A DNA stretch of 64,000 nucleotides from positions 1 through 64,000 of the forward strand of contig NZ_JAUHPW010000012.1 of NCBI RefSeq assembly GCF_030418455.1, written 5' to 3'. Shown here piece after piece: positions 1 to 64,000 of this stretch; the first letter of the stretch is position 1, and the number at the start of each line of letters is the position of its first letter. The notes below the pieces were generated by a model. The model worked only from the letters and a program-made list of their open reading frames with translations. It was not told the DNA's origin and searched no databases. Origin of the DNA: Demequina litoralis (GTDB lineage: Bacteria; Actinomycetota; Actinomycetes; Actinomycetales; Demequinaceae). The position numbers and the translations under genes were made by a program.

Positions 1-30
1 CGCCCCCCGGCCGCGCGGCCACCGGGGGAT

Positions 31-63
31 GGGGGGCGGCCCCCCCTGGGGGGCCCCGCCCCC
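31..63 (-). terminator. GC-rich hairpin downstream of the GH3 gene
   Basis: A G/C-only stem (left arm about 32-46, right arm about 48-63, with a small bulge) lies 20-50 nt beyond the stop codon of the minus-strand GH3 gene. No T-tract follows, so it is a candidate intrinsic terminator by position and structure only. The rest of 1-84 holds no gene that I can support. Confidence 0.45.
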
Positions 64-84
64 TGGGCCCGCGTCGACCGAGCG

Positions 85-2541
85 CTACACGGTCTCGACG
101 ACGTCGACCGGCACGGTGACGTCCGCGCCCGCCCGCAGGTCCTCCGCGCTGAGTCCGGCGTGGAGCCGGAAGGTGCCCGGCACCGCGGACCAGCCGTCGT
201 GCCAGCGCTGGAACCGGCGCGCCGGGAGCGGCACGGACAGCTGCGCCTCCTCGCCTCCGTCGAGGCGCGCGACGGCGAAGCCGGCGTGCCAGCGCATGGG
301 CATGTCGTCGGCGTCGGCGGGGGCCTCGAGGTAGAGCTGCACCACCACCTTGCCGCGCCGGTCGCCCGTGTTGCGCACGCGCACGCGTGCGGTGGCGTCG
401 CCCGCGAGGGCGTCGCCTGCGACGGTCACCTCGTCCACCTCCCAGGAGGTGTAGCCGAGGCCGTGGCCGAAGGGGAACGCGGGGCGTGCCCCGGACCGGA
501 GCCACGCGCGGTGGCCCACGTGCACGCCCTCGGTGTACGCGAGGTGGCCGTCGACGGGCGCGACCTGCGCGACCGGCACCGAGGCCTCGTCCGCGGGCCA
601 GGTCACGGGGAGGCGGCCTCCCGGCTCCGCGTCCCCGCCGAGCACCGCCGCCAGCGCGGTGCCGAACTCCTGACCCGGGAACCATGCCGCGATGGCCGCG
701 GCGGCGGAGTCGCGCCAGGGGAGCAGGACCGGAGAGCCCGAGTTGACCACGACCACCGTCCGCGGGTTCGCGGCTGTCACCGCGGCGACGAGCGCGTCCT
801 GTGCGCCCGGCAGGGCGAGCGATGTGCGGTCGAAGCCCTCGGACTCGACCTCGCTGGACGTCGACACCACGACGACCGCGACGTCGGCGGCGGCCGCCGC
901 GCGGGCGGCCTCCGCGATGAGCTCGCGTGCCGCGGCGCGCACGGGGGGCAGTCCGACGCCGAGCGCGATCGAGTCCGGGATGCCGCCCTCCACCGGCGTG
1001 ATCTTGACCACGATCTCGAGGGGCCCGCCGTTCGCGGGCAGCTCTATCTCCTCGAACGGGGGGTTGAGTACCGCCGTCGCGGGGTCGTCCCCCGGGCGGG
1101 TGCGGAGCGAGCCTCGCGCCGCCTCGGCGCCGTTCACGAGCACGCGGTAGTCCGAGAGCCCCGCGACGCCGAACGGCACCGTGTCGCCGGGAACCTCGGG
1201 CGAGTAGGTGAAGGCGAGCTCGACGGTCGCGGCGCGCAGCGCCTTCGACTCCGCGTCGAACGACACGACGCGGGAGGCCGTGCGCGTCTCCTCGTCGAGC
1301 ACGCCGCCGTCCCCGTCGAGGTAGCGGACGCGCATGCCCGGCTCGCCGGACGGCGTGCGGAGGCGGTCGACGGGGATGTCCGCGAGGCCCGACTGCACGA
1401 CCGCGCCCCGCGACCATGACACCGCGGCCTCCGGCCATCGCGCGGCGATCCCGTCGAGCGGGCTCGACACGGTCGCGGGGATCACCGTCGCGCTCCCTCC
1501 GCCCTGGGTGCGGGCGTCGCGCGCTCCCTCGCCGATCACGGCGATGGACCGCGGCGTGTCGAGCGGCAGGATGCCGTCGTTGCTCAGCAGGACCATGCCG
1601 GCCTCGGACGCCTCGCGGGCGGTCGCCACCGTCGCCTCCGCCGCGGGCGCGGCGATCCGCGCGGGCTCCGGCGCGCCCTCGAGGGCGCCGACCCTCGTGG
1701 CCAGGCGCAGGATGCGCCTCACCTTGTCGTCGACGATCTCCTCGGCGATGTCGCCGCGGCGCACCGCGGCGACGAGCGCGTCTCCCCAGGGCGACGCGGG
1801 TCCGGGCATCGCGAGGTCCTGTGCGGCGCGCGCGCTGTCGAGCGACCGCACGGCGGTCCAGTCGGAGACCACGACGCCGTCGAAGCCCCACTCGTCCTTG
1901 AGGGGCGTGCGCAGCAGCTCGTGCTCGCTCGCCGTCGTGCCGTTGATCGCGTTGTAGGCGCTCATGACGAGCCAGGCGCCGCCCTCGGTGACCGGTCCCT
2001 CGAACGCGGCGAGGTAGACCTCTCGGAGCGTGCGCTCGTCGACGTCGGACGATGCGGTGAAGCGCTCGGTCTCGGCGTCGTTGGCGACGTAGTGCTTGGC
2101 CGTCGCGCCGACCCCATGGTCCTGGATGCCGGCCACGTAGGCGGTCGCGATCGTCGAGGTGAGCAGCGGATCCTCGCTGAAGGCCTCGAAGTGGCGGCCG
2201 CCGTAGGGCGAGCGTTGGATGTTGATCGTCGGGGCGAGCACCACGTCGACGTTCTTGCGGCGAGCCTCGGCGCCCAGGCCGTTGCCGACCTCGCGGACGA
2301 GCTCGGGGTCCCACGATGCGGCGATGGCCGTCGGCGAGGGGAGGTTCACGGAGGGGCTGCGCTCGTCCCACGTGTCGCCCCGGACGCCGGCCGGCCCGTC
2401 CGACATCACCATGGGTCGCAATCCGATGGACTCGATGCCGTGCAGCGACCAGCTGTCCCGGCCGGTGAGGAGCAGGACCTTCTCCTCGACGGAGAGGCGG
2501 GAGAGCGCCGCCTCGATCAACGGCTCGTGCGCCGTGGCCAT
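85..2541 (-). CDS. GH3 beta-glucosidase with PA14-like insertion
   Basis: Predicted 818-aa glycoside hydrolase family 3 enzyme that would remove terminal beta-linked glucose (or a related sugar) from glycosides. The N-terminal barrel has the family motif KHYVAND around residues 149-155 and the nucleophile in VVSDW (Asp227). A PA14-like segment (about residues 450-560) splits the second domain, as in aryl-beta-glucosidases that act on small phenolic glucosides, and a fibronectin-III-like domain closes the protein. No signal peptide is visible, so it is probably cytoplasmic and works on imported glycosides. The start at 2541 is set by an AAGGAGG box 7 nt upstream; the frame is open further upstream but would run through the operator. 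It is divergent from the TetR gene and shares its operator region. Substrate specificity is inferred from the neighbours. Confidence 0.9.
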   Translation of the reverse strand: MATAHEPLIEAALSRLSVEEKVLLLTGRDSWSLHGIESIGLRPMVMSDGPAGVRGDTWDERSPSVNLPSPTAIAASWDPELVREVGNGLGAEARRKNVDVVLAPTINIQRSPYGGRHFEAFSEDPLLTSTIATAYVAGIQDHGVGATAKHYVANDAETERFTASSDVDERTLREVYLAAFEGPVTEGGAWLVMSAYNAINGTTASEHELLRTPLKDEWGFDGVVVSDWTAVRSLDSARAAQDLAMPGPASPWGDALVAAVRRGDIAEEIVDDKVRRILRLATRVGALEGAPEPARIAAPAAEATVATAREASEAGMVLLSNDGILPLDTPRSIAVIGEGARDARTQGGGSATVIPATVSSPLDGIAARWPEAAVSWSRGAVVQSGLADIPVDRLRTPSGEPGMRVRYLDGDGGVLDEETRTASRVVSFDAESKALRAATVELAFTYSPEVPGDTVPFGVAGLSDYRVLVNGAEAARGSLRTRPGDDPATAVLNPPFEEIELPANGGPLEIVVKITPVEGGIPDSIALGVGLPPVRAAARELIAEAARAAAAADVAVVVVSTSSEVESEGFDRTSLALPGAQDALVAAVTAANPRTVVVVNSGSPVLLPWRDSAAAAIAAWFPGQEFGTALAAVLGGDAEPGGRLPVTWPADEASVPVAQVAPVDGHLAYTEGVHVGHRAWLRSGARPAFPFGHGLGYTSWEVDEVTVAGDALAGDATARVRVRNTGDRRGKVVVQLYLEAPADADDMPMRWHAGFAVARLDGGEEAQLSVPLPARRFQRWHDGWSAVPGTFRLHAGLSAEDLRAGADVTVPVDVVETV

Positions 2542-2570
2542 GTGAACCTCCTTGTTCGGCAGATGACCCG

Positions 2571-2617
2571 ATCGTAACGCAAAACCAATCAATGATTGGG
2601 CCCGTCGTCTGTACGAT
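2571..2617. promoter_or_regulatory. Divergent GH3/TetR promoters with 15-bp palindromic operator
   Basis: The perfect odd palindrome CCAATCAATGATTGG occupies 2585-2599. To its right TACGAT (2612-2617) ends 6 nt before the TetR ATG, the spacing of a leaderless transcript. To its left, on the minus strand, TACGAT (2576-2571) is the likely -10 of the GH3 gene. The palindrome covers the -35 positions of both promoters. This predicts that the adjacent TetR protein represses itself and the GH3 gene; closely similar palindromes lie at 3241 and 14427. Confidence 0.65.
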
Positions 2618-2623
2618 GCGCTT

Positions 2624-3199
2624 ATGCAGCCGAGGGGTTCGTACGCAAAGGGGCTCGCGAAGCGCGAGGAGATCCTCGACGCCGCGCTGGAGTGCTTCGT
2701 CGACAAGGGCTACGACCGCACGTCCGTGCGCGAGATCGCGAGGGCCGTCGGGCTGAGCCAGGCGGGGCTGCTCCACCACTTCCCGAACAAGGAGTCGCTC
2801 TTCCTCGAGGTGCTGCGGCGTCGCGACGAGCAGTCCGTGTCGGGCAACGAGGAGCGCGGTGTGCACTCGGTGCACGGCCTGATCGACGCCGTCGAGCGGA
2901 ACAGCTCGCAGGCGGGGCTCGTCGGGCTGTACGTCGTGATGTCGGCCGAGAGCGCGCACACCGAGGGCCTGGCGCGCGAGTTCTTCCGCGGCCGCTACGC
3001 GTGGGTGCTCGACGATATCGCCGCCGACGTCGAGCGCATGCAGCGCGAGGGGCAGATGATCAGCCGCCTCACCGCCCGCGAGATCGCCTCGCTCCTGGTG
3101 GCCGCGGCCGACGGCCTCCAGATCCAGTGGCTCCTGGATCCCGAGGGCGTCGACATGACCGAGCGCATGCGCGCGCTCGTCGCCGCCTTCGAGTCCTGA
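2624..3199 (+). CDS. TetR-family repressor of the glycoside locus
   Basis: A 191-aa TetR/AcrR regulator with an N-terminal helix-turn-helix at about residues 12-60 (AALECFVDKGYDRTSVREI, then SQAGLLHHFPNKESLF) and a diverged ligand-binding C-terminal domain. The ATG at 2624 lies 6 nt after a TACGAT -10 box with no Shine-Dalgarno, so translation is probably leaderless. It sits between the GH3 gene and the GH78-GH1 operon. Palindromes of the form CCRNTCAATGANYGG in front of itself/GH3, in front of the GH78 operon and in front of the transporter operon suggest that it is the local repressor. The inducer is unknown; a phenolic aglycone or a sugar released from the substrate is a reasonable guess. 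Confidence 0.88.
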   Translation: MQPRGSYAKGLAKREEILDAALECFVDKGYDRTSVREIARAVGLSQAGLLHHFPNKESLFLEVLRRRDEQSVSGNEERGVHSVHGLIDAVERNSSQAGLVGLYVVMSAESAHTEGLAREFFRGRYAWVLDDIAADVERMQREGQMISRLTAREIASLLVAAADGLQIQWLLDPEGVDMTERMRALVAAFES

Positions 3200-3215
3200 C
3201 ATCCCGCGAGGGCGT

Positions 3216-3255
3216 TTGCCCTCCCGCGCGCCATGCAATACCGTTCAATGAACGG
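3216..3255 (+). promoter_or_regulatory. Promoter and operator of the GH78-GH1 operon
   Basis: TTGCCC (3216-3221) and TACCGT (3239-3244) are separated by exactly 17 nt and fit -35 and -10 boxes. The perfect palindrome CCGTTCAATGAACGG (3241-3255) covers the end of the -10 box and the expected start point, a classic repression position. Its TCAATGA centre matches the sites at 2585 and 14427. Confidence 0.6.
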
Positions 3256-3286
3256 GACTCCGTGAGTCCGGATTCGAAGGAGAGTC

Positions 3287-5884
3287 ATGGCCCTTGAGGT
3301 GACGCGCGTCCGCATCGAGCACCACGCGCCCGGGAGGATCGGCATCGGCGAGACAAGGCCACGCCTGTCCTGGCAGATCGCGGGCGCGGAGCCCGGCTTC
3401 GTTCAGCGCGAGGTGGAGGTGCGCCTGTCCCGGACGATGCCGGGGGAGTCGCCCGTCACCGGTGTGATCGCGCTCGAGGGGCCCGATCAGGTGCTGGTCC
3501 CCTGGCCCGGCGAGGACCTGCGCTCGCGCGAGGCGTTCGAGGTCGCCGTGCGCGTCCGCGACGCGGGGGCGTGGAGCGCGTGGAGCGATGCGACCGTCGC
3601 CGAGGTGGGCCTGCTGCGCGCCGACGACTGGAGCGCGCGACCCGTGGGCGCGGCCGGCGATCCGGGCGCCGGGCCGCATCGGCGACCCGAGCGCCTTCGA
3701 CGGGAGTTCGCCCTTCCGGCCGGGATCCGCCGGGCCCGCGCCTACGTCACCGCGCACGGCGTCATCGAGCTCGAGATCAACGGGCAGCGGGTGGGCGACG
3801 AGATCCTCACCCCCGGCTGGACCTCGTACCGCCACCGCCTGCGTTACGCGACCTTCGACGTCACCGACCTGCTGCGCGCGGGCGACAACGCGATCGGCGC
3901 CTGGCTCGGCGATGGATGGTGGCGCGGACGCCTGGGCTTCGGCGGCGGCCTCAAGGACGTCTACGGCGACCGGCTCGCCGCGATCGTGCAGCTCGAGGTG
4001 GAGGCCGAGGACGGCACCGTCGCGCGCATCGTGACGGACGACTCCTGGTCCGCCGGGCCGGGTCCCATCCTGATGAGCGACCTCTACGACGGCGAGCGGT
4101 ACGACGCCCGCGAGGAGGGCGACGGCTGGACCCTGCCGGGCTACGCGGCGGAGGGCTGGGCGCCCGTCACCATCCGCGACGACGGGGGCGCCGCGCTGGT
4201 CGCGCCGACCGGCCCGCCGCTGCGGGTGGTCGAGACCCTCGATCCCGTCGCCGTGGAGGCGAAGGGCGAGGGGCGGTACATCCTCGACTTCGGCCAGAAC
4301 CACTCCGGGAGGCTGCGTCTCCGGGCGGACGGCCCGGAGGGCACGCTGATCCGGCTGCGCCACGCCGAGGTGCTCGTCGACGGCGAGCTGTGCACCGAGC
4401 CGCTGCGCACCGCCGAGGTCACCGACGAGCTCACCCTCGCCGGCGGATCCACCGAGTGGACGCCGCGGTTCACGATCCACGGCTACCGGTACGCCGAGGT
4501 GTCCGGCTGGCCGGGCGACCTCGCGCCGGGCGACGTCGTCTCCGAGGTCATCCACTCCGACATGGAGCGTCTCGGCTGGTTCGAGTCCTCGGACCCGCTG
4601 GTAGACCGCCTGCACGAGAACGTGGTGTGGAGCCTGCGCGGCAATTTCGTCGACATCCCCACCGACTGCCCGCAGCGCGACGAGCGCCTGGGCTGGACCG
4701 GCGACATCCAGGCCTTCGCGCCCACCGCATCGTTCCTCTACGACGTGACCGGGCTGCTCGGCTCGTGGCTCCAGGACCTTGCGGCGGAGCAGATCGAGTA
4801 CGACTGGGTGCCGCCGTACGTGCCCTACCTCGAGATCCCACCCTTCGACAAGCTGCCCCGCGACCCGATGGCCGTGTGGGGCGACGTCGCGCTGCTCACG
4901 CCCCTGGCGCTGTTCGAGCGCACGGGCGACCGCGGCCTGCTCGAGCGCCAGTACGCGAGCGCGCAGGCCTGGCTCGCCTCGGTGGAGGCGGGGGCGGGGC
5001 CGGACCGGATCTGCGCCGGCACCGAGCAGCTGGGCGACTGGCTCGACCCGAATGCGCCGCCGGAGGACCCGACGCGCGCGATGACCGACCGCTACCTGGT
5101 CGCGACCGCCTACTTCGCGTGGTCCGCGCGGCGCCTCGCGCGCACGGCCGAGCACCTGGACCGCCCGGACGATGCGGCGCGCTACGACGCGCTCGCGGAC
5201 GAGGTGACCGAGGCGTACGCGGCGCGGTACATCACGCCCGACGGCCGCGTCCAGGACGACAGCCAGACGGCCTACGCGCTCACCGAGGCCTTCGGGCTGT
5301 GGCCCGACGAGGCCACGCGCGAGCGCGGGACGGCGCGGATGGCGGAGCTCGTCGACGCGGCCGACGGCCGGGTGTCGACCGGCTTCGCGGGCACGCCGCT
5401 CGTCACCGACGCCCTGTCCGGCTCGGGCCACCTCGAGGCTGCGTACCGGATGCTCGAGTGCCAGGAGGCCCCCTCGTGGCTGTACGCCGTGCTCAACGGC
5501 GGCACCACCATCTGGGAGCGCTGGGACAGCCTCCGGCCGGACGGCACCGTCAACGCCGGCGACATGACCTCGTTCAACCACTACGCGCTGGGCGCGATCG
5601 CGGACTGGATGCACCGCGTGGTCGCCGGCATCGAGGCGGTCGAGCCCGGGTGGCACCGGATCCGGTTCGCGCCGCGTCCCGGCGGATCGCTCACGCACGC
5701 GGCGGCACGCCACCTCACGCCCTACGGCGAGGCGTCGATCTCGTGGGAGCTGTCCGACGGCACGCTCGCGGTGGACGTCACGGTGCCGGTCGGCGCGACG
5801 GCGTTGCTCGACATGGGCGACGGCGAGCGGGAGCTCGGGCATGGCACGCACCGCGCCTCGGTCGCGTGGCCCCCGGCCGGATGA
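3287..5884 (+). CDS. GH78 alpha-L-rhamnosidase (first copy)
   Basis: An 865-aa family 78 glycoside hydrolase predicted to remove terminal alpha-L-rhamnose, as from rutinosides, neohesperidosides or rhamnosylated phenylpropanoids. The N-terminal half holds the beta-sandwich domains typical of bacterial rhamnosidases (GDGWWRGRLGF, LDFGQNHSGR). The (alpha/alpha)6 catalytic barrel carries the conserved acidic block DIPTDCPQRDERLGWTGD at about residues 455-475, then TTIWERWDS and NHYALGAIADW near the C-terminal lid. No signal peptide is seen. The start has a GAAGGAG box 6 nt upstream. The stop overlaps the next start (ATGA), so it is translationally coupled to the GH1 gene. A second GH78 lies at 10258-13038; the two are clearly diverged, which suggests different linkages or aglycones. 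Confidence 0.93.
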   Translation: MALEVTRVRIEHHAPGRIGIGETRPRLSWQIAGAEPGFVQREVEVRLSRTMPGESPVTGVIALEGPDQVLVPWPGEDLRSREAFEVAVRVRDAGAWSAWSDATVAEVGLLRADDWSARPVGAAGDPGAGPHRRPERLRREFALPAGIRRARAYVTAHGVIELEINGQRVGDEILTPGWTSYRHRLRYATFDVTDLLRAGDNAIGAWLGDGWWRGRLGFGGGLKDVYGDRLAAIVQLEVEAEDGTVARIVTDDSWSAGPGPILMSDLYDGERYDAREEGDGWTLPGYAAEGWAPVTIRDDGGAALVAPTGPPLRVVETLDPVAVEAKGEGRYILDFGQNHSGRLRLRADGPEGTLIRLRHAEVLVDGELCTEPLRTAEVTDELTLAGGSTEWTPRFTIHGYRYAEVSGWPGDLAPGDVVSEVIHSDMERLGWFESSDPLVDRLHENVVWSLRGNFVDIPTDCPQRDERLGWTGDIQAFAPTASFLYDVTGLLGSWLQDLAAEQIEYDWVPPYVPYLEIPPFDKLPRDPMAVWGDVALLTPLALFERTGDRGLLERQYASAQAWLASVEAGAGPDRICAGTEQLGDWLDPNAPPEDPTRAMTDRYLVATAYFAWSARRLARTAEHLDRPDDAARYDALADEVTEAYAARYITPDGRVQDDSQTAYALTEAFGLWPDEATRERGTARMAELVDAADGRVSTGFAGTPLVTDALSGSGHLEAAYRMLECQEAPSWLYAVLNGGTTIWERWDSLRPDGTVNAGDMTSFNHYALGAIADWMHRVVAGIEAVEPGWHRIRFAPRPGGSLTHAAARHLTPYGEASISWELSDGTLAVDVTVPVGATALLDMGDGERELGHGTHRASVAWPPAG

Positions 5885-7110
5885 GCGCTCGCGACTTCCC
5901 CGAGGGCTTCCTCTGGGGCGCGGCCACCGCGGCGCACCAGGTCGAGGGCCAGAACGTCAACTCCGACTGGTGGGCCTTCGAGCACGCCGCGTTCTCCGCG
6001 GCGCGCGAGAGCTCGGGCGACGGGATCGACCACCGCCGCAGGTTCCGCGAGGACTTCGACCTGCTCGCGTCGCTGGGGCACAACGCCCACCGGCTGTCGG
6101 TCGAATGGGCGCGCATCGAGCCGGCGCCGGGGGAGTTCTCACAGCTTGAGCTCTCGCACTACCGCGAGGTCCTGCTCGCGCTGCGCGAGCGTGGCCTCAC
6201 CTCGTTCGTGACTCTTTACCACTTCACGCTGCCGCGGTGGTTCGCCGAGCGCGGCGGCTGGACGGCGCACGACGCTCTCGACCTGTTCGCGCGCTACTGC
6301 GCGGTGGTGATGCGGGCGCTCGGCGACGTGGCGGACATGGTCTGCACGGTCAACGAGCCGCAGATGGTGGCGCTCCACGGCTACCTCGAGGGGTACCACC
6401 CGCCGGGCGTCACGAACCCCACCCTCTGGAAGCGCGTGGGCCGCACCCTGCTCGAGGCGCATCACCGTGCGGTGCGCGAGGTGCATGCGGCCTCGGACGC
6501 ACCGGTCGGGCTCGTGGTCCAGCTGCCCCTGCTCGCGCCCGCCCGGGACGATGCGGTGACGCGGGCGTTCTGCGACGAGATGACCGCGGAGATCGTGGAC
6601 CTGTACCTCGACGGCCTCCGTCCCGGGGACGGCGGGGACTGGCTCGGCGTGCAGTACTACCGCAAGAACTGGGTCGACCCCGTCCTGCCGACGTACTTCG
6701 CCCCGCCGCCGCCCGGCACGCCCGTCACCCAGATGGGCTGGGCGGTCCACCCGGAGGGCCTCGCGGCGATGCTGCGCCGGGCCTCCGCGACGGGGCTGCC
6801 GCTGTACGTCACCGAGAACGGGATCGCCACGGCCGACGACGAGGAGCGCGTCGACTACCTCGAGTCCCACCTGGGCGCCGTCGCCCGGGTGATCGGGGAG
6901 GGCCTCGACGTGCGGGGCTACCTGCACTGGTCCGCCTTCGACAACTTCGAGTGGTCCGAGGGCTACCGGCCCCTGTTCGGCCTGATCGCGGTGGATCGCG
7001 CGCATGGCTTCACCCGCACCCCCAAGCCGAGCGCCCACGCCTTCGCTCGGGTAGCCCGCACCGGGCGCCTGGCGGCGCTCCGCGACACCGATGAGGAGAC
7101 CACCGCATGA
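5881..7110 (+). CDS. GH1 beta-glucosidase
   Basis: A 409-aa family 1 glycoside hydrolase, somewhat shorter than the usual 440-480 aa. The N-terminus has the family signature GFLWGAATAAHQVEG, the acid/base glutamate is in TVNEP (Glu159) and the nucleophile in VTENG (Glu312). It would cleave the beta-glucosyl residue exposed after rhamnose removal, releasing the aglycone. It overlaps the GH78 stop by ATGA and the following gene by ATGA, so the three genes form a tightly coupled operon. No signal peptide: cytoplasmic. The shortness appears to come from loops, since both catalytic glutamates and the C-terminal WSAFDNFEW segment are present. Confidence 0.92.
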   Translation: MSARDFPEGFLWGAATAAHQVEGQNVNSDWWAFEHAAFSAARESSGDGIDHRRRFREDFDLLASLGHNAHRLSVEWARIEPAPGEFSQLELSHYREVLLALRERGLTSFVTLYHFTLPRWFAERGGWTAHDALDLFARYCAVVMRALGDVADMVCTVNEPQMVALHGYLEGYHPPGVTNPTLWKRVGRTLLEAHHRAVREVHAASDAPVGLVVQLPLLAPARDDAVTRAFCDEMTAEIVDLYLDGLRPGDGGDWLGVQYYRKNWVDPVLPTYFAPPPPGTPVTQMGWAVHPEGLAAMLRRASATGLPLYVTENGIATADDEERVDYLESHLGAVARVIGEGLDVRGYLHWSAFDNFEWSEGYRPLFGLIAVDRAHGFTRTPKPSAHAFARVARTGRLAALRDTDEETTA

Positions 7111-8249
7111 GCGCCACCCGGATGCACGGGCACGTCGACCCGCGCTTCGCCCCGATCCGCGAGATGCTCGACGGCTTCCTCGTTCGGGACCCGTCGCTCA
7201 GCGCCCAGCTGTGCGTCCACGTCCGCGGCGAGCGCGTGATCGACCTGGTCGGCGGCGAGTCGCTCGACCACGACTCGGTCACGGGCGTCTACTCCGCCAC
7301 GAAGGGCATCGCCGCGCTCACCATCGCGCGCCTGCTCGACTCCCGCGCGCTGGCGCTCGACGCCCCGGTGGCCGAGCACTGGCCCGAGTTCGCCGATGCG
7401 GGCAAGGACCGCGTGACCGTCGGGGACCTCCTGTCGCACCGCGCGGGCCTGCCGATCCTCGACGACGTCGTGCCCCTCGACGAGCTGACCTCCTCGGCGC
7501 CGGCAGCGGCGCGGCTCGCCGCCCAGCTGCCGCTGTGGGTGCCGGGGACCGCCTTCGGGTACCACGGCATCACCATCGGCATCCTGATCGAGGAGCTGGT
7601 GCGACGCGTCGAGGGGCGCGAGCTGCGCGACGCGCACGAGGCGGAGATCCGCGCGCCGCGCGACGCGGATTTCTTCATCGGGCTCCCCGCCTCCGAGGAC
7701 CACCGCTACGTCGATGTGCGCCCCATGCGGCCCACGGAGGAGCAGGCGGCCGAGCTCGCGAGCCGCCCCCAGGGCGATCCCGTCCTCACGCGCATGTTCG
7801 CCAACTTCGAGGCGGGGGACGAGTGGTCGGAGTCGGGGGTCAGCACCAACAACCCCGACGTGCGCCGCGCCGGCCCCGCCGGGATCGGCGGCGTGGGCTC
7901 CGCGCGCGGCCTCGCGCGCCTCTACTCGGATGCGCTGCCCGGAGCGGAGCGACCCATCGCCTCGCAGGAGACCTTCGCCGCGATGCGGCAGATGCGCTCG
8001 TGGGGCATCGACCGCACGCTCGGCGTGCCCAACGCGTTCGGCACGGTGTTCATGGTGCCGCAGCCCCGTCAGCCCTTCGGCAGCCACCGGGCGTTCGGCC
8101 ACGACGGCGGTGGCGGCGCCCTCGCCTTCGCGGATCCCGAGACCGGCGTCGCGTTCGGCTACATCCCGGTACCGATGCAGTACCCCGGGGGAGCGGACCC
8201 TCGCGCGGTCGCGATCGCGCGCGAGGTGCGCGCGCTCGCGTCCGCGTGA
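7107..8249 (+). CDS. Beta-lactamase-fold serine hydrolase (EstB-like)
   Basis: A 380-aa protein of the class C beta-lactamase/penicillin-binding-protein fold. The SxxK motif is SATK (Ser63, Lys66) and the tyrosine motif is YHG (Tyr152). Members without a signal peptide, like this one, are usually carboxylesterases rather than cell-wall enzymes. It ends the GH78-GH1 operon, overlapping the GH1 stop by 4 nt. In this setting it may cut an ester bond in the plant glycoside, for example an acyl group on a sugar, but the sequence cannot say so. It converges with the acetyltransferase gene with only 7 nt between them and no obvious terminator. Confidence 0.82.
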   Translation: MSATRMHGHVDPRFAPIREMLDGFLVRDPSLSAQLCVHVRGERVIDLVGGESLDHDSVTGVYSATKGIAALTIARLLDSRALALDAPVAEHWPEFADAGKDRVTVGDLLSHRAGLPILDDVVPLDELTSSAPAAARLAAQLPLWVPGTAFGYHGITIGILIEELVRRVEGRELRDAHEAEIRAPRDADFFIGLPASEDHRYVDVRPMRPTEEQAAELASRPQGDPVLTRMFANFEAGDEWSESGVSTNNPDVRRAGPAGIGGVGSARGLARLYSDALPGAERPIASQETFAAMRQMRSWGIDRTLGVPNAFGTVFMVPQPRQPFGSHRAFGHDGGGGALAFADPETGVAFGYIPVPMQYPGGADPRAVAIAREVRALASA

Positions 8250-8256
8250 GGACCGG

Positions 8257-8862
8257 CTACGCGCGGTAGCCGGTCGCGCGGATCACCCGTGCTGGCACGC
8301 CCGCGACGATCGTGTCCGGCGGCACGTCGCGGGTGACCACGGCACCGGCGCCCACGATCGCGCCGTCGCCGATGGTGACGCCGGGCACCACGGTGACGGA
8401 GGCCCCGATCCAGACCTTGCGGCCGATGGTCACCGGCGCGGGGATCATGTCGCCGCGACGCGCCGGGTCCTCGGCGTGGTTGAGCGTCGTGAGGGTCGTG
8501 CCGTGGCCGATCAGGGTGTCGTCGCCGATGGTGATGCCGCCGGCGTCCTGGAAGCGGCAGCCCATGTTGATGAACACCCGCGCGCCGAGGTGGAGGTTGC
8601 GGCCGAACTCGCAGTGGAAGGGCGGGAAGAGCGTCACGCTCGCCTCCACGGGTTCGCCGGTCAGGTCGGCGAGCAGGTCGCGCACCTCGTCCGGCGTGCG
8701 GTACCCCGAGTTGAGCTCGGCGGTGACGCGCAGCGCGTGCTGCGCCGCGTGGTGCATGACCTCGTGGAGCGGCGATCCGGCCGTGAGCACCGCGCCTGTG
8801 TCGAGATGCGCGACGAGGTCCCGCACCGTCGGGCCTGTGCCGTGCTGCGGGACCTCGTTCAT
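8257..8862 (-). CDS. Maltose/galactoside O-acetyltransferase family (LbH fold)
   Basis: A 201-aa member of the NodL/LacA/Maa acetyltransferases, with the N-terminal helical mac domain (ELNSGYRTPDEVRDLLADL) followed by left-handed beta-helix hexapeptide repeats (ITIGDDTLIGHGTTL, VTIGRKVWIGASVTV, VTIGDGAIVGAGAVV). The catalytic histidine is in LNHAED. It would transfer acetyl from acetyl-CoA to a sugar hydroxyl, commonly explained as detoxifying non-metabolisable sugars. It is downstream of the decarboxylase gene (28 nt gap) and probably ends the minus-strand operon that starts with the MFS gene. Confidence 0.87.
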   Translation of the reverse strand: MNEVPQHGTGPTVRDLVAHLDTGAVLTAGSPLHEVMHHAAQHALRVTAELNSGYRTPDEVRDLLADLTGEPVEASVTLFPPFHCEFGRNLHLGARVFINMGCRFQDAGGITIGDDTLIGHGTTLTTLNHAEDPARRGDMIPAPVTIGRKVWIGASVTVVPGVTIGDGAIVGAGAVVTRDVPPDTIVAGVPARVIRATGYRA

Positions 8863-8890
8863 GCTTGGATCCTAGGTCGGATGCGCGGCG

Positions 8891-9385
8891 TCAGGCGGGC
8901 ACCGGATCCGCGAGGAAGTCCGCGGGGAGCTCGGACGGGGCGCACGCGATCACGGAGTCGTCGTCGGCGCCGACCTCGTCGATGCGCAGGATCGTCGCGC
9001 CCTCGACCACCACGTGCAGGGGGTAGATGGGGCCCTCGGCGCGGTACGCGAGCATCTGGTCTATGTGGTCGTTCTGGAACAGCACGGTGCGTTCGGGGTG
9101 CTCGTGGACCCAGCGTGGGAAGAAGATCGTGCCGTGGATCGAGCCGGCATCGGGGACGAACGTGACCACGACGGAGGTGCCGGTGGGCTCGGTCCAGGAG
9201 ATCTTGTGCACGCCCGGGGCGATCTCGGTGAGGTCGACCGTCTGGTCCTTGACCCAGCGTCCGCCGACCATGCCGGAGTGGATGCGGTAGTCGATGGTGG
9301 TGGCGTTCTTGACGTACAGCTCGTACGTCCACCCGTTGTCGTAGGTGTAGAGGAAGCGGTGGCCGACGATGCTTGTGGCGGACAT
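8891..9385 (-). CDS. padC: Phenolic acid decarboxylase
   Basis: A 164-aa protein with near-continuous resemblance to the Bacillus/Lactobacillus PAD enzymes: [36 protein letters not shown] and [11 protein letters not shown]. The active-site residues known from the B. subtilis enzyme (two tyrosines, an arginine, a glutamate) appear at Tyr13, Tyr15, Arg43 and Glu66. It would decarboxylate p-coumaric, ferulic or caffeic acid to the 4-vinylphenol without cofactor. It sits directly downstream of the esterase gene, in the operon of the MFS transporter and second rhamnosidase, which is the main reason to read the locus as one for phenylpropanoid conjugates. The start has AGGAGAACC 4 nt upstream. Confidence 0.95.
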
Positions 9386-9412
9386 GGTTCTCCTGGCGGA
9401 TGAGGGGAGCGG

Positions 9413-10249
9413 TCAGGCGACCGCGGGGCTGGTGGGGACTGCGGCCGGCGCGTGCGCGGCGATCCACGCGGACATGCGGTCCACGGTGCGGGCCGCGCCC
9501 GGCTGGTCGAACTCGTTGAGGTAGCCGTGCCACGTGCCCGGCTCGTGCGCGACGGTGACGTCCACCCCGGCGGCCGCGAGGTCCGCGGCGAAGGCCTCGC
9601 CGGACGGGCGGAGGTCGTCGACGTCGGCGTTGAGCACGAGCGCGGACGGCAGGCCGGAGAGATCGCCATGGGCGGGGAACGCGTACGGGTGGTGGAGCAG
9701 CTCGGGCTCGCCCACGTAGTTGAGGTTCAGCTCGACGCAGCGGTCGACGGGGAAGCGCGCCTCCTCCGGCAGCTCGGCGAGCCTCGCCGCGAGCTCGGCC
9801 GACGGCTTCGGCAGCTCGTCGTGCAGCACGGGGTAGATGAGCAGCATGGACGCCGCGACGGGCAGCCCGGTGTCGCGGATGCGGAGCGACGCCGCCGCGG
9901 CGAGGTTGCCGCCCGCGCTCGCGCCGCCGATGTGCCAGCGCGCCGCGGGGACGCCTAGCGCATCGTCCTCGGTGGCCCACCTCCAGGCGGCGTCGACGTC
10001 GTCGCCGGGCACGGGGAAGAGGACGCCGTCCACCGCGAGGCGGTAGCCCACGGATGCGACGGTGAGGCCGGTCGCGGCGAGCGCGAGGCTCGCCTCGTGC
10101 GCCTCGGGCATGTCGAGGTCGCCGATCATGAAGCCGCCGCCGTGGATCCACAGCAGCGCGTCACCGTTCGGGGTCTCGGGGACGTACAGGCGCAACGGCA
10201 CCTCGCCGTGGGGTCCGGGGACGGTGATGTCGCGGATGTCGACGTTCAT
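9413..10249 (-). CDS. HSL-family alpha/beta hydrolase (esterase)
   Basis: A 278-aa alpha/beta hydrolase of the hormone-sensitive-lipase/acetyl-esterase type. The oxyanion motif HGGG is at residues 36-39, the nucleophile in GGASAGG (Ser111), the acid near Asp211-212 (NADVDDLR) and the histidine in TWHGY (His241). The start at 10249 follows AAGGAGAG, the same box as in front of the first GH78. Its place between the rhamnosidase and the phenolic acid decarboxylase suggests that it frees hydroxycinnamoyl or acetyl groups from the glycoside, handing the acid to the decarboxylase. That is inference: the family is promiscuous. No signal peptide. Confidence 0.88.
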   Translation of the reverse strand: MNVDIRDITVPGPHGEVPLRLYVPETPNGDALLWIHGGGFMIGDLDMPEAHEASLALAATGLTVASVGYRLAVDGVLFPVPGDDVDAAWRWATEDDALGVPAARWHIGGASAGGNLAAAASLRIRDTGLPVAASMLLIYPVLHDELPKPSAELAARLAELPEEARFPVDRCVELNLNYVGEPELLHHPYAFPAHGDLSGLPSALVLNADVDDLRPSGEAFAADLAAAGVDVTVAHEPGTWHGYLNEFDQPGAARTVDRMSAWIAAHAPAAVPTSPAVA

Positions 10250-10257
10250 GACTCTCC

Positions 10258-13038
10258 TTATGCGTGGGTGGCGGTGAGCACATGCGTGCCGTGCCGCAGG
10301 GCGGTGGGCGCGTCGGTGCGCCACGTCGGGGGGAGCTCGACCTCGGCCGTGACCCCCACCGGGACCTCGACGGTCACGGTGGACCGCGCATCGTCCCTCT
10401 CCCACGCGACCGCGAGGCGGCCGTACGGGGTGTCGACGTGCGCGCGCGAGCGGGTGAGGTCGCCGTCGAGGTCGGGGGCGATGCGTGAGCGCCGGTAGCC
10501 GGGCGCGATCAGCTCGATGCCGGCCTGGCGGCGGATGATCCAGTCGACCACGCACCCGAAGGCGTAGTGGTTCATGGACATCTCCTCGACCGTGCCGTCC
10601 TCGTGGACCGCGCGCCATGCCTCCCAGATGGTGGTCGCGCCCATCTCCACCTCGTAGAGCCACGAGGGGACGGTGTCCTGGACCAGCAGGCGGCGCGCGA
10701 GGTCGCGCTCGCCGTGGTCCCACAGCACGTCGAGCAGGTAGGGGACGGACAGGAAGCCGGTGTCGAGGTGGTCGCCAGCCCCGTGGACGAGGGTCACGAG
10801 CCGCTCGACCAACCGCGGACGCAGCGCCTCGGGCGCCATGTCGAAGGCGAGCGCGAGCACGTACATGCCCTGGAGATCGGGCGTCATCTCGCCGTCGGGC
10901 CCGATGTACTCCGCGGCGAAGGCCGCACGCACCGCGGCGAGACGCGCCTCGAGCGCGGCGGCACGCTCGTGGTTGCCCAGCTCGGCCTCGGCGCGCGCGA
11001 GCAGCTGCAGCGAGCACACCTGGAAGACGGGGCCGACGATCTCCGAGGTCTGCACGGGTGCGCGGAGGATCGCGTCGCCGGGGTGCTCGTCGAAGCCCAC
11101 CATGGTGGACGGGGTGAGCCAGTCGCCGAAGTGGAGCGAGCCGTTCCACAGCAGTGCGTGGCGCGCCTCGCGCTCGGGGGTGGGGGCTGCGTCCGCGAGC
11201 CAGGCGGGCTGGATCGACGCGGCCTGCGCGGTCTGGAACTCGACCCACGTGCGCATCGCGTCGAGGTTGTCGGCGAGGAAGCGGGGGTCGCCGTAGTGGC
11301 GGTAGAGGGCCCACGGGGCGATCGTGATCGCGTCGGCCCAGCCGGCGGGGGTGCGGATCTCGCCGAAGATGGTGCCGGCGCCGAAGTCGCCGCCCATGGC
11401 CGGGGGCTCGGGGACGATGGCGGACACGCCGCCGTCGCGGCGGTCCTGGTCGCGGCGCACGTCGGCGAGCCACCGCTCGAGGAAGGCGGCGACGCCCATG
11501 AGCGTCGAGGCCGTCTCGGCGAAGATCTGGAGGTCGCCCGTGTAGCCCGCGCGCTCGCGCTGCGGGCAGTCGGTGGGCACCGCGAGGAAGTTCGAGCGCT
11601 GCGACCACACCGTGTTGCGGAACAGCTGGTCCAGCCGGGGGTCCGAGGTCTCCAGCGCTGCGGTCTGCTCGAGGTCGCTCGCGATCACCACGGCCGTGAG
11701 GTCCGCGGGCGCCGGCGTGCCGGGCCAGCCGATCAGCCGGACGTAGCGGAAGCCGTGGAACGTGTAGTCGGGCTCCCATGACTCGCCGCCGGGGACGCCG
11801 GCGAGCACGTACTCGTCGGCCTGGTCCTTGGCGAAGCCGGTGACGTTGAGCACCAGGTTGCCGTCGGGGCCGAGCACCTCGGCGTGCTCGAGCCGCACCG
11901 TGGTGCCGCGCTCGCCCTCGACGCGGAACCGGACGCGGCCGGCGAGCACCTGGCCGAAGTCGACGAGCAGGTCGCCGTTCGGCGCGGTCCACACGCGCTG
12001 GGCGGGGACCTCCATGGCGCGGCGGACGGGCTCGCCGTGGAACGGGTGGATCGGGGAGTCGAAGGCGACCGCCGTGCAGGGCGTCCAGGCGTCGGCGACG
12101 GCGGGGGAGAAGCCGGGGGCGTCCCAGCCAGGCTCGTCGAGGCGCGCGTCCCGGCGCTCGCCGATGAAGAGGTCGGACCAGTCGATCGGGCCGCGCGCGG
12201 AGGCGACCTCGGCGGCGTCGGGGATCAGGGTGGTGTTGGTGCCGTCGGCGTGCTCGAGCTCGAGCTGCCAGCTCGCGCGAAGCGTGTCGCCGTACTGGGC
12301 GCTGCGGCCGAGGAACGAGATGCGTCCCGCCCACCAACCATCGGCCAGCTCGACGCCCAGGACGTTGTCGCCCTCCCGCAGCAGCGCCGTGACGTCGTGC
12401 GACACCACGGGCATCGACAGCTCGTAGCTCTCGTAGCCCGGGCCGAACAGCGCATCGTCCACGCGCGCGCCGTTGAGCGAGGCCTGGTGGATGCCCTGGG
12501 AAGTGATGCGGAGGATCGCGCGCCGCGGCGCGCGGGGAAGAGTGAAAGCGTGGCGCAGGCGGCGCGGCGGGTGCAGGCGCTCGGCGAGGGGGACGCCTGC
12601 GACCTTCTCGACGGAGGCGGCCACCAGGTCGGGGCGGGGGTTGGTGGGGCCCTCGGCCACCACGCGCTCCTGCGCGGGCTCGATCCACGGAGCCTTCCAT
12701 CCGTCGTGGGCGATGCCGAAGGACGATGCGGCGGTCAGGACGGTGCCGTCCGTGAGGGTGGCCTCGACGGACCAGGAGTAGGCGGCGCCGCGGCGGCCCG
12801 CGAAGCCTGGGACCTCGACGGCGACGCAGGCGTCGGACGCGACCGTGCCGGTGTCCGCGGCGACGGCGCCGTCGAGGTCGGTGAGGACGATGCGGTAGCT
12901 GGATTGCGCGACGCCCTCCCTCGCTCCCGCCTCGATCCTCCACGCGAAGCCCGGTGAGTTCCGGGACAGGGCGAGCGGCGAGTCGAGGTGGTCCACCCGG
13001 AGGTGGGTGAGAGCGGGGGAGGGCGTCGTGCGGGTCAT
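10258..13038 (-). CDS. GH78 alpha-L-rhamnosidase (second copy)
   Basis: A 926-aa family 78 rhamnosidase, longer than the copy at 3287. It shows the same order: N-terminal beta domains (GDNVLGVELADGWW, VDFGQVLAGRVRF), the catalytic block AVPTDCPQRERAGYTGD, TTIWEAWRA, and MNHYAFGCVVDWI before the C-terminal beta-sandwich. No signal peptide. The start is 4 nt past the MFS stop and its ribosome-binding site (CAGGAG) lies inside the MFS gene, so the two are coupled; the esterase follows 8 nt after its stop. Two diverged rhamnosidases in one locus suggest a substrate with two rhamnoses or a set of differently linked substrates. Confidence 0.92.
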   Translation of the reverse strand: MTRTTPSPALTHLRVDHLDSPLALSRNSPGFAWRIEAGAREGVAQSSYRIVLTDLDGAVAADTGTVASDACVAVEVPGFAGRRGAAYSWSVEATLTDGTVLTAASSFGIAHDGWKAPWIEPAQERVVAEGPTNPRPDLVAASVEKVAGVPLAERLHPPRRLRHAFTLPRAPRRAILRITSQGIHQASLNGARVDDALFGPGYESYELSMPVVSHDVTALLREGDNVLGVELADGWWAGRISFLGRSAQYGDTLRASWQLELEHADGTNTTLIPDAAEVASARGPIDWSDLFIGERRDARLDEPGWDAPGFSPAVADAWTPCTAVAFDSPIHPFHGEPVRRAMEVPAQRVWTAPNGDLLVDFGQVLAGRVRFRVEGERGTTVRLEHAEVLGPDGNLVLNVTGFAKDQADEYVLAGVPGGESWEPDYTFHGFRYVRLIGWPGTPAPADLTAVVIASDLEQTAALETSDPRLDQLFRNTVWSQRSNFLAVPTDCPQRERAGYTGDLQIFAETASTLMGVAAFLERWLADVRRDQDRRDGGVSAIVPEPPAMGGDFGAGTIFGEIRTPAGWADAITIAPWALYRHYGDPRFLADNLDAMRTWVEFQTAQAASIQPAWLADAAPTPEREARHALLWNGSLHFGDWLTPSTMVGFDEHPGDAILRAPVQTSEIVGPVFQVCSLQLLARAEAELGNHERAAALEARLAAVRAAFAAEYIGPDGEMTPDLQGMYVLALAFDMAPEALRPRLVERLVTLVHGAGDHLDTGFLSVPYLLDVLWDHGERDLARRLLVQDTVPSWLYEVEMGATTIWEAWRAVHEDGTVEEMSMNHYAFGCVVDWIIRRQAGIELIAPGYRRSRIAPDLDGDLTRSRAHVDTPYGRLAVAWERDDARSTVTVEVPVGVTAEVELPPTWRTDAPTALRHGTHVLTATHA

Positions 13039-13042
13039 GCGA

Positions 13043-14347
13043 TCAGGACTCCTGGAGGGCGGGAACCGGGGCGGTGGCGCCGTCGACGGCGACCTCGCCC
13101 TCGCTGGCGAAGGTGGTCACGGTGTTCTTCGAGAAGAACACGTACGCAACGATCAGGCCCGTGGCGACGCCGAGGGCGAGCACGCCGTAGAACGCCTGGC
13201 CGCTGTTGAGCAGCAGCGCCGGGGTGAAGGCCGCGAGCGCCGAGGCGGCGAGGCGGGCAAAGGCGACGATGCTGCCCTGCGCGGTGGAGCGCAGCATGGT
13301 CGGGAAGGACTCCTGCGTCCAGACCTTCATGATCCCCTCGAACGCGAACGCGCCGCCGACGGTCGACACGAACAGCGAGGCGACCAGGGTGGTGAGCGTG
13401 AGGCCGCCAACGACCATGATGAGCGGTGCAGCGACCAGGAAGACGCCGCCGAGGACGTAGAACGGCATGCGGTACCTGGTGTCGATGACGCGCATGGCGA
13501 TGAGACCGATGAGGCCGCCGACCACCATCGAGATGAGCGCCCACCGGTTGAACTCCTCGACGGTCGACCCGGCGATCTGCGTGGCGATGAACGTGTTGAA
13601 CTGGCCGTTCGTGTTCATGTACAGGTTGGTGAGGCCGTAGAACGCGAGCAGCACGATGAACGGCTTGGCGTAGGGGCCGGTGAGAAGGTCCTTGACGCTG
13701 GTGCTCTGCGCACGGGCGGTCTGGACGCCCGCGCGACGCTCGTCGCGGGCGGCGAGCCACGTCGTCGACTCGGGGATGGTCACACGGCCGATGAAGACGA
13801 GCACGGCCATGACGCCGACGAGGCCGAACATGATCTGGCCGCTGATCCGGCCGAGGTCACCGGCGAAGGAGGCGAGGACGATCACCGAGATGATGCCGGC
13901 GAGCCACAGCAGGTTCGACAGCAGGATGATCTTGCCCCGGTTCTTGTCCGTGGCCGCCTCGGAGATGGTCGCGAGCGACACGGGGAGGTCCGCGCCGACG
14001 CCCAGGCCGATGAGCACGATGGCGACGAGCAGCACCGGGAAGGTGGCGCCGAAGATCGCGAGCGCCGTGCCGGCGATGATCATCGCCATCGTGGTGAGGA
14101 ATACCTTGCGGCGACCGAACGTGTCGCCCAGACGCCCGCCGACCACGGCACCGATCGCCACCGAGAAGCCGAGCGCGCTCTGAAGGTAGCCGTAGTGGTC
14201 GGGCGACAGCCCGATGGTCCCCATGTAGATCGCCAGGGCGATGCCGCTGGCCACGATTGCCGCGGCGTCGATATAGGACGCCATACCTGCGACGATGCCC
14301 ACCCACCACTCGTTGGGGGTGCGGCGAGAAGCTGTCAGCTCCGACAT
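13043..14347 (-). CDS. MFS transporter, probable glycoside importer
   Basis: A 434-aa major facilitator with about 12 predicted membrane helices and the family loop motif GGRLGDTFGRRK between helices 2 and 3. The ATG at 14347 is chosen because the longer frame (to 14434) would begin inside the operator at 14427-14441; the site in front is weak (GGAGCAAGAG). First gene of the operon MFS - GH78 - esterase - padC - acetyltransferase, so it probably brings in the intact rhamnosylated substrate for the cytoplasmic hydrolases. It could also export the vinylphenol product; the sequence does not decide direction. Confidence 0.88.
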   Translation of the reverse strand: MSELTASRRTPNEWWVGIVAGMASYIDAAAIVASGIALAIYMGTIGLSPDHYGYLQSALGFSVAIGAVVGGRLGDTFGRRKVFLTTMAMIIAGTALAIFGATFPVLLVAIVLIGLGVGADLPVSLATISEAATDKNRGKIILLSNLLWLAGIISVIVLASFAGDLGRISGQIMFGLVGVMAVLVFIGRVTIPESTTWLAARDERRAGVQTARAQSTSVKDLLTGPYAKPFIVLLAFYGLTNLYMNTNGQFNTFIATQIAGSTVEEFNRWALISMVVGGLIGLIAMRVIDTRYRMPFYVLGGVFLVAAPLIMVVGGLTLTTLVASLFVSTVGGAFAFEGIMKVWTQESFPTMLRSTAQGSIVAFARLAASALAAFTPALLLNSGQAFYGVLALGVATGLIVAYVFFSKNTVTTFASEGEVAVDGATAPVPALQES

Positions 14348-14391
14348 CTCTTGCTCCGTTCTTCTTTGAACCGCCTCCGTAGAGGCTACAG

Positions 14392-14403
14392 TCACACGTG
14401 TGA
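14392..14403. promoter_or_regulatory. LacI-type operator candidate
   Basis: The perfect 12-bp palindrome TCACACGTGTGA has the central CG typical of LacI-family operators. It lies 45 nt upstream of the MFS start and about 10-20 nt downstream of the predicted start point of the minus-strand promoter at 14419-14447, where a bound repressor would block transcription. The LacI gene starts 83 nt to the right. Confidence 0.55.
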
Positions 14404-14409
14404 GTGACG

Positions 14410-14438
14410 TTGCCAAGGACGCTAAACCAGTCAATGAT
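14410..14438 (+). promoter_or_regulatory. Candidate promoter of the LacI gene
   Basis: TTGCCA (14410-14415) and AATGAT (14433-14438) are 17 nt apart. The -10 box lies inside the palindrome at 14427-14441, so the same bound protein would also control the LacI gene. Confidence 0.45.
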
Positions 14439-14447
14439 TGGTGTCAA
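14419..14447 (-). promoter_or_regulatory. Promoter of the MFS-rhamnosidase operon with operator in the spacer
   Basis: Reading the minus strand, a consensus -35 TTGACA (14447-14442) and TAGCGT (14424-14419) are exactly 17 nt apart. The spacer contains the near-palindrome CCAGTCAATGATTGG (14427-14441), which differs from the site at 2585 by one base. A TetR bound here would exclude RNA polymerase. Confidence 0.68.
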
Positions 14448-14485
14448 GTCGAGGCGTCGACGGGATCGCGATGGAGGGATCAGGA

Positions 14486-15502
14486 ATGAACAGGGTGACC
14501 GCCGCCGACGTGGCAGCCGCGGCCGGGGTGTCACGGTCGACCGTGAGCTACGTCCTCAACGGGTCCGATCGGGTGCGGTTCCCCGAGTCGACAGTGGCGC
14601 GTGTCCTCGAGGCCGCCGCGCGCCTCAACTACACGCCGAACGCGGCGGCGAGCTCCTTGCGCCGCGGCCGCTCGGATGTGGTGCTCGCGGTGCTCCACGA
14701 CATGCCTCACGGCACCGCGCTGGGGCGGCTGCTCGACGAGCTCACCGCCGTGGTCGCCGCGCAGGGGCGGTCCCTGGTGACGTGGGCCGCGCGGGAGGGG
14801 AGTGCGCTCGCCGACGTGCTGCGGGACCTCACACCGCGCGTGATCGTCGAGCTCATGCCGTTCGGCGACGAGGACCGCGCGACGGCCGCCGGCTCGGGCG
14901 TGCCCGTGCTGTCGGCGATCGACGCGCTCCTGGACCTCGAGTCGCACGTCGGTGCCGCCCAGGTCGACCACCTCGCGGGGCTCGGGCATCGCCGCGTCGG
15001 GGTCGTGACCGTCGACGAGCCGCGCGTCGAGGTCTTCGCTCGCGCGCGCCGCGCGTCCGCGGCGGATGCGCTGCGCCGCCACGGTCTCGCCGCGCCGCCG
15101 GTGGCGGTGATGGGCGAGGCCGGTGCAGCGGCTGCGGACGTGCTCGCGGAGTCGCTGCGCGAGTGGACGCGGGGTCCGGATCCCGTGACCGCGGTCGCCT
15201 GCTACAACGACCTGTTCGCCGCCATCACCTGTGCGGCCGCCGAGCGCGCCGGGCTGTCCGTGCCGCACGACCTCGCCGTCGTCGGCGTCGATGACGAGCC
15301 TCTCGGGGCCTGGCTGTCTCCCACGCTCACGACCGTCCGTGTCGACCTCCCCGCGCTCGCGACCGCGATCGCCGCCGCCCTCGCGGGCGACGCGCGCTCG
15401 CGCGACGTCGATGTGATCGGCGAGGGCCGCGACGTGGCCCTCGTGGTGCGCGGGACGAGCGGGGCGCCGCGATCCGGGTCGGTGGATCAGACCAGTCGTT
15501 GA
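14486..15502 (+). CDS. LacI-family transcriptional regulator
   Basis: A 338-aa LacI/GalR regulator. The N-terminal helix-turn-helix and hinge are complete ([23 protein letters not shown], then [18 protein letters not shown]), followed by a periplasmic-binding-protein-like effector domain with the usual ending ([23 protein letters not shown]). I chose the ATG at 14486 because the mature domain starts there and it is preceded by GGAGGG; earlier in-frame starts overlap the operator. It is divergent from the MFS operon and is its likely second regulator, sensing a sugar such as rhamnose or the intact glycoside. The effector is not predictable. Confidence 0.9.
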
Positions 15503-15567
15503 CCGGTATTGTGAGGCGGGCGTCCCGATCCCGCGGAGGCGCCGCGTGCCGAGCCGAAGGAGCCCCC

Positions 15568-16617
15568 ATGCCTGCCGTCAAGGCGATCGTCGCCACCGAC
15601 CCCACGGGACCGCTCACCGTGGGCACCGTCATCCGGCGCGATCCCGGCCCGCGGGACGTCCTCATCGAGATCGTGTGGTCGGGCGTCTGCCACTCCGACA
15701 TCCACACCGTGCGCGGCGACTGGGGGCCGGTGCAGTACCCGCTCGCCGTCGGCCACGAGATCGCCGGCATCGTCACCGCGGTGGGTGACGAGGTGACGTC
15801 CCATGCCGTGGGTGACCGCGTGGGTGTGGGATGCATGGTCGGGTCGTGCCGCGAGTGCGACAACTGCCGTGCTGGTCAGGAGCAGTACTGCGAGCGAGGC
15901 TTCGTCGCCACCTACGCCGGCGTCGACGAGGATGGCACCGTGACGCAGGGCGGGTACGCGACCCACGTCGTGGTCGCCGAGGACTTCGTGCTGCGCATCC
16001 CCGATGCGCTTCCGTTCGACAAGGTCGCTCCGCTGCTGTGCGCTGGTATCACCACCTTCTCGCCGCTGCGCCACTGGAACGTGGGACCGGGCATGCGCGT
16101 GGCGGTCGTCGGGATGGGCGGCCTCGGCCACCTCGCCGTGAAGATCGCGCATGCGATGGGCGCCGAGGTGACCGTCCTCTCGCAGAGCCTGCGCAAGCGC
16201 GACGACGGCCTCGCGTTCGGCGCCGATCATTTCTACGCGACGAGCGACCCCGCGACGTTCACGACGCTCGCGCGGAGCTTCGACCTCATCCTCAACACGG
16301 TCAGCGCGCCGCTGGTCCTCGACGACTACCTCGGGCTCCTTGCCCTCGACGGCACGTTCGTGAGCGTGGGCGCCCCGCCCGAGCCTGCCTCGGTCACGCT
16401 GTTCACGCTCTTCACCAACCGGCGACGCTTCGCGGGTTCGAGCATCGGCGGCATCCGCGAGACCCAGGAGATGCTCGACTTCTGTGCCGAGCACGGCGTC
16501 GTGCCCGAGGTCGAGGTCATCGCGGCCGACCAGATCAACAAGGCCTGGGAGAAGGTCGTCGCGGGCGACGTGCGCTACCGGTACGTCATCGACATCTCCA
16601 CGCTCGCGCAGGGCTGA
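15568..16617 (+). CDS. Zinc-dependent NAD(P) alcohol dehydrogenase (cinnamyl-alcohol type)
   Basis: A 349-aa medium-chain dehydrogenase. Catalytic zinc ligands are seen in GVCHSD (Cys41) and GHEIAG (His63, Glu64); structural zinc cysteines are Cys94, Cys97, Cys100 and Cys108. The Rossmann glycine motif is [12 protein letters not shown]. The family (YahK/AdhA/CAD-like) reduces aldehydes such as cinnamaldehydes and benzaldehydes with NADPH. The ATG at 15568 has GAAGGAG 6 nt upstream; 65 nt separate it from the LacI stop. It may handle aromatic aldehydes arising in this locus, or general aldehyde stress. Confidence 0.92.
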
Positions 16618-16621
16618 CGCC

Positions 16622-16648
16622 TGCCGCGTGCGCCGCGTGCGCCGCGTG
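16622..16648 (+). repeat. Three tandem copies of a 9-nt unit
   Basis: Directly after the alcohol dehydrogenase stop the unit CGCCGCGTG repeats three times (the first copy has one mismatch). The remainder of 16649-16834 shows no gene or clear terminator. Confidence 0.6.
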
Positions 16649-16834
16649 GGCGGTGGCCCGGTGGCGGGTACTGCGGGAACCCCCTTGCGCAGCAACTTCC
16701 AGCGCCGTCGCGACGCGGCGAAGGTTGATGTCGACCCCGTCGGGGAGACGGCGGGAGCGAAGCCGAGACGAGACGTCACCGCAGAGCCCCCGTCGACGAT
16801 CCACCCACGGGCCGACGATCACAAGGAGCACCTC

Positions 16835-17689
16835 ATGATTCTCAACGAGACCTACACCCTGTCCAACGGCGTCGAGATCCCCAAGCTCGGCCTCGGCACC
16901 TGGTTCATCGACGACGCCGACGCGGCCCAGGCCGTGCGCGACGCCGTCGAGATCGGCTACCGCAACATCGACACCGCGCAGGCCTACGGCAACGAGCGCG
17001 GCGTCGGCGAGGGCGTGCGTACCGCGAGCGTCCCGCGCTCTGAGATCTTCGTCTCGACCAAGCTGCACGCCGAGATCAAGACCTACGACGAGGCTGTGGC
17101 CGCGATCGACGGCTCGCTCGAGACCATGGGCCTGGACTACATCGACCTGTTCCTCATCCACGCGCCGCAGCCGTGGGCCGACTTCCGCGGTGGCGACTAC
17201 ACCGACGGCAACCGTGCCGCGTGGAAGGCCATGGAGGAGGCGCTCGCCGCGGGCAAGGTCCGCGCGATCGGCGTCTCCAACTTCAAGAACGAGGACGTCG
17301 ATGCGCTGGTCGCCGGCGCCACCGTCGTCCCCCACGTCAACCAGGTGCTGGTGCACGCGGGCAACACGCCGCAGGACATCCTCGCCTACTCGGCGGAGAA
17401 GAACATCCAGATCCAGGGCTACTCGCCGATGGGTCACGGCGAGATCCTCGGCAACGAGACCATCGGCGCCCTTGCTGAGAAGTACGGCGTCTCGGTCCCG
17501 CAGCTCGCGATCCGCTACGTGATCCAGCTCGGCACCGTCGCGTTGCCGAAGACCGCGAACCCCGAGCACATGAAGGCCAACGCCCAAGTGGACTTCGAGA
17601 TCTCCGATGAGGACATGAAGTCCCTCATCGAGCTCGAGGCGAAGGACTACGGCGACGTCAGCTTCTTCCCGGTGTACTCGGGCAAGTAG
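16835..17689 (+). CDS. Aldo/keto reductase (2,5-diketo-D-gluconate reductase type)
   Basis: A 284-aa NADPH-dependent aldo/keto reductase of the AKR5-like bacterial group. The catalytic tetrad is Asp46, Tyr51, Lys76 and His109, and the nucleotide-binding segment ends with PKTANPEHMKAN. ATG at 16835 with ACAAGGAG 7 nt upstream. It is separated from the alcohol dehydrogenase by 217 nt and is followed by a strong terminator, so it may be transcribed alone. Codon use is very regular and GC-biased, as in well-expressed genes. Substrate unknown; sugar-derived or aromatic aldehydes are both possible. Confidence 0.92.
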   Translation: MILNETYTLSNGVEIPKLGLGTWFIDDADAAQAVRDAVEIGYRNIDTAQAYGNERGVGEGVRTASVPRSEIFVSTKLHAEIKTYDEAVAAIDGSLETMGLDYIDLFLIHAPQPWADFRGGDYTDGNRAAWKAMEEALAAGKVRAIGVSNFKNEDVDALVAGATVVPHVNQVLVHAGNTPQDILAYSAEKNIQIQGYSPMGHGEILGNETIGALAEKYGVSVPQLAIRYVIQLGTVALPKTANPEHMKANAQVDFEISDEDMKSLIELEAKDYGDVSFFPVYSGK

Positions 17690-17701
17690 GCGCCTCGAGA
17701 G

Positions 17702-17744
17702 GCACGGCGGCCCCCGACGCGACGCGCGTCGGGGGCAGCCGTGC
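17702..17744. terminator. Bidirectional intrinsic terminator
   Basis: A long hairpin lies between the converging aldo/keto reductase and acyl-CoA ligase genes: outer arms GCACGGC (17702-17708) and GCCGTGC (17738-17744), inner arms GCCCCCGACGC (17710-17720) and GCGTCGGGGGC (17726-17736), with a 5-nt loop and one mismatched pair. It can serve both strands. Confidence 0.85.
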
Positions 17745-17779
17745 GCGCTCCGGACGGCGCGCATCGTGCCCGCGCGCTG

Positions 17780-19327
17780 TCAGCGGGCGACGTCGATGCC
17801 AGGCAGGTCGGGGAAGCGCTCGCGCAGCTCGACCTTGCGGACCTTGCCGCTCGCGGTGCGCGGGAGGTCGTCGACCAGGATCGCCGCGCGCGGCAGCTTG
17901 TACTTCGCGACGCGGCCGCGCACATGCCCGATGACGTCGTCGGGGGTGACCTGTGCGCCCTCATGCAGCGCCACGATCGCGAGCGGCACCTCGCCCCAGC
18001 GGTCGTCGGGGACGCCGATCACCGCGACCGAGCGCACCTCGGGCATCTCCATCACGAGCTGCTCGATCTCGGCGGGGTACACGTTCTCGCCGCCGGAGAT
18101 GATCATGTCCTTGAGCCTGTCGGTGACGGTGAGGTAGCCCTCGTCGTCCAGGCGGCCGACGTCGCCGGTGCGCAGCCAGTCGCCGTCGCGCGCCTCGGCC
18201 GTCGCCTCGGGACGGCGCCAGTACTCGCGGATGACGTTCGGCCCGCTGATCTGGATCTCGCCGGCCTCGCCGGGCGGCAGCACGTCACCCTCGGGGCCCA
18301 CGATGCGCACGTCGGTGAAGAAGTGCGCGAGGCCCGAGGTGCCCACGTGATCGCGCGCCTTGCTCACCGGCAGCGAGGTCGCGCCGGGCGAGGCCTCGGT
18401 CATGCCGTAGCCGCTCGAGAAGGCGAGCCCGCGGGCCTCGTAGGCCTCGATCACGCGCAGCGGCATGGCGGATCCTCCGCACGTGAGCTTGCGGATGCTC
18501 GACAGGTCCGTCGACTCCCATGCGGGGTGCTCGGACAGGAACTGGAAGGTGGTGGGGACTCCCGACAGGCTGGTGACGCCGTGCTCCTCGACCGCGCGCA
18601 GGACGTCTCCGCCGTCGAAGCGCTCGTGCAGCACCACGGCGCCGCCCTTGAGCAGCGTCGGCAGCGCCCCCATGCTGAGCGCCGCGACGTGGAACATCGG
18701 CGACATCATCATCGCGACCTCGTCGCGGGTGACGTCGTAGTCGACGATCGCGTTGAGGACGTTCCAGGTGAGGTTGCCGTGGGTGAGCACCGCGCCTTTC
18801 GGGCGGCCCGTGGTGCCCGACGTGTAGAGGATCATCGCGGGGTCCTCGAGGGACACCTCGGCGTCGAGCGTGGCCGGCTCCGTCGACGCGATCGCCTCGT
18901 CGAGGCTCTCCACGGCCGGCAGGTCCGCCTCGCCGTCGACCACGAGGCGCTTGCGGATCCCGCTCGACCAGGCTGCCGCGCGGGCGAGGGCGCGCACGGA
19001 GTCGTGCGTGACGAGGAACACGGCGCCCGAATCCTCGATCATGTACTCGAGCTCGCGCGGGGCGAGCCGGGTGTTGAGGGGCACGAAGATCGCGCCGAGC
19101 GCGCCGCACGCGAAGAACGTGGTGAGGAAGTCCGGGTGGTTGTTGCCCAGGTACACCAGCCGGTCGCGCTTGGCGAGCCCGCGGTCGGCGAGCACCCGGG
19201 TGAGCCGCGCCACGCGGTCCGCGAACTCGTCGTAGGTGTACGTGCCGCCGGGCCAGATGAGCGCCGTGTCGCCGGCCGACTTGATGCGCCGCCGGGCGAT
19301 CCAGTCGCCGAGCCCCTGGTTCTTCAT
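17780..19327 (-). CDS. Acyl-CoA ligase (AMP-forming), hydroxycinnamate-type candidate
   Basis: A 515-aa member of the ANL superfamily. The phosphate-binding motif is YTSGTTGRPKG, the A5 motif GYGMTEASPG, and the C-terminal part has LRTGDVGRLDDEGYL, KDMIISGGENVYPAEIE and the catalytic lysine in RTASGKVRK. It would activate a carboxylic acid to its CoA thioester. It is last in the operon SDR - amidohydrolase - MaoC - ligase opposite a MarR gene, which resembles p-coumarate/ferulate CoA-dependent degradation clusters; a hydroxycinnamic acid is therefore the preferred guess over a fatty acid. The start at 19327 is preceded only by a weak AGCGAGGA box. Confidence 0.9.
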   Translation of the reverse strand: MKNQGLGDWIARRRIKSAGDTALIWPGGTYTYDEFADRVARLTRVLADRGLAKRDRLVYLGNNHPDFLTTFFACGALGAIFVPLNTRLAPRELEYMIEDSGAVFLVTHDSVRALARAAAWSSGIRKRLVVDGEADLPAVESLDEAIASTEPATLDAEVSLEDPAMILYTSGTTGRPKGAVLTHGNLTWNVLNAIVDYDVTRDEVAMMMSPMFHVAALSMGALPTLLKGGAVVLHERFDGGDVLRAVEEHGVTSLSGVPTTFQFLSEHPAWESTDLSSIRKLTCGGSAMPLRVIEAYEARGLAFSSGYGMTEASPGATSLPVSKARDHVGTSGLAHFFTDVRIVGPEGDVLPPGEAGEIQISGPNVIREYWRRPEATAEARDGDWLRTGDVGRLDDEGYLTVTDRLKDMIISGGENVYPAEIEQLVMEMPEVRSVAVIGVPDDRWGEVPLAIVALHEGAQVTPDDVIGHVRGRVAKYKLPRAAILVDDLPRTASGKVRKVELRERFPDLPGIDVAR

Positions 19328-19368
19328 GTCATCCTCGCTGATGCCGTAGGGGAGAGGGTGCCGTCGGG

Positions 19369-19824
19369 TCAGGCGTAGAAGCGGTAGAGCCCGCGTGCCG
19401 CGACGGCGGGCTTGGCGCCGCCCTCGATCGCGATGGTCTGGTCGACGGTGAGCTGGAACCCGCCGGGGATCTCGGCGACCTCCGCGACCACGGCGTTCAT
19501 GCGGACCCGCGCGCCCACCCGCACGGGCGAGATGAAGCGCACCTTGTCGAGGCCGTAGTTCACCTTGGTGGTGACGCCGTCGACCTCGAGAAGCTCGGTC
19601 CAGAACCTGGTGGCGAGCGACAGCGACAGGAAGCCGTGCGCGATGGGCCCGCCGAACGGGCTCTCCGCCCGCGCCCGCTCGGGGTCGGTGTGGATCCACT
19701 GGTGGTCGTCGACCGCGTCGGCGAACAGGTCCACGCGGTCCTGCGTGACCTCGAGCCAGTCGGACCAGCCGAGATCGCGGCCCTCGAGCGACGGAACCTC
19801 GGCGTAGGTGACGGTGGTGGTCAT
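19369..19824 (-). CDS. MaoC-family (R)-enoyl-CoA hydratase
   Basis: A 151-aa single hot-dog domain protein. The hydratase dyad is in DDHQWIHTD (Asp40, His45), with the following FGGPIAHGFLSLSL block conserved in NodN/MaoC hydratases. It would add water to an enoyl-CoA, here perhaps the cinnamoyl-CoA made by the adjacent ligase. Its stop is 41 nt before the ligase start; a 72-nt gap separates it from the amidohydrolase upstream and contains one copy of the overrepresented word (19858). Confidence 0.9.
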   Translation of the reverse strand: MTTTVTYAEVPSLEGRDLGWSDWLEVTQDRVDLFADAVDDHQWIHTDPERARAESPFGGPIAHGFLSLSLATRFWTELLEVDGVTTKVNYGLDKVRFISPVRVGARVRMNAVVAEVAEIPGGFQLTVDQTIAIEGGAKPAVAARGLYRFYA

Positions 19825-19896
19825 GGGGATGCCCTTCGGGTCGGGGTCGGGGGATGGGACGATGCGGTGGTCGGGGCCGCGGTCAGGCGGACGCGG

Positions 19897-20781
19897 TCAG
19901 GTGGCCAGGCCGAGCAGGCGGACGGCGTTGTCCTTGAGGATCGCGCCGAGCCGTTCGGGCTTGAGGGCGGTCCGCTGGACGTCGTCAAGCCAGCGGTCGG
20001 GGGTGAGGAGCGGGAAGTCGGTGCCGAACAGCACACGGTCCTTGAGGTAGGAGTTTGCGGCGCGCACGAGCGACTCGGGGAAGTACCGCGGGCTCCAGCC
20101 GGACAGGTCGATCCAGGTGTTGTGCTTGTGGGTGGCGACGGCGAGGGCCTCGTCCTGCCACGGCACGCTGGGGTGGGCCATGATGATCTGCAGGTCGGGG
20201 AAGTCGGCGGCGACACCGTCGAGCAGCATGGGGTTCGACAGCGCGAGGCGCAGCCCGCGCCCGCCGGGCAGCCCGGCGCCGATCCCGGTCTGGCCGGTGT
20301 GGAACAGCGCGGGGACGCCGGCGTCCTGAATTGCGGCGTACATCGGGTACCAGCGTTCGTCCGAGGGATCGAAGCCCTGCACCGTCGGATGCAGCTTGAA
20401 CCCGCGCACGCCGTGGTCCTCGACGAGGCGCGCGATGCGCTCGACCGCGTCGGGACGATGCGGGTCGACCGACCCGAACGGGATGAGGACGTCGGCGTGG
20501 TCGACCGCCTGCGACGCGATCTCGGCGCTGTCGAGGGTGGGATGACCGAGCTGGATCTCCGCGTCGACGGTGAAGACCACCGCGGCCATGCGGCGCTCGC
20601 GGTAGTACGAGGCGATCGCCGCGAGCTCGGGCCGCGGGCCGTCCGTCCGGAAGTAGCGTGAGGCGGCCTCGACGAGGTCGGGCGGCAGGGACGCGTGCCC
20701 ATGATCGTCCACCTCGATGTGCACGTGCACGTCGATAGCTTCGATCGCCGCGAGGTCGATCGCCGGCTCGTAGCGGGCCAT
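19897..20781 (-). CDS. TIM-barrel amidohydrolase (CouO-like candidate)
   Basis: A 294-aa amidohydrolase-2 family protein. Metal ligands and conserved blocks are visible in order: IDVHVH (His19, His21), FKLHP, FHTGQTG, IMAHPS and the late aspartate in FGTDFP. In the Rhodococcus cou cluster, as I remember it, a protein of this family splits the beta-ketoacyl-CoA formed from p-coumarate; family members otherwise include decarboxylases and hydrolases of ring-cleavage products. The neighbours (MarR, SDR, MaoC, CoA ligase) support the first reading. The start at 20781 is 12 nt past the SDR stop without a clear Shine-Dalgarno, so coupled translation is likely. Confidence 0.85.
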   Translation of the reverse strand: MARYEPAIDLAAIEAIDVHVHIEVDDHGHASLPPDLVEAASRYFRTDGPRPELAAIASYYRERRMAAVVFTVDAEIQLGHPTLDSAEIASQAVDHADVLIPFGSVDPHRPDAVERIARLVEDHGVRGFKLHPTVQGFDPSDERWYPMYAAIQDAGVPALFHTGQTGIGAGLPGGRGLRLALSNPMLLDGVAADFPDLQIIMAHPSVPWQDEALAVATHKHNTWIDLSGWSPRYFPESLVRAANSYLKDRVLFGTDFPLLTPDRWLDDVQRTALKPERLGAILKDNAVRLLGLAT

Positions 20782-20792
20782 GACGGTGCCGC

Positions 20793-21737
20793 TCAGGCGC
20801 TCGGACGGGGGCGCTGGAGCGCCTCGGGCAGCGGCGGGAACGACTCGCCCACCGACTGGAGGCCGCCCTCCAGCAACGTCGGCAGCTCGTCGGCGAGGGC
20901 CTCGTACGACCAGCCGCCCTCGCGATAGCCCGTGACCACGGGCTCCGGGTGCGACCACAGCTGCACGCGATCGCCGCCGATGCCGATCGCCTGCCCGGAG
21001 ATCTCCGCCGCGTCGGAGGCGAGGTACGCGACCAGCCCCGCGACGTCGTCCGCGGTGCCGAAGCCGAGGTCGTGACGGTAGAAGTCGGGCATCGGCTCAC
21101 CCGCGGCGTCCGCCTCGACGGCGGCCGCGAAGTACGGCACCGTCGCGGTCATCGCGGTCGCGGCTACCGGGATCACGGCGTTCACCGCGATACCGGCGCG
21201 CTTGAGCTCGAGCGCCCACGTGCGCACCATGCCGACGATGCCCGACTTGGCGGCCGCGTAGTTGGTCTGGCCGAAGTTTCCCCGCTGCCCGGTGGGGGAT
21301 CCGATGCAGATGATCCGGCCCGGCACGCCGTTCTCGCGGAAGTGGGTCGCCGCGGCCCGCACGCACGTGAAGGTGCCGCGCAGGTGGACCCCGATCACCG
21401 TGTCGAAGTCGTCGTCGGTCATCTTCCACAGCACGGTGTCGCGCAGCACCCCGGCGTTGGTGACGAGGATGTCGAGCCGTCCGAAGCTCTCGAGCGCCGC
21501 GGCGACGAGGGCGTCGGCGTTAGCGGTGGGACCGACGGGTGCGACGACCGCGACGGCGTTCCCGCCCGCCCTGGCGATCTGCTCGATGGCCGCGCTCGTC
21601 GCCTCCTCGTCGACGTCGTTGACGACGATCGAGGCGCCCTGGCGCGCAAGCTCGAGGGCGTAGGCGAGGCCGAGGCCGCGCCCGGATCCGGTGACGATCG
21701 CGACCTTGCCGGCGAGCGAGGTGTGGTCTGGTGACAT
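20793..21737 (-). CDS. SDR dehydrogenase (3-hydroxyacyl-CoA-type candidate)
   Basis: A 314-aa classical short-chain dehydrogenase. Cofactor motif TGSGRGLG (16-23), NAG at 94-96, catalytic Ser147, Tyr160 and Lys164 with normal spacing. The C-terminal extension of about 60 residues beyond the core is longer than in FabG and resembles hydroxyacyl-CoA/MFE-type dehydrogenases. First gene of the operon, divergent from MarR. In a coumarate-type pathway it would oxidise the beta-hydroxyacyl-CoA to the beta-keto form before the amidohydrolase acts. Confidence 0.9.
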   Translation of the reverse strand: MSPDHTSLAGKVAIVTGSGRGLGLAYALELARQGASIVVNDVDEEATSAAIEQIARAGGNAVAVVAPVGPTANADALVAAALESFGRLDILVTNAGVLRDTVLWKMTDDDFDTVIGVHLRGTFTCVRAAATHFRENGVPGRIICIGSPTGQRGNFGQTNYAAAKSGIVGMVRTWALELKRAGIAVNAVIPVAATAMTATVPYFAAAVEADAAGEPMPDFYRHDLGFGTADDVAGLVAYLASDAAEISGQAIGIGGDRVQLWSHPEPVVTGYREGGWSYEALADELPTLLEGGLQSVGESFPPLPEALQRPRPSA

Positions 21738-21763
21738 GCGAGAACTCCCTTGTTCTGGACGTC

Positions 21764-21802
21764 AGCACATCAGAGGTCGTTGAGAATGTCAATGATTGAC
21801 TT
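21764..21802. promoter_or_regulatory. SDR-operon/MarR divergent promoters with MarR operator
   Basis: On the minus strand TTGACA (21792-21787) and TGTGCT (21769-21764) are 17 nt apart and fit the SDR-operon promoter. The 13-bp perfect palindrome GTCAATGATTGAC (21788-21800) overlaps this -35 box and, on the plus strand, TTGACT (21797-21802), the -35 candidate of the MarR gene whose CAGGAT -10 ends 6 nt before the ATG. A dimeric MarR protein would shut both promoters. Confidence 0.6.
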
Positions 21803-21829
21803 CATCACGAAGCGTGGCAGGATGAGGGC

Positions 21830-22285
21830 ATGGAAACCGACCAGGGCGCGGCTCGGTACAGCTCGCCGACGCTCGACGCCGACACGAGCTTCCTGCTCGC
21901 GCGCGCCAGCGCGATGGCGTCGGCGGTGGGCAATCGCGCGGTCGCGGATCTCGGGCTCAAGGTGCGGACCTACTCGGTACTCGCGCTCGCGGTCGAGGTC
22001 GAACCGTCGCAGCGCGAGCTGGCCGAGCGGCTCCGGCTCGACCCGAGCCAGATCGTCGCGCTGGTCGACGAGCTCGAGGCACGGGGCCTTCTCGAGCGCC
22101 GCCAGGACCCGTCCGACCGCCGGGCGCGCATCGTGGCCGCGACGCCGGCCGGGGCTGCACTGTTCGGACAGGCGCGGGCGCGAATCGAGGATGCGCAACG
22201 CGACCTGTGGGCGCCGCACTCGGCGCCCGAGATCGAGGCGCTCCGGGCCATGCTGCGGCGGGTCGCGTTCGGCGAGCCGCGCTGA
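21830..22285 (+). CDS. MarR-family repressor of the CoA-ligase operon
   Basis: A 151-aa winged-helix regulator with the MarR core [42 protein letters not shown]. It is transcribed away from the SDR operon across a shared palindromic operator. In the related cou and phd clusters the MarR protein is released by the hydroxycinnamoyl-CoA intermediate; a similar ligand is a reasonable expectation here but is not visible in the sequence. No Shine-Dalgarno; the start is consistent with a leaderless mRNA. Confidence 0.9.
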
Positions 22286-22578
22286 CGGCCCGGCTCTCCG
22301 CCCGCCGTCGCGCCCATGCCGTACACTCGTACAAGCGAGCAGCCGCTCGCGTGCTCGTCGAGCCCGGCGGACCCGGGTTCCGAGCCTCGTTAGCGCCCAG
22401 GCGTGTATATCTCCGCCAGGACCGCGCATCGGCCCCGCCGCCCGACCAGGGCGAGCACCGCATCGTGGCCCATCACATAAGCGTCCGTCGGCATCCGCCG
22501 CCGGTCATCCACGCACGTCGGCGCCGCCGGCGCAGCAACACCGACCGCTCCGCGGTCAGCAATACGAAGGACAGCAAC
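22286..22578 (+). promoter_or_regulatory. Promoter and long 5' UTR of the cold shock gene
   Basis: 293 nt without a gene separate MarR from the cold shock gene. A TACACT box at 22322-22327 is the best -10 candidate and would give a leader of roughly 245 nt, in line with the long regulatory leaders of cspA-type mRNAs. Short GC-rich inverted stretches are present, but I cannot fold the leader reliably by eye. Confidence 0.4.
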
Positions 22579-22782
22579 ATGGCTACCGGTACCGTCAAGT
22601 GGTTCAACCCGGACAAGGGCTTCGGCTTCATCGCCCCGGACGACGGCTCGGCCGACGTCTTCGCGCACTTCAGCGCGATCAACACCCAGGGCTTCCGCAC
22701 CCTCGAGGAGAACCAGCGCGTCGAGTTCGACGCCGAGCGTGGCCCCAAGGGCATGCAGGCCGCGAACATCCGCCCGCTCTAA
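22579..22782 (+). CDS. cspA: Cold shock protein
   Basis: A 67-aa CspA-family RNA chaperone consisting of one OB-fold. RNP1 is KGFGFI and RNP2 is DVFAHF; the N-terminus [16 protein letters not shown] is the standard actinobacterial form. ATG at 22579 follows GAAGGACA. It binds single-stranded RNA and melts secondary structure at low temperature. A single-gene unit with a strong hairpin terminator. Confidence 0.97.
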
Positions 22783-22798
22783 GCTTCAGCGGACTCGC

Positions 22799-22852
22799 AA
22801 GGCCCGTCCTGGCGTCCCTCACGGGATCGCCGGGGCGGGCCTTCGCCGTGCC
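22799..22852 (+). terminator. Terminator of the cold shock gene
   Basis: AAGGCCCG (from 22799) pairs with CGGGCCTT (ending about 22852), reinforced by CCTGGCG against CGCCGGG, leaving a 13-nt loop. It begins 17 nt after the cspA stop. Confidence 0.8.
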
Positions 22853-22884
22853 TGGGGCGCGTGCCCGCGCGTCCCGCGCGTCCC

Positions 22885-22936
22885 GGTGGTACCAATCCGG
22901 ACGCTTCGGGGCCGAAACGTCTGGATTGGTACCACC
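22885..22936. repeat. GGTACCAATC-type hairpin, copy 1
   Basis: Left arm GGTGGTACCAATCCGGACG (22885-22903) and right arm CGTCTGGATTGGTACCACC (22918-22936) pair at 18 of 19 positions around a 14-nt loop that itself contains TTCGG/CCGAA. A second element with the same core and loop length lies at 48373-48418. It is intergenic, between the cspA terminator and a converging minus-strand operon. Confidence 0.85.
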
Positions 22937-23032
22937 AGGGCGGTTGGCGCCACCGGCGCGATTAGCGCCACCAGCGCGATCGGCGCCACCCGTGCGATTG
23001 CCGCCACCAGCGTGATCGGCGCCACCAGGGCG
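22929..23032. repeat. 18-nt tandem array fused to the hairpin
   Basis: Units related to GCGCCACCAGCGCGATCG follow one another at 22947, 22965, 22983 and 23001, with a partial unit at 23019. A diverged unit at 22929 overlaps the right arm of the hairpin. Read in one frame the array would encode six-residue repeats, but no start, ribosome site or family supports a gene. Confidence 0.8.
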
Positions 23033-23045
23033 CCCCGCGACCCGC

Positions 23046-24689
23046 CTACCTGACCTCGGGGATCATGTCGATCGCGCCGCACGGGCACTCTTCGGCGCAG
23101 ATGCCGCAGCCCTTGCAGTAGTCGTAGTCGATCTCGTACCGCATGCCCGGGCCCAGCTTCTTGATCGCGTCGTCGGGGCACATCCCGAAGCAGTTGTCGC
23201 ACTCGAAGCACGAGCCGCACGACATGCACCGCCGCGCCTCGAACACCGCGTGCTCCGCGTCCAGCCCCGCCAGCACCTCCTCGAAGCCGGTCACCCGGCG
23301 CGCCGCCTCGAGCTCCGCGCGGTGCTGCTTCGGCGCGTCGGAGTAGTACCAGGGCTGCAGCCGCTCCGCGGTCGCCTCGCGCTGCACCGGCTCCGCGGGC
23401 AGCACCCGCGACGCCAGCCACGCGTCCACGGCCTTCGCGGCCCGTGCGCCGCGCCCGATCGCATACGTCGCCGTGCGCGAGCCGGGGGAGACGTCGCCCG
23501 CCGCGAACACCCCGTCGCGCCCCGTCATGAGCGTGGTGGGATCGACCTGCACCACGCCGTCGGCGACGACCACCTCGGGCACGTCCGACAGCAGCGTGAG
23601 GTCTGCGTCCTGCCCGACCGCGAGCATCACGGTGTCCGCGTCGAGCTCCTCGAACACCCCTGTCCCGTGCGGCCGCCCGTCCTCGTCGAGCTCCATCCGC
23701 TCGATCGTGATGGTCTGCCCCTCGACCTGGGAGATCGTCGACAGCCACTGCACCCGCACGCCCTCGCCGACGGCGTCCTCCAGCTCGGTCGGGTGGGCCG
23801 GCATCTGCTCGCGCGTGCGCCGGTAGACCACGACCGCCTCGGAGGCCCCGAGCCGCCGCGCGGTGCGGGCCGCGTCCATCGCGGTGTTGCCGCCGCCGTA
23901 GACCGCCACGCGGCGCCCGAGCAGCGGCGCGTGCCCCGAGGCGACGTCCCTGAGCACGTCGATCGCGTCGACGATCTTCGACGCCGCCCCCGCCGGGATG
24001 TCGACGTGGTGCGCCACGCCCGCGCCCACGGTGAGCACCACGGCGTCGAACTCCGCCTGCGCCTCGTCCAGCGAGGTGACCGGCGTGGAGCACTCGATCC
24101 GCACGCCCGTGTCCTCGATGCGGCGGATCTCCGCCGCGAGCACCTCGCGCGGCAGCCGGTACGCCGGGATGCCGTAGCGCATCATCCCGCCCGGCTCGGC
24201 GGCGGCCTCGCGGACCACCACCTCGTGTCCCAGCCGGCGCAGGTGGTAGGCCGCGGACATCCCGGCCGGCCCCGATCCCACCACCAGCACGCGACGGCCG
24301 GACGATGCGGCGGGCGCCGGCAGCGCCCAGCCCCGCTCGAGCGCGGTGTCGCCCAGGAAGCGCTCGACCGCGTTGATGCCGACCTCCTCGTCGACGTCCG
24401 TGCGGTTGCAGGCCGTCTGGCACGGGTGGTAGCAGATGCGACCCATGACCGCGGGGAACGGGTTCGCGGCCACCAGCCGCCGCCACGCGGTCTCGAAGCC
24501 CTCCTCGCCCTCCTGCGTGGAGCCGAGCCAGCCGCGGATGTCCTCGCCCGACGGGCACCCGAGCGAGCAGGGCGGCGCGAGCTCGACGTAGACCGGACGC
24601 TCGGTGCGCCACGTGCCCGTGTGATAGGCGAGCGACGTGGCCGGCCCGGTCGACAGGCCGAGGGTCGGAGGGGCGTCGTGGCTGGTCAT
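23046..24689 (-). CDS. GltD-like FAD/NAD(P) oxidoreductase with 2[4Fe-4S] ferredoxin tail
   Basis: A 547-aa protein. The N-terminal iron-sulfur segment (PPCSLGCPSGEDI, then RICYHPCQTACNR) and the FAD (VVGSGPAGMSAAYHL) and NAD(P) (VAVYGGGNTAMDAAR) folds are those of glutamate synthase small subunits. The last 100 residues carry two clusters, CMSCGSCFECDNC...MCP and CKGCGICAEECPCG, equal to the delta subunit of pyruvate:ferredoxin oxidoreductases. It is the fourth gene of the gamma-alpha-beta operon, overlapping beta by ATGA. The likely role is to connect the 2-oxoacid oxidoreductase to NAD(P)H, replacing a free ferredoxin. It lacks a glutamate synthase large subunit nearby. Confidence 0.88.
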   Translation of the reverse strand: MTSHDAPPTLGLSTGPATSLAYHTGTWRTERPVYVELAPPCSLGCPSGEDIRGWLGSTQEGEEGFETAWRRLVAANPFPAVMGRICYHPCQTACNRTDVDEEVGINAVERFLGDTALERGWALPAPAASSGRRVLVVGSGPAGMSAAYHLRRLGHEVVVREAAAEPGGMMRYGIPAYRLPREVLAAEIRRIEDTGVRIECSTPVTSLDEAQAEFDAVVLTVGAGVAHHVDIPAGAASKIVDAIDVLRDVASGHAPLLGRRVAVYGGGNTAMDAARTARRLGASEAVVVYRRTREQMPAHPTELEDAVGEGVRVQWLSTISQVEGQTITIERMELDEDGRPHGTGVFEELDADTVMLAVGQDADLTLLSDVPEVVVADGVVQVDPTTLMTGRDGVFAAGDVSPGSRTATYAIGRGARAAKAVDAWLASRVLPAEPVQREATAERLQPWYYSDAPKQHRAELEAARRVTGFEEVLAGLDAEHAVFEARRCMSCGSCFECDNCFGMCPDDAIKKLGPGMRYEIDYDYCKGCGICAEECPCGAIDMIPEVR

Positions 24690-25681
24690 GAGCGCTCTCC
24701 CAGGAGGTCGTAGCGGCGGATGTTGGCGTCGGCCAGCGCGCGCCACCGCGCCAGCGCGTCCTCGCCGCCGGGCTTGAACAGGTGCGCGAAGCGCGCCTGC
24801 GGACGCAGGTACTCCTCGACGTCGGCGCGCTCGCGGATGCGCTGCACGTCGGTGAGCTCGCCCGCCCGCGCCTCGACCACGGGGAAGATGCCCGACTGCA
24901 CGGCGGCCCGCGCCAGCGCGATCGACTGCGACGAGGCCGAGCCCCATCCGACGGGGCACGGCACCAGCACGTGGAGGTAGCGGGCGCCGCGGATCGACAT
25001 CGCGGTGCGCACCTTGTGCTCGAGGTCGCGCAGGTCCGCCGGCGTCGCGGAGGCGACGTACGGGATCTCATGGGCCATCGCGATCTTCACCATCGACTTG
25101 CCCTGCCCGAAGGCCTGGCCCGGGCTGCGCCCCACCGCCGGGGTGGTCGCGGTGCGGGCCGCGGCCGGGGTCGCCGAGGACCGCTGCACGCCCGTGTTCA
25201 TGTAGCCCTGGTTGTCGTAGCAGACGTACAGCACGTCGTCGTTGCGCTCGAACATGCCAGACACGGCCGCGAGGCCGATGTCCACGGTCCCGCCGTCCCC
25301 GCCCTGTGCCAGGACGCGCACGTCGTCGCGGCCCTGCGCGTGGAGCGAGGCGGCGATGCCGGTCGCGACCGCGGCCGCGTTGGCGAACAGCGAGTGGATC
25401 CACGGCGGCTTCCACGCGCTCTCCGGGTACAGGGTCGAGAACACCTCGAGGCAGCCGGTCGCGTTGGCGACGACGAGCTTGCCGTCCGAGGCCTCGACCG
25501 CGGTGTCCATCACCCACCGCGCCGCGAGCGCCTCGGCGCATCCCTGGCACGCGCGGTGCCCCTTGGTGAGCGAGGACGGCCGGTCCGCGTGCGACTGGAC
25601 CGAGCGCTCCGCATCGTCCAGCAGCCGCCCGCCGACCGCGAGCGTGCCGGTCTGCAGGAACGGGATGTGCACCGTGGTCAT
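24686..25681 (-). CDS. 2-oxoacid:ferredoxin oxidoreductase, beta (TPP) subunit
   Basis: A 331-aa thiamine-diphosphate subunit. The TPP/Mg2+ motif starts GGDGGTVDIG and ends DNQGYMNTG. Cysteines for the proximal [4Fe-4S] cluster are seen in CQGC, NATGC and LVPCPVGW. Together with alpha and gamma it would decarboxylate pyruvate or another 2-oxoacid to acyl-CoA, passing electrons to iron-sulfur carriers. ATGA overlaps join it to the alpha gene before and to the GltD-like gene after. The substrate cannot be read from the sequence. Confidence 0.93.
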   Translation of the reverse strand: MTTVHIPFLQTGTLAVGGRLLDDAERSVQSHADRPSSLTKGHRACQGCAEALAARWVMDTAVEASDGKLVVANATGCLEVFSTLYPESAWKPPWIHSLFANAAAVATGIAASLHAQGRDDVRVLAQGGDGGTVDIGLAAVSGMFERNDDVLYVCYDNQGYMNTGVQRSSATPAAARTATTPAVGRSPGQAFGQGKSMVKIAMAHEIPYVASATPADLRDLEHKVRTAMSIRGARYLHVLVPCPVGWGSASSQSIALARAAVQSGIFPVVEARAGELTDVQRIRERADVEEYLRPQARFAHLFKPGGEDALARWRALADANIRRYDLLGERS

Positions 25682-26907
25682 CGCGCCACCTCCGTCGCAC
25701 CCGCGGTCGGCGTGGGCACGCCGCCTTCCCTGAGGTCGAGGAACTCGAGGCGCCCGAGCTCGCCGTCGAGCGCCATCCGCACGGCCTCCTGTAGCGAGGC
25801 CTCGAGGATGGGCCGCCCGCCCAGCCCCGCGACCACGGAGTGCAGCCGCGACCGGGTGCCGGCGAGCGCGCGCCCCACGCAGCCGGTGAGCACGCCGCCC
25901 GAGCCCAGCTCGAGCGCCCGGTCGATCACCATGACGTGCCGCGACGCGCCGACCGCCTCGCGGAGCGCATCGCCAGGGAACGGGCGGAACGAGGACACCC
26001 CCACCAGCCGGACGGGGATGCCCGCGGCGCGCATCGGCGCGAGGGCCGCCTGCAGCGTGCCGATCACCGAGCCCATCGCCACCACCACGAGGTCGTCGGA
26101 CGATGCGGGCGGTGCCAGGCGGTCGCGGTCCAGCGTGTCGGGGTCGTAGCGGGCGACGAGCCCGCCCGCCTCGCGCCCGAAGGCCTCGCGGAAGCGTTCC
26201 GACCACGACTCGATGACGCCGGTCGCGTCGAGGAAGCGCAGGTGCTGGAGGTACTTGGTCTCGGTGAAGGACTCGGGGCCGGCCATCGTGCCGATGGTGG
26301 TGGGGTGGCGGATGTCGAGCACCTGCGTGGGCCGGTAGGGCGGCAGGAAGGCGTCGACCTGCGCGGCGGTGGGCAGCTCGACCACGTCGGACGCGTGCGT
26401 GAGCACGAAGCCGTCCATGCACACCATCGCCGGGATGCCCAGCTCCTCCGCGACCGCGAAGGCGATGACATGGAGGTCGGCGGCCTCCTGGTTGTCCGCC
26501 GCGAAGAGCTGCAGCCACCCGGAGTCGCGCATCGCCATCGCATCGGAGTGGTCGTTCCAGATGTTGATGGGCGCGCCCACGGCGCGGTTGGCGACGGTCA
26601 TGACGATCGGCAGGCCCATCCCCGCGGCGTTGTACACCGCCTCGGCCATGTAGAGCAGCCCCTGCGAGGCGGTCGCGGTATAGGCGCGGGACCCGCCCGC
26701 GGACGCCCCGATCGACACCGACATCGCCGAGAACTCGGACTCCACGTTGACGTACTCGCAGTCCGCGAGCTCGCCGGTGCGGGCCATCACGGACAGCGCC
26801 TCCACGATGTGGGTCTGCGGGGAGATGGGGTAGGCGCAGACCACGCCCGGCCGGCAGCGTGCGACCGTGCGGGCCACCGCTTGGGAGCCCTCGAGCACCT
26901 CGCGCAT
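25678..26907 (-). CDS. 2-oxoacid:ferredoxin oxidoreductase, alpha subunit
   Basis: A 409-aa alpha subunit with the pyrimidine-binding domain (YPISPQTHIVE, then YVNVESEFSAMS, ASQGLLYM) and the core domain. Arg and Thr residues of the YPITPSS region that contact the substrate are in the diverged form YPISPQT. The start at 26907 lies 2 nt after the gamma stop region. It requires beta for TPP and gamma for CoA binding; in the operon the order of transcription is gamma, alpha, beta, GltD-like. Confidence 0.93.
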   Translation of the reverse strand: MREVLEGSQAVARTVARCRPGVVCAYPISPQTHIVEALSVMARTGELADCEYVNVESEFSAMSVSIGASAGGSRAYTATASQGLLYMAEAVYNAAGMGLPIVMTVANRAVGAPINIWNDHSDAMAMRDSGWLQLFAADNQEAADLHVIAFAVAEELGIPAMVCMDGFVLTHASDVVELPTAAQVDAFLPPYRPTQVLDIRHPTTIGTMAGPESFTETKYLQHLRFLDATGVIESWSERFREAFGREAGGLVARYDPDTLDRDRLAPPASSDDLVVVAMGSVIGTLQAALAPMRAAGIPVRLVGVSSFRPFPGDALREAVGASRHVMVIDRALELGSGGVLTGCVGRALAGTRSRLHSVVAGLGGRPILEASLQEAVRMALDGELGRLEFLDLREGGVPTPTAGATEVAR

Positions 26908-26908
26908 G

Positions 26909-27502
26909 TCATGCCTCCGATCCGGCGGCCGCGGCCACCTCGGCGAGTTCGTCCCGCACGTAGGCGAAGGCCTCGGCGGCCGCGGCGGCGTTCGCCTCGC
27001 CCACGGCTCCGGGGAAGCGCTCGCGGAACACCTGCTGGACGGCGTCGAGGGTGATGTCGTCGGATGCGGCGGCGTACGCCGCGAGCATCGCGGCGGCAGG
27101 CTTCGGCCTGCCCAGGTGCGTGAGGGTGATCTGCATGGCGGGCACGGTGAGGACCGTCGCATCGGCCTCCTGCGCGCCGGCCTCCGCGCGCACGGCGCCC
27201 GCGTCCGCGGTGGTGTTGACGATGACGAGGCCGCCGGGCGCGAGCCCGGCGAACGGCCGGTCCGAGGCGAGCAACGTGGGGTCCTGGACGAGCACCACGT
27301 CGGGGGCGAGCACGGGTTCGCGCGTGCGCAGCGGCACGTCCGCGAAGCGGCAGTAGGAGACCACCGGCGCGCCCGTGCGCTCGGACCCGAACGACGGGAT
27401 GGCCTGCGCCTCGTGGCCCGCGAGGAACCCCGCGCGGGCGAGCATCTCTGCGGCCGTGACGACCCCTTGGCCGCCCCGCCCGTGGACCCTGACCTGCCTC
27501 AT
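26909..27502 (-). CDS. 2-oxoacid:ferredoxin oxidoreductase, gamma subunit
   Basis: A 197-aa gamma-domain protein opening with VRVHGRGGQGVVTAAEML, the glycine-rich signature of the family, followed by PSFGSERTGAPV. It forms the part that helps to bind CoA in four-subunit 2-oxoacid oxidoreductases. First gene of the operon. The upstream intergenic stretch (27503-27618) shows no clear promoter boxes by eye. Presence of this oxygen-sensitive type of enzyme in a genome that also has aceE suggests a facultative or microaerobic life. Confidence 0.92.
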   Translation of the reverse strand: MRQVRVHGRGGQGVVTAAEMLARAGFLAGHEAQAIPSFGSERTGAPVVSYCRFADVPLRTREPVLAPDVVLVQDPTLLASDRPFAGLAPGGLVIVNTTADAGAVRAEAGAQEADATVLTVPAMQITLTHLGRPKPAAAMLAAYAAASDDITLDAVQQVFRERFPGAVGEANAAAAAEAFAYVRDELAEVAAAAGSEA

Positions 27503-27618
27503 GACATCGCCTCCGCACGGCGTCGTGCCGTGGGCCGTCGCCGTTGACGACCCACCTCTTCACGGTAGGCCGGAGGGGTTGCGCCGCGTGGGACCGAGGT
27601 CCCGGTCGCGGGCGGGGC

Positions 27619-29298
27619 TCAGGCGTCCGCCGCGACGCGCTCGCGGGCGTCGTCGCGCGGGTCCTCGGGATCGCCGGGCACGGTGCGTGCGCGCTCCGGC
27701 AGGTACCGGAACACGGCCCATGCCGTGAGGGAGATCGCCCCGAAGCCCGCGACGATGAGCAGCCACGTGAGGAGCGGGGTGCGGGACTCCTGCCAGTCCT
27801 CGCCGGTGGGCACCGCGATGAGGACGAAGGCCGCGGCCGCGACGAAGTAGGCGCCCGCCCACGCGCGGCGGTGCCAGTCGTGGATGGCCTTGCCGTCGAG
27901 GTAGGTGAAGGGGAGGAGGCCGACGACGAGCGCGGCGAGGGTCTCGAGGACGACGCCCGCGAGGGTCTCCTCGACGAGCACCAGCGCGACGCCCTCCGAG
28001 CCCGCGCCGATCCCCTCGAGCAGGCTCAGCAGGATCCACGAGGCGAGCCCGATGCCGAAGGCGGTGGCGACGCCCAGCAGCGCGAGCCTGCCCTCGTTGC
28101 GCCGTGACATCGCCCGCCCGTACTGGACGGTCACCACGGCGCCGAACAGCAGCGCGGGCTCGATGTGGAGCACCTGCGAGATCGCGACCGACACCGCGAC
28201 GACGAGCAGCGCGCCCGGCATCGGCATGAGGCGGCCCGGCGCGCGCAGGCGCCTGCGCGCCGCGAGGAGGCGGCCCGCGTTGAGGCCGAGGTTGAGCACG
28301 GTGAGGGACAGGAACAGGCTGAGGTAGCTGATGACCGCCTCGGCGCTCAGGTGCCAGCCGGTCTGCCCGAGCCCCAGGATCGCGGTCGCCAGCACCACGG
28401 TGGCGCCGCTGGTGAGCCATGGGCGCCGCAGCGCCGGCGGAAGCAGCCGCCGGCGCGGGTGCCGGCGGCGCGCCCAGCCGAACGCGCGCCCGTAGTTCTC
28501 GGTGAGCGTCGACTGCAGCAGCTCCGCCGGGATGGCCGCGAGCAGCAGGAACGCGGAGGCGAGCGTGGCCGTCGCGGCGACCTTGAGCGGGGTGAGGCGG
28601 AGGTCGCCGAGCGTGGGCACCGTCGGCGACAGCCACGGGTACGGCGCGGCGACCGTGACGGCGGACGATGCGGTGGACGGCGCGTAGCCCGGCGCGGTGA
28701 GCGTCGCGACCACGCGGTGGTCGCCCGGCTCCGCCTCGTCCGGAACGGTCGCCGTGAGGTCGAGGTCGCCCGCGGCGGTCGCGCTGCCGGAGCCCATCGC
28801 GAGCGGCGTGGAGTGGAGCGCGACCGTGATCTCCGCGGCGGCCGGCAGGCCGCTCGCGCGGATGCGGATCCTGTCGCCGGGGCGCAGCTCCCGACCCTCG
28901 AGGGCGATCCCGTCCTCGCCCTCGAGGTCGAAGGACCACACGAGCGTGGCGGCGGCGGCCGGCGCGACCGCCACGACGGCAGGCGCCGGGTCCGGCTGCG
29001 CGGGCCTCGCGCGGCGCTTCCTCTCCGGTAGGACCGCCGGCGCGGCCGGCGCGAGCGCGGGCACGATCGGCGCGTAGGCGGGCGCCTGCTCGGGTGCGGG
29101 CTCGGGCTCGGGGGCGACGGGTGGGGGCGCCGGATAGGCGGCGAGCGCATCGTCCCCGTCCTCGGTCGATGGGGGAGCGGCGCTCGCGGAGGCCGCGAGC
29201 ATCAGGCACCCGAGCGCGAGCCCCAGGGTCGCGGCGACGAGGGCCGTCGCACGCAGCGCGCGGTCCCGCCTCGAAGCCCGCCAGGCGCGTGCGGCCAT
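27619..29298 (-). CDS. Large secreted/membrane protein, Ig-like domain plus 8-9 helices
   Basis: A 559-aa protein of unknown function. Residues 1-41 form a signal peptide (arginine-rich start, long hydrophobic run, ASASA). A Pro/Ala-rich stretch is followed by an Ig/fibronectin-like extracellular domain (about 95-215) resembling bacterial PKD/Big domains, then 8 or 9 membrane helices to residue 530 and a charged tail. The start at 29298 has GAGGAACC upstream. It could be a cell-surface sensor or an anchored transport-like protein; I do not recognise the family. A conserved motif within the membrane part is TYLDGKAIHDW. Confidence 0.8.
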   Translation of the reverse strand: MAARAWRASRRDRALRATALVAATLGLALGCLMLAASASAAPPSTEDGDDALAAYPAPPPVAPEPEPAPEQAPAYAPIVPALAPAAPAVLPERKRRARPAQPDPAPAVVAVAPAAAATLVWSFDLEGEDGIALEGRELRPGDRIRIRASGLPAAAEITVALHSTPLAMGSGSATAAGDLDLTATVPDEAEPGDHRVVATLTAPGYAPSTASSAVTVAAPYPWLSPTVPTLGDLRLTPLKVAATATLASAFLLLAAIPAELLQSTLTENYGRAFGWARRRHPRRRLLPPALRRPWLTSGATVVLATAILGLGQTGWHLSAEAVISYLSLFLSLTVLNLGLNAGRLLAARRRLRAPGRLMPMPGALLVVAVSVAISQVLHIEPALLFGAVVTVQYGRAMSRRNEGRLALLGVATAFGIGLASWILLSLLEGIGAGSEGVALVLVEETLAGVVLETLAALVVGLLPFTYLDGKAIHDWHRRAWAGAYFVAAAAFVLIAVPTGEDWQESRTPLLTWLLIVAGFGAISLTAWAVFRYLPERARTVPGDPEDPRDDARERVAADA

Positions 29299-29469
29299 GC
29301 GCGGTTCCTCCCCCTCGCAGCGCGGTCCGCGTCCTTGCGGGACCGTCTGTCCTGGGGGCAGGGTAGCGCCGAAACATGTAGGGGTTTGTCCGGAATACGA
29401 AGAATTAACCCGCGCGAAACACCAGGCCGGACGCCCTATCCTCGTGGCAACGTCGCGGAAGGGGTCGGC

Positions 29470-29973
29470 ATGGTGAGGGAGACGCCGCTGCTCGTGGTGA
29501 TGGGGCCGTCCGCGACCGGGAAGTCCACGGTCGGGACGGCCCTCGCCGCCGCGCTGGGGGTGCCGTTCGTCGACGGCGACGATCTCCACCCCGAGGCGAA
29601 CGTCGCGAAGATGGCGGCGGGCGTCCCGCTCGAGGACGCGGACCGGTGGCCCTGGCTCGACCGGATCGGCGCGACGCTGGACGATGCGGCGGCGGCCGGG
29701 GGTGCGGTGGTCGCCTGCAGCGCGCTCAAGCGTGCCTACCGCGACCGCATCGTCGCCGCGGCGCCCGCGGCGCGCTTCGTCGAGCTCGCGATCACCGAGG
29801 AGGAGGCGCTCCGACGTTCCTCCGCCCGCGCCGACCACTTCATGCCGCCCGCGCTCGTCGCGTCGCAGTTCGCGACGCTCGAGCCGCTCGCGTCGGGCGA
29901 GCGCGGCGTGCGCGTCGACGCGACCGCCCCCGTGGCGGAGATCGTGGGGTCGGCGCTAGCGTCGCTGAGGTGA
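29470..29973 (+). CDS. gntK: Gluconokinase
   Basis: A 167-aa GntK-type kinase phosphorylating D-gluconate to 6-phosphogluconate. Walker A is GPSATGKST (residues 12-20), followed by the family blocks DGDDLHPEANVAKM, PLEDADRWPWL, CSALKRAYRD and the LID region HFMPPALVASQ. ATG at 29470 with GGAAGGGG upstream; TATCCT near 29436 could be the -10 box. It overlaps the next start by GTGA. Feeds the pentose phosphate or Entner-Doudoroff pathway. Confidence 0.95.
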   Translation: MVRETPLLVVMGPSATGKSTVGTALAAALGVPFVDGDDLHPEANVAKMAAGVPLEDADRWPWLDRIGATLDDAAAAGGAVVACSALKRAYRDRIVAAAPAARFVELAITEEEALRRSSARADHFMPPALVASQFATLEPLASGERGVRVDATAPVAEIVGSALASLR

Positions 29974-30269
29974 CCGGCTACACCTTCGAGGCGACCCTCT
30001 ACGCGTGGGACGCGCGCACCGACACGTGGATCTTCGCGGACGTGCCGTTCGACGTCGCCGACGAGATCGAGGACGCCCAGCACGGGCCGCGCCGCGGCTT
30101 CGGGGCCGTGAAGGTGGAGGTCACGATCGGCGCCACCACGTGGCGCACGAGCATCTTCCCGTCCAAGGAGCGGCGCACCTTCGTGCTGCCGGTCAAGCGG
30201 GCCGTCCTCACCGCGGAGTCGCTCGCACCTGGCGACACGCCGCGGTTCACGCTCACTCCTCTCACCTAG
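29970..30269 (+). CDS. DUF1905 domain protein
   Basis: A 99-aa protein of the DUF1905 family (YTFEATLYAWD, FGAVKVEVTIGATTWRTSIFP, YVLPVK-like FVLPVKRAVL). The GTG start overlaps the gluconokinase stop, so the two genes are co-translated. The family has a small beta-barrel fold and no assigned function. Confidence 0.85.
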   Translation: MTGYTFEATLYAWDARTDTWIFADVPFDVADEIEDAQHGPRRGFGAVKVEVTIGATTWRTSIFPSKERRTFVLPVKRAVLTAESLAPGDTPRFTLTPLT

Positions 30270-30296
30270 CGGCGCGGTGCGTGCGAACCTGGGGTG

Positions 30297-30884
30297 ATGG
30301 CGCACGCGATCGATCCCGTCCCCGCCCCGGCCCTCGAGAGCCCCGAGGCGGCCGCGTGGGTGGCCGCGGCGGTGACCATCCCGCTGTACGCGGTGCTGGG
30401 CAGCGCGTGCGCGTTCACCGGTGCGATGGTGTGGGAGTCTCTCACGGGAGGCGGCGCGGGCGTGCGGCTGCGTCTCGACCAGACCGAGGTCGCGGTGTTC
30501 CTCGCGACCGCTCTGATCGTCGCGGTCGGGATCGTCGTCACCGCCCACACGGCGGGCCGCTGGCTCCACGAGCGCACCGCGGACCAGCCGACCTCGCGCG
30601 CGGTCGGCTCGTTCGCGATGCTCGGCGGCGCGCTCGCGCTCGCCCCCGCGCTGGCGATCGTGATCGGCAGCGACGACCCGGCGTCGGCGGTGTTCGTGCT
30701 GCTGGGGCTCGTGCTGCCGTGCGCCGTGACCGCCGCCCTCGCGCGGGTGGTGGTGCCGCTCGTCGCCTCGTCGACGGTCGCGATCGCCGCGGTCGCGGTG
30801 CTCGCCGCGCTGTTCACCCTCGTGGCGGTCACCCTGCTCGCCGCGACGTGGGCCACGTGGCCCCTCGGCACGGCGCGCGGCTGA
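30297..30884 (+). CDS. Membrane protein, paralogue A
   Basis: A 195-aa protein with four or five predicted membrane helices. It shares a layout with the next gene: IPLYAV in the first helix, VTAHTAGRWLHE after the second, and CAVTAALARVVVPLVA in the third or fourth. An in-frame GTG lies one codon before the ATG at 30297; neither has a strong ribosome site. Function unknown. Confidence 0.75.
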   Translation: MAHAIDPVPAPALESPEAAAWVAAAVTIPLYAVLGSACAFTGAMVWESLTGGGAGVRLRLDQTEVAVFLATALIVAVGIVVTAHTAGRWLHERTADQPTSRAVGSFAMLGGALALAPALAIVIGSDDPASAVFVLLGLVLPCAVTAALARVVVPLVASSTVAIAAVAVLAALFTLVAVTLLAATWATWPLGTARG

Positions 30885-30949
30885 TCGGCGCCCGCGGGCG
30901 CACACTGATCCCGACGGCACCGGCGCCGGTGCCCGATGGGAGGGCCACC

Positions 30950-31525
30950 ATGTCCAGCACCGACGCCCCGCTCGCCCCGCCGCCGACGACGCCCGTGCGC
31001 GGCGCGCTCGCCGCGTGGCTCGCGACCGCGATCGGCATCCCGCTCTACGCCGTCGTCGCGCTCGCGCTCGCCTCGGCGGCCGCGCCCTTGGCGCGGGCGC
31101 TTGCGCCCGACCGGAACACGGTCGAGGACCTCGGCATGTTCCTCGGCGTCGCGGTGACGAACGTGGCCGTCGCGCTCGTGGGCATCCCCGTGGTGGCGCA
31201 CACCCTCGGGCGCGTGATGTTCTCGCGCACCTCGCGGGCCCCCGACCGCGCCGCGGCGCGAGGCTTCGTGGTGATGGGCGCCCTGCTTGCCGCGCCGCTG
31301 GTGGTCTTCATCGCCTACGCCCAGCCGCTGCACGCCGTGGGTGGGCTGTACGCCGCGCTCGCGGTGGGCGTCCCGTGCGGCGTGACCGCGGGGCTGACGC
31401 GCGCGCTGATGCCGTGGGTGGCCGCGACGCCCGTCCGCCGCGGCCTGGCGGCCGCCGCGGGCGGGGCCGGAGTGCTCGGTGTGGCGTACTGGTCGACCGT
31501 GGTGCTGTTCGGCTTCTCCGTGTGA
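30950..31525 (+). CDS. Membrane protein, paralogue B
   Basis: A 191-aa integral membrane protein that matches its upstream neighbour in several blocks (IPLYAV, VVAHTLGRVMF, GVTAGLTRALMPWVAATP), so the pair arose by tandem duplication. Four or five helices. The start at 30950 is preceded by GGGAGGGCC. Function unknown; converges with nnrD with a 19-nt gap. Confidence 0.78.
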   Translation: MSSTDAPLAPPPTTPVRGALAAWLATAIGIPLYAVVALALASAAAPLARALAPDRNTVEDLGMFLGVAVTNVAVALVGIPVVAHTLGRVMFSRTSRAPDRAAARGFVVMGALLAAPLVVFIAYAQPLHAVGGLYAALAVGVPCGVTAGLTRALMPWVAATPVRRGLAAAAGGAGVLGVAYWSTVVLFGFSV

Positions 31526-31544
31526 CCGTCGGCCGGAACCCGCC

Positions 31545-32399
31545 TCAGGAGCGCAGCAGCGCGGCGACCACGGCGGGTGCCGCACCGGCCACGTCGAGGG
31601 CCGCGACCGGCCCGCCGCCCGACGCGCGCTCGGCGGCGCGCGCATGCACCCAGGCGGCGCATGCGCCCGCGACGTCGGCGGTGAGGTCCGCCGCGAGCAG
31701 CGCCCCCGCGATCCCCGCGAGCACGTCGCCCGCGCCCGCGGTCGCGAGCCACGCGGGCGCCTCGGGCAGCTCGATGGTGGCGCCGCCGGGAGAAACGATG
31801 AGCGTCACCGCGCCCTTGAGCAGCACCGTCGCGCGAGCCGTCTCGGCGAGGAGCCGCGCGTGGCCCACGCGGTCCCGCTCGACGTCTGCGGCGGTCACGT
31901 CGTGGCGCAGCGCCTCGAGGGTGCGCACCAGCTCGCCCGCGTGGGGCGTGAGCAGCACGCGCTCGGCGCCCACCGCCCGCACGCCGGCGGCACGGGCGCG
32001 CGCCACGGTCTCGAGCGCGCCGGCGTCGACCACCATGGGGGCGGACTCGGCGACGACCGCGCCGATCGCGGCGTCCTGCTCGGGATAGTCGGACACCCCC
32101 GGTCCGACCACCCAGGCCTGCGCCCTCGGGAGCCGCTCCGCGACGTCGACGGGGTGGTGGATGACCGCCTCGGGACGATGCGCGAGCACGAGGTCCTGCG
32201 CGCGCTCGGGGCCGACGTAGCGCACCATGCCCGCCCCCGCGCGGACCGCGCCCGACACCACGAGCGCCGCCGCGCCGGGGTAGGCCTCGGAGCCGGCGAT
32301 GACGCCGACCACGCCGCGCGAGTACTTGTCGTCGGCCGCGCCCGGCACGGGCCACGCGGCCGCGACGTCGGCGCGCTCCCACCGCCGCACGGGCGTCAC
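31545..32399 (-). CDS. nnrD: ADP-dependent NAD(P)H-hydrate dehydratase
   Basis: A 284-aa ribokinase-like repair enzyme that dehydrates NAD(P)HX back to NAD(P)H. The motifs DKYSRGVVGVIAGS, LTPHAGEL, LLKGAVT and AGAGDVLAGIAGALLA are diagnostic. It starts with GTG at 32399, overlapping the GNAT stop. Its usual partner, the epimerase NnrE, is at 33499-34188, separated by the GNAT gene and def; in many bacteria the two are fused. Confidence 0.95.
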   Translation of the reverse strand: MTPVRRWERADVAAAWPVPGAADDKYSRGVVGVIAGSEAYPGAAALVVSGAVRAGAGMVRYVGPERAQDLVLAHRPEAVIHHPVDVAERLPRAQAWVVGPGVSDYPEQDAAIGAVVAESAPMVVDAGALETVARARAAGVRAVGAERVLLTPHAGELVRTLEALRHDVTAADVERDRVGHARLLAETARATVLLKGAVTLIVSPGGATIELPEAPAWLATAGAGDVLAGIAGALLAADLTADVAGACAAWVHARAAERASGGGPVAALDVAGAAPAVVAALLRS

Positions 32400-32953
32400 C
32401 GGGGCAGGGACAGCGCGTACAGGTCGGAGTGCATCCACTGGCCGTCGCGCTCGATGTCGTTCTCGATCCGCCGGACGAGCGACAGCCCCAGGTGCGCCAT
32501 GACCTTCGCGGAGGCCTTGTGCTCGGGGCGGCACCGTGCGTGCAGCTGCTCGAGCCCGTCCTCCTCGAGGAGCGCGTCGATGACGGCGCGCACCGCCTCG
32601 GTCGCGATGCCCCGGCCCCACAGGTCGCGGCGCACCACCCAGCCGAGCTCGCGGACCTCGGGCGTCGACTCCATCGGGCCGCGTCCCTCGCCGTACACGC
32701 CGACCCCGCCCACGACCGTCCCGGCGGGGATCCGGCCCGCCGCGCCCACCGCATCGTCCCTCAGCGTGATCGCCCAGTGAGCAGGGATCCCGGCGTCCGC
32801 GGCGGCCGAGACCCACGCCTGCGTGTCGTCCTCGCTGTTGGGGCCCCACTCGGTGAAACGGCACACCGCGGGATCCGAGGCGTACACGTGGACATCTGCG
32901 GCGTCGTCGGCGCTGAACGGCCGTAGCAGGAGTCTCGCGGTCTCGAGCGTCAT
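32396..32953 (-). CDS. GNAT acetyltransferase, RimJ-like
   Basis: A 185-aa N-acetyltransferase (Acetyltransf_3 type). The acetyl-CoA motif is in [19 protein letters not shown] and the start [12 protein letters not shown] is typical of the RimJ/RimL group. ATG chosen at 32953 where the domain begins. It overlaps nnrD by GTGA and diverges from def with 44 nt between. Substrate unknown; protein N-termini or antibiotics are the usual ones in the family. Confidence 0.9.
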
Positions 32954-32997
32954 ATCCCGACGATACGCCCACGTCCGGGGCATGGGAGGATACCGCC

Positions 32998-33498
32998 ATG
33001 GCAATGCGTGACATCCGAGTGATCGGCGACCCCGTCCTCCGTACCCCCTGCGAGCCGATCACCGCGATCGACGACCGCGTGCGGCAGCTCGTCGAGGACC
33101 TGGTCGAGACGGTCGACCACGAGGGTCGCGCCGGCCTTGCCGCGAACCAGATCGGCGTGTCGCTGCGGGCGTTCTCGTGGAACATCGACGGCGACATCGG
33201 CTACATCCTCAACCCCGAGATCGTCGAGGTCAGCGACGACTTCCAGGAGCTCGGCGAGGAGGGCTGCCTCTCGGTGCCCGGCCTCTGGTACCCGTGCGAG
33301 CGGCCGGCCTACGCGCGTGCCGTCGGCACCGACCTCGCCGGAGACAAGGTGGAGATCGAGGGCGAGGAGATCTGGGCCCGCCTCATCAACCACGAGTGCG
33401 ACCACCTCGACGGCAAGCTCTACCTCGACCGCCTGCGCAAGGACGTGCGTCGCAAGGCGATGCGGGAGATGCGCGAGTCGCTCGAGCAGCAGGGCTGA
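32998..33498 (+). CDS. def: Peptide deformylase
   Basis: A 166-aa deformylase removing the formyl group from nascent proteins. The three motifs are GLAANQ (46-51), EEGCLS with metal ligand Cys90, and HECDH with His132, Glu133 and His136. ATG at 32998 with GGGAGG upstream. It abuts the nnrE stop directly (33498/33499) on the opposite strand. Length is normal for the actinobacterial short type. Confidence 0.97.
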
Positions 33499-34188
33499 TC
33501 AGCCCGGCAGGTCGATCCCGACGTCGGCGACGATCACCCGGCCCGCCGCCGCAGCCGCGGGCTGCTCGACGAGGCAGCGCTTGGGCGCGGTGAAGGTGAC
33601 CGTGACGTCCGCGACCACGTAGCGGGGCGGGACGTCGGGGCGGGCGCCCGGGTCCGGTGCGGGGAGCTCCGCCGAGTCCGCCGCGAGCCCCGACGGCACG
33701 TCCACGGCGACGATGGGGAGGCCCGCCGCCACCGCGCGGCCGAGCAGCGACCACGCGTCCTCCGGCAGCCCCGGCCTGCCGCCGATCCCGGAGAATCCGT
33801 CGATCACCAGCTGCGAGTCGAGGACGCGCTCGCGGCCCAGCGGGAACGCGACGCCCGACACGGATCCCTCGCCCGCGGCGTCCTCGAGCGCCCGCACGCC
33901 GCGCTCGTGCGCGCGGTCAGCGGCGATCACCGCGACCACGCGCGCGCCGCGCCGGGCGAGCAGCGCCCCCGCGAGGAGCGCGTCGCCGCCGTTGTTGCCG
34001 GGCCCTGCGACCACGCAGACGGGGAGCCCGTCGAGCGCGAGCCCGCGCTCCGCCGCGAGGCCCGCCGCCGCATCGGCCACCGCCTCCGCGGCCCTGTCCA
34101 TGAGCACGTCCTCGGGGACGTCGCGCATGGTGCGCGCCTCGGCCGCCCGGATCTGGGCCACGGTGACGATGTTCTCGCTGGTCGCCAT
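33499..34188 (-). CDS. nnrE: NAD(P)HX epimerase
   Basis: A 229-aa YjeF_N domain enzyme that interconverts the S and R forms of hydrated NAD(P)H. The glycine motif VVAGPGNNGGDAL and the catalytic region VIDGFSGIGGRPGL and VAVDVPSGL are present. It stands alone instead of being fused to the dehydratase, which is located 1.1 kb away on the same strand (nnrD). The start at 34188 was chosen where the family N-terminus begins. Confidence 0.93.
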   Translation of the reverse strand: MATSENIVTVAQIRAAEARTMRDVPEDVLMDRAAEAVADAAAGLAAERGLALDGLPVCVVAGPGNNGGDALLAGALLARRGARVVAVIAADRAHERGVRALEDAAGEGSVSGVAFPLGRERVLDSQLVIDGFSGIGGRPGLPEDAWSLLGRAVAAGLPIVAVDVPSGLAADSAELPAPDPGARPDVPPRYVVADVTVTFTAPKRCLVEQPAAAAAGRVIVADVGIDLPG

Positions 34189-34337
34189 GAGGTCCACCCT
34201 CGCACGACCCTCCGACATGCGGGGCGCGCCGCTGGCGCATCCGGCCCGGGTGAGGCACAATCGAGCCACACCCGGTGCCACCGGCTGTTTCTTTCGAGGT
34301 CGTAGGGGAAGACGCACCTCAGAGGAAGGAAAGGGTC

Positions 34338-34835
34338 ATGGCAGCAATCACCCGTGGTGTCCTTTTCGTGCACTCCGCGACCCGAGCGATGACTCCGCAC
34401 ATCGAATGGGCGGCGCAGGGAGTGCTGGGTTCGCGCGCCTCCTTCGACTGGACGGATCAGCCCGCGGGCTCGGGTCTGCTGCGCGCCGAGGTAGCGTGGC
34501 AGGGTCAGCAGGGCACCGGCGCGACGCTCGCGTCCGCGCTGCGCGGCTGGGAGCACGTGCGCTACGAGGTGACCGAGGAGCCGTCGTTCGGCGCCGACGG
34601 CGGCCGCTGGTCGCACACCCCGTCGCTGGGCATCTTCCACGCCGTGATCGACGTCCACGGCAACACGGTGGTCCCGGAGGACCGCATCCGTGCCGCGCTC
34701 GACAACGGCGCCACGATGGGCGACTTCCAGCGGGCGATGGACCTCGCGCTCGGCACCGCGTGGGATCAGGAGCTCGAGCCGTTCCGCTACGCCGGCCACG
34801 GCGCGCCGGTCCGGTGGCTGCACCGCGTGGGCTGA
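34338..34835 (+). CDS. DUF3145 family protein
   Basis: A 165-aa protein of the actinobacterial family DUF3145: RGVLFVHSATRAMTPHIEWAAQGVLG, FDWTDQPAGSG, GTGATLASALRGWEHVRYEVTE and NTVVPEDRIRAAL. The start at 34338 has AGGAAGGAAAGG in front. Function is unknown; its wide conservation in actinobacteria and the regular codon use suggest a housekeeping role. Confidence 0.9.
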   Translation: MAAITRGVLFVHSATRAMTPHIEWAAQGVLGSRASFDWTDQPAGSGLLRAEVAWQGQQGTGATLASALRGWEHVRYEVTEEPSFGADGGRWSHTPSLGIFHAVIDVHGNTVVPEDRIRAALDNGATMGDFQRAMDLALGTAWDQELEPFRYAGHGAPVRWLHRVG

Positions 34836-34872
34836 CCGTGTGGGCGCGGACCAGGCGGGTTAGGGTGAGCAC

Positions 34873-35454
34873 GTGAGCGAGCACCGCCGTCCCGGCCGTC
34901 CCCAGATCGCGGATCCCGACCAGATCGCGCGCATCGCCGCGACCCTGTTCGCGGAGCGCGGCTACGCCGCCGTGTCGATGGACGACATCGCGGAGCGCTC
35001 CGGTGTCTCGCGCCGGACGCTGTTCCGGCACTTCGAGAACAAGGCCGACCTGGTGTGGCGCGACTTCTTCGCGACGTACCGTCGCCTCGCCGAGCGGCTC
35101 GTGGACCCCGCGACCGAGCCGGGCATGGCCGGCCTGCGCGCCGCCATGCGCGAGACGCTCGAGGTGCCCGGCGAGGAGGAGGAGATCACGCGGGTCCGCC
35201 TGCGGATCATCGGCGCGTCGTCGGAGGTCTTCGCCGCCGGCGTCCGCGGCCTGGGCGACATGACGGAGGGCCTGTCCCGGCAGGTCGCCAAGGCGGAGCA
35301 CATCGACGTCGACAGCCTCGAGGCACGGGCGGCGGGCCAGGCGATCACGGGCTGCATCCTCGCCTCGGCCGTGTGGTGGGCGAGCCACTCCGACGAGCCC
35401 ATCGTCGAGGTGCTCGACCGCGCGCTCGCCAGCCTCGAGCGCGGCATCTCCTGA
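34873..35454 (+). CDS. TetR regulator (MftR-like)
   Basis: A 193-aa TetR-family protein; helix-turn-helix in DIAERSGVSRRTLFRHFENKADLVWRD. The SRRTLFR(H/Y)F and K.D..W.DF pattern is shared with the mycofactocin-system regulators, yet no mycofactocin gene is visible here, so the label is one of similarity only. GTG start 6 nt after TAGGGT (34861-34866), consistent with a leaderless mRNA. Target unknown; the arylsulfotransferase-like gene converges on it. Confidence 0.85.
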   Translation: MSEHRRPGRPQIADPDQIARIAATLFAERGYAAVSMDDIAERSGVSRRTLFRHFENKADLVWRDFFATYRRLAERLVDPATEPGMAGLRAAMRETLEVPGEEEEITRVRLRIIGASSEVFAAGVRGLGDMTEGLSRQVAKAEHIDVDSLEARAAGQAITGCILASAVWWASHSDEPIVEVLDRALASLERGIS

Positions 35455-35485
35455 CGAACGGCGTCGGCCCGCGACGGACGGTGCG

Positions 35486-36787
35486 TCAGCCCAGCAGCCC
35501 CGGACGTCCCACCACGGCCTGGTAGCCGACGGTGTGGCCCAGCTCCGGCTGCTCGGCCGCGACGTCGGTGAGGATCTCCTGCTCGATGCCGGCGTCGAGG
35601 TCCACCGTGAGACGCGCGACCTCGCGGCCGTCGGCGGTGACGACCGAGACCCCCGACTCGCTGCAGCCCCACGACACGGCCCAGAACGTCTCGTCCGCGT
35701 CCATCGGGCGGGCCGAGCCCGTGCATCGTGACTCCCGGCCGGAGGGGTCCTCGACCACGTTCTCGATGGTCGCGGTGCCGTCGGTGACGCTGAGCACCAC
35801 GAACCGCGCGGTGCCCACGCCTCCCGAGCCGTTGTCGAACACGGAGAAGCGGTCGCCGCCCAGCCAACGGAAGTCGTGCTGCCCGTTCAGCACCGGACGG
35901 TCGCCCAGCAGGTCCGCGGGGTCGTCGACGGCGAGCGCGAGGGCGCTGTCGTCGTGGCCGAACGTCCACAGGATGTCGCCCGTGGCGACGTCGATCGCCA
36001 TGACCGTGCTCGGGTGGCGCATCGACACGTAGACGGTGGCGCCGTCGTCGGACGGCTGGACCGAGTTGCAGTGGAAGGGGTCGACGGGGGCGTACACGGC
36101 GGTGGTGGCGGCGGTGTCGAGCATCGCGTCGGTGAAGTGCTCGAGCGCGGACCACTCCCAGACCGCCTCGCCGTCGCGGACGTGCACGACCTCGCAGTCG
36201 TAGATGCGCTCCAGCGGCTCGTCGCCCAGCCCGCACGGGTAGACGTCGTCCCCGCACTCGACGGGCACGTACCGGTCCGCCCAGAAGCCCGCACCGTCGG
36301 CGTCCGGCTCCACCGCGTGGTGGTCGAGATCGAGGGACTCGGTGGCCTCGTCGATCGCGACGCCGCCGCCCTCGAACGTGGCGATGCGGGCGCAGAACGC
36401 GTAGCCGCCGCTGTCCGACAGGCAGGCGCGGCTCAGCCCGACGAGGGAGTCGTCTGTAGCGGTGAGCGCCGCCAGCGTCGAGCCGGAGGCGTCGAGCAGG
36501 GTGAGCGGTGCGAGGTCCCCGCGCAGCTCGAGCACCGCCTGGGTGCCGGTCGTGAGCAGGGGAGCGGCGACGTAGACCGAGGTGTCGAGCTCCGCCGCCT
36601 GCGCCGCGAGGCCCTCGTCGACCACCTCGTAGGTGAGCGCGTAGGGCGCGAGCAGGCCCTCGACGCCGCCGGCCGACTCGGACACGGGCGGCGCGTTGCT
36701 GGGCGACGAGTCCGTGTCGCCGCCCACGCAGCCCGCGACGGCGAGCACTCCCAGAAGGGACAGAACCGCACGTACGGGGCGCCTCAC
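35486..36787 (-). CDS. Arylsulfotransferase-like lipoprotein
   Basis: A 433-aa exported protein. The lipobox AVAGC puts the lipidated cysteine at residue 20. The rest is a beta-propeller-like region with blocks typical of bacterial aryl-sulfate sulfotransferases: DLDHHAVEPD, FHCNSVQPSDDGATVYVSMRH, GDILWTFG and QHDFRWLGGDRFSVFDNG. The family moves sulfate between phenols without PAPS. I cannot confirm the catalytic histidine by eye, so the protein could be a non-enzymatic relative. It is extracellular and membrane-anchored. A single gene between TetR and fabF. Confidence 0.7.
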   Translation of the reverse strand: MRRPVRAVLSLLGVLAVAGCVGGDTDSSPSNAPPVSESAGGVEGLLAPYALTYEVVDEGLAAQAAELDTSVYVAAPLLTTGTQAVLELRGDLAPLTLLDASGSTLAALTATDDSLVGLSRACLSDSGGYAFCARIATFEGGGVAIDEATESLDLDHHAVEPDADGAGFWADRYVPVECGDDVYPCGLGDEPLERIYDCEVVHVRDGEAVWEWSALEHFTDAMLDTAATTAVYAPVDPFHCNSVQPSDDGATVYVSMRHPSTVMAIDVATGDILWTFGHDDSALALAVDDPADLLGDRPVLNGQHDFRWLGGDRFSVFDNGSGGVGTARFVVLSVTDGTATIENVVEDPSGRESRCTGSARPMDADETFWAVSWGCSESGVSVVTADGREVARLTVDLDAGIEQEILTDVAAEQPELGHTVGYQAVVGRPGLLG

Positions 36788-36806
36788 GCCCCGACGTTAA
36801 CCCAGG

Positions 36807-38042
36807 TCAGACGCCGAAGACCAGGGCGACGTTGTGGCCGCCGAAGCCGAACGAGTTGTTGATCGCCGCGATCTGGCCCTCGGGGAGGGCGCGAGGGGTG
36901 TCGCGGACGAGGTCGACCTCGAGCTCCGGGTCCGGCTCCGTGACGTTGATGGTCGGGGGAGCGGTGCGGGTCTCGAGCGCCTTGATGGTGAAGACGGACT
37001 CGAGCGCGCCGGCGCCGCCGAGGAGGTGGCCGGTCATCGACTTCGTCGCGGACAGCAGCACCTGGTCCGCGTGCGCGCCGAGCAGCGAGCGGATGCCGCG
37101 CGCCTCGATCATGTCGCCGACCGGGGTGGAGGTCGCGTGCGCGTTGACGTGCGCGATGTCTGCCGTGGTGAGGTCGGCGCGCTCGAGCGCGAGCTCCATG
37201 GCCTTGGTCTGGCCGGCGCCGTTGGGCTCCGGCGCGGCGATGTGGTGCGCGTCGGCGGTCATGCCGAGGCCGAGCACGCTCGCGTAGACGCGGGCGCCGC
37301 GGGCCTTGGCGTGCTCCTCGGACTCGAGGACCACCACGCCGGCGCCCTCGCCCATGACGAAGCCGTCGCGGCTGACGTCGTACGGTCGTGAGGCGCCCTG
37401 CGGGTCGTCGTTGCGCTTGGACAGCGCCTGCATCGCGGCGAAGGCCGACAGCGGCAGCGGGTGGATCGCCGCCTCGGTGCCGCCGCAGATCACCACGTCC
37501 GCACGGCCCGACTGGATCATCTCGAAGCCCATGCCGATGGCCTCGGCGCCCGAGGCGCAGGCCGAGACGGGCGAGTGCGAGCCGGCCCGCGCCTTGAACT
37601 CGAGCGAGACGTACGCGGTGGGGGAGTTGGGCATCAGCATGGGCACGGTGAGGGGCAGGACGCGCGACGCGCCGCGGTCCCTCACCGTGTCCCATGCCGT
37701 CAGCATCGTCCACACGCCGCCGATGCCGGAGGAGACGACGCTCCCCAGGCGATCGGGGTCCACCTCGGTCTCGGCGAGCCCGGCGTCCGCCCACGCCTCG
37801 CGCGCGGCCACGATCGCCATCTGGGCGGACGGGTCCATGCGCTTGGTCTCGGGGCGCGACAGCACCTCGGAGGGCGGCACGACCAGCTGACCCGCGAAGG
37901 TCACCGGCACGCCGTACTTCTCCGCCCAGTCGTTCTCCAGCGTGCGGACGCCGGAGCGGCCGGCGAGCGCGGCCTCCCAGGTGCTGGCGACGTCCCCGCC
38001 GAGCGGCGAGGTGGTGCCGAGTCCGGTGACGACGACGTTCAT
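36807..38042 (-). CDS. fabF: 3-oxoacyl-ACP synthase II
   Basis: A 411-aa condensing enzyme (KAS II) elongating fatty acyl-ACP. Catalytic cysteine in SACASG, histidines in NAHATSTPVGD and SMTGHLLGGAG, glycine-rich end NNSFGFGGHN. Last gene in the fabD-fabH-acpP-fabF operon, 52 nt after acpP. The start at 38042 follows GGAGGATC. Confidence 0.97.
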   Translation of the reverse strand: MNVVVTGLGTTSPLGGDVASTWEAALAGRSGVRTLENDWAEKYGVPVTFAGQLVVPPSEVLSRPETKRMDPSAQMAIVAAREAWADAGLAETEVDPDRLGSVVSSGIGGVWTMLTAWDTVRDRGASRVLPLTVPMLMPNSPTAYVSLEFKARAGSHSPVSACASGAEAIGMGFEMIQSGRADVVICGGTEAAIHPLPLSAFAAMQALSKRNDDPQGASRPYDVSRDGFVMGEGAGVVVLESEEHAKARGARVYASVLGLGMTADAHHIAAPEPNGAGQTKAMELALERADLTTADIAHVNAHATSTPVGDMIEARGIRSLLGAHADQVLLSATKSMTGHLLGGAGALESVFTIKALETRTAPPTINVTEPDPELEVDLVRDTPRALPEGQIAAINNSFGFGGHNVALVFGV

Positions 38043-38094
38043 GGGCGATCCTCCGAGAGGGTGGGGGTGCGTGGGGACGGTGGTGCTGCGGGTC

Positions 38095-38337
38095 TTAGGC
38101 CGCGGCGATGAAGTCGACGGCGTCGCCGACGGTGACGAGGTCCTTGACCTTCTCGTCGGGGATGCGGACGTCGAACTTCTCCTCCGCGAGGGTGACGATC
38201 GTCATCATCGACAGCGAGTCGATGTCGAGGTCGTCGGTGAACGACTTCTCGAGGGTCACCTCGGCGGTGTCGATGTCCGTCTCCTCCGAGACGATCTCGG
38301 CCAGACCGGCGAGGACCTCATCCTTGGACAGTGCCAT
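38095..38337 (-). CDS. acpP: Acyl carrier protein
   Basis: An 80-aa ACP; the phosphopantetheine serine is Ser41 in DIDSLS. Strongly acidic, with four helices expected. ATG at 38337 with GAAGGAGCAGCA in front. It sits between fabH (76 nt upstream) and fabF, the standard arrangement in actinobacteria. Shuttles acyl chains among the fatty acid synthase II enzymes. Confidence 0.97.
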   Translation of the reverse strand: MALSKDEVLAGLAEIVSEETDIDTAEVTLEKSFTDDLDIDSLSMMTIVTLAEEKFDVRIPDEKVKDLVTVGDAVDFIAAA

Positions 38338-38413
38338 TGCTGCTCCTTCGTGTCGTGGCGCCGGGGCGCCATGTTCGTTGCGAACGTGTGTGAACTTACC
38401 GTGGGGCCCTCCG

Positions 38414-39415
38414 TCAGGGGAGGACGACCACCTGGGCGGCGTAGACCAGGCCCGCGCCGAAGCCGATCTGCAGGGCGACGTCGCCGCTCTTCGCGACGCC
38501 GTCGCGCAGCACGCGCTCGGTCGCGAGCGGGATCGACGCCGCCGACGTGTTGCCGGAGTCGACGATGTCCTTCGCGACGACGACGCTCGCGGGCAGGCCG
38601 ATCTGCTTGACCATCTGGTCGATGATGCGCAGGTTCGCCTGGTGGGGGATGAACACGTCGATGTCGTCCGGCGTGAGGCCCGCGGCCTCGATCGCCTGCA
38701 GCGCCACCGGGGCCATCTTGAACGACGCCCACTTGAAGACGCTCGGGCCCTCCTGGCGCAGCGTCGGGAACGGCAGGTCGCGGTCCTCGCGGATCTCCAG
38801 CCAGGTGTGGTCCTGCTTGATGAGCTCCGACGCGGCACCGTCCGAGCCCCAGACGGTGGGGCCGATCCCGGCCGTGTCCGAGCCGCCGATGACGACCGCG
38901 CCCGCGGCGTCGCCGAGCAGGTAGGAGATCGACCGGTCGGCCGGGTCGACGAAGTCGCTCAGCTTCTCGGCTCCCACGACGAGGACGTGGCGCGCGGCGC
39001 CCGATCGCACCAGCGCATCGGCCTGGCCGATGCCGTAGCAGTAGCCGGCGCAGGCCGCGGAGATGTCGAACGCGGCCGCGGGGGTCGCGCCGATGCGGTC
39101 CGCCAGCACGGGCGCGCCGCCGGGCGTGATGCGCGGGTACGAGATGGTCGAGAGGATGACGGCGTCGATCTCGGACGCGTCGATGCCGGCCTGCGCGATC
39201 GCGTCGCGCGCGGCCCTCTCCGACAGGTCGATGACCGAGGTGTCCTCGTTCGCGCGGACGCGCGTCACGATGCCGGTCATCTTGCGGATCCACTCGTCGG
39301 ACGAGTTGATCGGCTCGATGAGGTCGTCGTTGGGCACCGCGTTCTCGCCGCGGGCGACACCGAGGCCGAGGATGCGGGTGAACTCGGGACCGCGGCGGAC
39401 GTTGAGGGTGGTCAT
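38414..39415 (-). CDS. fabH: 3-oxoacyl-ACP synthase III
   Basis: A 333-aa KAS III starting chain synthesis by condensing acyl-CoA with malonyl-ACP. Cys122 (SAACAGY), the histidine in IPHQAN and the asparagine in SGNTSAAS form the triad. Its start overlaps the fabD stop (ATGA). In actinobacteria this enzyme usually prefers branched primers. Confidence 0.97.
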   Translation of the reverse strand: MTTLNVRRGPEFTRILGLGVARGENAVPNDDLIEPINSSDEWIRKMTGIVTRVRANEDTSVIDLSERAARDAIAQAGIDASEIDAVILSTISYPRITPGGAPVLADRIGATPAAAFDISAACAGYCYGIGQADALVRSGAARHVLVVGAEKLSDFVDPADRSISYLLGDAAGAVVIGGSDTAGIGPTVWGSDGAASELIKQDHTWLEIREDRDLPFPTLRQEGPSVFKWASFKMAPVALQAIEAAGLTPDDIDVFIPHQANLRIIDQMVKQIGLPASVVVAKDIVDSGNTSAASIPLATERVLRDGVAKSGDVALQIGFGAGLVYAAQVVVLP

Positions 39416-40326
39416 GCGGCGGTCTCCAGAAGCTCGCGGGCGGCGGCAAGGTCGTCGGGGGTCTTGAGCGCGACGGACGGGACACCCTTCATCGCGCGCT
39501 TGGCCAGGCCGGTGAGGACGCCGCCGGGGGCGACCTCGACGATGCCGGTCACACCGAGCGACAGCATCGTCTCCATGCAGAGGTCCCAGCGGACCGGGTT
39601 GGCGACCTGGCGCACGATGCGCGCGAGGGCGTCGGCGCCGTCGGCCACCTGGGCGCCGTCGGCGTTGGACAGCAGCACGCCGGCGGGCTCGCCGGGGGAG
39701 ACCTGCGCGGCGGCGGCGTCGAGGTCCGCGACCGCGGGGATCATGTAGGTGGTGTGGAACGCGCCGGCGACCTGCAGCTCGATGACGCGGGCGCGGGCCG
39801 GGGGCTCCGCGAGGAGCGCGTCGATCGCGGCCTTGGCGCCCGCGGCGACCACCTGGCCGCCGCCGTTGACGTTGGCGGGGGTGAGGCCGTGCTTTTCGAG
39901 GGCCGACGCCACCTCGGCGGCGTCGCCGCCCAGGACCGCGGCCATCGAGGTCGCCTCGGACGATGCGGCGGCGCGGGCCATCGCGGCGCCGCGGACGGCG
40001 ACGAGACGCATCGCGTCGGCGTCGGTGAGGACGCCCGCGAGGGCGGCGGCCCCGAGCTCGCCCACCGAGTGGCCGGCGGCGAGCGCGGGCGCGGCGTCGC
40101 CGAGCAGCGCGCGACCGGTCGCGATCGCGGTGGCGACCAGCAGTGGCTGGGCGACGGCGGTGTCACGGATGGTGTCGGCGTCGGACGCGGTGCCGTGGCG
40201 GACGATGTCGACGCCGGCGGCCTCGGAGAGGCCGGCGAGGGACTCGGCGACCTCGGGCAGCTCGAGCCACGGGGACAGCATCCCGGGGGTCTGGGCGCCC
40301 TGGCCGGGACAGAGAATGGCGATCAC
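39412..40326 (-). CDS. fabD: Malonyl-CoA:ACP transacylase
   Basis: A 304-aa transacylase; PGQGAQ at the N-terminus, active serine in GHSVGE and the histidine in AFHTTYM. It begins with GTG at 40326, the position where the family sequence (IAILCPGQGAQ) starts; no strong Shine-Dalgarno is seen. First gene of the fab operon, 78 nt downstream of fasR and preceded by a candidate FasR operator at 40393-40411. Confidence 0.97.
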   Translation of the reverse strand: MIAILCPGQGAQTPGMLSPWLELPEVAESLAGLSEAAGVDIVRHGTASDADTIRDTAVAQPLLVATAIATGRALLGDAAPALAAGHSVGELGAAALAGVLTDADAMRLVAVRGAAMARAAASSEATSMAAVLGGDAAEVASALEKHGLTPANVNGGGQVVAAGAKAAIDALLAEPPARARVIELQVAGAFHTTYMIPAVADLDAAAAQVSPGEPAGVLLSNADGAQVADGADALARIVRQVANPVRWDLCMETMLSLGVTGIVEVAPGGVLTGLAKRAMKGVPSVALKTPDDLAAARELLETAA

Positions 40327-40392
40327 GGGTTATAGCCTGCCTCACATCCGGGGGCCCTCTGCGGCATCAGGGTACGGATTCGGGCCCGAGTT

Positions 40393-40411
40393 CTTGTGGG
40401 AAACCTACAAG
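40393..40411. promoter_or_regulatory. Candidate FasR operator upstream of fabD
   Basis: CTTGTGGGAAACCTACAAG is a 19-bp near-palindrome (7 of 8 pairs around a 3-nt centre). It overlaps the fasR stop codon and ends 67 nt before the fabD start. It matches GTTGTGGGAACGGCACAAC at 41595 in front of fasR in the shared pattern TTGTGGGAA-N4-ACAA. Confidence 0.6.
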
Positions 40412-41574
40412 GTGCTCGTGGCGGCGTCTCGCAGACGGCCGAGCGCGAAGGCGATCTGCAGGACGTGCGCGTCCCGCGTCGAGAGCACGTCCCAGCCGGT
40501 CAGCTCGGCGACCTTGCGCAGCCGGTAGCGGACCGTGTTGGCGTGCACGAACATCGTCCGGCTCGCGAGCTCGAGGGAGCGCCCGCAGTCGAGGAAGGTC
40601 GCGACGGTCTCCTTGAGAGAGCCGCCGGCGGACGCGATCGGGTCGTACGCGACGGCGATGAGCCGGTCCGCGGCCGCCGCGTCCCCGACGAGCACGCGCT
40701 CCGGCAGGAGGTCGTCCGCGTTGACGGGCCGTGGGGCGAGCGCCCACGCGGGCGCCGCGGTCGCGCCGTGGATCGCGGCCCGCGTCGAGCGGGCCACCTC
40801 GACGAGCGTGACGGCGGGCGGGCCCACCACCACCGGGCCCGGCCCGAAGCAGGGGAGCAGCGTGGCGTTGAGCTCGTCCATGTCGGCGTCGACGCGCGCG
40901 ATCACCACGAGGTCCTCGCCGTGGATGCCGACGAGCGCGCCGTGCGCGGCGCGCCGGATGGTGCGGCGGAGCTCGGCGGACTGCAGCTCGCCGAGGGGGC
41001 CGTCCGTGTGGCCCACCATCACGAGGGTGGGCCCGGGCTTCCACCCGAGCGCGGCCGCGCGCGACGGCAGGTCGTCGTCCACCTCGCCGCGCACGAGCGC
41101 GTCGACCACGAGGGCCTCGAGGCGGGCGTCCCATGCGCCGCGCGACTCGGCGGCGCGCGCGTAGACCTCGGCGGCCGAGAACGCGATCTCGCGCGAGTAG
41201 CGCAGGATCGCCTCGCGCAGGTGCGCCTCGGCGCCCACGGCGGCGAACTCGTCGGAGTGGTCCTCCACCACCGACACGAACGTGCGGACGATGGTCAGCG
41301 TGTGCTGGAGCGAGATGGTGCGGGTGAGCTCGGGCGGCGCGGAGGCGAACATCTCGAGCGTGCCGCGATGGCCGGCGTGCGGGTCCGCGAAGTAGGCGAC
41401 GAACGACGCGATGCCGGCCTGCGCGACCGAGCCGACCCACGAGCGCTCCTGGGCGGGCAGCTCTCGGAACCACGGGTAGTCGGCGTCGAGCTTCTTCAGC
41501 GCGATCGTCGCGAGGCGCCCGGTGCCGGCACGGAGGCGGCGCAGCGTCTCGGCGCGCATGTCCGTGGTGACCAT
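40405..41574 (-). CDS. fasR: FasR-type fatty acid synthesis regulator
   Basis: A 389-aa regulator of the PucR/CdaR-like group. The N-terminal domain begins LRRLRAGTGRLATIALKKLDADYPWFRELPA and is rich in the conserved SWVGSVAQAGIASFVAYF; the C-terminus is the helix-turn-helix MFVHANTVRYRLRKVAELTG. Position directly before fabD-fabH-acpP-fabF matches the activator FasR of Streptomyces. A TACGCT box ends 7 nt before the ATG at 41574, so the mRNA is probably leaderless; another ATG five codons later is possible. Likely activates the fab operon and controls itself. Confidence 0.9.
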   Translation of the reverse strand: MVTTDMRAETLRRLRAGTGRLATIALKKLDADYPWFRELPAQERSWVGSVAQAGIASFVAYFADPHAGHRGTLEMFASAPPELTRTISLQHTLTIVRTFVSVVEDHSDEFAAVGAEAHLREAILRYSREIAFSAAEVYARAAESRGAWDARLEALVVDALVRGEVDDDLPSRAAALGWKPGPTLVMVGHTDGPLGELQSAELRRTIRRAAHGALVGIHGEDLVVIARVDADMDELNATLLPCFGPGPVVVGPPAVTLVEVARSTRAAIHGATAAPAWALAPRPVNADDLLPERVLVGDAAAADRLIAVAYDPIASAGGSLKETVATFLDCGRSLELASRTMFVHANTVRYRLRKVAELTGWDVLSTRDAHVLQIAFALGRLRDAATSTL

Positions 41575-41906
41575 GCGGGCAAGCGTAGCGGCCGGTTGTG
41601 GGAACGGCACAACGCCGCACGAGGCGCGGTGGCGGCCGCGTGCGGGAGGCCCGCCGCCGCATCGTCCCGTTGCTGTGGTGCCCCACAACCGCGCTCCCCG
41701 TGTGGCCCTCTCCACGCACGACCATGCGTGCGGCGCCTGATCCGGGCATGTCGACCGCTCACATCGGGCGTTCTGGTGGGGGAGTGCCCCAGGCGCGTGG
41801 AGGGATGACCGGGGCGTGTCCAGATTGGGGACTTTGCCGAGAGTCGGCGCGGCTGTCGGGTTTGTCGCAGGTAGCGTCGGCACCAGGCTCGAGGCCAGGA
41901 GGAGAG
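41575..41906. promoter_or_regulatory. fasR upstream region with two palindromes; 332 nt without a gene
   Basis: GTTGTGGGAACGGCACAAC (41595-41613) lies just upstream of the fasR -10 box and matches the site before fabD. A second element, TGTGG-N4-CCACA (41674-41687), is a perfect inverted repeat of the same half-site. One copy of the overrepresented word is at 41658. The right half (about 41700-41900) should contain the promoter of the membrane-protein gene, but no convincing boxes are seen. Confidence 0.55.
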
Positions 41907-43331
41907 ATGTCGCCACGTCCGCGTCCGTTGCTGGGGATGGTGCTGGGGCTGCTGCTGGGCCTCGTGATCGTGGGGCTGCTGTGGCAGCTCGGCGTCATCG
42001 ATCCCGGCCGCACGGTGCTGTTCGGCGTGACGGCCCTCGTGATGCTGCTGGTCACCGGCCTCCTCACCCGGGACGCGGCGCGGGCGCGCGCCCGGTACAC
42101 CGCGGTGGTCGCGATCGCCGGCGTGCTCGGCGGCATCGCGCTCACCGGTCTCGGCGAGCTGGTGCGGCCCGGCTCGATCTCGGACGGCTGCACCGTCGAG
42201 GCGACGGTCGGCGACACCGTCGTGACGCCGTCCGGCACGGCGGCGCTCACCCCGCTCGTCGTCCCGGCCGACGGCGTGGTGGCGTGGACCGCGTCCTCCG
42301 AGACGCCGGTCTCGGTGACCGAGCGCATCGCTGGAGTCGTGATCGGCGGCTTCGAGATCCCCATCCGGACCGTCACGTCGGAGGGAGCGCCCGAGGGGCA
42401 GGAGATGTCCGGCGAGGTGGTGGTCGCCGGCGCGATCACCTGGATTACCGACCGCGCCGTGCTGGAGCCCACCGGCGTCTACCACGCGTACGGATCGATG
42501 TCCGGCGGCTCGGTGCGCTGCGAGCTCGACGGCTACGTCAAGGTCGCGGCGGCCGGCGTCTTCGCGACCAGCACGCTGAAGATCCTGTGGATCTCGCTCG
42601 GTGTGCTCCTCCTGCTGGTCGCGTGGCCGGCGTTCGCGGTGCGGCGGTCGTTCGTGCGCGCCGAGGACGACGAGGCGCGGGCGCTCGAGGCCGCCGCGGC
42701 CGGCTTCGCGGCGGGTGAGGGCGCGCAGGCATCGAACGGCGACGGCGCCCCGGTCGACCACATCGACCCCGTGCCCGCGTGGACGCCGGACGCCCCGGGC
42801 TCCGCGGCCGCGGCGGACGAGATCGCCTCGCCGCCCGCCGGGGAGGACGTGCAGCGGCGCTCGGCGTTCGCTCCGCGCGAGGACGAGGACGAGGGCACAG
42901 GTTCGGGTTCGGGGAACGGCGGTTCGGCGTCCGACGACTCCGTTGCGGCGTGGGTCGCGGGCGAGCCCGCGCTCGAGGGAGCCGACGACGACCTGCTCCA
43001 GGCCGAGGAGGAGCCCGGGGACGATGCGGACGAGGAGGAGCCCGTCGACGAGGAGGCCCCCGAGGCGGAGGTCGAGGACGAGACCGAGCCGGAAGCTGAG
43101 GAGGAGCCCGACGCTGCGGACGGCGAGCCGGAGGACGACGGCGAGGAGCGCATCGTCCCCGCCGAGGCCGAGGCCGAGGGCGAGGACGCGGCGGGCGACG
43201 AGCCCGACGAGGCCGCCGACGAGGCTGCCGACGAGGCTGCCGACGAGGCTGCCGACGAGGCTGCCGAGCCCGGGAACGACGAAGGGCCGGAGGCCCCGTC
43301 CGAGGACGAGGGCTCCGGCCCCAGGCCGTGA
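41907..43331 (+). CDS. Membrane protein with long acidic repeat tail
   Basis: A 474-aa protein of unknown function. Two helices at residues 9-30 and 38-53, a third near 65-84, an extracellular domain (about 90-210, with two cysteines that could pair), and a further helix near 222-242. The remaining 230 residues are cytoplasmic, extremely rich in Glu, Asp and Ala, and include five tandem DEAA units. The start at 41907 has an AGGAGGAGAG site. The tail looks disordered; highly acidic tails in membrane proteins can bind cations or proteins, but nothing here fixes a role. Confidence 0.8.
   Translation: MSPRPRPLLGMVLGLLLGLVIVGLLWQLGVIDPGRTVLFGVTALVMLLVTGLLTRDAARARARYTAVVAIAGVLGGIALTGLGELVRPGSISDGCTVEATVGDTVVTPSGTAALTPLVVPADGVVAWTASSETPVSVTERIAGVVIGGFEIPIRTVTSEGAPEGQEMSGEVVVAGAITWITDRAVLEPTGVYHAYGSMSGGSVRCELDGYVKVAAAGVFATSTLKILWISLGVLLLLVAWPAFAVRRSFVRAEDDEARALEAAAAGFAAGEGAQASNGDGAPVDHIDPVPAWTPDAPGSAAAADEIASPPAGEDVQRRSAFAPREDEDEGTGSGSGNGGSASDDSVAAWVAGEPALEGADDDLLQAEEEPGDDADEEEPVDEEAPEAEVEDETEPEAEEEPDAADGEPEDDGEERIVPAEAEAEGEDAAGDEPDEAADEAADEAADEAADEAAEPGNDEGPEAPSEDEGSGPRP
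43206..43265 (+). repeat. Five tandem 12-nt units coding DEAA
   Basis: GACGAGGCTGCC repeats five times (first copy GACGAGGCCGCC) inside the acidic tail. Near-identity at the DNA level suggests recent slippage, so copy number may vary between strains. Confidence 0.9.
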
Positions 43332-43340
43332 ACCGCTAGA

Positions 43341-46052
43341 TCAGGCGTCGCCGCCGGCGTTGCCCGACGTGCCCTTGCGGACGTCGTGCAGCTCGTAGCG
43401 GCGGATCGCCTCGGCGTAGGTGCCGGGCTGGACCTCGCCGCGGCGCTCGAGCTGCTGCAGCACGCGCACCGCCGTCGAGGCGCCGTCGATGTGGAAGAAG
43501 CGGCGGGCGGCGGCGCGGGTGTCGGAGAAGCCGAAGCCGTCCGCACCGAGCGTCGCGTACTCGCCGGGGACCCACGCGCGGATCTGGTCGACCACGAGGT
43601 GGTCGTAGTCCGAGGTCGCGATGAACGGACCGGCGGCGCCCTGCAGCTTCTGCGTGAGGTACGGCGTGCGCAGGCCCTCCTCGGGGCGGAGGAAGTTCGC
43701 CTCCTCGCACTCGAGGGCCTCGCGGCGCAGCTCGTTCCACGACGTCACCGACCAGATCGCGGCGCGGACGCCGTAGTCGCGGAGCAGCATCTCCTGCGCC
43801 TCGTACGCCCACGGCACACCCACGCCGGAGGCGAGGATCTGCGCCTCGGGGCCGTGGCCCTCGGGGGCGTCCGACACCTTGTGGATGCCCTTGAGGATGC
43901 CCTCGACGTCCACGTTCTCGGGCTCCGCCGGCTGCTGGTAGGGCTCGTTGTACACCGTGAGGTAGTACATGACGTTCGGGTCGCGAGCGTCGTCGCCGTA
44001 CATGCGCTGGAGGCCGTCCTTGACGATGTGACGGATCTCGTAGCCGTACGCCGGGTCGTAGTGGATGACCGCGGTGTTGGTGCCGGCGATGAGCGGCGAG
44101 TGGCCGTCGGCGTGCTGCAGGCCCTCACCCGTGAGGGTGGTGCGACCCGCGGTGGCGCCGATGATGAAGCCGCGCGTGAGCTGGTCGCCCGCGGCCCAGA
44201 ACTGGTCGCCGGTGCGCTGGAAGCCGAACATCGAGTAGAAGATGTAGAACGGCACGAGCGCCTCGCCGTGCGTGGCGTAGGACGTGCCCACGGCCTGGAA
44301 CGCGGCGGCGGAGCCGGCCTCGTTGATGCCCGTGTGCATGATCTGGCCCTGCTCGGACTCCTTGTAGGAGAGCATGAGCTCGCGGTCCACCGGCAGGTAG
44401 TTCTGGCCGTTGGTGTTGAAGATCTTCGCGCTGGGGAAGATCGAGTCGAGGCCGAACGTGCGGGCCTCGTCGGGGATGATCGGCACGACGCGGTGGCCGA
44501 ACTCCTTGTCGCGCACCAGGTCCTTGAACAGGCGGACGAACGCCATCGTGGTGGCGACCTCCTGCTTGCCGGAGCCCTTGGCGAGGAGGTCGTAGGCCTT
44601 CTCGTTGGGCAGCGCGACCTCCTTCTTGGGGTCGCGACGCTCGGGCACGAAGCCGCCGAGCGCGCGGCGGCGCTCCAGCATGTACTGCACGGCCGGGTCG
44701 TCGAAGCCGGGGTGGTAGTACGGCGGGTTGTACGGGTCCGCGTCGAGCTGCTCGTCCGAGAACGGGATGTCGAAGGTGTCGCGCAGGACCTTGAGGTCCG
44801 CCGCGGCCAGCTTCTTCATCTGGTGCGTGGCGTTGCGGGCCGCGAAGTTCGAGCCCAGGCCGTAGCCCTTGATGGTCTTCGCGATGATGACCGTGGGCTT
44901 GCCGTTCTTCATGGTGGTCGCGCGCTGGTAGGCGGCGAACAGCTTGCGGTAGTCGTGGCCGCCGCGCTTGAGGGCCCAGATCTCGTCGTCGGTCATGTCC
45001 TTGACGAGCTCCTTGGCGCGCGGGTCGCCGCCGAAGAACTGGTCGCGGATGAACGCGCCCGACTCGGCACGGAACGTCTGGAAGTCGCCGTCCGGGACGG
45101 TGTTCATGAGGTTGACGAGCGCGCCGTCGTTGTCGCGCTTGAGCAGCGGGTCCCAGCCGCGGCCCCAGACCACCTTGATGACGTTCCAGCCGGCACCGCG
45201 GAAGTACGCCTCGAGCTCCTGGATGATCTTGCCGTTGCCTCGCACCGGACCGTCGAGGCGCTGCAGGTTCGCGTTGACCACGAACGTGAGGTTGTCGAGG
45301 TTCTGGGTGGCGGCCAGCTGCAGCATGCCGCGGCTCTCCGGCTCGTCCATCTCGCCGTCGCCGAGGAACGCCCACACGTGCTGCTCGGACGTGTCCTTGA
45401 TGCCGCGCATGTGGAGGTAGCGGTTGGTCCACGCCTGGTAGATCGCCGAGGCGGGGCCGAGGCCCATCGACACGGTGGGGAACTCCCAGGTGTCGGGCAT
45501 GAGGCGGGGGTGCGGGTACGACGAGAGGCCGCGGCCGGGGCCCGACTTCTCCTGGCGGAACGAGTCGAGGTCCTCGGCCTGGAAGCGGCCCTCGACGAAG
45601 CCGCGCGCGTACACGCCGGGCGCCGCGTGGCCCTGGAAGTAGACCTGGTCGCCGCCGCCCGGGTGGTCCTTGCCGCGGAAGAAGTGGTTCATGCCCACCT
45701 CGTACAGCGTCGCCACGGACGCGTACGAGGAGATGTGGCCGCCGACGCCCTTGCCGGCTGCCTGCGCGCGCGTCACCATGACGGCCGCGTTCCAGCGGAT
45801 CCAGCCGCGGTAGCGGCGCTCGATCTCCTCGTCGCCGGGGAACTCGGGCTCGTCGTCGGCGTGGATCGTGTTGACGTACGGCGTGTTGAGGCTGAGCGGC
45901 ACGCTCAGCTGCTTCTTCGCCGCGTGGTCGACCAGCTGGTCCACGATGTACTCGGCACGGCTCTCGCCGCCGGACTCGATGAGCCCATCGAGGGACTCGA
46001 GCCACTCCTGGGTCTCGCTCGGGTCCTTGTCAACCTCGCCGTGATGTGCCAC
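43341..46052 (-). CDS. aceE: Pyruvate dehydrogenase E1 component
   Basis: A 903-aa homodimeric-type E1 that decarboxylates pyruvate with TPP for the pyruvate dehydrogenase complex. The TPP motif [10 protein letters not shown], the N-terminal [16 protein letters not shown] and the C-terminal [17 protein letters not shown] are those of AceE; length is normal. The start is GTG at 46052, set by AGGAAGGT 6 nt upstream. No lipoyl E2 or E3 gene is adjacent, as usual in actinobacteria. The gene lacks any copy of the overrepresented word GGACGATGCG. It ends 9 nt from the converging membrane-protein gene. Confidence 0.97.
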
Positions 46053-46189
46053 AGGTGACCTTCCTGTCGGGCGCGCGGTGGCGCGCCGGATGATCTGGGG
46101 TGATCGCGGGGCGTGATTCGCCCACGTTCCCCACATTGTTTGCCACAGAACAGGTTAACGTCACGCGGGGACTGCCGCGCACGGGCTGA

Positions 46190-46219
46190 TTGCACCGGAA
46201 TGCGACGTACCTCTACTGT
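46190..46219 (+). promoter_or_regulatory. Candidate promoter of the DUF3052-ahpE operon
   Basis: TTGCAC (46190-46195) and TACTGT (46214-46219) are 18 nt apart, giving a leader of about 50 nt before the GTG at 46276. The region between aceE and this box (46053-46189) is AT-richer than its surroundings and must also hold the aceE promoter, which I cannot place. Confidence 0.5.
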
Positions 46220-46275
46220 GGACGCCAGGCACGTGTTTCGGCACGTGAGTCACCGACGAAGGGGGTCCCGCCACC

Positions 46276-46704
46276 GTGGCGACGCAGGAGGACGCGCAGG
46301 CGGCGGTCGACGCCGTGGTCGCGAGGCTCGGATTGAAGGCCGGCCAGATCATCCAGGAGTTCGGCTACGACGAGGACACGGACGCAGACTTCCGTTCCTC
46401 CGTCGAGGCCCTCACAGGCGAGGACCTCGTCGACGAGGACTACGGGGACGTGACGGACGGCTCGCTCGTCTGGTTCCGGGACGGCGACGACGACCTCGCC
46501 GACCTCCTCATGGACGCCCAGACGCTGCTCGACGACGGCGCCGCGGTGTGCGTGTGCACCCCCAAGGCCGGGCTTCCCGGCCACGTGCAGCCGCGCGACG
46601 TGCAGGAGGCCGCCTCGGTCGCGGGCCTGCACGCCACCTCGACGTTCGTCATCGGCACCCGCTGGACCGCGACCTACCTGGTCGAGAAGGGCCGCTCCAA
46701 GTGA
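46276..46704 (+). CDS. DUF3052 family protein
   Basis: A 142-aa actinobacterial protein of the DUF3052 family (LKAGQIIQEFGYDEDTD, VWFRDGDDDLADLLMDA, TFVIGTRWTATYLVEK). The GTG start has GAAGGGGG upstream. Its stop overlaps the ahpE start by GTGA. The same neighbourhood (aceE divergent, peroxiredoxin downstream) is known to me from other actinobacteria, pointing to a conserved but unknown role, perhaps in redox or nucleic-acid metabolism. Confidence 0.9.
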   Translation: MATQEDAQAAVDAVVARLGLKAGQIIQEFGYDEDTDADFRSSVEALTGEDLVDEDYGDVTDGSLVWFRDGDDDLADLLMDAQTLLDDGAAVCVCTPKAGLPGHVQPRDVQEAASVAGLHATSTFVIGTRWTATYLVEKGRSK

Positions 46705-47165
46705 CCCATCCTCTGGTGGGCCAGCCGGCCCCCGAGTTCAGCATGACCGACACGCACGGCCGCACGGTCGAGTCCGCGGACCTCGCGGGGAGCGCGTACC
46801 TGCTCGTGTTCGTGCCGTTCGCCTTCTCGGACACGTGCACCAACGAGCTCATCGACCTGCGCGCGGCGGACGACCTGCTCACCCGCGACGGCCTCAAGGT
46901 CATCGTGGTGAGCTGCGACTCGGTCTACACGCTCAAGGCGTGGGCGGACACCCATTCCTACAAGGCCGACCTGCTGTCGGACTTCTGGCCGCACGGCGAG
47001 GTGTCGCGCCAGTACGGCGTCTTCAACCCGCGCAAGGGCCTCGCGACGCGCGGCTCGTTCCTGGTCGACGCGGCCGGCACGGTCCGGTGGGCGATCGTCA
47101 ACCCCGAGGGCGAGGCGCGCGACGTCGCGGAGTACCGCGGCGCGGTGGAGTCGCTGCTCGGCTGA
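46701..47165 (+). CDS. ahpE: AhpE-type peroxiredoxin
   Basis: A 154-aa thiol peroxidase of the one-cysteine AhpE group. The peroxidatic cysteine is Cys46 in FSDTCTNEL within VFVPFAFSDTC, preceded by the AhpE-like APEFSMTDTHG start. It reduces hydrogen peroxide and organic hydroperoxides; the reducing partner is probably mycothiol/mycoredoxin as in other actinobacteria. GTG start overlapping DUF3052. Confidence 0.92.
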   Translation: MTHPLVGQPAPEFSMTDTHGRTVESADLAGSAYLLVFVPFAFSDTCTNELIDLRAADDLLTRDGLKVIVVSCDSVYTLKAWADTHSYKADLLSDFWPHGEVSRQYGVFNPRKGLATRGSFLVDAAGTVRWAIVNPEGEARDVAEYRGAVESLLG

Positions 47166-47186
47166 GGCGCGCCGGCGGTCCGCTAA

Positions 47187-47220
47187 AACGCTTATGTGAT
47201 GCTCGTATAAGCGTTAATGT
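47187..47220 (+). promoter_or_regulatory. SatD-gene promoter with inverted-repeat operator
   Basis: AACGCTTAT (47187-47195) and ATAAGCGTT (47207-47215) form perfect 9-bp arms 11 nt apart. TAATGT (47215-47220) ends 7 nt before the ATG, the leaderless spacing, and TTATGT (47192-47197) is 17 nt further up. The repeat therefore fills the space between -35 and -10. Confidence 0.6.
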
Positions 47221-47227
47221 GGCGAGC

Positions 47228-47848
47228 ATGGACAGAGTCGCTGCTGTCATCGTCGACATCGTGCGATCGCGCGCGCTCGCCGATCGCACGGCGGCGCAGC
47301 GCTTCGTGCTCGAGGCGTTCACGCGTGCGGAGCGCGATGCCCGAGTGGTCAAGCCGCTCGGCGCCACCGTCGGCGACGAGTTCCAGGGCGTCTACGCCGA
47401 CTCCGCCGCGGCGCTGCGTGTCACCACGCTCGCCGCTCTCACGCTGCCCGAAGGGATCGAGGTGCGTGTCGGTATCGGCCTGGGCGAGGTGACCGAGGTC
47501 GACGGCGACATCTCCGACGGCAGCGCCTGGTGGCGTGCGCGCGAGGCGATCGACGAGGCGCATCGCCGAGAGGGCGCGGGCGCGCCGGCGGTACGGGGGT
47601 GGAGTGTCGGTGGCCCGGGAGACGATGCGGTCATGACCTCGGCGGTGCTCCTCCTTCGTGACCACGTCCTCGGCCGTATGAAGGCGCGCGAGCGACGGAT
47701 CGCGGCCGGCCTGCTCGAGGGCGACCAGCAGTCCGTCATCGCGGCGCGCGAATCGATCAGCCAGGCGGCGGTATCGCAGTCCGCCCACCGTTCCGGCGGG
47801 ATCGCGCTGCGCGAGGCGCTCGACACCCTCGATGCGGCGATGCGGTGA
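47228..47848 (+). CDS. SatD-family protein with C-terminal helix-turn-helix
   Basis: A 206-aa SatD-like protein. The N-terminal part (VAAVIVDIVRSRALADRTAAQRFV, LGATVGDEFQGVYAD) has a nucleotide-cyclase-like look. The last 45 residues contain AARESISQAAVSQSAHRSGGIALREAL, which reads as a sigma-region-4-like helix-turn-helix. Such a protein could bind DNA, and a perfect inverted repeat sits between the -35 and -10 boxes of its own promoter. Function of the family is not established; in streptococci it is linked to acid tolerance. Confidence 0.8.
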   Translation: MDRVAAVIVDIVRSRALADRTAAQRFVLEAFTRAERDARVVKPLGATVGDEFQGVYADSAAALRVTTLAALTLPEGIEVRVGIGLGEVTEVDGDISDGSAWWRAREAIDEAHRREGAGAPAVRGWSVGGPGDDAVMTSAVLLLRDHVLGRMKARERRIAAGLLEGDQQSVIAARESISQAAVSQSAHRSGGIALREALDTLDAAMR

Positions 47849-47852
47849 GCGC

Positions 47853-48260
47853 TCAGGCCGCGACGAGCACGTAGCCGTCGGGAACCTCCCCGCGCAGCCA
47901 CGCCCATGTGACGCGCGCGGCCTCGGACGTGGTCGCGAGCGGTGCGAGCATGTCGGCGGTGGAGGCGATGCGTCGCGGCGGGCCGTCGCGGTCGGGTCCC
48001 GAGGGGACCTCGATCACGTATCCGTCCGGGCGCCAGGTGACGCGCGCCCACACTGCCGCGTTCCGACGCCGTGCGAACCCCATGTCGAAGCACTCGTTGA
48101 GGCGCCCGATCTGGATCGCGAGCCTGCGACGGCTGCTGGTCGGCCGTCGATGCCAGCCGACCTCCTCCCAGACGACCGGTGACTGCGGCTTCGGTTGCAT
48201 AGCGAGCCAGATGTCGAGGTCGTCCTCGATGCTCAGCCCGTCGTCCGTGAACTCGTCCAT
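47853..48260 (-). CDS. Hypothetical protein
   Basis: A 135-aa soluble protein with no family that I recognise. It starts MDEFTDDGLSIEDDLDIW, has a basic middle (RRPTSSRRRLAIQIGRL) and ends with a segment rich in aromatic residues (ARVTWAWLRGEVPDGYVLV). It converges with the SatD-like gene with a 4-nt gap. The frame and GC3 bias support a real gene, but no strong ribosome site is visible before the ATG at 48260. Confidence 0.6.
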   Translation of the reverse strand: MDEFTDDGLSIEDDLDIWLAMQPKPQSPVVWEEVGWHRRPTSSRRRLAIQIGRLNECFDMGFARRRNAAVWARVTWRPDGYVIEVPSGPDRDGPPRRIASTADMLAPLATTSEAARVTWAWLRGEVPDGYVLVAA

Positions 48261-48331
48261 GTCCGGCCCCCTTCGGCGTCTCCATGGTCGCGCCGGGGTC
48301 CGACAGCGCATCCGCCTGACCCGCCTCGAGT

Positions 48332-48372
48332 GCCCGACGAGCGCCCGACGAGCGCCCGACGAGCGCCCGAGT
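48332..48372. repeat. 11-nt tandem array next to hairpin copy 2
   Basis: The unit GCCCGACGAGC repeats at 48332, 48343 and 48354, with a partial copy from 48365 that runs into the left arm of the hairpin. The period is not a multiple of three, so the array is not coding in repeat. The rest of 48261-48491 holds no gene. Confidence 0.85.
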
Positions 48373-48418
48373 GGTACCAATCGGTACGCGACGCGGCGTA
48401 CTCGTACCGATTGGTACC
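48373..48418. repeat. GGTACCAATC-type hairpin, copy 2
   Basis: GGTACCAATCGGTACG (48373-48388) and CGTACCGATTGGTACC (48403-48418) form a perfect 16-bp inverted repeat with a 14-nt loop. Core sequence and loop length equal those of the element at 22885-22936, and both touch a short tandem array. It lies 73 nt upstream of the tRNA. Confidence 0.88.
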
Positions 48419-48491
48419 AATGTGGCCGGGGCGGAAGCGCGACCCGGCGGGGTGGACCCGGCCGCCGCATCGTCCTGCCACAATGGTCCGC

Positions 48492-48568
48492 GGGCCCTTA
48501 GCTCAGTTGGCTAGAGCACTGCGTTTACACCGCAGGTGTCGTCGGTTCGAGTCCGGCAGGGCCCACCA
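48492..48568 (+). tRNA. tRNA-Val (anticodon UAC)
   Basis: 77 nt including an encoded CCA end. Acceptor GGGCCCT pairs with AGGGCCC; D-arm GCTC-AGTTGGCTA-GAGC; anticodon stem CTGCG/CGCAG with loop TTTACAC, anticodon TAC at 48526-48528; T-arm GTCGG-TTCGAGT-CCGGC with one G-U pair. The antisense strand carries the end of the MarR gene. No promoter is recognisable directly upstream. Confidence 0.97.
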
Positions 48569-49031
48569 ACCCCTCCATGCCGCGCCCCTCGGCGGCGCGC
48601 GAGGTCGCCAGCAGCGCGGTCGCGACGTCCGCGGCCGTCGCGAGCGGCACATCGTCCACCCCCGCGAACAGCGCGGCCAGGCCCTCGAGGTGCGCCGCGG
48701 CGCGGCGGTCCCAGAACTCCCGATGCGCCGGTGTGAGGTGCAGCCGCAGCGTGCGCCGGTCGGTCGGATCGGGCTCGATCGCGAGGAATCCCGCGCGCTC
48801 GAGACGGAGCGCGAGCTGCTTGGCCGCCTGCCGGGAGGTGCCGTAGCGGTCCGCGGCCTCGCCCAGCGTGGGAGCCTCATCGCCGAACGTCTCGATCGCG
48901 ACCAGCAGCATCCACTGCTTCGCGGACAGCCCGGCCGGCGCGAGCATGTCGTCGAGGAGGTTCTTCCACGACTGGCTCAGCAGGAACACCGTCGCGAAGA
49001 GGGTGCGCGCCGCATCGTCTCGGCCGCTCAT
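48525..49031 (-). CDS. MarR regulator whose frame ends inside the tRNA antisense strand
   Basis: A 168-aa MarR-family protein: LSAKQWMLLVAIE, PTLGEAADRYGTSRQAAKQLALRLERAGFLAIEPDPTDRRTLRL. The conserved domain ends near residue 150. The frame then runs without stop through the tRNA-Val antisense strand, adding GPAGLEPTTPAV; the stop codon is opposite the anticodon. The start overlaps the stop of the membrane-protein gene upstream (ATGA), so they form an operon and the regulator probably controls it. The last 14 codons are likely functionless read-through or a sign that the original 3' end was replaced. Confidence 0.85.
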   Translation of the reverse strand: MSGRDDAARTLFATVFLLSQSWKNLLDDMLAPAGLSAKQWMLLVAIETFGDEAPTLGEAADRYGTSRQAAKQLALRLERAGFLAIEPDPTDRRTLRLHLTPAHREFWDRRAAAHLEGLAALFAGVDDVPLATAADVATALLATSRAAEGRGMEGLVGPAGLEPTTPAV

Positions 49032-49879
49032 GCGGCGACCGCGATCTCAGAGGTGCGCACGGACTCGAGTCCCGAGTCGGACGTCGCCCGCGCGCCCAGC
49101 ACCGCCAGCACGCCCGCGCCCGCCGCCAGCAGCCCGAACACGATCGCGGGCGCTGCGCTCTCCGCCAGCCCGGCGGACACCAGCCCGATCACCATCGCCA
49201 CGAGCGCAAGCCCGAGCAGCGCGGTGAACGTCAGCGCCGCCGTCGCGAGCACGTAGCCCCGGACCCGCCGCCGTAGCAGCCACGCCCCGGTGAGCGCGAG
49301 GGTGGGCAGCATGATCGACAGGTCGAGGACCTCGACCCCGTTGGTGGGCGTGCCGGACTCGGCGAGGGTGTCGGGTGTGGCACCGGCGAGCAGCGCGGGC
49401 GCGATGTCGGACAGCCACAGGAGCGCGAACACGGCGGCGACGGCCCACAGCACGCCGGCGGTGGTCCGCCGCGACCACCGCGGCCCGAACGCGTCGGCGG
49501 GGGTGTCGCGGATCGCGGTCGCGAGGCTCGTCGCGAGCGTGAGGAACGCGAGCCCGAACGTCGACGTGTAGACGAGGAACAGCGGGTTGAACTGCACCAT
49601 GAAGCACGCGACCGCGTACGTGTACGCGAGGTAGAGGACGGCGCCGTGCCAGGCCAGCCACGCGGCGCGCGAGCCGCGCCGGGCCGCGAGGGCCAGCGCG
49701 AGGAGCGCCGGCACCGCGACGAGCAGGGTGACCCAGTCCTGGGCCGCCGCCTGGACCGCGAAGCTCTCGCGGTCGCCCGCGTAGAGGTCCGGGGCGAGCG
49801 CGCCGGCGCCGGAGGCGATCGCGGCGAGCACCGCGAGCGGGACGGACATCGCGAGCGGGGTGCGGGGGATCGTGGTCAT
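49028..49879 (-). CDS. Seven- to eight-helix membrane protein
   Basis: A 283-aa integral membrane protein with about eight hydrophobic helices and a central polar stretch (RDTPADAFGPRWSRRT). I do not recognise a family with certainty. The start at 49879 has GGGAGGGCC upstream. An AT-rich patch at 49919-49945, unusual for this DNA, is the probable promoter. It is coupled to the MarR gene downstream, which suggests that it responds to, or exports, a compound sensed by that regulator. Confidence 0.8.
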   Translation of the reverse strand: MTTIPRTPLAMSVPLAVLAAIASGAGALAPDLYAGDRESFAVQAAAQDWVTLLVAVPALLALALAARRGSRAAWLAWHGAVLYLAYTYAVACFMVQFNPLFLVYTSTFGLAFLTLATSLATAIRDTPADAFGPRWSRRTTAGVLWAVAAVFALLWLSDIAPALLAGATPDTLAESGTPTNGVEVLDLSIMLPTLALTGAWLLRRRVRGYVLATAALTFTALLGLALVAMVIGLVSAGLAESAAPAIVFGLLAAGAGVLAVLGARATSDSGLESVRTSEIAVAA

Positions 49880-50068
49880 GGGTCGGCCCTCCCGGGGGCG
49901 CGGGCGCCGGACGGCGCCGATATGCAACACATTACCTATTTGAGGGCGGCGTGCCCGGGACGTGGGTCCCGACCGCGCTTCTGGGCGCCTCGCGGCGGCG
50001 TGCGGCGGGACGATGCGCCTCCCGCGCTAGCCTCGACGCAGACGGAGGCATGCGGAGGGGAGCCGGCG

Positions 50069-50911
50069 GTGACATTCGATCTCGGGGAGCACGAGGGCGG
50101 GCTGCGCAAGGGCGAGAAGTACAACGCGTTCGCCAAGCGCGCGGACGGCGCCATGGCGGTCCTCGCGTTCGTCTTCCTCATCGTGTGGTCGACGCGCATC
50201 GTCCTGCGCGACGAGCTGCCCGGGGGAGTGCGCGCGACGCTGCTCACCATCCAGGGCGCGATCTGGCTGGTGTTCCTCGCGGACCTCGTCATCCGCGTCG
50301 CGCTCCACGAGCAGCGCTTCAAGTTCCTGCTCACGCATCCGCTCGACGTGATCGCGGTGATCATCCCGGCGGCGCGGCCGCTCAAGGTCCTCTCGGTCTT
50401 CGCCTCGGGCACGATGCTCGCGAGCCGCAAGGGCGTGGTGAAGTCCACGCAGGCGGTCCTCATCGCGGTGCTGCTGCTCCTGTGGATCGCATCCGTCGCG
50501 ATCCTCGAGGCCGAGCGCGGGCACCAGGACGCTCAGATCGAGAACTTCGGCGACGCGATCTGGTGGGCGCTGGTCACGGTCACCACGGTCGGCTACGGCG
50601 ATCTCGCGCCCGTGACGGTCCAGGGACGCATCATCGCGACCATCCTCATGCTGCTGGGCATCGCGCTCATCGGTATCGTCACGGCCTCCGTGGCCGCGTG
50701 GTTCGTCAGCCTCACCCAGGGCGAGGAGGAGCAGCGGGACGATGCGCGCGAGGAGGCACGCGAGGAGGTCACCCGCCAGCAGCTCCTGTCGCGCATCGGC
50801 GACCTCGAGGCGAAGCTCGACGAGATCGCGGGTCGCGGCGGGCCCGGCGCGTCCGGTCTGCCGCACCTCACGCCCAAGCCGCCCGGCGACGCGGGCCCGC
50901 GCTCGAGCTGA
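50069..50911 (+). CDS. Voltage-gated-type potassium channel
   Basis: A 280-aa six-helix channel subunit. The selectivity filter is TVGYGD, preceded by the pore helix AIWWALVTVTT. The S4-like region (RPLKVLSVFASGTMLASRKGV) has few positive charges, so voltage gating is doubtful. A C-terminal coiled coil (EEEQRDDAREEAREEVTRQQLLSRIGDLEAKLDEI) probably holds the tetramer together. GTG at 50069 is favoured by GCGGAGGGG upstream. Single gene. Confidence 0.9.
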   Translation: MTFDLGEHEGGLRKGEKYNAFAKRADGAMAVLAFVFLIVWSTRIVLRDELPGGVRATLLTIQGAIWLVFLADLVIRVALHEQRFKFLLTHPLDVIAVIIPAARPLKVLSVFASGTMLASRKGVVKSTQAVLIAVLLLLWIASVAILEAERGHQDAQIENFGDAIWWALVTVTTVGYGDLAPVTVQGRIIATILMLLGIALIGIVTASVAAWFVSLTQGEEEQRDDAREEAREEVTRQQLLSRIGDLEAKLDEIAGRGGPGASGLPHLTPKPPGDAGPRSS

Positions 50912-50920
50912 GCGCGGGCC

Positions 50921-51952
50921 TCAGCCCGTCGCCGCGGCCGCGCGCCGCATCGACCAGCGCCACCACGCGAGCGACAGCGCGCCGATGACGAGCGTGCCGC
51001 CGAGCGAGACGGCCCGCCACACGAGCGTGCCGGCGACGAGGGTGGCCTCGGGAACGGCCGGGGTGTCGGTGAGCCACGCCGCGATGAGCGCCGCGTCGAG
51101 CACGCCGAACCCCAGGAACGGCAGGATCGTCAGCGGGTACAGCAGCAGGAAGACGCCGAGGATCTCCACCGTGGACAGGCTCGCCCCGACGCCCACGAGC
51201 CGGAGGCTCGCCAGCAGGATGAGGCCCTCCGCGACCACGCCGCCGAGCCCGAGCGCGATCGACGGCATGAGGTGACGCCGGTAGGACTCGGAGACGCGCT
51301 CGCGGAAGCCGCCGACCGCCGCCGCCCACTCGGCACCGTCCGCCGGCCTGCCGAAGCGCGTGACGATGCGCGCGCCCAGGCGGCCCAGCGTGTGCGCCCA
51401 CCGCTCCGACCGGACCACCAGCGTCAGGGCGACCAGGATCGCGGCCGCGATGCCCAGCGAGGCGATCGCGAACCACCACTCGTGGAGCTCGATGCCGCGG
51501 ATCGCGAGCACGCCGAGCCCGAGCACGGGCGCGAGGAAGCGCACGCCCCAGAACACGACCGTCGTGAGCGTGACGCCCGCCATCCCGTCGACGGGGTCGA
51601 TGCGCCACGAGCGGAACATGCCCACCCGCAGCACGAGGTCCGAGGGCGGCGGCGCGAGGGTCGCCACGAGGTTGGCGGCCATCTCGTTGTGGAGGGCGCG
51701 CCGCCAGCCGAGGCCCTCGACGACGCGCGCGAGCGGCGCGGAGCTCAGCAGCTGGCGGAGCAGGAGCAGGGCGACCAGCAGCGGCGGGCTCCACCACGGC
51801 AGGGTGCCGAGCGCCTCGCCCACCGCCGTCCAGTCGACCTGGGAGCCGAGCGAGTAGAGCGCCCACAGCACCGCCGCCACCACGACGGTCGTGACGACCC
51901 GCCGCCACACGTGGGCACGGCCGTTCGCGGGGCGGTCTGCAGGCGCGGGCAC
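50921..51952 (-). CDS. AglD/MprF-type membrane protein (UPF0104)
   Basis: A 343-aa protein with seven or eight helices, of the lysylphosphatidylglycerol synthase transmembrane family (LVATLAPPPSDLVLRVGMFRSW, LLYPLTILPFLGFGVLDAAL). It lacks the C-terminal catalytic domain of MprF, so a flippase-like or unknown role is more likely. GTG start 6 nt after TAGCAT on the minus strand (51964-51959), suggesting a leaderless mRNA. Divergent from the Nif3 gene. Confidence 0.85.
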   Translation of the reverse strand: MPAPADRPANGRAHVWRRVVTTVVVAAVLWALYSLGSQVDWTAVGEALGTLPWWSPPLLVALLLLRQLLSSAPLARVVEGLGWRRALHNEMAANLVATLAPPPSDLVLRVGMFRSWRIDPVDGMAGVTLTTVVFWGVRFLAPVLGLGVLAIRGIELHEWWFAIASLGIAAAILVALTLVVRSERWAHTLGRLGARIVTRFGRPADGAEWAAAVGGFRERVSESYRRHLMPSIALGLGGVVAEGLILLASLRLVGVGASLSTVEILGVFLLLYPLTILPFLGFGVLDAALIAAWLTDTPAVPEATLVAGTLVWRAVSLGGTLVIGALSLAWWRWSMRRAAAATG

Positions 51953-52014
51953 CTCGTCATGCTATCGACGGGCCGCGCGCCGCGGCCGGGACGTGCGCCG
52001 AGTAGCCTTGCCCC

Positions 52015-52827
52015 ATGACCTCCGTGGCCGATGTGATGGACGCACTCGAGAAGCGCTTCCCCCTCGACCTCGCGGAGGACTGGGACGTCAACGGTCTGTG
52101 CGTCGGCCGGCCCGACGCCGAGGCCACGCGCGCGCTGTTCGCGGTCGACCCGACCATGGCCGTGGTGCAGGAGGCCGTCGAGGCCGGCTGCGACATCATC
52201 GTCACCCACCACCCGCTGCTGCTGCGCGGCGTCACGACGGTCCACGCGGGCACCCCGAAGGGCGCGGTCATCCACGCGCTCATCGAGAGCGGCATCGCGC
52301 TGTACAACGCCCACACGAATGCCGACCACGCCGGCACCGGCGTCGCCGAGGCCCTCGCCGAGGTGCTCGGCGTCTCGGGCGCGCTGCCGCTGATCCCTCT
52401 GCGGGACGATGCGGAGCAGGGGACCGGGCGCATCGGCCGCCTCGACACGCCCATCACCCTGCGCGCCTTCGCCGAGCGTGCCGCGACCGTGCTGCCCGAG
52501 ACCTCGCACGGCGTGCGCGTCGCGGGCGACCTCGACGGCACCGTGCAGACCATCGCCGTCGTCGGCGGCTCGGGGGACTCGTTCCTCGCCGCCGCGCGCG
52601 AGGCGGGCGCGGACGTCTACCTCACCGCGGACCTGCGCCACCACCCGGCGTCCGACGCCCGCGAGGCCGCGCTGCTCGGCGACGGCCGCCCCTACCTCGT
52701 CGATGTCGCCCACTACGCGTCCGAGTGGACCTGGCTGGAGGCGGCCGCCGAGTACCTCGGCGACGCCACCGGCATCGACACCCTCGTCTCGACCCTCACC
52801 ACCGACCCCTGGACCGCGCGCTTCTAG
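52015..52827 (+). CDS. Nif3-like dinuclear metal-centre protein
   Basis: A 270-aa Nif3/YbgI family protein. The metal-site motif THHPLLLRG, the region YNAHTNAD and the late H-x3-E-type block (VAHYASEW) are present. Often annotated as GTP cyclohydrolase I type 2; the biochemical role is unsettled. ATG at 52015 lies 6 nt after a TAGCCT box, so translation is probably leaderless. Heads the Nif3 - zinc ribbon - phosphatase operon that is conserved in actinobacteria. Confidence 0.93.
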   Translation: MTSVADVMDALEKRFPLDLAEDWDVNGLCVGRPDAEATRALFAVDPTMAVVQEAVEAGCDIIVTHHPLLLRGVTTVHAGTPKGAVIHALIESGIALYNAHTNADHAGTGVAEALAEVLGVSGALPLIPLRDDAEQGTGRIGRLDTPITLRAFAERAATVLPETSHGVRVAGDLDGTVQTIAVVGGSGDSFLAAAREAGADVYLTADLRHHPASDAREAALLGDGRPYLVDVAHYASEWTWLEAAAEYLGDATGIDTLVSTLTTDPWTARF

Positions 52828-52845
52828 CGCGAAGGAGAACCACCC

Positions 52846-53583
52846 GTGCCCAACGCCCCCGCCGCCGACCAGATCCGCCTCCTCGACGTGCAGGACATCG
52901 ACCTGCGTGTCCAGCAGGCCCGCCACCGTCGCGACCACCTTCCGGTGCTCGCTCAGATCGACGAGCTCACGGCCCGTGTGACGGACCTCGACGAGGCCCG
53001 CGTCGCGACCGCGACCAAGGCCTCCGACCTGCGCCGCGCCGTGCAGAAGGCCGAGGACGACGTCCAGGTGGTCCGCGACCGCGCGGCGCGCGACAACGCG
53101 CGCCTCGAGGCGGGCCAGGGCACCCCCAAGGACCTGCAGGCGCTCCAGGCCGAGCTCGCCGTGCTGGGCCGCCGCCAGGAGGCCCTCGAGGACGTCGAGC
53201 TCGAGGCCATGGAGGCGCTCGACGCCGCCGAGAAGGAGCACGCCTCCGCCAAGGAGCAGGTCGAGGCGATCGAGGCGCAGATCGCGACCCTCGCCGCGGA
53301 GCGCGACGCCGCGTGGAAGGACCTCGACGCCGAGCTTGCGACGCTCGCCGACGAGCGGACCGCAGCCGCGGTCGGGCTCGACGCCGGGCTGGTCGCGCTG
53401 TACGAGAAGCTGCGGGCCAGCCACGGCGGCATCGGCGCGGCCGCGCTCGCGCAGGGCCAGTGCCTCGGCTGCCGCACGGTGCTCAACCCCGGCGACCTGC
53501 GCGACATCGAGGCGAGGCCCGCGGACGCGATCGTCCGCTGCGAGGAGTGCAGCCGCATCCTCGTGCGCGGCGCCGCCAAGTGA
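52846..53583 (+). CDS. Coiled-coil C4 zinc-ribbon protein (CdsZ/DUF164-like)
   Basis: A 245-aa protein, mostly a long antiparallel coiled coil (about residues 15-190), ending in a zinc ribbon with CLGC and CEEC. Its start is GTG at 52846 after GCGAAGGAG. The family is thought to act on nucleic acids or ribosomes. It is 18 nt downstream of the Nif3 gene and overlaps the phosphatase gene by GTGA. Confidence 0.92.
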   Translation: MPNAPAADQIRLLDVQDIDLRVQQARHRRDHLPVLAQIDELTARVTDLDEARVATATKASDLRRAVQKAEDDVQVVRDRAARDNARLEAGQGTPKDLQALQAELAVLGRRQEALEDVELEAMEALDAAEKEHASAKEQVEAIEAQIATLAAERDAAWKDLDAELATLADERTAAAVGLDAGLVALYEKLRASHGGIGAAALAQGQCLGCRTVLNPGDLRDIEARPADAIVRCEECSRILVRGAAK

Positions 53584-54446
53584 GCGAGGGGACGATGCGC
53601 GGGGAGGGCGAGCCGGGCGAGACCCAGGTCGAGCCCGCCGTCCCTCACCACGCCCGCCGCTTCGACGACGGCACCGACCTCGGCGGCGAGGCGCCGTCCG
53701 ACGTGCCCGCCGCATCGTCCCCCGCGCCGCGCGTCCAGTCGCCCTTCTCCCCGGACGAGGAGGACCTGGTCGCGCCGCTCACGCTCGTCCTGGTCCGCCA
53801 CGGCGTCACCGAGATGACCACCTCGCGGCGGATGTCCGGCTCGGGCGTGCCCGGGCCCGCGCTCAGCGGTCAGGGCCGCATCCAGGCGGCGAAGGCCGCG
53901 GACCTCGTCTATGGCATGGGCCGGCGCACCTGGATGCACCTGCCGCATGTCACGCGCCTTCTCGCGTCGCCGATGGTCCGCACGCAGGAGACGGCCGCGT
54001 CGGTGGGTCGCCGCATCGGCGCGCACGTGGAGACCGAGGCGCGCATCAAGGAGGTCGACTTCGGCGCGTGGGAGGGCCTCACCGTCGCGGAGATCATCGA
54101 GCGCGACGGCGACGCGATCCATGCGTGGCGCCGCGCCGAGACGTCCGCCCCCGGCGGCGAGTCCATCGCCGAGGTCGGCGCGCGCGGCTACGCGGTCGTC
54201 GAGGAGCTCGCGCGCGAGCACGCGCATCGCTGCATGTCCGGCCGCGACCTGCCGCGCGGCGTCGCGCTGGTGTCCCACGCCGTGGCGATCAAGTCGATCG
54301 TGGGCGTTGCGCTGGGGATGCCCGCGGCGCACTGGGGATCGATCTGGCCGTCGCCGGCGTCGACCTCGATCCTCCAGGTGCGGGCCCGCAAGGACGGGTC
54401 GATCGCCGAGCAGCACGTGCTCGCGGTGGGCGTGCCGGTCGAGTAG
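53580..54446 (+). CDS. Histidine phosphatase lacking the usual RNase H domain
   Basis: A 288-aa phosphoglycerate-mutase-like phosphatase. Catalytic blocks are LVRHGVTEM, SPMVRTQETA, EVDFGAWEG and the second histidine in LVSHAVAIKS. In mycobacteria the third gene of this operon is a fusion of RNase HI to this domain; here about 70 low-complexity, Pro/Asp-rich residues replace it. Start at GTG 53580 (overlap) or ATG 53595. The cobalamin alpha-ribazole phosphatase role known for the domain is possible but unproven here. Confidence 0.9.
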   Translation: MSEGTMRGEGEPGETQVEPAVPHHARRFDDGTDLGGEAPSDVPAASSPAPRVQSPFSPDEEDLVAPLTLVLVRHGVTEMTTSRRMSGSGVPGPALSGQGRIQAAKAADLVYGMGRRTWMHLPHVTRLLASPMVRTQETAASVGRRIGAHVETEARIKEVDFGAWEGLTVAEIIERDGDAIHAWRRAETSAPGGESIAEVGARGYAVVEELAREHAHRCMSGRDLPRGVALVSHAVAIKSIVGVALGMPAAHWGSIWPSPASTSILQVRARKDGSIAEQHVLAVGVPVE

Positions 54447-54528
54447 GCGGGACGATGTGCGGGGCGCCGCGCGTGCGGGGCGCGCCGGGTGGGACGGGCG
54501 GCGTGTCGCGGCGGACGCGATGATCGCT

Positions 54529-54562
54529 CCGCGCTGTTTCAGGAATTCCGAGAACAGCGCGG
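54529..54562. promoter_or_regulatory. Compound palindrome upstream of the toxin-antitoxin pair
   Basis: CCGCGCTGTT (54529-54538) and AACAGCGCGG (54553-54562) are perfect 10-bp arms around the centre GGAATTCC, itself a palindrome. The element ends 29 nt before the antitoxin start, where autoregulatory operators of such modules lie. It could also end transcription of the phosphatase gene, but no T-tract follows. Confidence 0.55.
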
Positions 54563-54591
54563 CGTCGGTATAACGAGTGATACTTCTGGGT

Positions 54592-54837
54592 GTGAAGACC
54601 GCGATCTCCCTACCCGACGGCGACTTCGAGCGTTTCGAGCGCATCGCCGCGCGCCACGGGATGAGCCGCTCGCAGTTCTATCGGCTCGCCGCCGGCCGTC
54701 TGGCCGACGAGCTCGAGGGCGGGTCGGAGCTGACGGCCGTCGCCAACTCGGTGCTCGAGCGTGAGGGCGTCAGGGCGCTCGAGACCCCCTTGCTGAGCGA
54801 GTCCGAGCGCATCGTGCTGGAAGGCTCCGACTGGTGA
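54592..54837 (+). CDS. mazE: Antitoxin, ribbon-helix-helix type (MazE-like)
   Basis: An 81-aa protein starting VKTAISLPDGDFERFERIAARHGMSRSQFYRLA, a ribbon-helix-helix DNA-binding fold; the acidic C-terminus would wrap the toxin. GTG start 7 nt after GATACT, without Shine-Dalgarno. The stop overlaps the toxin start (GTGA). Antitoxin of a type II pair and probable repressor of its own promoter through the palindrome upstream. Confidence 0.88.
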   Translation: MKTAISLPDGDFERFERIAARHGMSRSQFYRLAAGRLADELEGGSELTAVANSVLEREGVRALETPLLSESERIVLEGSDW

Positions 54838-55178
54838 TCGCTCGCGGCGATGTCGTGTGGGTCGACTTCGGGGTGCCGCGCGGCTCCGAGCCTGCGAAGC
54901 GCCGCCCGGCCGTGGTCGTGCAGGCCGACTGGCTGCTGGCGACCGCGGCCGCCACCGTGCTGGTGGTCCCGCTGACGTCGAACATCGGGCTCGAGGCCTT
55001 CCCGGGCAACGTGCGGGTGCCGCAGGAGGCGAGCGGTCTCGACCGCGATGCCGTCGCGGTGGTGTCGCAGGTCGGCCCCGTGGGTCGCGAGCTCATCGAC
55101 CCGTTCCCCGTCGGCCATGTGCCGATCCACCTGATGCGCGAGCTTGGCGAAGGGGTTCGTCTGACCCTCGACGTGTGA
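54834..55178 (+). CDS. mazF: MazF/PemK-type endoribonuclease toxin
   Basis: A 114-aa toxin of the CcdB/PemK fold: GDVVWVDFG, the conserved RRPAVVVQ, VVPLTSN and the late S/T-Q segment VVSQVGPV. It would cut mRNA at short motifs when free of its antitoxin. GTG start overlapping the antitoxin gene. All family blocks are present, so it is probably active. Confidence 0.92.
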   Translation: MIARGDVVWVDFGVPRGSEPAKRRPAVVVQADWLLATAAATVLVVPLTSNIGLEAFPGNVRVPQEASGLDRDAVAVVSQVGPVGRELIDPFPVGHVPIHLMRELGEGVRLTLDV

Positions 55179-55281
55179 CGGCCGAGACGCTGGCGTTCCT
55201 CTCCTACCAGGCCCGACGCCCTCTGTGAAGCCCCCACATGGGGGCTACCCGTCGGCGGTGCCGCCCCCTACGCTCACGCCC

Positions 55282-56304
55282 ATGACCGCATCGTCGGGGC
55301 CATGGCTCCCTCTGCTCGAGCACGTCCGCCGGTACCCGTCCCCGCATAACTCGCAGCCCATCCGGGTGCGGGTGCTGGACGGGTCGCGGGCCGACGTGTT
55401 CTACGACCTCGACCGGGGGCTGCCCGCGGAGGACTTCGGCATCCCCTTCGGGCACGTGTGCGCGGGCGTGTTCCTCGAGTCGCTGCGCGTCGTCGCCGCG
55501 GAGGCCGGGTACGGCGTCGAGGAGGCGCTCGAGCTCGAGGAGATGGACTTCGAGGCCTCGGACCGGCTTCATCGTCTCGGGACGGTGACCCTCGTGCCGC
55601 AGCAGCCGGGGGCGGCGGACCTGCGGGTGGCCGAGGCGTTCCGTATGCGCCGCACCAACCGTCGGCCGTACGACGATCGCCCCGTGCCGCGCGTGGACCT
55701 CGAGGAGGTCCAGGACCTCGCCGCCGGGCTCGGGCAGCGGTTCACGTGGAGCGGCGAGGCGCGCGTGGTCGCGCCGCTCATCCGCACCAACCAGGAGACC
55801 CTGTTCGACGATCTGCGCAACGACGCCGTCTACGCCGAGATCATGGAGTGGCTGCGCTTCTCCGAGCGTGATGCCGTCGAGCGAGGCGACGGGCTCAGCG
55901 CCGCGGCGATGCTCATGCCCGGGCCCCTGCTGCGCTTCGCGATGGGCCACCGCGGGCTGTGGCAGGCGCCCGTGATCGGCGCCGCGATCCGCGCGATGTA
56001 CCTGAGGACGATGCGCGGGGTGCGCCAGCTCGCATGGTTCGAGGGGCCCTTCGACGGGCCGCGCGACTACGTCGAGGCCGGCCGAGTGTTCATGCGGTGC
56101 TGGCTCGAGCTGACGGCGCGCGGCGTGTCTCTGCACCCGTTCGGCACCGTCATCACCAACCCCCGCTCGCACGCGCGCTTCGTCGAGATCGCCGGCGCGG
56201 ACGAGTCCGACGGCCGGATGGCCTGGATGCTCGTCCGGCTCGGCTACGCCAAGACCCCGCCCGTCGCCCACCGGCGCCCGCTCGAGGAGATGCTCGTCGC
56301 ATGA
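55282..56304 (+). CDS. Acg-like nitroreductase-family protein
   Basis: A 340-aa FMN-fold protein of the Acg/nitroreductase group: YPSPHNSQPIRVRVLDG at the FMN site, MRRTNRRPYDDRPVP, and the late RLGYAKTPP. Twice the length of a simple nitroreductase, as in Acg proteins that carry two repeats and may bind flavin tightly. A TACGCT box ends 7 nt before the ATG, so leaderless. It overlaps the next gene by ATGA. Reaction unknown. Confidence 0.82.
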   Translation: MTASSGPWLPLLEHVRRYPSPHNSQPIRVRVLDGSRADVFYDLDRGLPAEDFGIPFGHVCAGVFLESLRVVAAEAGYGVEEALELEEMDFEASDRLHRLGTVTLVPQQPGAADLRVAEAFRMRRTNRRPYDDRPVPRVDLEEVQDLAAGLGQRFTWSGEARVVAPLIRTNQETLFDDLRNDAVYAEIMEWLRFSERDAVERGDGLSAAAMLMPGPLLRFAMGHRGLWQAPVIGAAIRAMYLRTMRGVRQLAWFEGPFDGPRDYVEAGRVFMRCWLELTARGVSLHPFGTVITNPRSHARFVEIAGADESDGRMAWMLVRLGYAKTPPVAHRRPLEEMLVA

Positions 56305-57911
56305 GAGGCCTGCTCAAGTACCCCGCCTTCGCCGGGATCGCGGCGCTCGACGCCGTGATCCGCGTGCTCGCACGCAAGCCGACGACGCATCGTCTCCTCC
56401 TGGGCCCGGGCATCGAGCCGCTGCGCTGGTGGCTCGGACGCGCACGAGCGTGGCGGACCTTCCACGTCGCCTCCCGCCGCGTGCCCGCGTACCGCGCGTT
56501 CCTCGCCGAGGCGGGTCACGGGCCGGACCTCGCCAAGGGGGGCTCGCTCGCCGACGCGCTCGGTGCGCTGCCCGAGATGGACAAGGCGGGCTACATCGCC
56601 CGCTGGACGGTGGTGGAGCGCAGCCTCGACGGCCGCCTGCCGCGGCGCGGTGTGGTGGTGGACGAGTCCTCGGGCTCCTCCGGCGTGCCCACCAGCTGGG
56701 TGCGGGGGCCGGACGAACGCCTCGCGACGCGCCAGCTGCTGCAGATGGGCTACTCGCGGACGTCCCGCACCCTGACGAAGCAGCCGTTCGTGCTCAACTG
56801 CTTCTCGCTCGGGGCCTGGGCGACCGGGATGAACATCTCCGCCTCGCTCACCGAGATCACGATGATGAAGTCGATCGGACCCGACCGCGACAAGGTGGTC
56901 CAGACGATGCGCGAGTTCGGCCCGGGCTTCACGTACGTGATCCTCGGATACCCGCCCTTCCTCAAGGCCCTGTTCGAGGACGACCGGCTCGACTGGTCGG
57001 GCTACGACATCGTCACCGCATTCGGCGGCGAGGGGATCAGCGAGCGGATGCGCGCGATCATCGGCAAGAACGCCGCCGCGGTGTTCGGCTCGTACGGCGC
57101 CTCGGACCTCGAGATCAACATCGCGATCGAGACGGACTTCTCGGTGCAGCTGCGGCAGGCGATCGCCGCGTCGCCGGAGCTCGCGGCACGCATCACGAAG
57201 CGCGACGAGTACGGCGTGCTGCCCATGGTGTTCCAGTTCAACCCCTTCGACTACCTCATGGAGTCGAACGAGGCGGGCGAGCTGCTCGTCACGATCACGC
57301 GCGGCAGCAACATCAACCCGCGCATCCGGTACAACATCCACGACCGCGGGCACACGTTGCGGCTGCGCGACCTCGACCCGGTCCTCGACGAGCTGGGGCT
57401 GTCCGAGGTGACGCGGGCGCGCATCACCGACCTGCCGCTGCTGTTCCTCTACGGCCGCTCGGACATGTCGGTCGACTTCAACGGCGCGGTGGTCGCGCCC
57501 GACACCGTGCGCGACGCGATCTACGACGCACCGGGCCTCGCCGACGCGATCGAGAACCACCGGCTCGTCAGCTACGAGGACGCGCGCGGCGACCGCCAGC
57601 TCCACATCGCGCTGCAGCGCATCGAGCGCGGTCCGGAGGTCGACGAGGCCGCGGTGGGGGCGCTGCTCTTCGCGGCGATGCGGCGCGCCAACGGCGACTT
57701 CTCGAACGCCATCCGCACGTCTCCCGACGGCACGCTGCCGACGATCGCGGTCTACCCGTACCGCACGGGGCCGTTCGCCAACGACGGCGCGAAGCTCAAG
57801 AACGAGTACGTGTGGATGCTCGACACCGGCGAGCACGAGGCCTGGGGGCTGCGCGCGGGGTTCACGGCGCCGCGGCACGTCGCGGCGACGCGGGGGACCG
57901 CTGCGGGCTGA
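56301..57911 (+). CDS. PaaK/coenzyme F390 synthetase-like adenylating protein
   Basis: A 536-aa member of the PaaK-like branch of adenylate-forming enzymes. Visible blocks are DESSGSSGVPTSW (nucleotide loop, atypical in lacking the usual lysine), VFGSYGASDLEI and RYNIHDRGHTLRL. A hydrophobic N-terminus precedes the domain. Translationally coupled to the Acg-like flavoprotein, a pairing which suggests that a carboxylate is activated and then reduced or oxidised, but no substrate can be named. Confidence 0.78.
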   Translation: MRGLLKYPAFAGIAALDAVIRVLARKPTTHRLLLGPGIEPLRWWLGRARAWRTFHVASRRVPAYRAFLAEAGHGPDLAKGGSLADALGALPEMDKAGYIARWTVVERSLDGRLPRRGVVVDESSGSSGVPTSWVRGPDERLATRQLLQMGYSRTSRTLTKQPFVLNCFSLGAWATGMNISASLTEITMMKSIGPDRDKVVQTMREFGPGFTYVILGYPPFLKALFEDDRLDWSGYDIVTAFGGEGISERMRAIIGKNAAAVFGSYGASDLEINIAIETDFSVQLRQAIAASPELAARITKRDEYGVLPMVFQFNPFDYLMESNEAGELLVTITRGSNINPRIRYNIHDRGHTLRLRDLDPVLDELGLSEVTRARITDLPLLFLYGRSDMSVDFNGAVVAPDTVRDAIYDAPGLADAIENHRLVSYEDARGDRQLHIALQRIERGPEVDEAAVGALLFAAMRRANGDFSNAIRTSPDGTLPTIAVYPYRTGPFANDGAKLKNEYVWMLDTGEHEAWGLRAGFTAPRHVAATRGTAAG

Positions 57912-57948
57912 CGGACCGGTCCGCAGCACCAACCGGCGTACCGGTCCG
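57912..57948. terminator. Hairpin after the PaaK-like gene
   Basis: CGGACCGGT (57912-57920) pairs perfectly with ACCGGTCCG (57940-57948) around a 19-nt loop, starting right at the stop codon. It lies between converging genes and can act for both. No T-tract. Confidence 0.6.
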
Positions 57949-58004
57949 GACCTTGCGCGCGCGAGCAGGCGCGACGGAGCCCGGCGCGGGATACGTACGC
58001 CGGT
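57932..58004. repeat. Inverted pair with AACCGGCGTA core, copy 1
   Basis: ACCGGCGTAC (57932-57941) and GTACGCCGGT (57995-58004) are a perfect 10-bp inverted repeat 53 nt apart, between converging genes. The same core occurs in inverted pairs at 59851-59935 and 62850-62925. Confidence 0.6.
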
Positions 58005-58024
58005 GCGGCGCGTTGCGCGACGCG

Positions 58025-58888
58025 CTACTCGCCGTCGTCGGCGTGACGCGCGAGCTGCTTGCGCAGGTAGCGGCGGTCGTCGTTGGCGTACGCGTAGTAC
58101 CAGCCGATGAGCAGCCCGCCGCCGACGAAGTTGCCCAACAGCACGATGCCCAGCTGGGCGAGCGCGAGGCCGTAATCGAGGCCGTGGGTGAGGGCCGACA
58201 CCGTGAAGACCACGGTGTTCGCGACCGAGTGCTCGAAGCCCACGAAGGCGAAGACGAAGACGCTCATCACCATCGCGACGATCTTGGTGAGGTCCTCCTT
58301 GATCACGCCGTTGTAGACGAGCAGCATGCCCAGGTTGATCATGAAGTTGCACAGCACGGCGCGCATGAAGAGGTCGGACATGCCCGCGAGGCCGTGGTCG
58401 AAGTACTCGAGCTTGTGCTCGACGGCGGCGTCGAGCTGGGCGCCCATCGCGCCGTCGGCCATGCTCGACCCGGCGACCATGATGGCGAGCGCGAGGCCGC
58501 CGATGAAGTTGCCGCCGTAGCACATGAGGAGGATCCGCAGCGATTTGAGCGGCGTGGTCCGGCGGTAGTACGCGCCGATGGACACGATCATCATGTTCGA
58601 CGTCAGCAGCTCGGACTTGCTGTAGTAGATGAAGACGAGCGCGAAGCCGAAGACCATCGAGCCGACGATCTTGCCGACGTTGAGCCAGTCGCCGTCGCCC
58701 ACGCTCTCGAACGCCGCGTTCACCGCGAACGTCGTGAGGTACATGACGCCGATGATCACGCCGGCCATCGCGGCGCGCATGAGGTACACGCGGGCCAGCC
58801 CGCCGCTCATCGCGGTCTTCGTCTCCAGCGCATCGAGCACGGTCGAGATGAACTGCTTGCCTGGGAACAGCCGGCTCGTATCGCTCAT
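58025..58888 (-). CDS. Formate/nitrite transporter
   Basis: A 287-aa FNT-family channel with six helices and the conserved loops GNFIGG and GNFVGG, ending in AYANDDRRYLRKQ. The start at 58888 was chosen at the family N-terminus. FocA and NirC cannot be separated by eye. With the ferredoxin-type oxidoreductase it suggests fermentative or nitrite-using ability. Divergent from an SDR gene. Confidence 0.93.
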   Translation of the reverse strand: MSDTSRLFPGKQFISTVLDALETKTAMSGGLARVYLMRAAMAGVIIGVMYLTTFAVNAAFESVGDGDWLNVGKIVGSMVFGFALVFIYYSKSELLTSNMMIVSIGAYYRRTTPLKSLRILLMCYGGNFIGGLALAIMVAGSSMADGAMGAQLDAAVEHKLEYFDHGLAGMSDLFMRAVLCNFMINLGMLLVYNGVIKEDLTKIVAMVMSVFVFAFVGFEHSVANTVVFTVSALTHGLDYGLALAQLGIVLLGNFVGGGLLIGWYYAYANDDRRYLRKQLARHADDGE

Positions 58889-58977
58889 GGCCCCAGGCTC
58901 CCACAGTGCGACGGGGACGGGGCGGGACCTCGCCCGGCAACCACCCGGGACCCGACAGTCACACCCTTCACCCTTGT

Positions 58978-58992
58978 CATTGGCAATCAATG
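58978..58992. repeat. Short inverted repeat in the FNT/SDR intergenic region
   Basis: CATTG-GCAAT-CAATG, a 15-bp inverted repeat in an otherwise GC-rich 154-nt intergenic region between divergent genes. A possible operator; no dedicated regulator lies next to it. Confidence 0.4.
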
Positions 58993-59042
58993 GCGGCGGC
59001 CGGACGTTGCCCTAGAGGAGCATCTTCTCGAGAGGAGATCCG

Positions 59043-59828
59043 ATGTCCACAGCACTGAGGCCGCCGTCGGCCTACGAGGACCCGATCGTCGCGCGTCGTT
59101 CGCTCGCGGGGAAGCGGGTGCTGGTGGTCGGCGGATCGTCGGGATTCGGACGCCAGGTCGCGCTCGACTCGGCCCTCGCCGGCGCCGACGTCGTGGTGGT
59201 GGGGCGGGACTCCGCCAAGACCCACGCGACCGCGCAGGAGGCGGGCGCGCTCGCGCGGGGCAAGGCGAGCGCGCTCGCCATCGACGTGAGCTCCGACCGC
59301 GGACGCCGCGAGCTGGTCGAGGCGGTCGGCGAGGTCGACCACGTGGTGTCGACGCTCGGCGGGCGCCTCGAGGACGACGTCCCCGAGGACGAGGAGGACG
59401 TCGTCCGGGAGATCGCGCGCAGGAAGGTCCACCACAACCGGCACCTGGTCGACGCGCTCGCGGGCAGCGTGCGCGAGGGCGGGTCCTTCGTGCTGACCGC
59501 CGGCTCGACCCGGGGCAACGGCGGCGAGGGCGCCCGCGCGATGGTCGCCGGCAACGAGGAGATAGAGCAGCTGGTGCGCGAGAAGGCGCTCATGCTCGCG
59601 CCGGGGCTGCGCGTCAACGCGGTCGCGCCCACGTGGACGCAGACGCCGCTGTGGAAGCACCACTCGGACGCGGACGTCGTGGCGATGCGCCGGGAGATGG
59701 AGGCACGCATCCCGCTCGGCCGCACCGCGGACATCCGCGAGGTCGCACGGGCGTACCTCTTCCTCATGACGAGCGACTTCGTCACCGGCCAGACCATCGC
59801 GGTCGACGGCGGCTACTCCCTCACCTGA
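59043..59828 (+). CDS. SDR-fold protein without the catalytic Tyr-Lys pair
   Basis: A 261-aa Rossmann protein with the cofactor loop GGSSGFGR (30-37) and the SDR ending (APTWTQTPLW, FVTGQTIAVDGG). At the position of YxxxK, 13 residues after Ser155, the sequence is VAGNE: both the tyrosine and the lysine are missing. The NAG motif is also changed to TLGG. It may be a cofactor-binding protein without dehydrogenase activity or use different residues. ATG at 59043 follows GAGAGGAG. It is a paralogue of the gene at 60016. Confidence 0.88.
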   Translation: MSTALRPPSAYEDPIVARRSLAGKRVLVVGGSSGFGRQVALDSALAGADVVVVGRDSAKTHATAQEAGALARGKASALAIDVSSDRGRRELVEAVGEVDHVVSTLGGRLEDDVPEDEEDVVREIARRKVHHNRHLVDALAGSVREGGSFVLTAGSTRGNGGEGARAMVAGNEEIEQLVREKALMLAPGLRVNAVAPTWTQTPLWKHHSDADVVAMRREMEARIPLGRTADIREVARAYLFLMTSDFVTGQTIAVDGGYSLT

Positions 59829-59850
59829 CCGTCACCTCGCCGCGCACGCC

Positions 59851-59935
59851 GCGGTAACCGGCGTATGGATCCGGGTTCTGCTGGCGAACGGCCTGGTCAC
59901 GGTGGATGAGGTCGGGACGATGCGCCGGTTGCCGC
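59851..59935. repeat. Inverted pair with AACCGGCGTA core, copy 2
   Basis: GCGGTAACCGGCG (59851-59863) and CGCCGGTTGCCGC (59923-59935) pair at 12 of 13 positions, 59 nt apart, in the 187-nt gap between the two SDR genes. The overrepresented word at 59916 overlaps the right copy. Confidence 0.55.
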
Positions 59936-60015
59936 GGCGCGGGCAGCGTCGCGTCCGAGGAATCCCGGTCGCGCCGCAGGCGTTCGTACCGGTGCACACC
60001 CCCGGAAGGAGCACC

Positions 60016-60780
60016 ATGCCGCACCCGTCCTCGTCCACCCGCCCCCGCATCGTCCCCGGCATCCTCGACGGCGCCACCGTCGTGGTGGTCGGCGGATCCT
60101 CGGGCTTCGGCCGGCAGGTGGTGCTCGACGCCGCCGAGTCCGGCGCGCGAGTCGTGGTGATCGGGCGCGACGCGGCCAAGGCGGCGGACGTCGCGCGCGA
60201 GGCAGGCGCGCTCGGCGGCGAGGCCGTCGCGCTCGGCGCGGACGCGACCACGCCCGCCGGTCTCGAGGCGATCGCGGCGGCGGTGGGGGAGGCGGACCAC
60301 CTGGTGTCGACGCTCGGCGGCGCGATGGGCGGCGGGTTCATGGAGGCGTCCTTCGCCGAGATCCGCGCGACGGTCGAGGGCAAGGTCTTCGACAACCTCG
60401 CGCTCGTGCGCGCCCTCGCGCCTCGGCTGCGCGCGGGCGGCTCGATCACGCTCACGGCCGGCACCGGCGGCTCGCCCGCGACCGCGTCCGGGGCCTACCT
60501 CGGCAACGAGGGCATCGCAACGCTCGTGAGGGGCCTCGCGGTCGAGCTCGCGCCTCGGCTGCGCGTCAACGCGGTCGCGCCCACCTGGACACCGACGCCG
60601 CTGTGGCGCGACGTGCCCGAGGCGGATGTCGCACGGACCAGGCGGCACTTCGACGAGGTGATCCCGCTCGGGCGCACCGGCGACGTGGAGGAGGTCGCTC
60701 AGGCGTACCTGTTCCTCATGACCTGCGGCTTCGTCACCGGTCAGACGCTCGCGGTCGACGGCGGCATGGCCCTCGTCTGA
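60016..60780 (+). CDS. SDR-fold protein with incomplete YxxxK motif
   Basis: A 254-aa paralogue of the upstream SDR (GGSSGFGRQV, STLGG, AVAPTWTPTPLW, FVTGQTLAVDGG). The catalytic serine position is Thr150, a tyrosine is present (Tyr161) but the lysine four residues on is Glu165. Related SDRs in other bacteria are annotated as dehydrogenases with unknown substrate. ATG at 60016 after GGAAGGAG. Tandem duplication with partial loss of the active site. Confidence 0.88.
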   Translation: MPHPSSSTRPRIVPGILDGATVVVVGGSSGFGRQVVLDAAESGARVVVIGRDAAKAADVAREAGALGGEAVALGADATTPAGLEAIAAAVGEADHLVSTLGGAMGGGFMEASFAEIRATVEGKVFDNLALVRALAPRLRAGGSITLTAGTGGSPATASGAYLGNEGIATLVRGLAVELAPRLRVNAVAPTWTPTPLWRDVPEADVARTRRHFDEVIPLGRTGDVEEVAQAYLFLMTCGFVTGQTLAVDGGMALV

Positions 60781-60795
60781 TGCCGGAGGCGCGTC

Positions 60796-61569
60796 TCAGC
60801 CGGCGATGACGAGCGTGAGCTCGTCCGGGCCCTTCGCCTTCGCGGTGAGGGTGACGTCGACGAGGGCGTCGCCGATCATGCCGGCCGCCGCGTCGGCGAG
60901 GTCGGCCGCGGTCTCGGGCCGCGCATCGTCCCGCACGAGGTGCGCCGCGAGGAGGCCCCGCGTGTGCTTCGCCATGTGGCTGACCACCGCGCGCTTGCCG
61001 TTGAGCTCCCGCTGCACGGAGACGGCGACCCAGGGGGACTCGGCGGGGCGGTAGGCCGCGACGTACGAGGCGCTGCGGCAGTCGATGACGAGGCCGCCGT
61101 CGGCGAGGGCGTCCAGCTCGGCGGGCAGGTGCTTCTTCCAGTAGGTCGCGAGGCCTCCGAGCCGGCCCAGGCTGGTGCCCATCGAGAGGCGGTACGCGGG
61201 GATGCGGTCGGCGGGGGAGACGGCGCCCCACAGCGCCGACACGATCCGCACGCTCTCGCGCGCCTTGTCGAGGGTCGCGGCGTCCCAGTCGGCCATGCCG
61301 GCGGCGTCGTAGAGGACGCCCGTGTAGACGGTGGACGATGCGGCGGCGGGGTTGTCCCACACCGTCCGGTTGCGCTCGACCTCCTGGTGGAGGGACGCGC
61401 CGACGCCGAGCGCCTCCATCGCGTTGCGCTGACCGCTGACCTTGGCGAGCGCGTCGCCCACGCGGCGGCGGTGCGCCTCGAGCGCGGGGTGGGACAGGAC
61501 GGCGAGGTCGACCGGGGCTCCCGAGGCGGGGGCGGTCTTGCCCTCGGAGGGCGGGAGCAGGATCAGCAC
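60796..61569 (-). CDS. yaaA: YaaA family peroxide-stress protein
   Basis: A 257-aa DUF328/YaaA protein opening with LILLPPSEGKT and ending with KGPDELTLVIAG. E. coli YaaA limits free iron during peroxide stress and has a DNA-binding fold. GTG start at 61569, the natural beginning of the family sequence. Converges with the SDR gene (15 nt gap). Confidence 0.93.
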   Translation of the reverse strand: MLILLPPSEGKTAPASGAPVDLAVLSHPALEAHRRRVGDALAKVSGQRNAMEALGVGASLHQEVERNRTVWDNPAAASSTVYTGVLYDAAGMADWDAATLDKARESVRIVSALWGAVSPADRIPAYRLSMGTSLGRLGGLATYWKKHLPAELDALADGGLVIDCRSASYVAAYRPAESPWVAVSVQRELNGKRAVVSHMAKHTRGLLAAHLVRDDARPETAADLADAAAGMIGDALVDVTLTAKAKGPDELTLVIAG

Positions 61570-61617
61570 GGGGACCAGGGTAGGCGGTCGCGGGGGCGCC
61601 GCCGCGCGCCGTCCGTC

Positions 61618-62799
61618 CTAGGCGGACCGCAGCGACCCCAGCCACCTCTCGAGCCGATCGAGGCCCTCGACGATGTCGGCGTGCGACGCGGCGTAGGACA
61701 GACGCACGTGCGTGTCGCCGTGCGTGGCCCCGAAGTCGCGACCGGGGGTCAGCGCGACGTGCGCCTCCCGCAGCGCGCGCCCGCAGAGGTCCCACGCGTC
61801 CAGGCCGGTCCCGGACACGTCGGCGAACGCGTAGAACGCGCCGTCCGGCGCCGAGGGCACGGGCAGACCGATGCGCGCGAGCCCGTCGAGCATCGTGCCG
61901 CGGCGGGCGAGCAGGTCGAGGCGGCGCTCCTCGGCCTCCGCGAGCGACTCCGGCGTGAAGGCCTCGAGCGCGGCGATCTGCACGGGGGCCGACGCGGAGA
62001 GGAAGTAGTTCTGAGCGAGGCGCTCGACCGGCGTGACGAGCGCCTCGGGCAGCACGCACCACCCGAGGCGCCAGCCCGTCATCCCGAAAGCCTTGGAGAA
62101 GGAGTTGAGGACGATCGCATCGGGGTCGTGGGCGAGGACCGTGCGCTGGGGCGAGCCGTCGGGGTCGCGGTCGGCGGTGTCGAGGTAGATCTCGTCGACC
62201 AGCCGCCACGCACCGCGCTCGCGGGCGAGGTCGGAGATGGCGGCGAGCTCGTCCCGGGGGATGGTGGTGCCCGTCGGGTTCGACGGTGTCGCGACCATCA
62301 CGACACCGGTCGCGGGCGTCCATGCCTGGTCGACCAGGTCGCGGGTGAGCTGGAAGCGCGTGGCGGGAGAGGTGGGCACCGCGACCGCGCGGCCGCCGAA
62401 CGACGCGACGATCTGCCGGTTGCACGGGTAGCTCGGGTCCGCCATGAGCACGTCGGTGCCCTCGTCGACGGTCGCGGCGATGGTGAGGACGAGCGCCGCC
62501 GAGGCGCCCATCGTGACCGCGATGCGCGCGGGATCCACCTCGACACCGTGGCGGTCGCGGTAGAAGCTGGCGATCGCGGCCCGCAGCTCCGGCGTGCCCT
62601 GCGACGACGTGTACGCGAGGCGACGCCCGTCCATCGTCCCGACCATCGCGCGCCGCACCGCGGCCGGGGCGCCGAAGTCGGGCTCGCCTAGGTTGAGGCG
62701 GACGATGCGGTGGCCGGCGGCCTCGAGCTCGCTCGCGAGGTCGCCGAAGGCCATCGCGTGGAACGGCTCGATCGCCTGCGCGCGCCGCGAGACCTGCAT
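61618..62799 (-). CDS. Class I/II aminotransferase
   Basis: A 393-aa PLP-dependent aminotransferase. Key residues: NPTG around Asn174, Asp202 and Tyr205 in VDEIYLD, PLP lysine Lys236 in NSFSKAFGMTGWRLGW, with Arg244. It belongs to the AspC/AlaT-like group; the substrate cannot be read. The start at 62799 has GAGGAGCGACC upstream. Lies 48 nt upstream of yaaA in the same direction, possibly an operon. Confidence 0.93.
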   Translation of the reverse strand: MQVSRRAQAIEPFHAMAFGDLASELEAAGHRIVRLNLGEPDFGAPAAVRRAMVGTMDGRRLAYTSSQGTPELRAAIASFYRDRHGVEVDPARIAVTMGASAALVLTIAATVDEGTDVLMADPSYPCNRQIVASFGGRAVAVPTSPATRFQLTRDLVDQAWTPATGVVMVATPSNPTGTTIPRDELAAISDLARERGAWRLVDEIYLDTADRDPDGSPQRTVLAHDPDAIVLNSFSKAFGMTGWRLGWCVLPEALVTPVERLAQNYFLSASAPVQIAALEAFTPESLAEAEERRLDLLARRGTMLDGLARIGLPVPSAPDGAFYAFADVSGTGLDAWDLCGRALREAHVALTPGRDFGATHGDTHVRLSYAASHADIVEGLDRLERWLGSLRSA

Positions 62800-62849
62800 G
62801 GTCGCTCCTCCGGTCGGGTCCGGGCACCATCCTCCCGGATGCCCGTCGC

Positions 62850-62925
62850 CAACCGCCGTACGGATCGCGGGCCGATACGTGGCACCAGGGCAGATGCCGG
62901 GCAGGTGCGATCGGTACGCCGGTTG
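62850..62925. repeat. Inverted pair with AACCGGCGTA core, copy 3
   Basis: CAACCGCCGTACGGATCGC (62850-62868) and GCGATCGGTACGCCGGTTG (62907-62925) pair at 17 of 19 positions, 38 nt apart, in the region upstream of rnpB. Confidence 0.6.
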
Positions 62926-62968
62926 CAGCGGGGTGCCACGAGGTGGGCGCGCCCGGTATCCTTGCAGG

Positions 62969-63353
62969 GCGGATGAGCTGGCCAGGCGGCCGCGTGGCCC
63001 CCTCGGGGGTCCCGAGGAACGTCCGGGCTCCGCAGGGCAGGGTGATGGCTAACGGCCACCCGGGGTGACCCGCGGGACAGTGCCACAGAGAGCAGACCGC
63101 CTCTCGACCTCGGTCGGGAGGTAAGGGTGAAAGGGTGAGGTAAGAGCTCACCGCGCGACTGGTGACAGGAGCGGCAAGGTAAACCCCACCCGGAGCAAGG
63201 CCAGACAGGATGCGTTCGAGGGCTGCCCGCCCGAGCATCCGGGTAGGTCGCTAGAGGCGTACGGCAACGTGCGTCGTAGATGGATGGCCGCCCCTCGTGA
63301 GCGGCGACGCGAGCGAGCGACAAAACCCGGCGTATCGGCCAGCTCATCCGCTC
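62969..63353 (+). ncRNA. rnpB: RNase P RNA (class A)
   Basis: The 5' end GCGGATGAGCTGGCC (62969-62983) pairs with GGCCAGCTCATCCGC (63337-63351), closing helix P1/P2. Universal blocks are present in order: GAGGAACGTCCGGGCTC, CAGGGTGATGGCTAACG, GACAGTGCCACAGAGA, GGTAAGGGTGAAAGGGTG, GTAAACCCCACCCGGAGCAA and the 3' ACAAAACCCGGCGTATCGGCC. TATCCT at 62957-62962, 7 nt before the start, is the -10 box. Ribozyme subunit that matures tRNA 5' ends. Confidence 0.96.
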
Positions 63354-63406
63354 TGCCCGGCGTGACGTCGCTGGTGCCCCGGGTCGTCGCCGCTAGTCTG
63401 CCCGCC

Positions 63407-64000
63407 ATGACGGATGGGATCGCGGAAGCTGGGGGAGCGGCGCGAGGGCGCCTGACGGAGGGCTGGAGCGTGATCGCCGCGACCCCGCGGATGCGTCGTG
63501 CGTATGGCCTCTACGCGCTCGCGGGCGCGTTGCTCTCGTGGATGACCGGGGCGGCGATGATCGCCGCCGGCCAGTGGTTCTACGGCGTGGTCTTCGCGAT
63601 CCTCGGGAGCCTTCTCGGGATGGTGCTCGTGCGTACCGTGTCAGGGGAGCTGCGCGCGACCGACGAGGGGCTGATCATCCGCACCGTATGGACCGATGTC
63701 GCCGTCGCCTACAGCGAGGTCGCCGAGGTGGCGATGACCCGGCGGGGCAACGTGCTCGTGGTGAGGACTGCGGGCGGGGCCTTTGCGGCGGCCGCCGTCG
63801 ATCGCCTCCACCGGGGCGAGTGCGGGCCTGGGTGCATCGACCACGCACGGCTCCGTGCGGCGCTGCCCGACGTGCTGGTGTCCCGGATCCCGCCGGAGCG
63901 GATCGACTGGCACGAGTCCGCCTCGGTGCGGTACGCCCCGGACATGGCGTCGCGGCGTCGACGTCCGCAAGGGTCCGACATTGCATACGCTCTCGGGGGC
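63407..64000 (+). CDS. Membrane protein with PH-like domain (cut by window end)
   Basis: Open to the last base (198 codons, no stop), so the C-terminus is missing. Two adjacent helices (about residues 36-54 and 57-76) are followed by a domain like bacterial PH domains (GELRATDEGLIIRTVWTDVAVAYSEVAEVAM). The ATG at 63407 follows a TAGTCT box (63394-63399) by 7 nt, giving a leaderless mRNA. Family not certain; such proteins are common in actinobacteria and of unknown role. Confidence 0.75.
   Translation, partial: MTDGIAEAGGAARGRLTEGWSVIAATPRMRRAYGLYALAGALLSWMTGAAMIAAGQWFYGVVFAILGSLLGMVLVRTVSGELRATDEGLIIRTVWTDVAVAYSEVAEVAMTRRGNVLVVRTAGGAFAAAAVDRLHRGECGPGCIDHARLRAALPDVLVSRIPPERIDWHESASVRYAPDMASRRRRPQGSDIAYALGG

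What the first reader, a model, noticed from the sequence alone, without database searches (positions are those of the whole stretch)
47187..47848. SatD-like protein with an HTH tail and a perfect operator in its own promoter
The 9-bp arms AACGCTTAT/ATAAGCGTT fill the space between the predicted -35 and -10 boxes of a leaderless gene whose product ends in a helix-turn-helix-like segment. No other regulator is adjacent. SatD has no agreed function, so autorepression by a cyclase-like sensor would be new.
Basis: partly seen in the sequence, partly recalled or inferred. Interest (0 to 1): 0.52.

Follow-up and report, generated by a model that had tools for sequence, protein, structure and literature searches.

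The report
Self-regulating SatD gene with repeated operators
A bacterial gene of unknown function (satD) makes a protein shaped like a nucleotide-cyclase joined to a DNA-binding tail, and the mirror-image DNA sequence in its own promoter is part of a regularly spaced operator pattern found at satD genes in bacteria and archaea, so the protein very probably controls its own gene and, usually, the membrane protein gene next to it.

Summary
In detail: AACGCTTAT-N11-ATAAGCGTT lies 12 bp before a leaderless SatD gene (47228-47848) and occurs once in the genome. The protein is predicted as a class III cyclase/GGDEF-type fold plus a sigma-4/LuxR-type helix-turn-helix. In 44 Demequina genomes CTTAT-N11-ATAAG occurs in 11, once each, always at satD (satD in 12). 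Other Actinobacteria keep the spacing (AAG-N7-CTT, CTT-N15-AAG, 28-bp period) with other half-sites; an exact three-half-site pattern searched in 296 genomes hit only satD starts (35 matches, 19 genomes). The 28/29-bp period recurs in Bacteroidota, in two haloarchaeal plasmids, and in 12 of 14 divergent satD genes found blind through their neighbour. That neighbour, a small membrane protein, adjoins satD in 41 of 46 satD genomes but is missing here. Half-site A versus T goes with recognition-helix Gln179 versus not, but as one evolutionary event. Repression, direct binding and the ligand are inferred. I found no description of SatD as a regulator in the open-access text searched.

The parts
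47187..47195 (+). left operator arm AACGCTTAT (core CTTAT 47191-47195), over the -35 region
   Evidence: CTTAT columns invariant in 11 of 11 Demequina loci
47207..47215 (+). right operator arm ATAAGCGTT (core ATAAG 47207-47211), abutting the -10
   Evidence: TATAAG columns invariant in 11 of 11 Demequina loci
47215..47220 (+). likely -10 element TAATGT (TA and final T invariant in 11 Demequina loci), 7 bp before the ATG: leaderless start
   Evidence: inference from position; consensus scan negative
47228..47848 (+). satD coding sequence, 206 aa
47228..47617 (+). class III cyclase / GGDEF-type domain (residues 1-130; metal-site Asp10 and Asp50 kept)
   Evidence: AF2 pLDDT 96.5; Foldseek/VIA; hhalign
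47618..47845 (+). C-terminal sigma-4/LuxR-type helix-turn-helix domain (residues 131-206)
47762..47794 (+). recognition helix (residues 179-189), Gln179
   Evidence: DSSP of the model; covariation

Best explanation
satD encodes a one-component transcription factor that controls its own promoter. Its N-terminal domain has the fold of a class III nucleotide cyclase and keeps both metal-binding aspartates but apparently not the catalytic asparagine or the base-selecting lysine, so it most likely binds a metal-nucleotide as a signal rather than making cyclic AMP. Its C-terminal sigma-4/LuxR-type HTH binds half-sites (here ATAAG) set on a fixed lattice over the -35, the -10 and, in many relatives, the first codons of the leaderless gene, and so shuts off its own transcript; nucleotide binding would loosen or tighten this. 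Normally the target is a two-gene operon of satD plus a small membrane protein; in this genome the partner is gone and only the self-regulated satD remains. Shown (computationally): anatomy, fold prediction, conserved and satD-exclusive operator geometry, partner linkage. Inferred: direct binding, repression, ligand.
For: Site exclusive to satD: 11 of 44 Demequina genomes have it, one each, all at satD; 35 matches of a three-half-site pattern in 19 of 296 class genomes, all at satD starts by comparison of coordinates, reversed-pattern control 0. Arms invariant and spacer centre random in 11 Demequina loci. 28-bp direct period in 53 of 65 other loci against 4.2 shuffled, 23 of 28 with about one locus per genus, no 28 peak inside the gene; in Bacteroidota 28 in 9 of 13 type-2 loci and 29 in 6 of 11 type-1 loci; 29 in two haloarchaeal plasmids; 12 of 14 divergent loci found through the partner. 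Lattice overlaps -10 and start codon in phase with ATG. HTH fold; Gln179 with A-type sites 16 of 16, non-Gln with T-type sites 51 of 51. Cyclase fold; D10 and D50 invariant in 64 rows.
Against: No binding or expression data. The residue-179/half-site link is one change on the tree, so not statistically independent. Demequina has only one divergent pair, not the full array. Some satD genes lack a recognisable site (14 of 81 loci, among them D. phytophila L012). HTH structural Z of 8 is modest for a helical domain. Overlap with the promoter suggests but does not prove repression.
Confidence: 0.77

Rival explanations
1. SatD binds the lattice but activates its own promoter, recruiting RNA polymerase through its sigma-4-like domain (positive feedback).
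For: HTH resembles sigma region 4 and LuxR-type activators; the Demequina left arm sits at the -35 position.
Against: In many relatives the lattice covers the -10 itself and the first codons, where a bound protein should block polymerase.
Confidence: 0.14
2. Another, unlinked regulator binds the repeat and satD is merely its target.
For: No binding data; some satD loci have no clear site.
Against: Lattice found only with satD; half-site sequence changes between lineages while geometry stays, with a change in SatD's own recognition helix.
Confidence: 0.06
3. SatD is an active nucleotidyl cyclase or other NTP-using enzyme whose product is the real output, with self-regulation only for dosage (not exclusive of the main reading).
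For: Both metal aspartates kept; fold also close to GTP cyclohydrolase III.
Against: The lysine before GD is not kept in the alignment; the catalytic Asn position carries aromatic residues by my reading; hhalign did not align that part well.
Confidence: 0.2
4. The repeat is a chance palindrome, a terminator or an RNA structure.
For: A single 9-bp inverted repeat in one 200-bp stretch is not rare by itself (one search lists others).
Against: Core invariant in 11 loci and exclusive to satD; no terminator found; it lies upstream of the likely transcript start.
Confidence: 0.02

Closest known systems
SatD family, Pfam PF16264 (secretion and acid tolerance D)
   Same: Pfam match E 1.2e-14; same two-domain build among the relatives aligned.
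   Different: The family has no assigned molecular function in what I read: passages of PMC11323703 and PMC10326533 give only acid tolerance and, in S. pyogenes, essentiality of an accessory gene. Regulation by its own HTH is not mentioned there.
Class III nucleotidyl cyclases (bPAC 5mbg, Ma1120, Rv1900c) and GGDEF domains
   Same: Fold: VIA Z 13.6, rmsd 2.6, 136 residues to bPAC; metal aspartates D10, D50.
   Different: Base-selecting Lys missing, catalytic Asn position aromatic by my reading; fused to an HTH and preceded by its own operator.
Sigma region 4 / LuxR-FixJ-type HTH regulators (3mzy, 6in7, 8a5r, 5xt2)
   Same: C-terminal domain: Z 8.2 (rmsd 6.3, 73 residues) to sigma-H 3mzy, Z 8.0 (rmsd 2.4, 68 residues) to EL222 8a5r.
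   Different: Signal domain is a cyclase fold, not a receiver or LOV domain.
GTP cyclohydrolase III (2qv6)
   Same: N-terminal fold, Z 12.9, rmsd 2.4, 114 residues.
   Different: GTP cyclohydrolase III is an enzyme with two such domains (recalled); SatD has one plus an HTH.
Classic autoregulated one-component repressors (recalled, e.g. lambda CI, MarR, TetR types)
   Same: Local self-control through operators over the own promoter.
   Different: Leaderless promoter, fixed 28-bp half-site lattice shared across phyla, cyclase-fold domain.

Membership tests
SatD (PF16264) | score above Pfam's curated cut-off | tested here: met
   54.9 bits against 29, match covers residues 6-119 of 206 only
SatD (PF16264) | acid-tolerance role described in Streptococcus mutans | not testable with these tools
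   no phenotype data; cited in passages of PMC11323703
Class III nucleotidyl cyclase | fold | tested here: met
Class III nucleotidyl cyclase | two metal-binding Asp | tested here: met
   D10 and D50 invariant in 64 rows, aligned to FADI and GD
Class III nucleotidyl cyclase | base-selecting Lys and transition-state Asn-x3-Arg (motifs recalled) | tested here: not met
   position of Lys carries varied residues, Asn position aromatic by hand alignment; Arg105 kept. The Asn part rests on my reading, as hhalign was unreliable there
Class III nucleotidyl cyclase | cyclase activity | not testable with these tools
   none
GGDEF diguanylate cyclase | GG[DE]EF active-site motif | tested here: not met
   motif is VGDEFQ in the window protein, only partly alike; fold similar
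Sigma-4 / LuxR-type HTH | multi-helix fold with recognition helix | tested here: met
   model of the domain alone pLDDT 94, rows shown are sigma-4 or LuxR/FixJ-type; Z about 8, modest
Autoregulated one-component regulator | own operator in own promoter, conserved and specific | tested here: met
   (comparative evidence)
Autoregulated one-component regulator | direct DNA binding and effect on transcription | not testable with these tools
   none
Known anti-phage defence protein | match in PADLOC-DB | tested here: not met
   0 families for SatD and one partner at E <= 0.1

The most novel reading that the evidence does not exclude
SatD and its membrane partner are a self-contained nucleotide-sensing switch found in Bacteria and Archaea: SatD dimers assemble side by side on a 28-bp half-site lattice covering promoter and start codon, a metal-nucleotide in a non-cyclising class III cyclase pocket controls assembly, and derepression releases a membrane effector that is harmful if unchecked, which would explain why satD is an accessory gene that is essential where present in S. 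pyogenes. The lattice spacing is fixed by the protein assembly and survives while half-site sequence and recognition helix drift.
Probability: 0.25. Interest if true: 0.85.

Novelty: new variant of a known kind. Interest (0 to 1): 0.66.

Why it matters
SatD is a widespread family without a known molecular function. The data here turn it into a testable transcription factor with a defined operator, a predicted signal pocket and a predicted target (itself plus a membrane protein). A cyclase fold used as the signal part of a one-component regulator, with an operator spacing kept across phyla while its sequence changes, would be a useful case of regulator-operator co-evolution and would give a handle on why satD is essential in some streptococci.

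Tried and rejected
Single-pair 8-mer scan per locus: too weak, most loci p > 0.05 against shuffles, because one degenerate pair is not distinctive; replaced by spacing statistics over many loci and by whole-genome pattern searches. Counting repeated 7-mers per locus separates Bacteroidota (23 of 24 loci above the inside-gene control) but not Actinobacteria (36 above, 37 below of 79), so it gives no support there. The tree test showed that half-site type and residue 179 each change once, on the same branch: perfect association but a single event. Nine loci (L048, L037, L049, L050, L020, L031, L032, L039, L063) were left out of that tree as truncated, distant or near-copies. Bacteroidota loci L136, L137, L140 and L144 (near-copies) were left out of the spacing test, which used 24 of 28 loci. 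In one search, L001-L012, L037 and L048-L050 were left out (65 of 81 used). In one search, L220 and L221 were left out since no SatD-like gene was found there. Prophage or virus link: none in 50,697 phage records or IMG/VR. Partner elsewhere in this genome: no match. PADLOC and NCBIfam gave nothing meaningful for SatD or partner; weak hits to secretion-effector families are far below cut-off and rejected. A terminator or RNA element was rejected (and position). A planned weight-matrix scan of the whole genome was not done. Firmicutes satD genes could not be reached, so the streptococcal link rests on a paper's passages only.

Full report
What is there. The window comes from a Demequina-like actinobacterium (closest satD relatives 67-80% identical in named Demequina species; G000 is grouped with 43 other genomes of one genus). 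At 47228-47848 (+) lies a 206-residue SatD-family gene. The perfect 9-bp inverted repeat with an 11-bp spacer stands at 47187-47215, is alone in window and genome, and is AT-rich in a roughly 70% GC region.

Is it conserved? Ten of eleven other named Demequina satD loci carry the core repeat in the same place. In an ungapped comparison of 11 loci (window included) the five positions CTTAT and the six positions TATAAG are invariant, the middle of the spacer carries almost no information, a TA-N2-GT element follows, and the distance to the ATG is constant within 1 bp. In 44 whole genomes of the genus, CTTAT-N11-ATAAG occurs in 11, once each (the reversed control pattern in 4 genomes, once each); satD occurs in 12, and all 11 sites lie at satD by comparison of coordinates. 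The twelfth, G318, has satD but no site, as has D. phytophila L012; the two are probably the same species, but this was not tested.

A lattice, not just a palindrome. In other Actinobacteria the satD start carries arrays of AAG-N7-CTT (convergent) and CTT-N15-AAG (divergent), which repeat every 28 bp. The Demequina repeat is one divergent pair with exactly this N15 spacing. An unbiased count of any 5-mer and its reverse complement shows the corresponding peaks. Direct 5-mer repeats at 28 bp occur in 53 of 65 loci (4.2 expected from block shuffles) and at 56 bp in 36 of 65; with about one locus per genus 23 and 14 of 28; the same length of sequence inside the gene shows no peak at 28, though it has others at codon multiples. 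Related loci are not independent, so the z-scores overstate; the one-per-genus set is the fairer number. In 52 loci with T-type sites the lattice is in phase with the start codon: convergent pairs begin at -16 (27 loci), +12 (24 loci, inside the first codons) and -44 (17 loci), and a TATNNT element usually sits inside the middle pair just before the ATG (the start was chosen among in-frame candidates to favour these offsets, and the unchosen count also has -16 and +12 on top).

Exclusive to satD. The exact pattern TGAAG-N7-CTTCA-N11-TGAAG was searched in 296 genomes of the class: 35 matches in 19 genomes, none in the other 277, reversed control 0. Compared by eye with the satD coordinates, all lie at satD starts. 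At this stringency SatD has no other target. Of 46 satD genomes 27 lack the exact pattern, as expected for degenerate or other half-sites.

Other phyla and a blind test. PF16264 was found in 25 of 118 genomes drawn from the phylum of a Balneolaceae genome. With different half-sites the spacing returns: 28 bp in 9 of 13 loci of the RGDSFQ type (type 2) and 29 bp in 6 of 11 (28 in 4 of 11) of the GDEFQ type (type 1; one of these eleven, L104, is a spirochaete). Two haloarchaeal plasmid copies show 29 bp. As a held-out test I took 16 of the 44 genomes that have the partner gene but no adjacent PF16264 hit: 14 have a divergent SatD-like gene directly upstream of the partner, and 12 of these 14 show the 28-bp repeat (1.2 expected). 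These loci were picked by the partner, not by the repeat.

The protein. AlphaFold2 with 64 sequences gives pLDDT 96.5, pTM 0.92. Residues 1-150 match class III cyclases (bPAC Z 13.6, rmsd 2.6, 136 residues), GTP cyclohydrolase III (Z 12.9, rmsd 2.4, 114) and GGDEF domains (Z 11.7, rmsd 2.7, 119). Profile comparison with 30 actinobacterial class III domains gives probability 89, E 2e-6, and pairs D10 and D50 with the metal aspartates. Invariant residues are D10 R20 G49 D50 E51 Q53 R80 G84 G86 G98 A104 R105; in the RGDSFQ type of Bacteroidota E51 and R105 are not kept (by eye). The catalytic Asn and base-selecting Lys seem lost (hand reading; names of these residues recalled), so I favour a nucleotide-binding signal domain over a cyclase. 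The C-terminal 76 residues modelled alone (pLDDT 94) match sigma region 4 and LuxR/FixJ-type HTHs, Z about 8, with Foldseek E-values no better than 0.06: consistent, not overwhelming.

Who reads the operator? Loci with A-type half-sites (ATAAG, ATCAG) all have Gln at recognition-helix position 179 (16 of 16), loci with T-type half-sites (TGAAG and others) never do (51 of 51); 14 of 81 loci had no scorable site. A Gln-adenine contact is a textbook pairing (recalled). On a tree of the N-terminal domain each trait changes once, on the same branch (SH-aLRT 97), so this is one event.

The partner. A small membrane protein follows satD on the same strand in 98 of 109 loci (two genomes counted twice, L049/L103 and L050/L104), often starting at or overlapping the satD stop. 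In whole genomes it lies next to satD in 41 of 46 (three on the opposite strand: G187, G204, G265, by comparison of coordinates). Of five partners tested only the RGDSFQ-type one matches DUF3307; PLSDB names the haloarchaeal partners DUF3307. A C-terminal motif GG-R-x-IG-x-LER ... AKG-x2-RF ... EY-x-LVGS is shared in outline. The window genome has none, nor has L012; the other ten Demequina have it.

Literature. Full-text searches for 'SatD family', 'DUF3307', 'PF16264', and SatD with regulator or sat-operon terms gave no description of SatD as a DNA-binding autoregulator in the listings I saw (one search lists 40 of 319 papers, nearly all with SATD as an unrelated abbreviation); subscription papers are not covered, and the original S. 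mutans sat-operon work was not read. From passages of PMC11323703: satD was the one accessory S. pyogenes gene in the upper quarter of essentiality scores. A repressor whose loss unleashes a harmful partner would fit, but that is inference and streptococcal loci were not examined here.

Verdict. Direct binding, sign of control and ligand remain to be shown.

Noticed in passing
L222-L235: A divergent SatD-like subfamily (often with an FERTAGDE.Q motif) that Pfam PF16264 does not detect sits directly upstream of the membrane partner in 14 of 16 loci checked, so the family is larger than annotated.
   Followed up: partly
window 47849-48470: The usual membrane partner of satD is missing in this genome; the satD here is a lone self-regulated gene.
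   Followed up: partly
L012 (Demequina phytophila): satD without operator and without partner: both seem lost together.
   Followed up: no
G187, G204, G265 (L072, L082, L077): In these genomes the partner lies next to satD on the opposite strand, tail to tail.
   Followed up: no
first codons of satD in T-type loci such as L028-L036 and L053-L065: A third operator lies inside codons 5-9, so operator sequence dictates an N-terminal extension that Demequina SatD, which lacks this operator, does not have.
   Followed up: partly
window 46701-47165: Peroxiredoxin-like gene (name recalled) upstream of satD, with a strong match in 42 of 44 Demequina genomes, while satD is beside it in only 12: patchy gain or loss of satD at one place.
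   Followed up: partly
window 48525-49031 (-): ORF that looks MarR-like (recalled, not tested), 0.7 kb downstream of satD.
   Followed up: no
L187 (Arthrobacter plasmid pZXY21), L188, L189 (haloarchaeal plasmids): satD plus adjacent downstream gene on large plasmids, one typed conjugative, all three pairs with a 4-bp gene overlap.
   Followed up: partly
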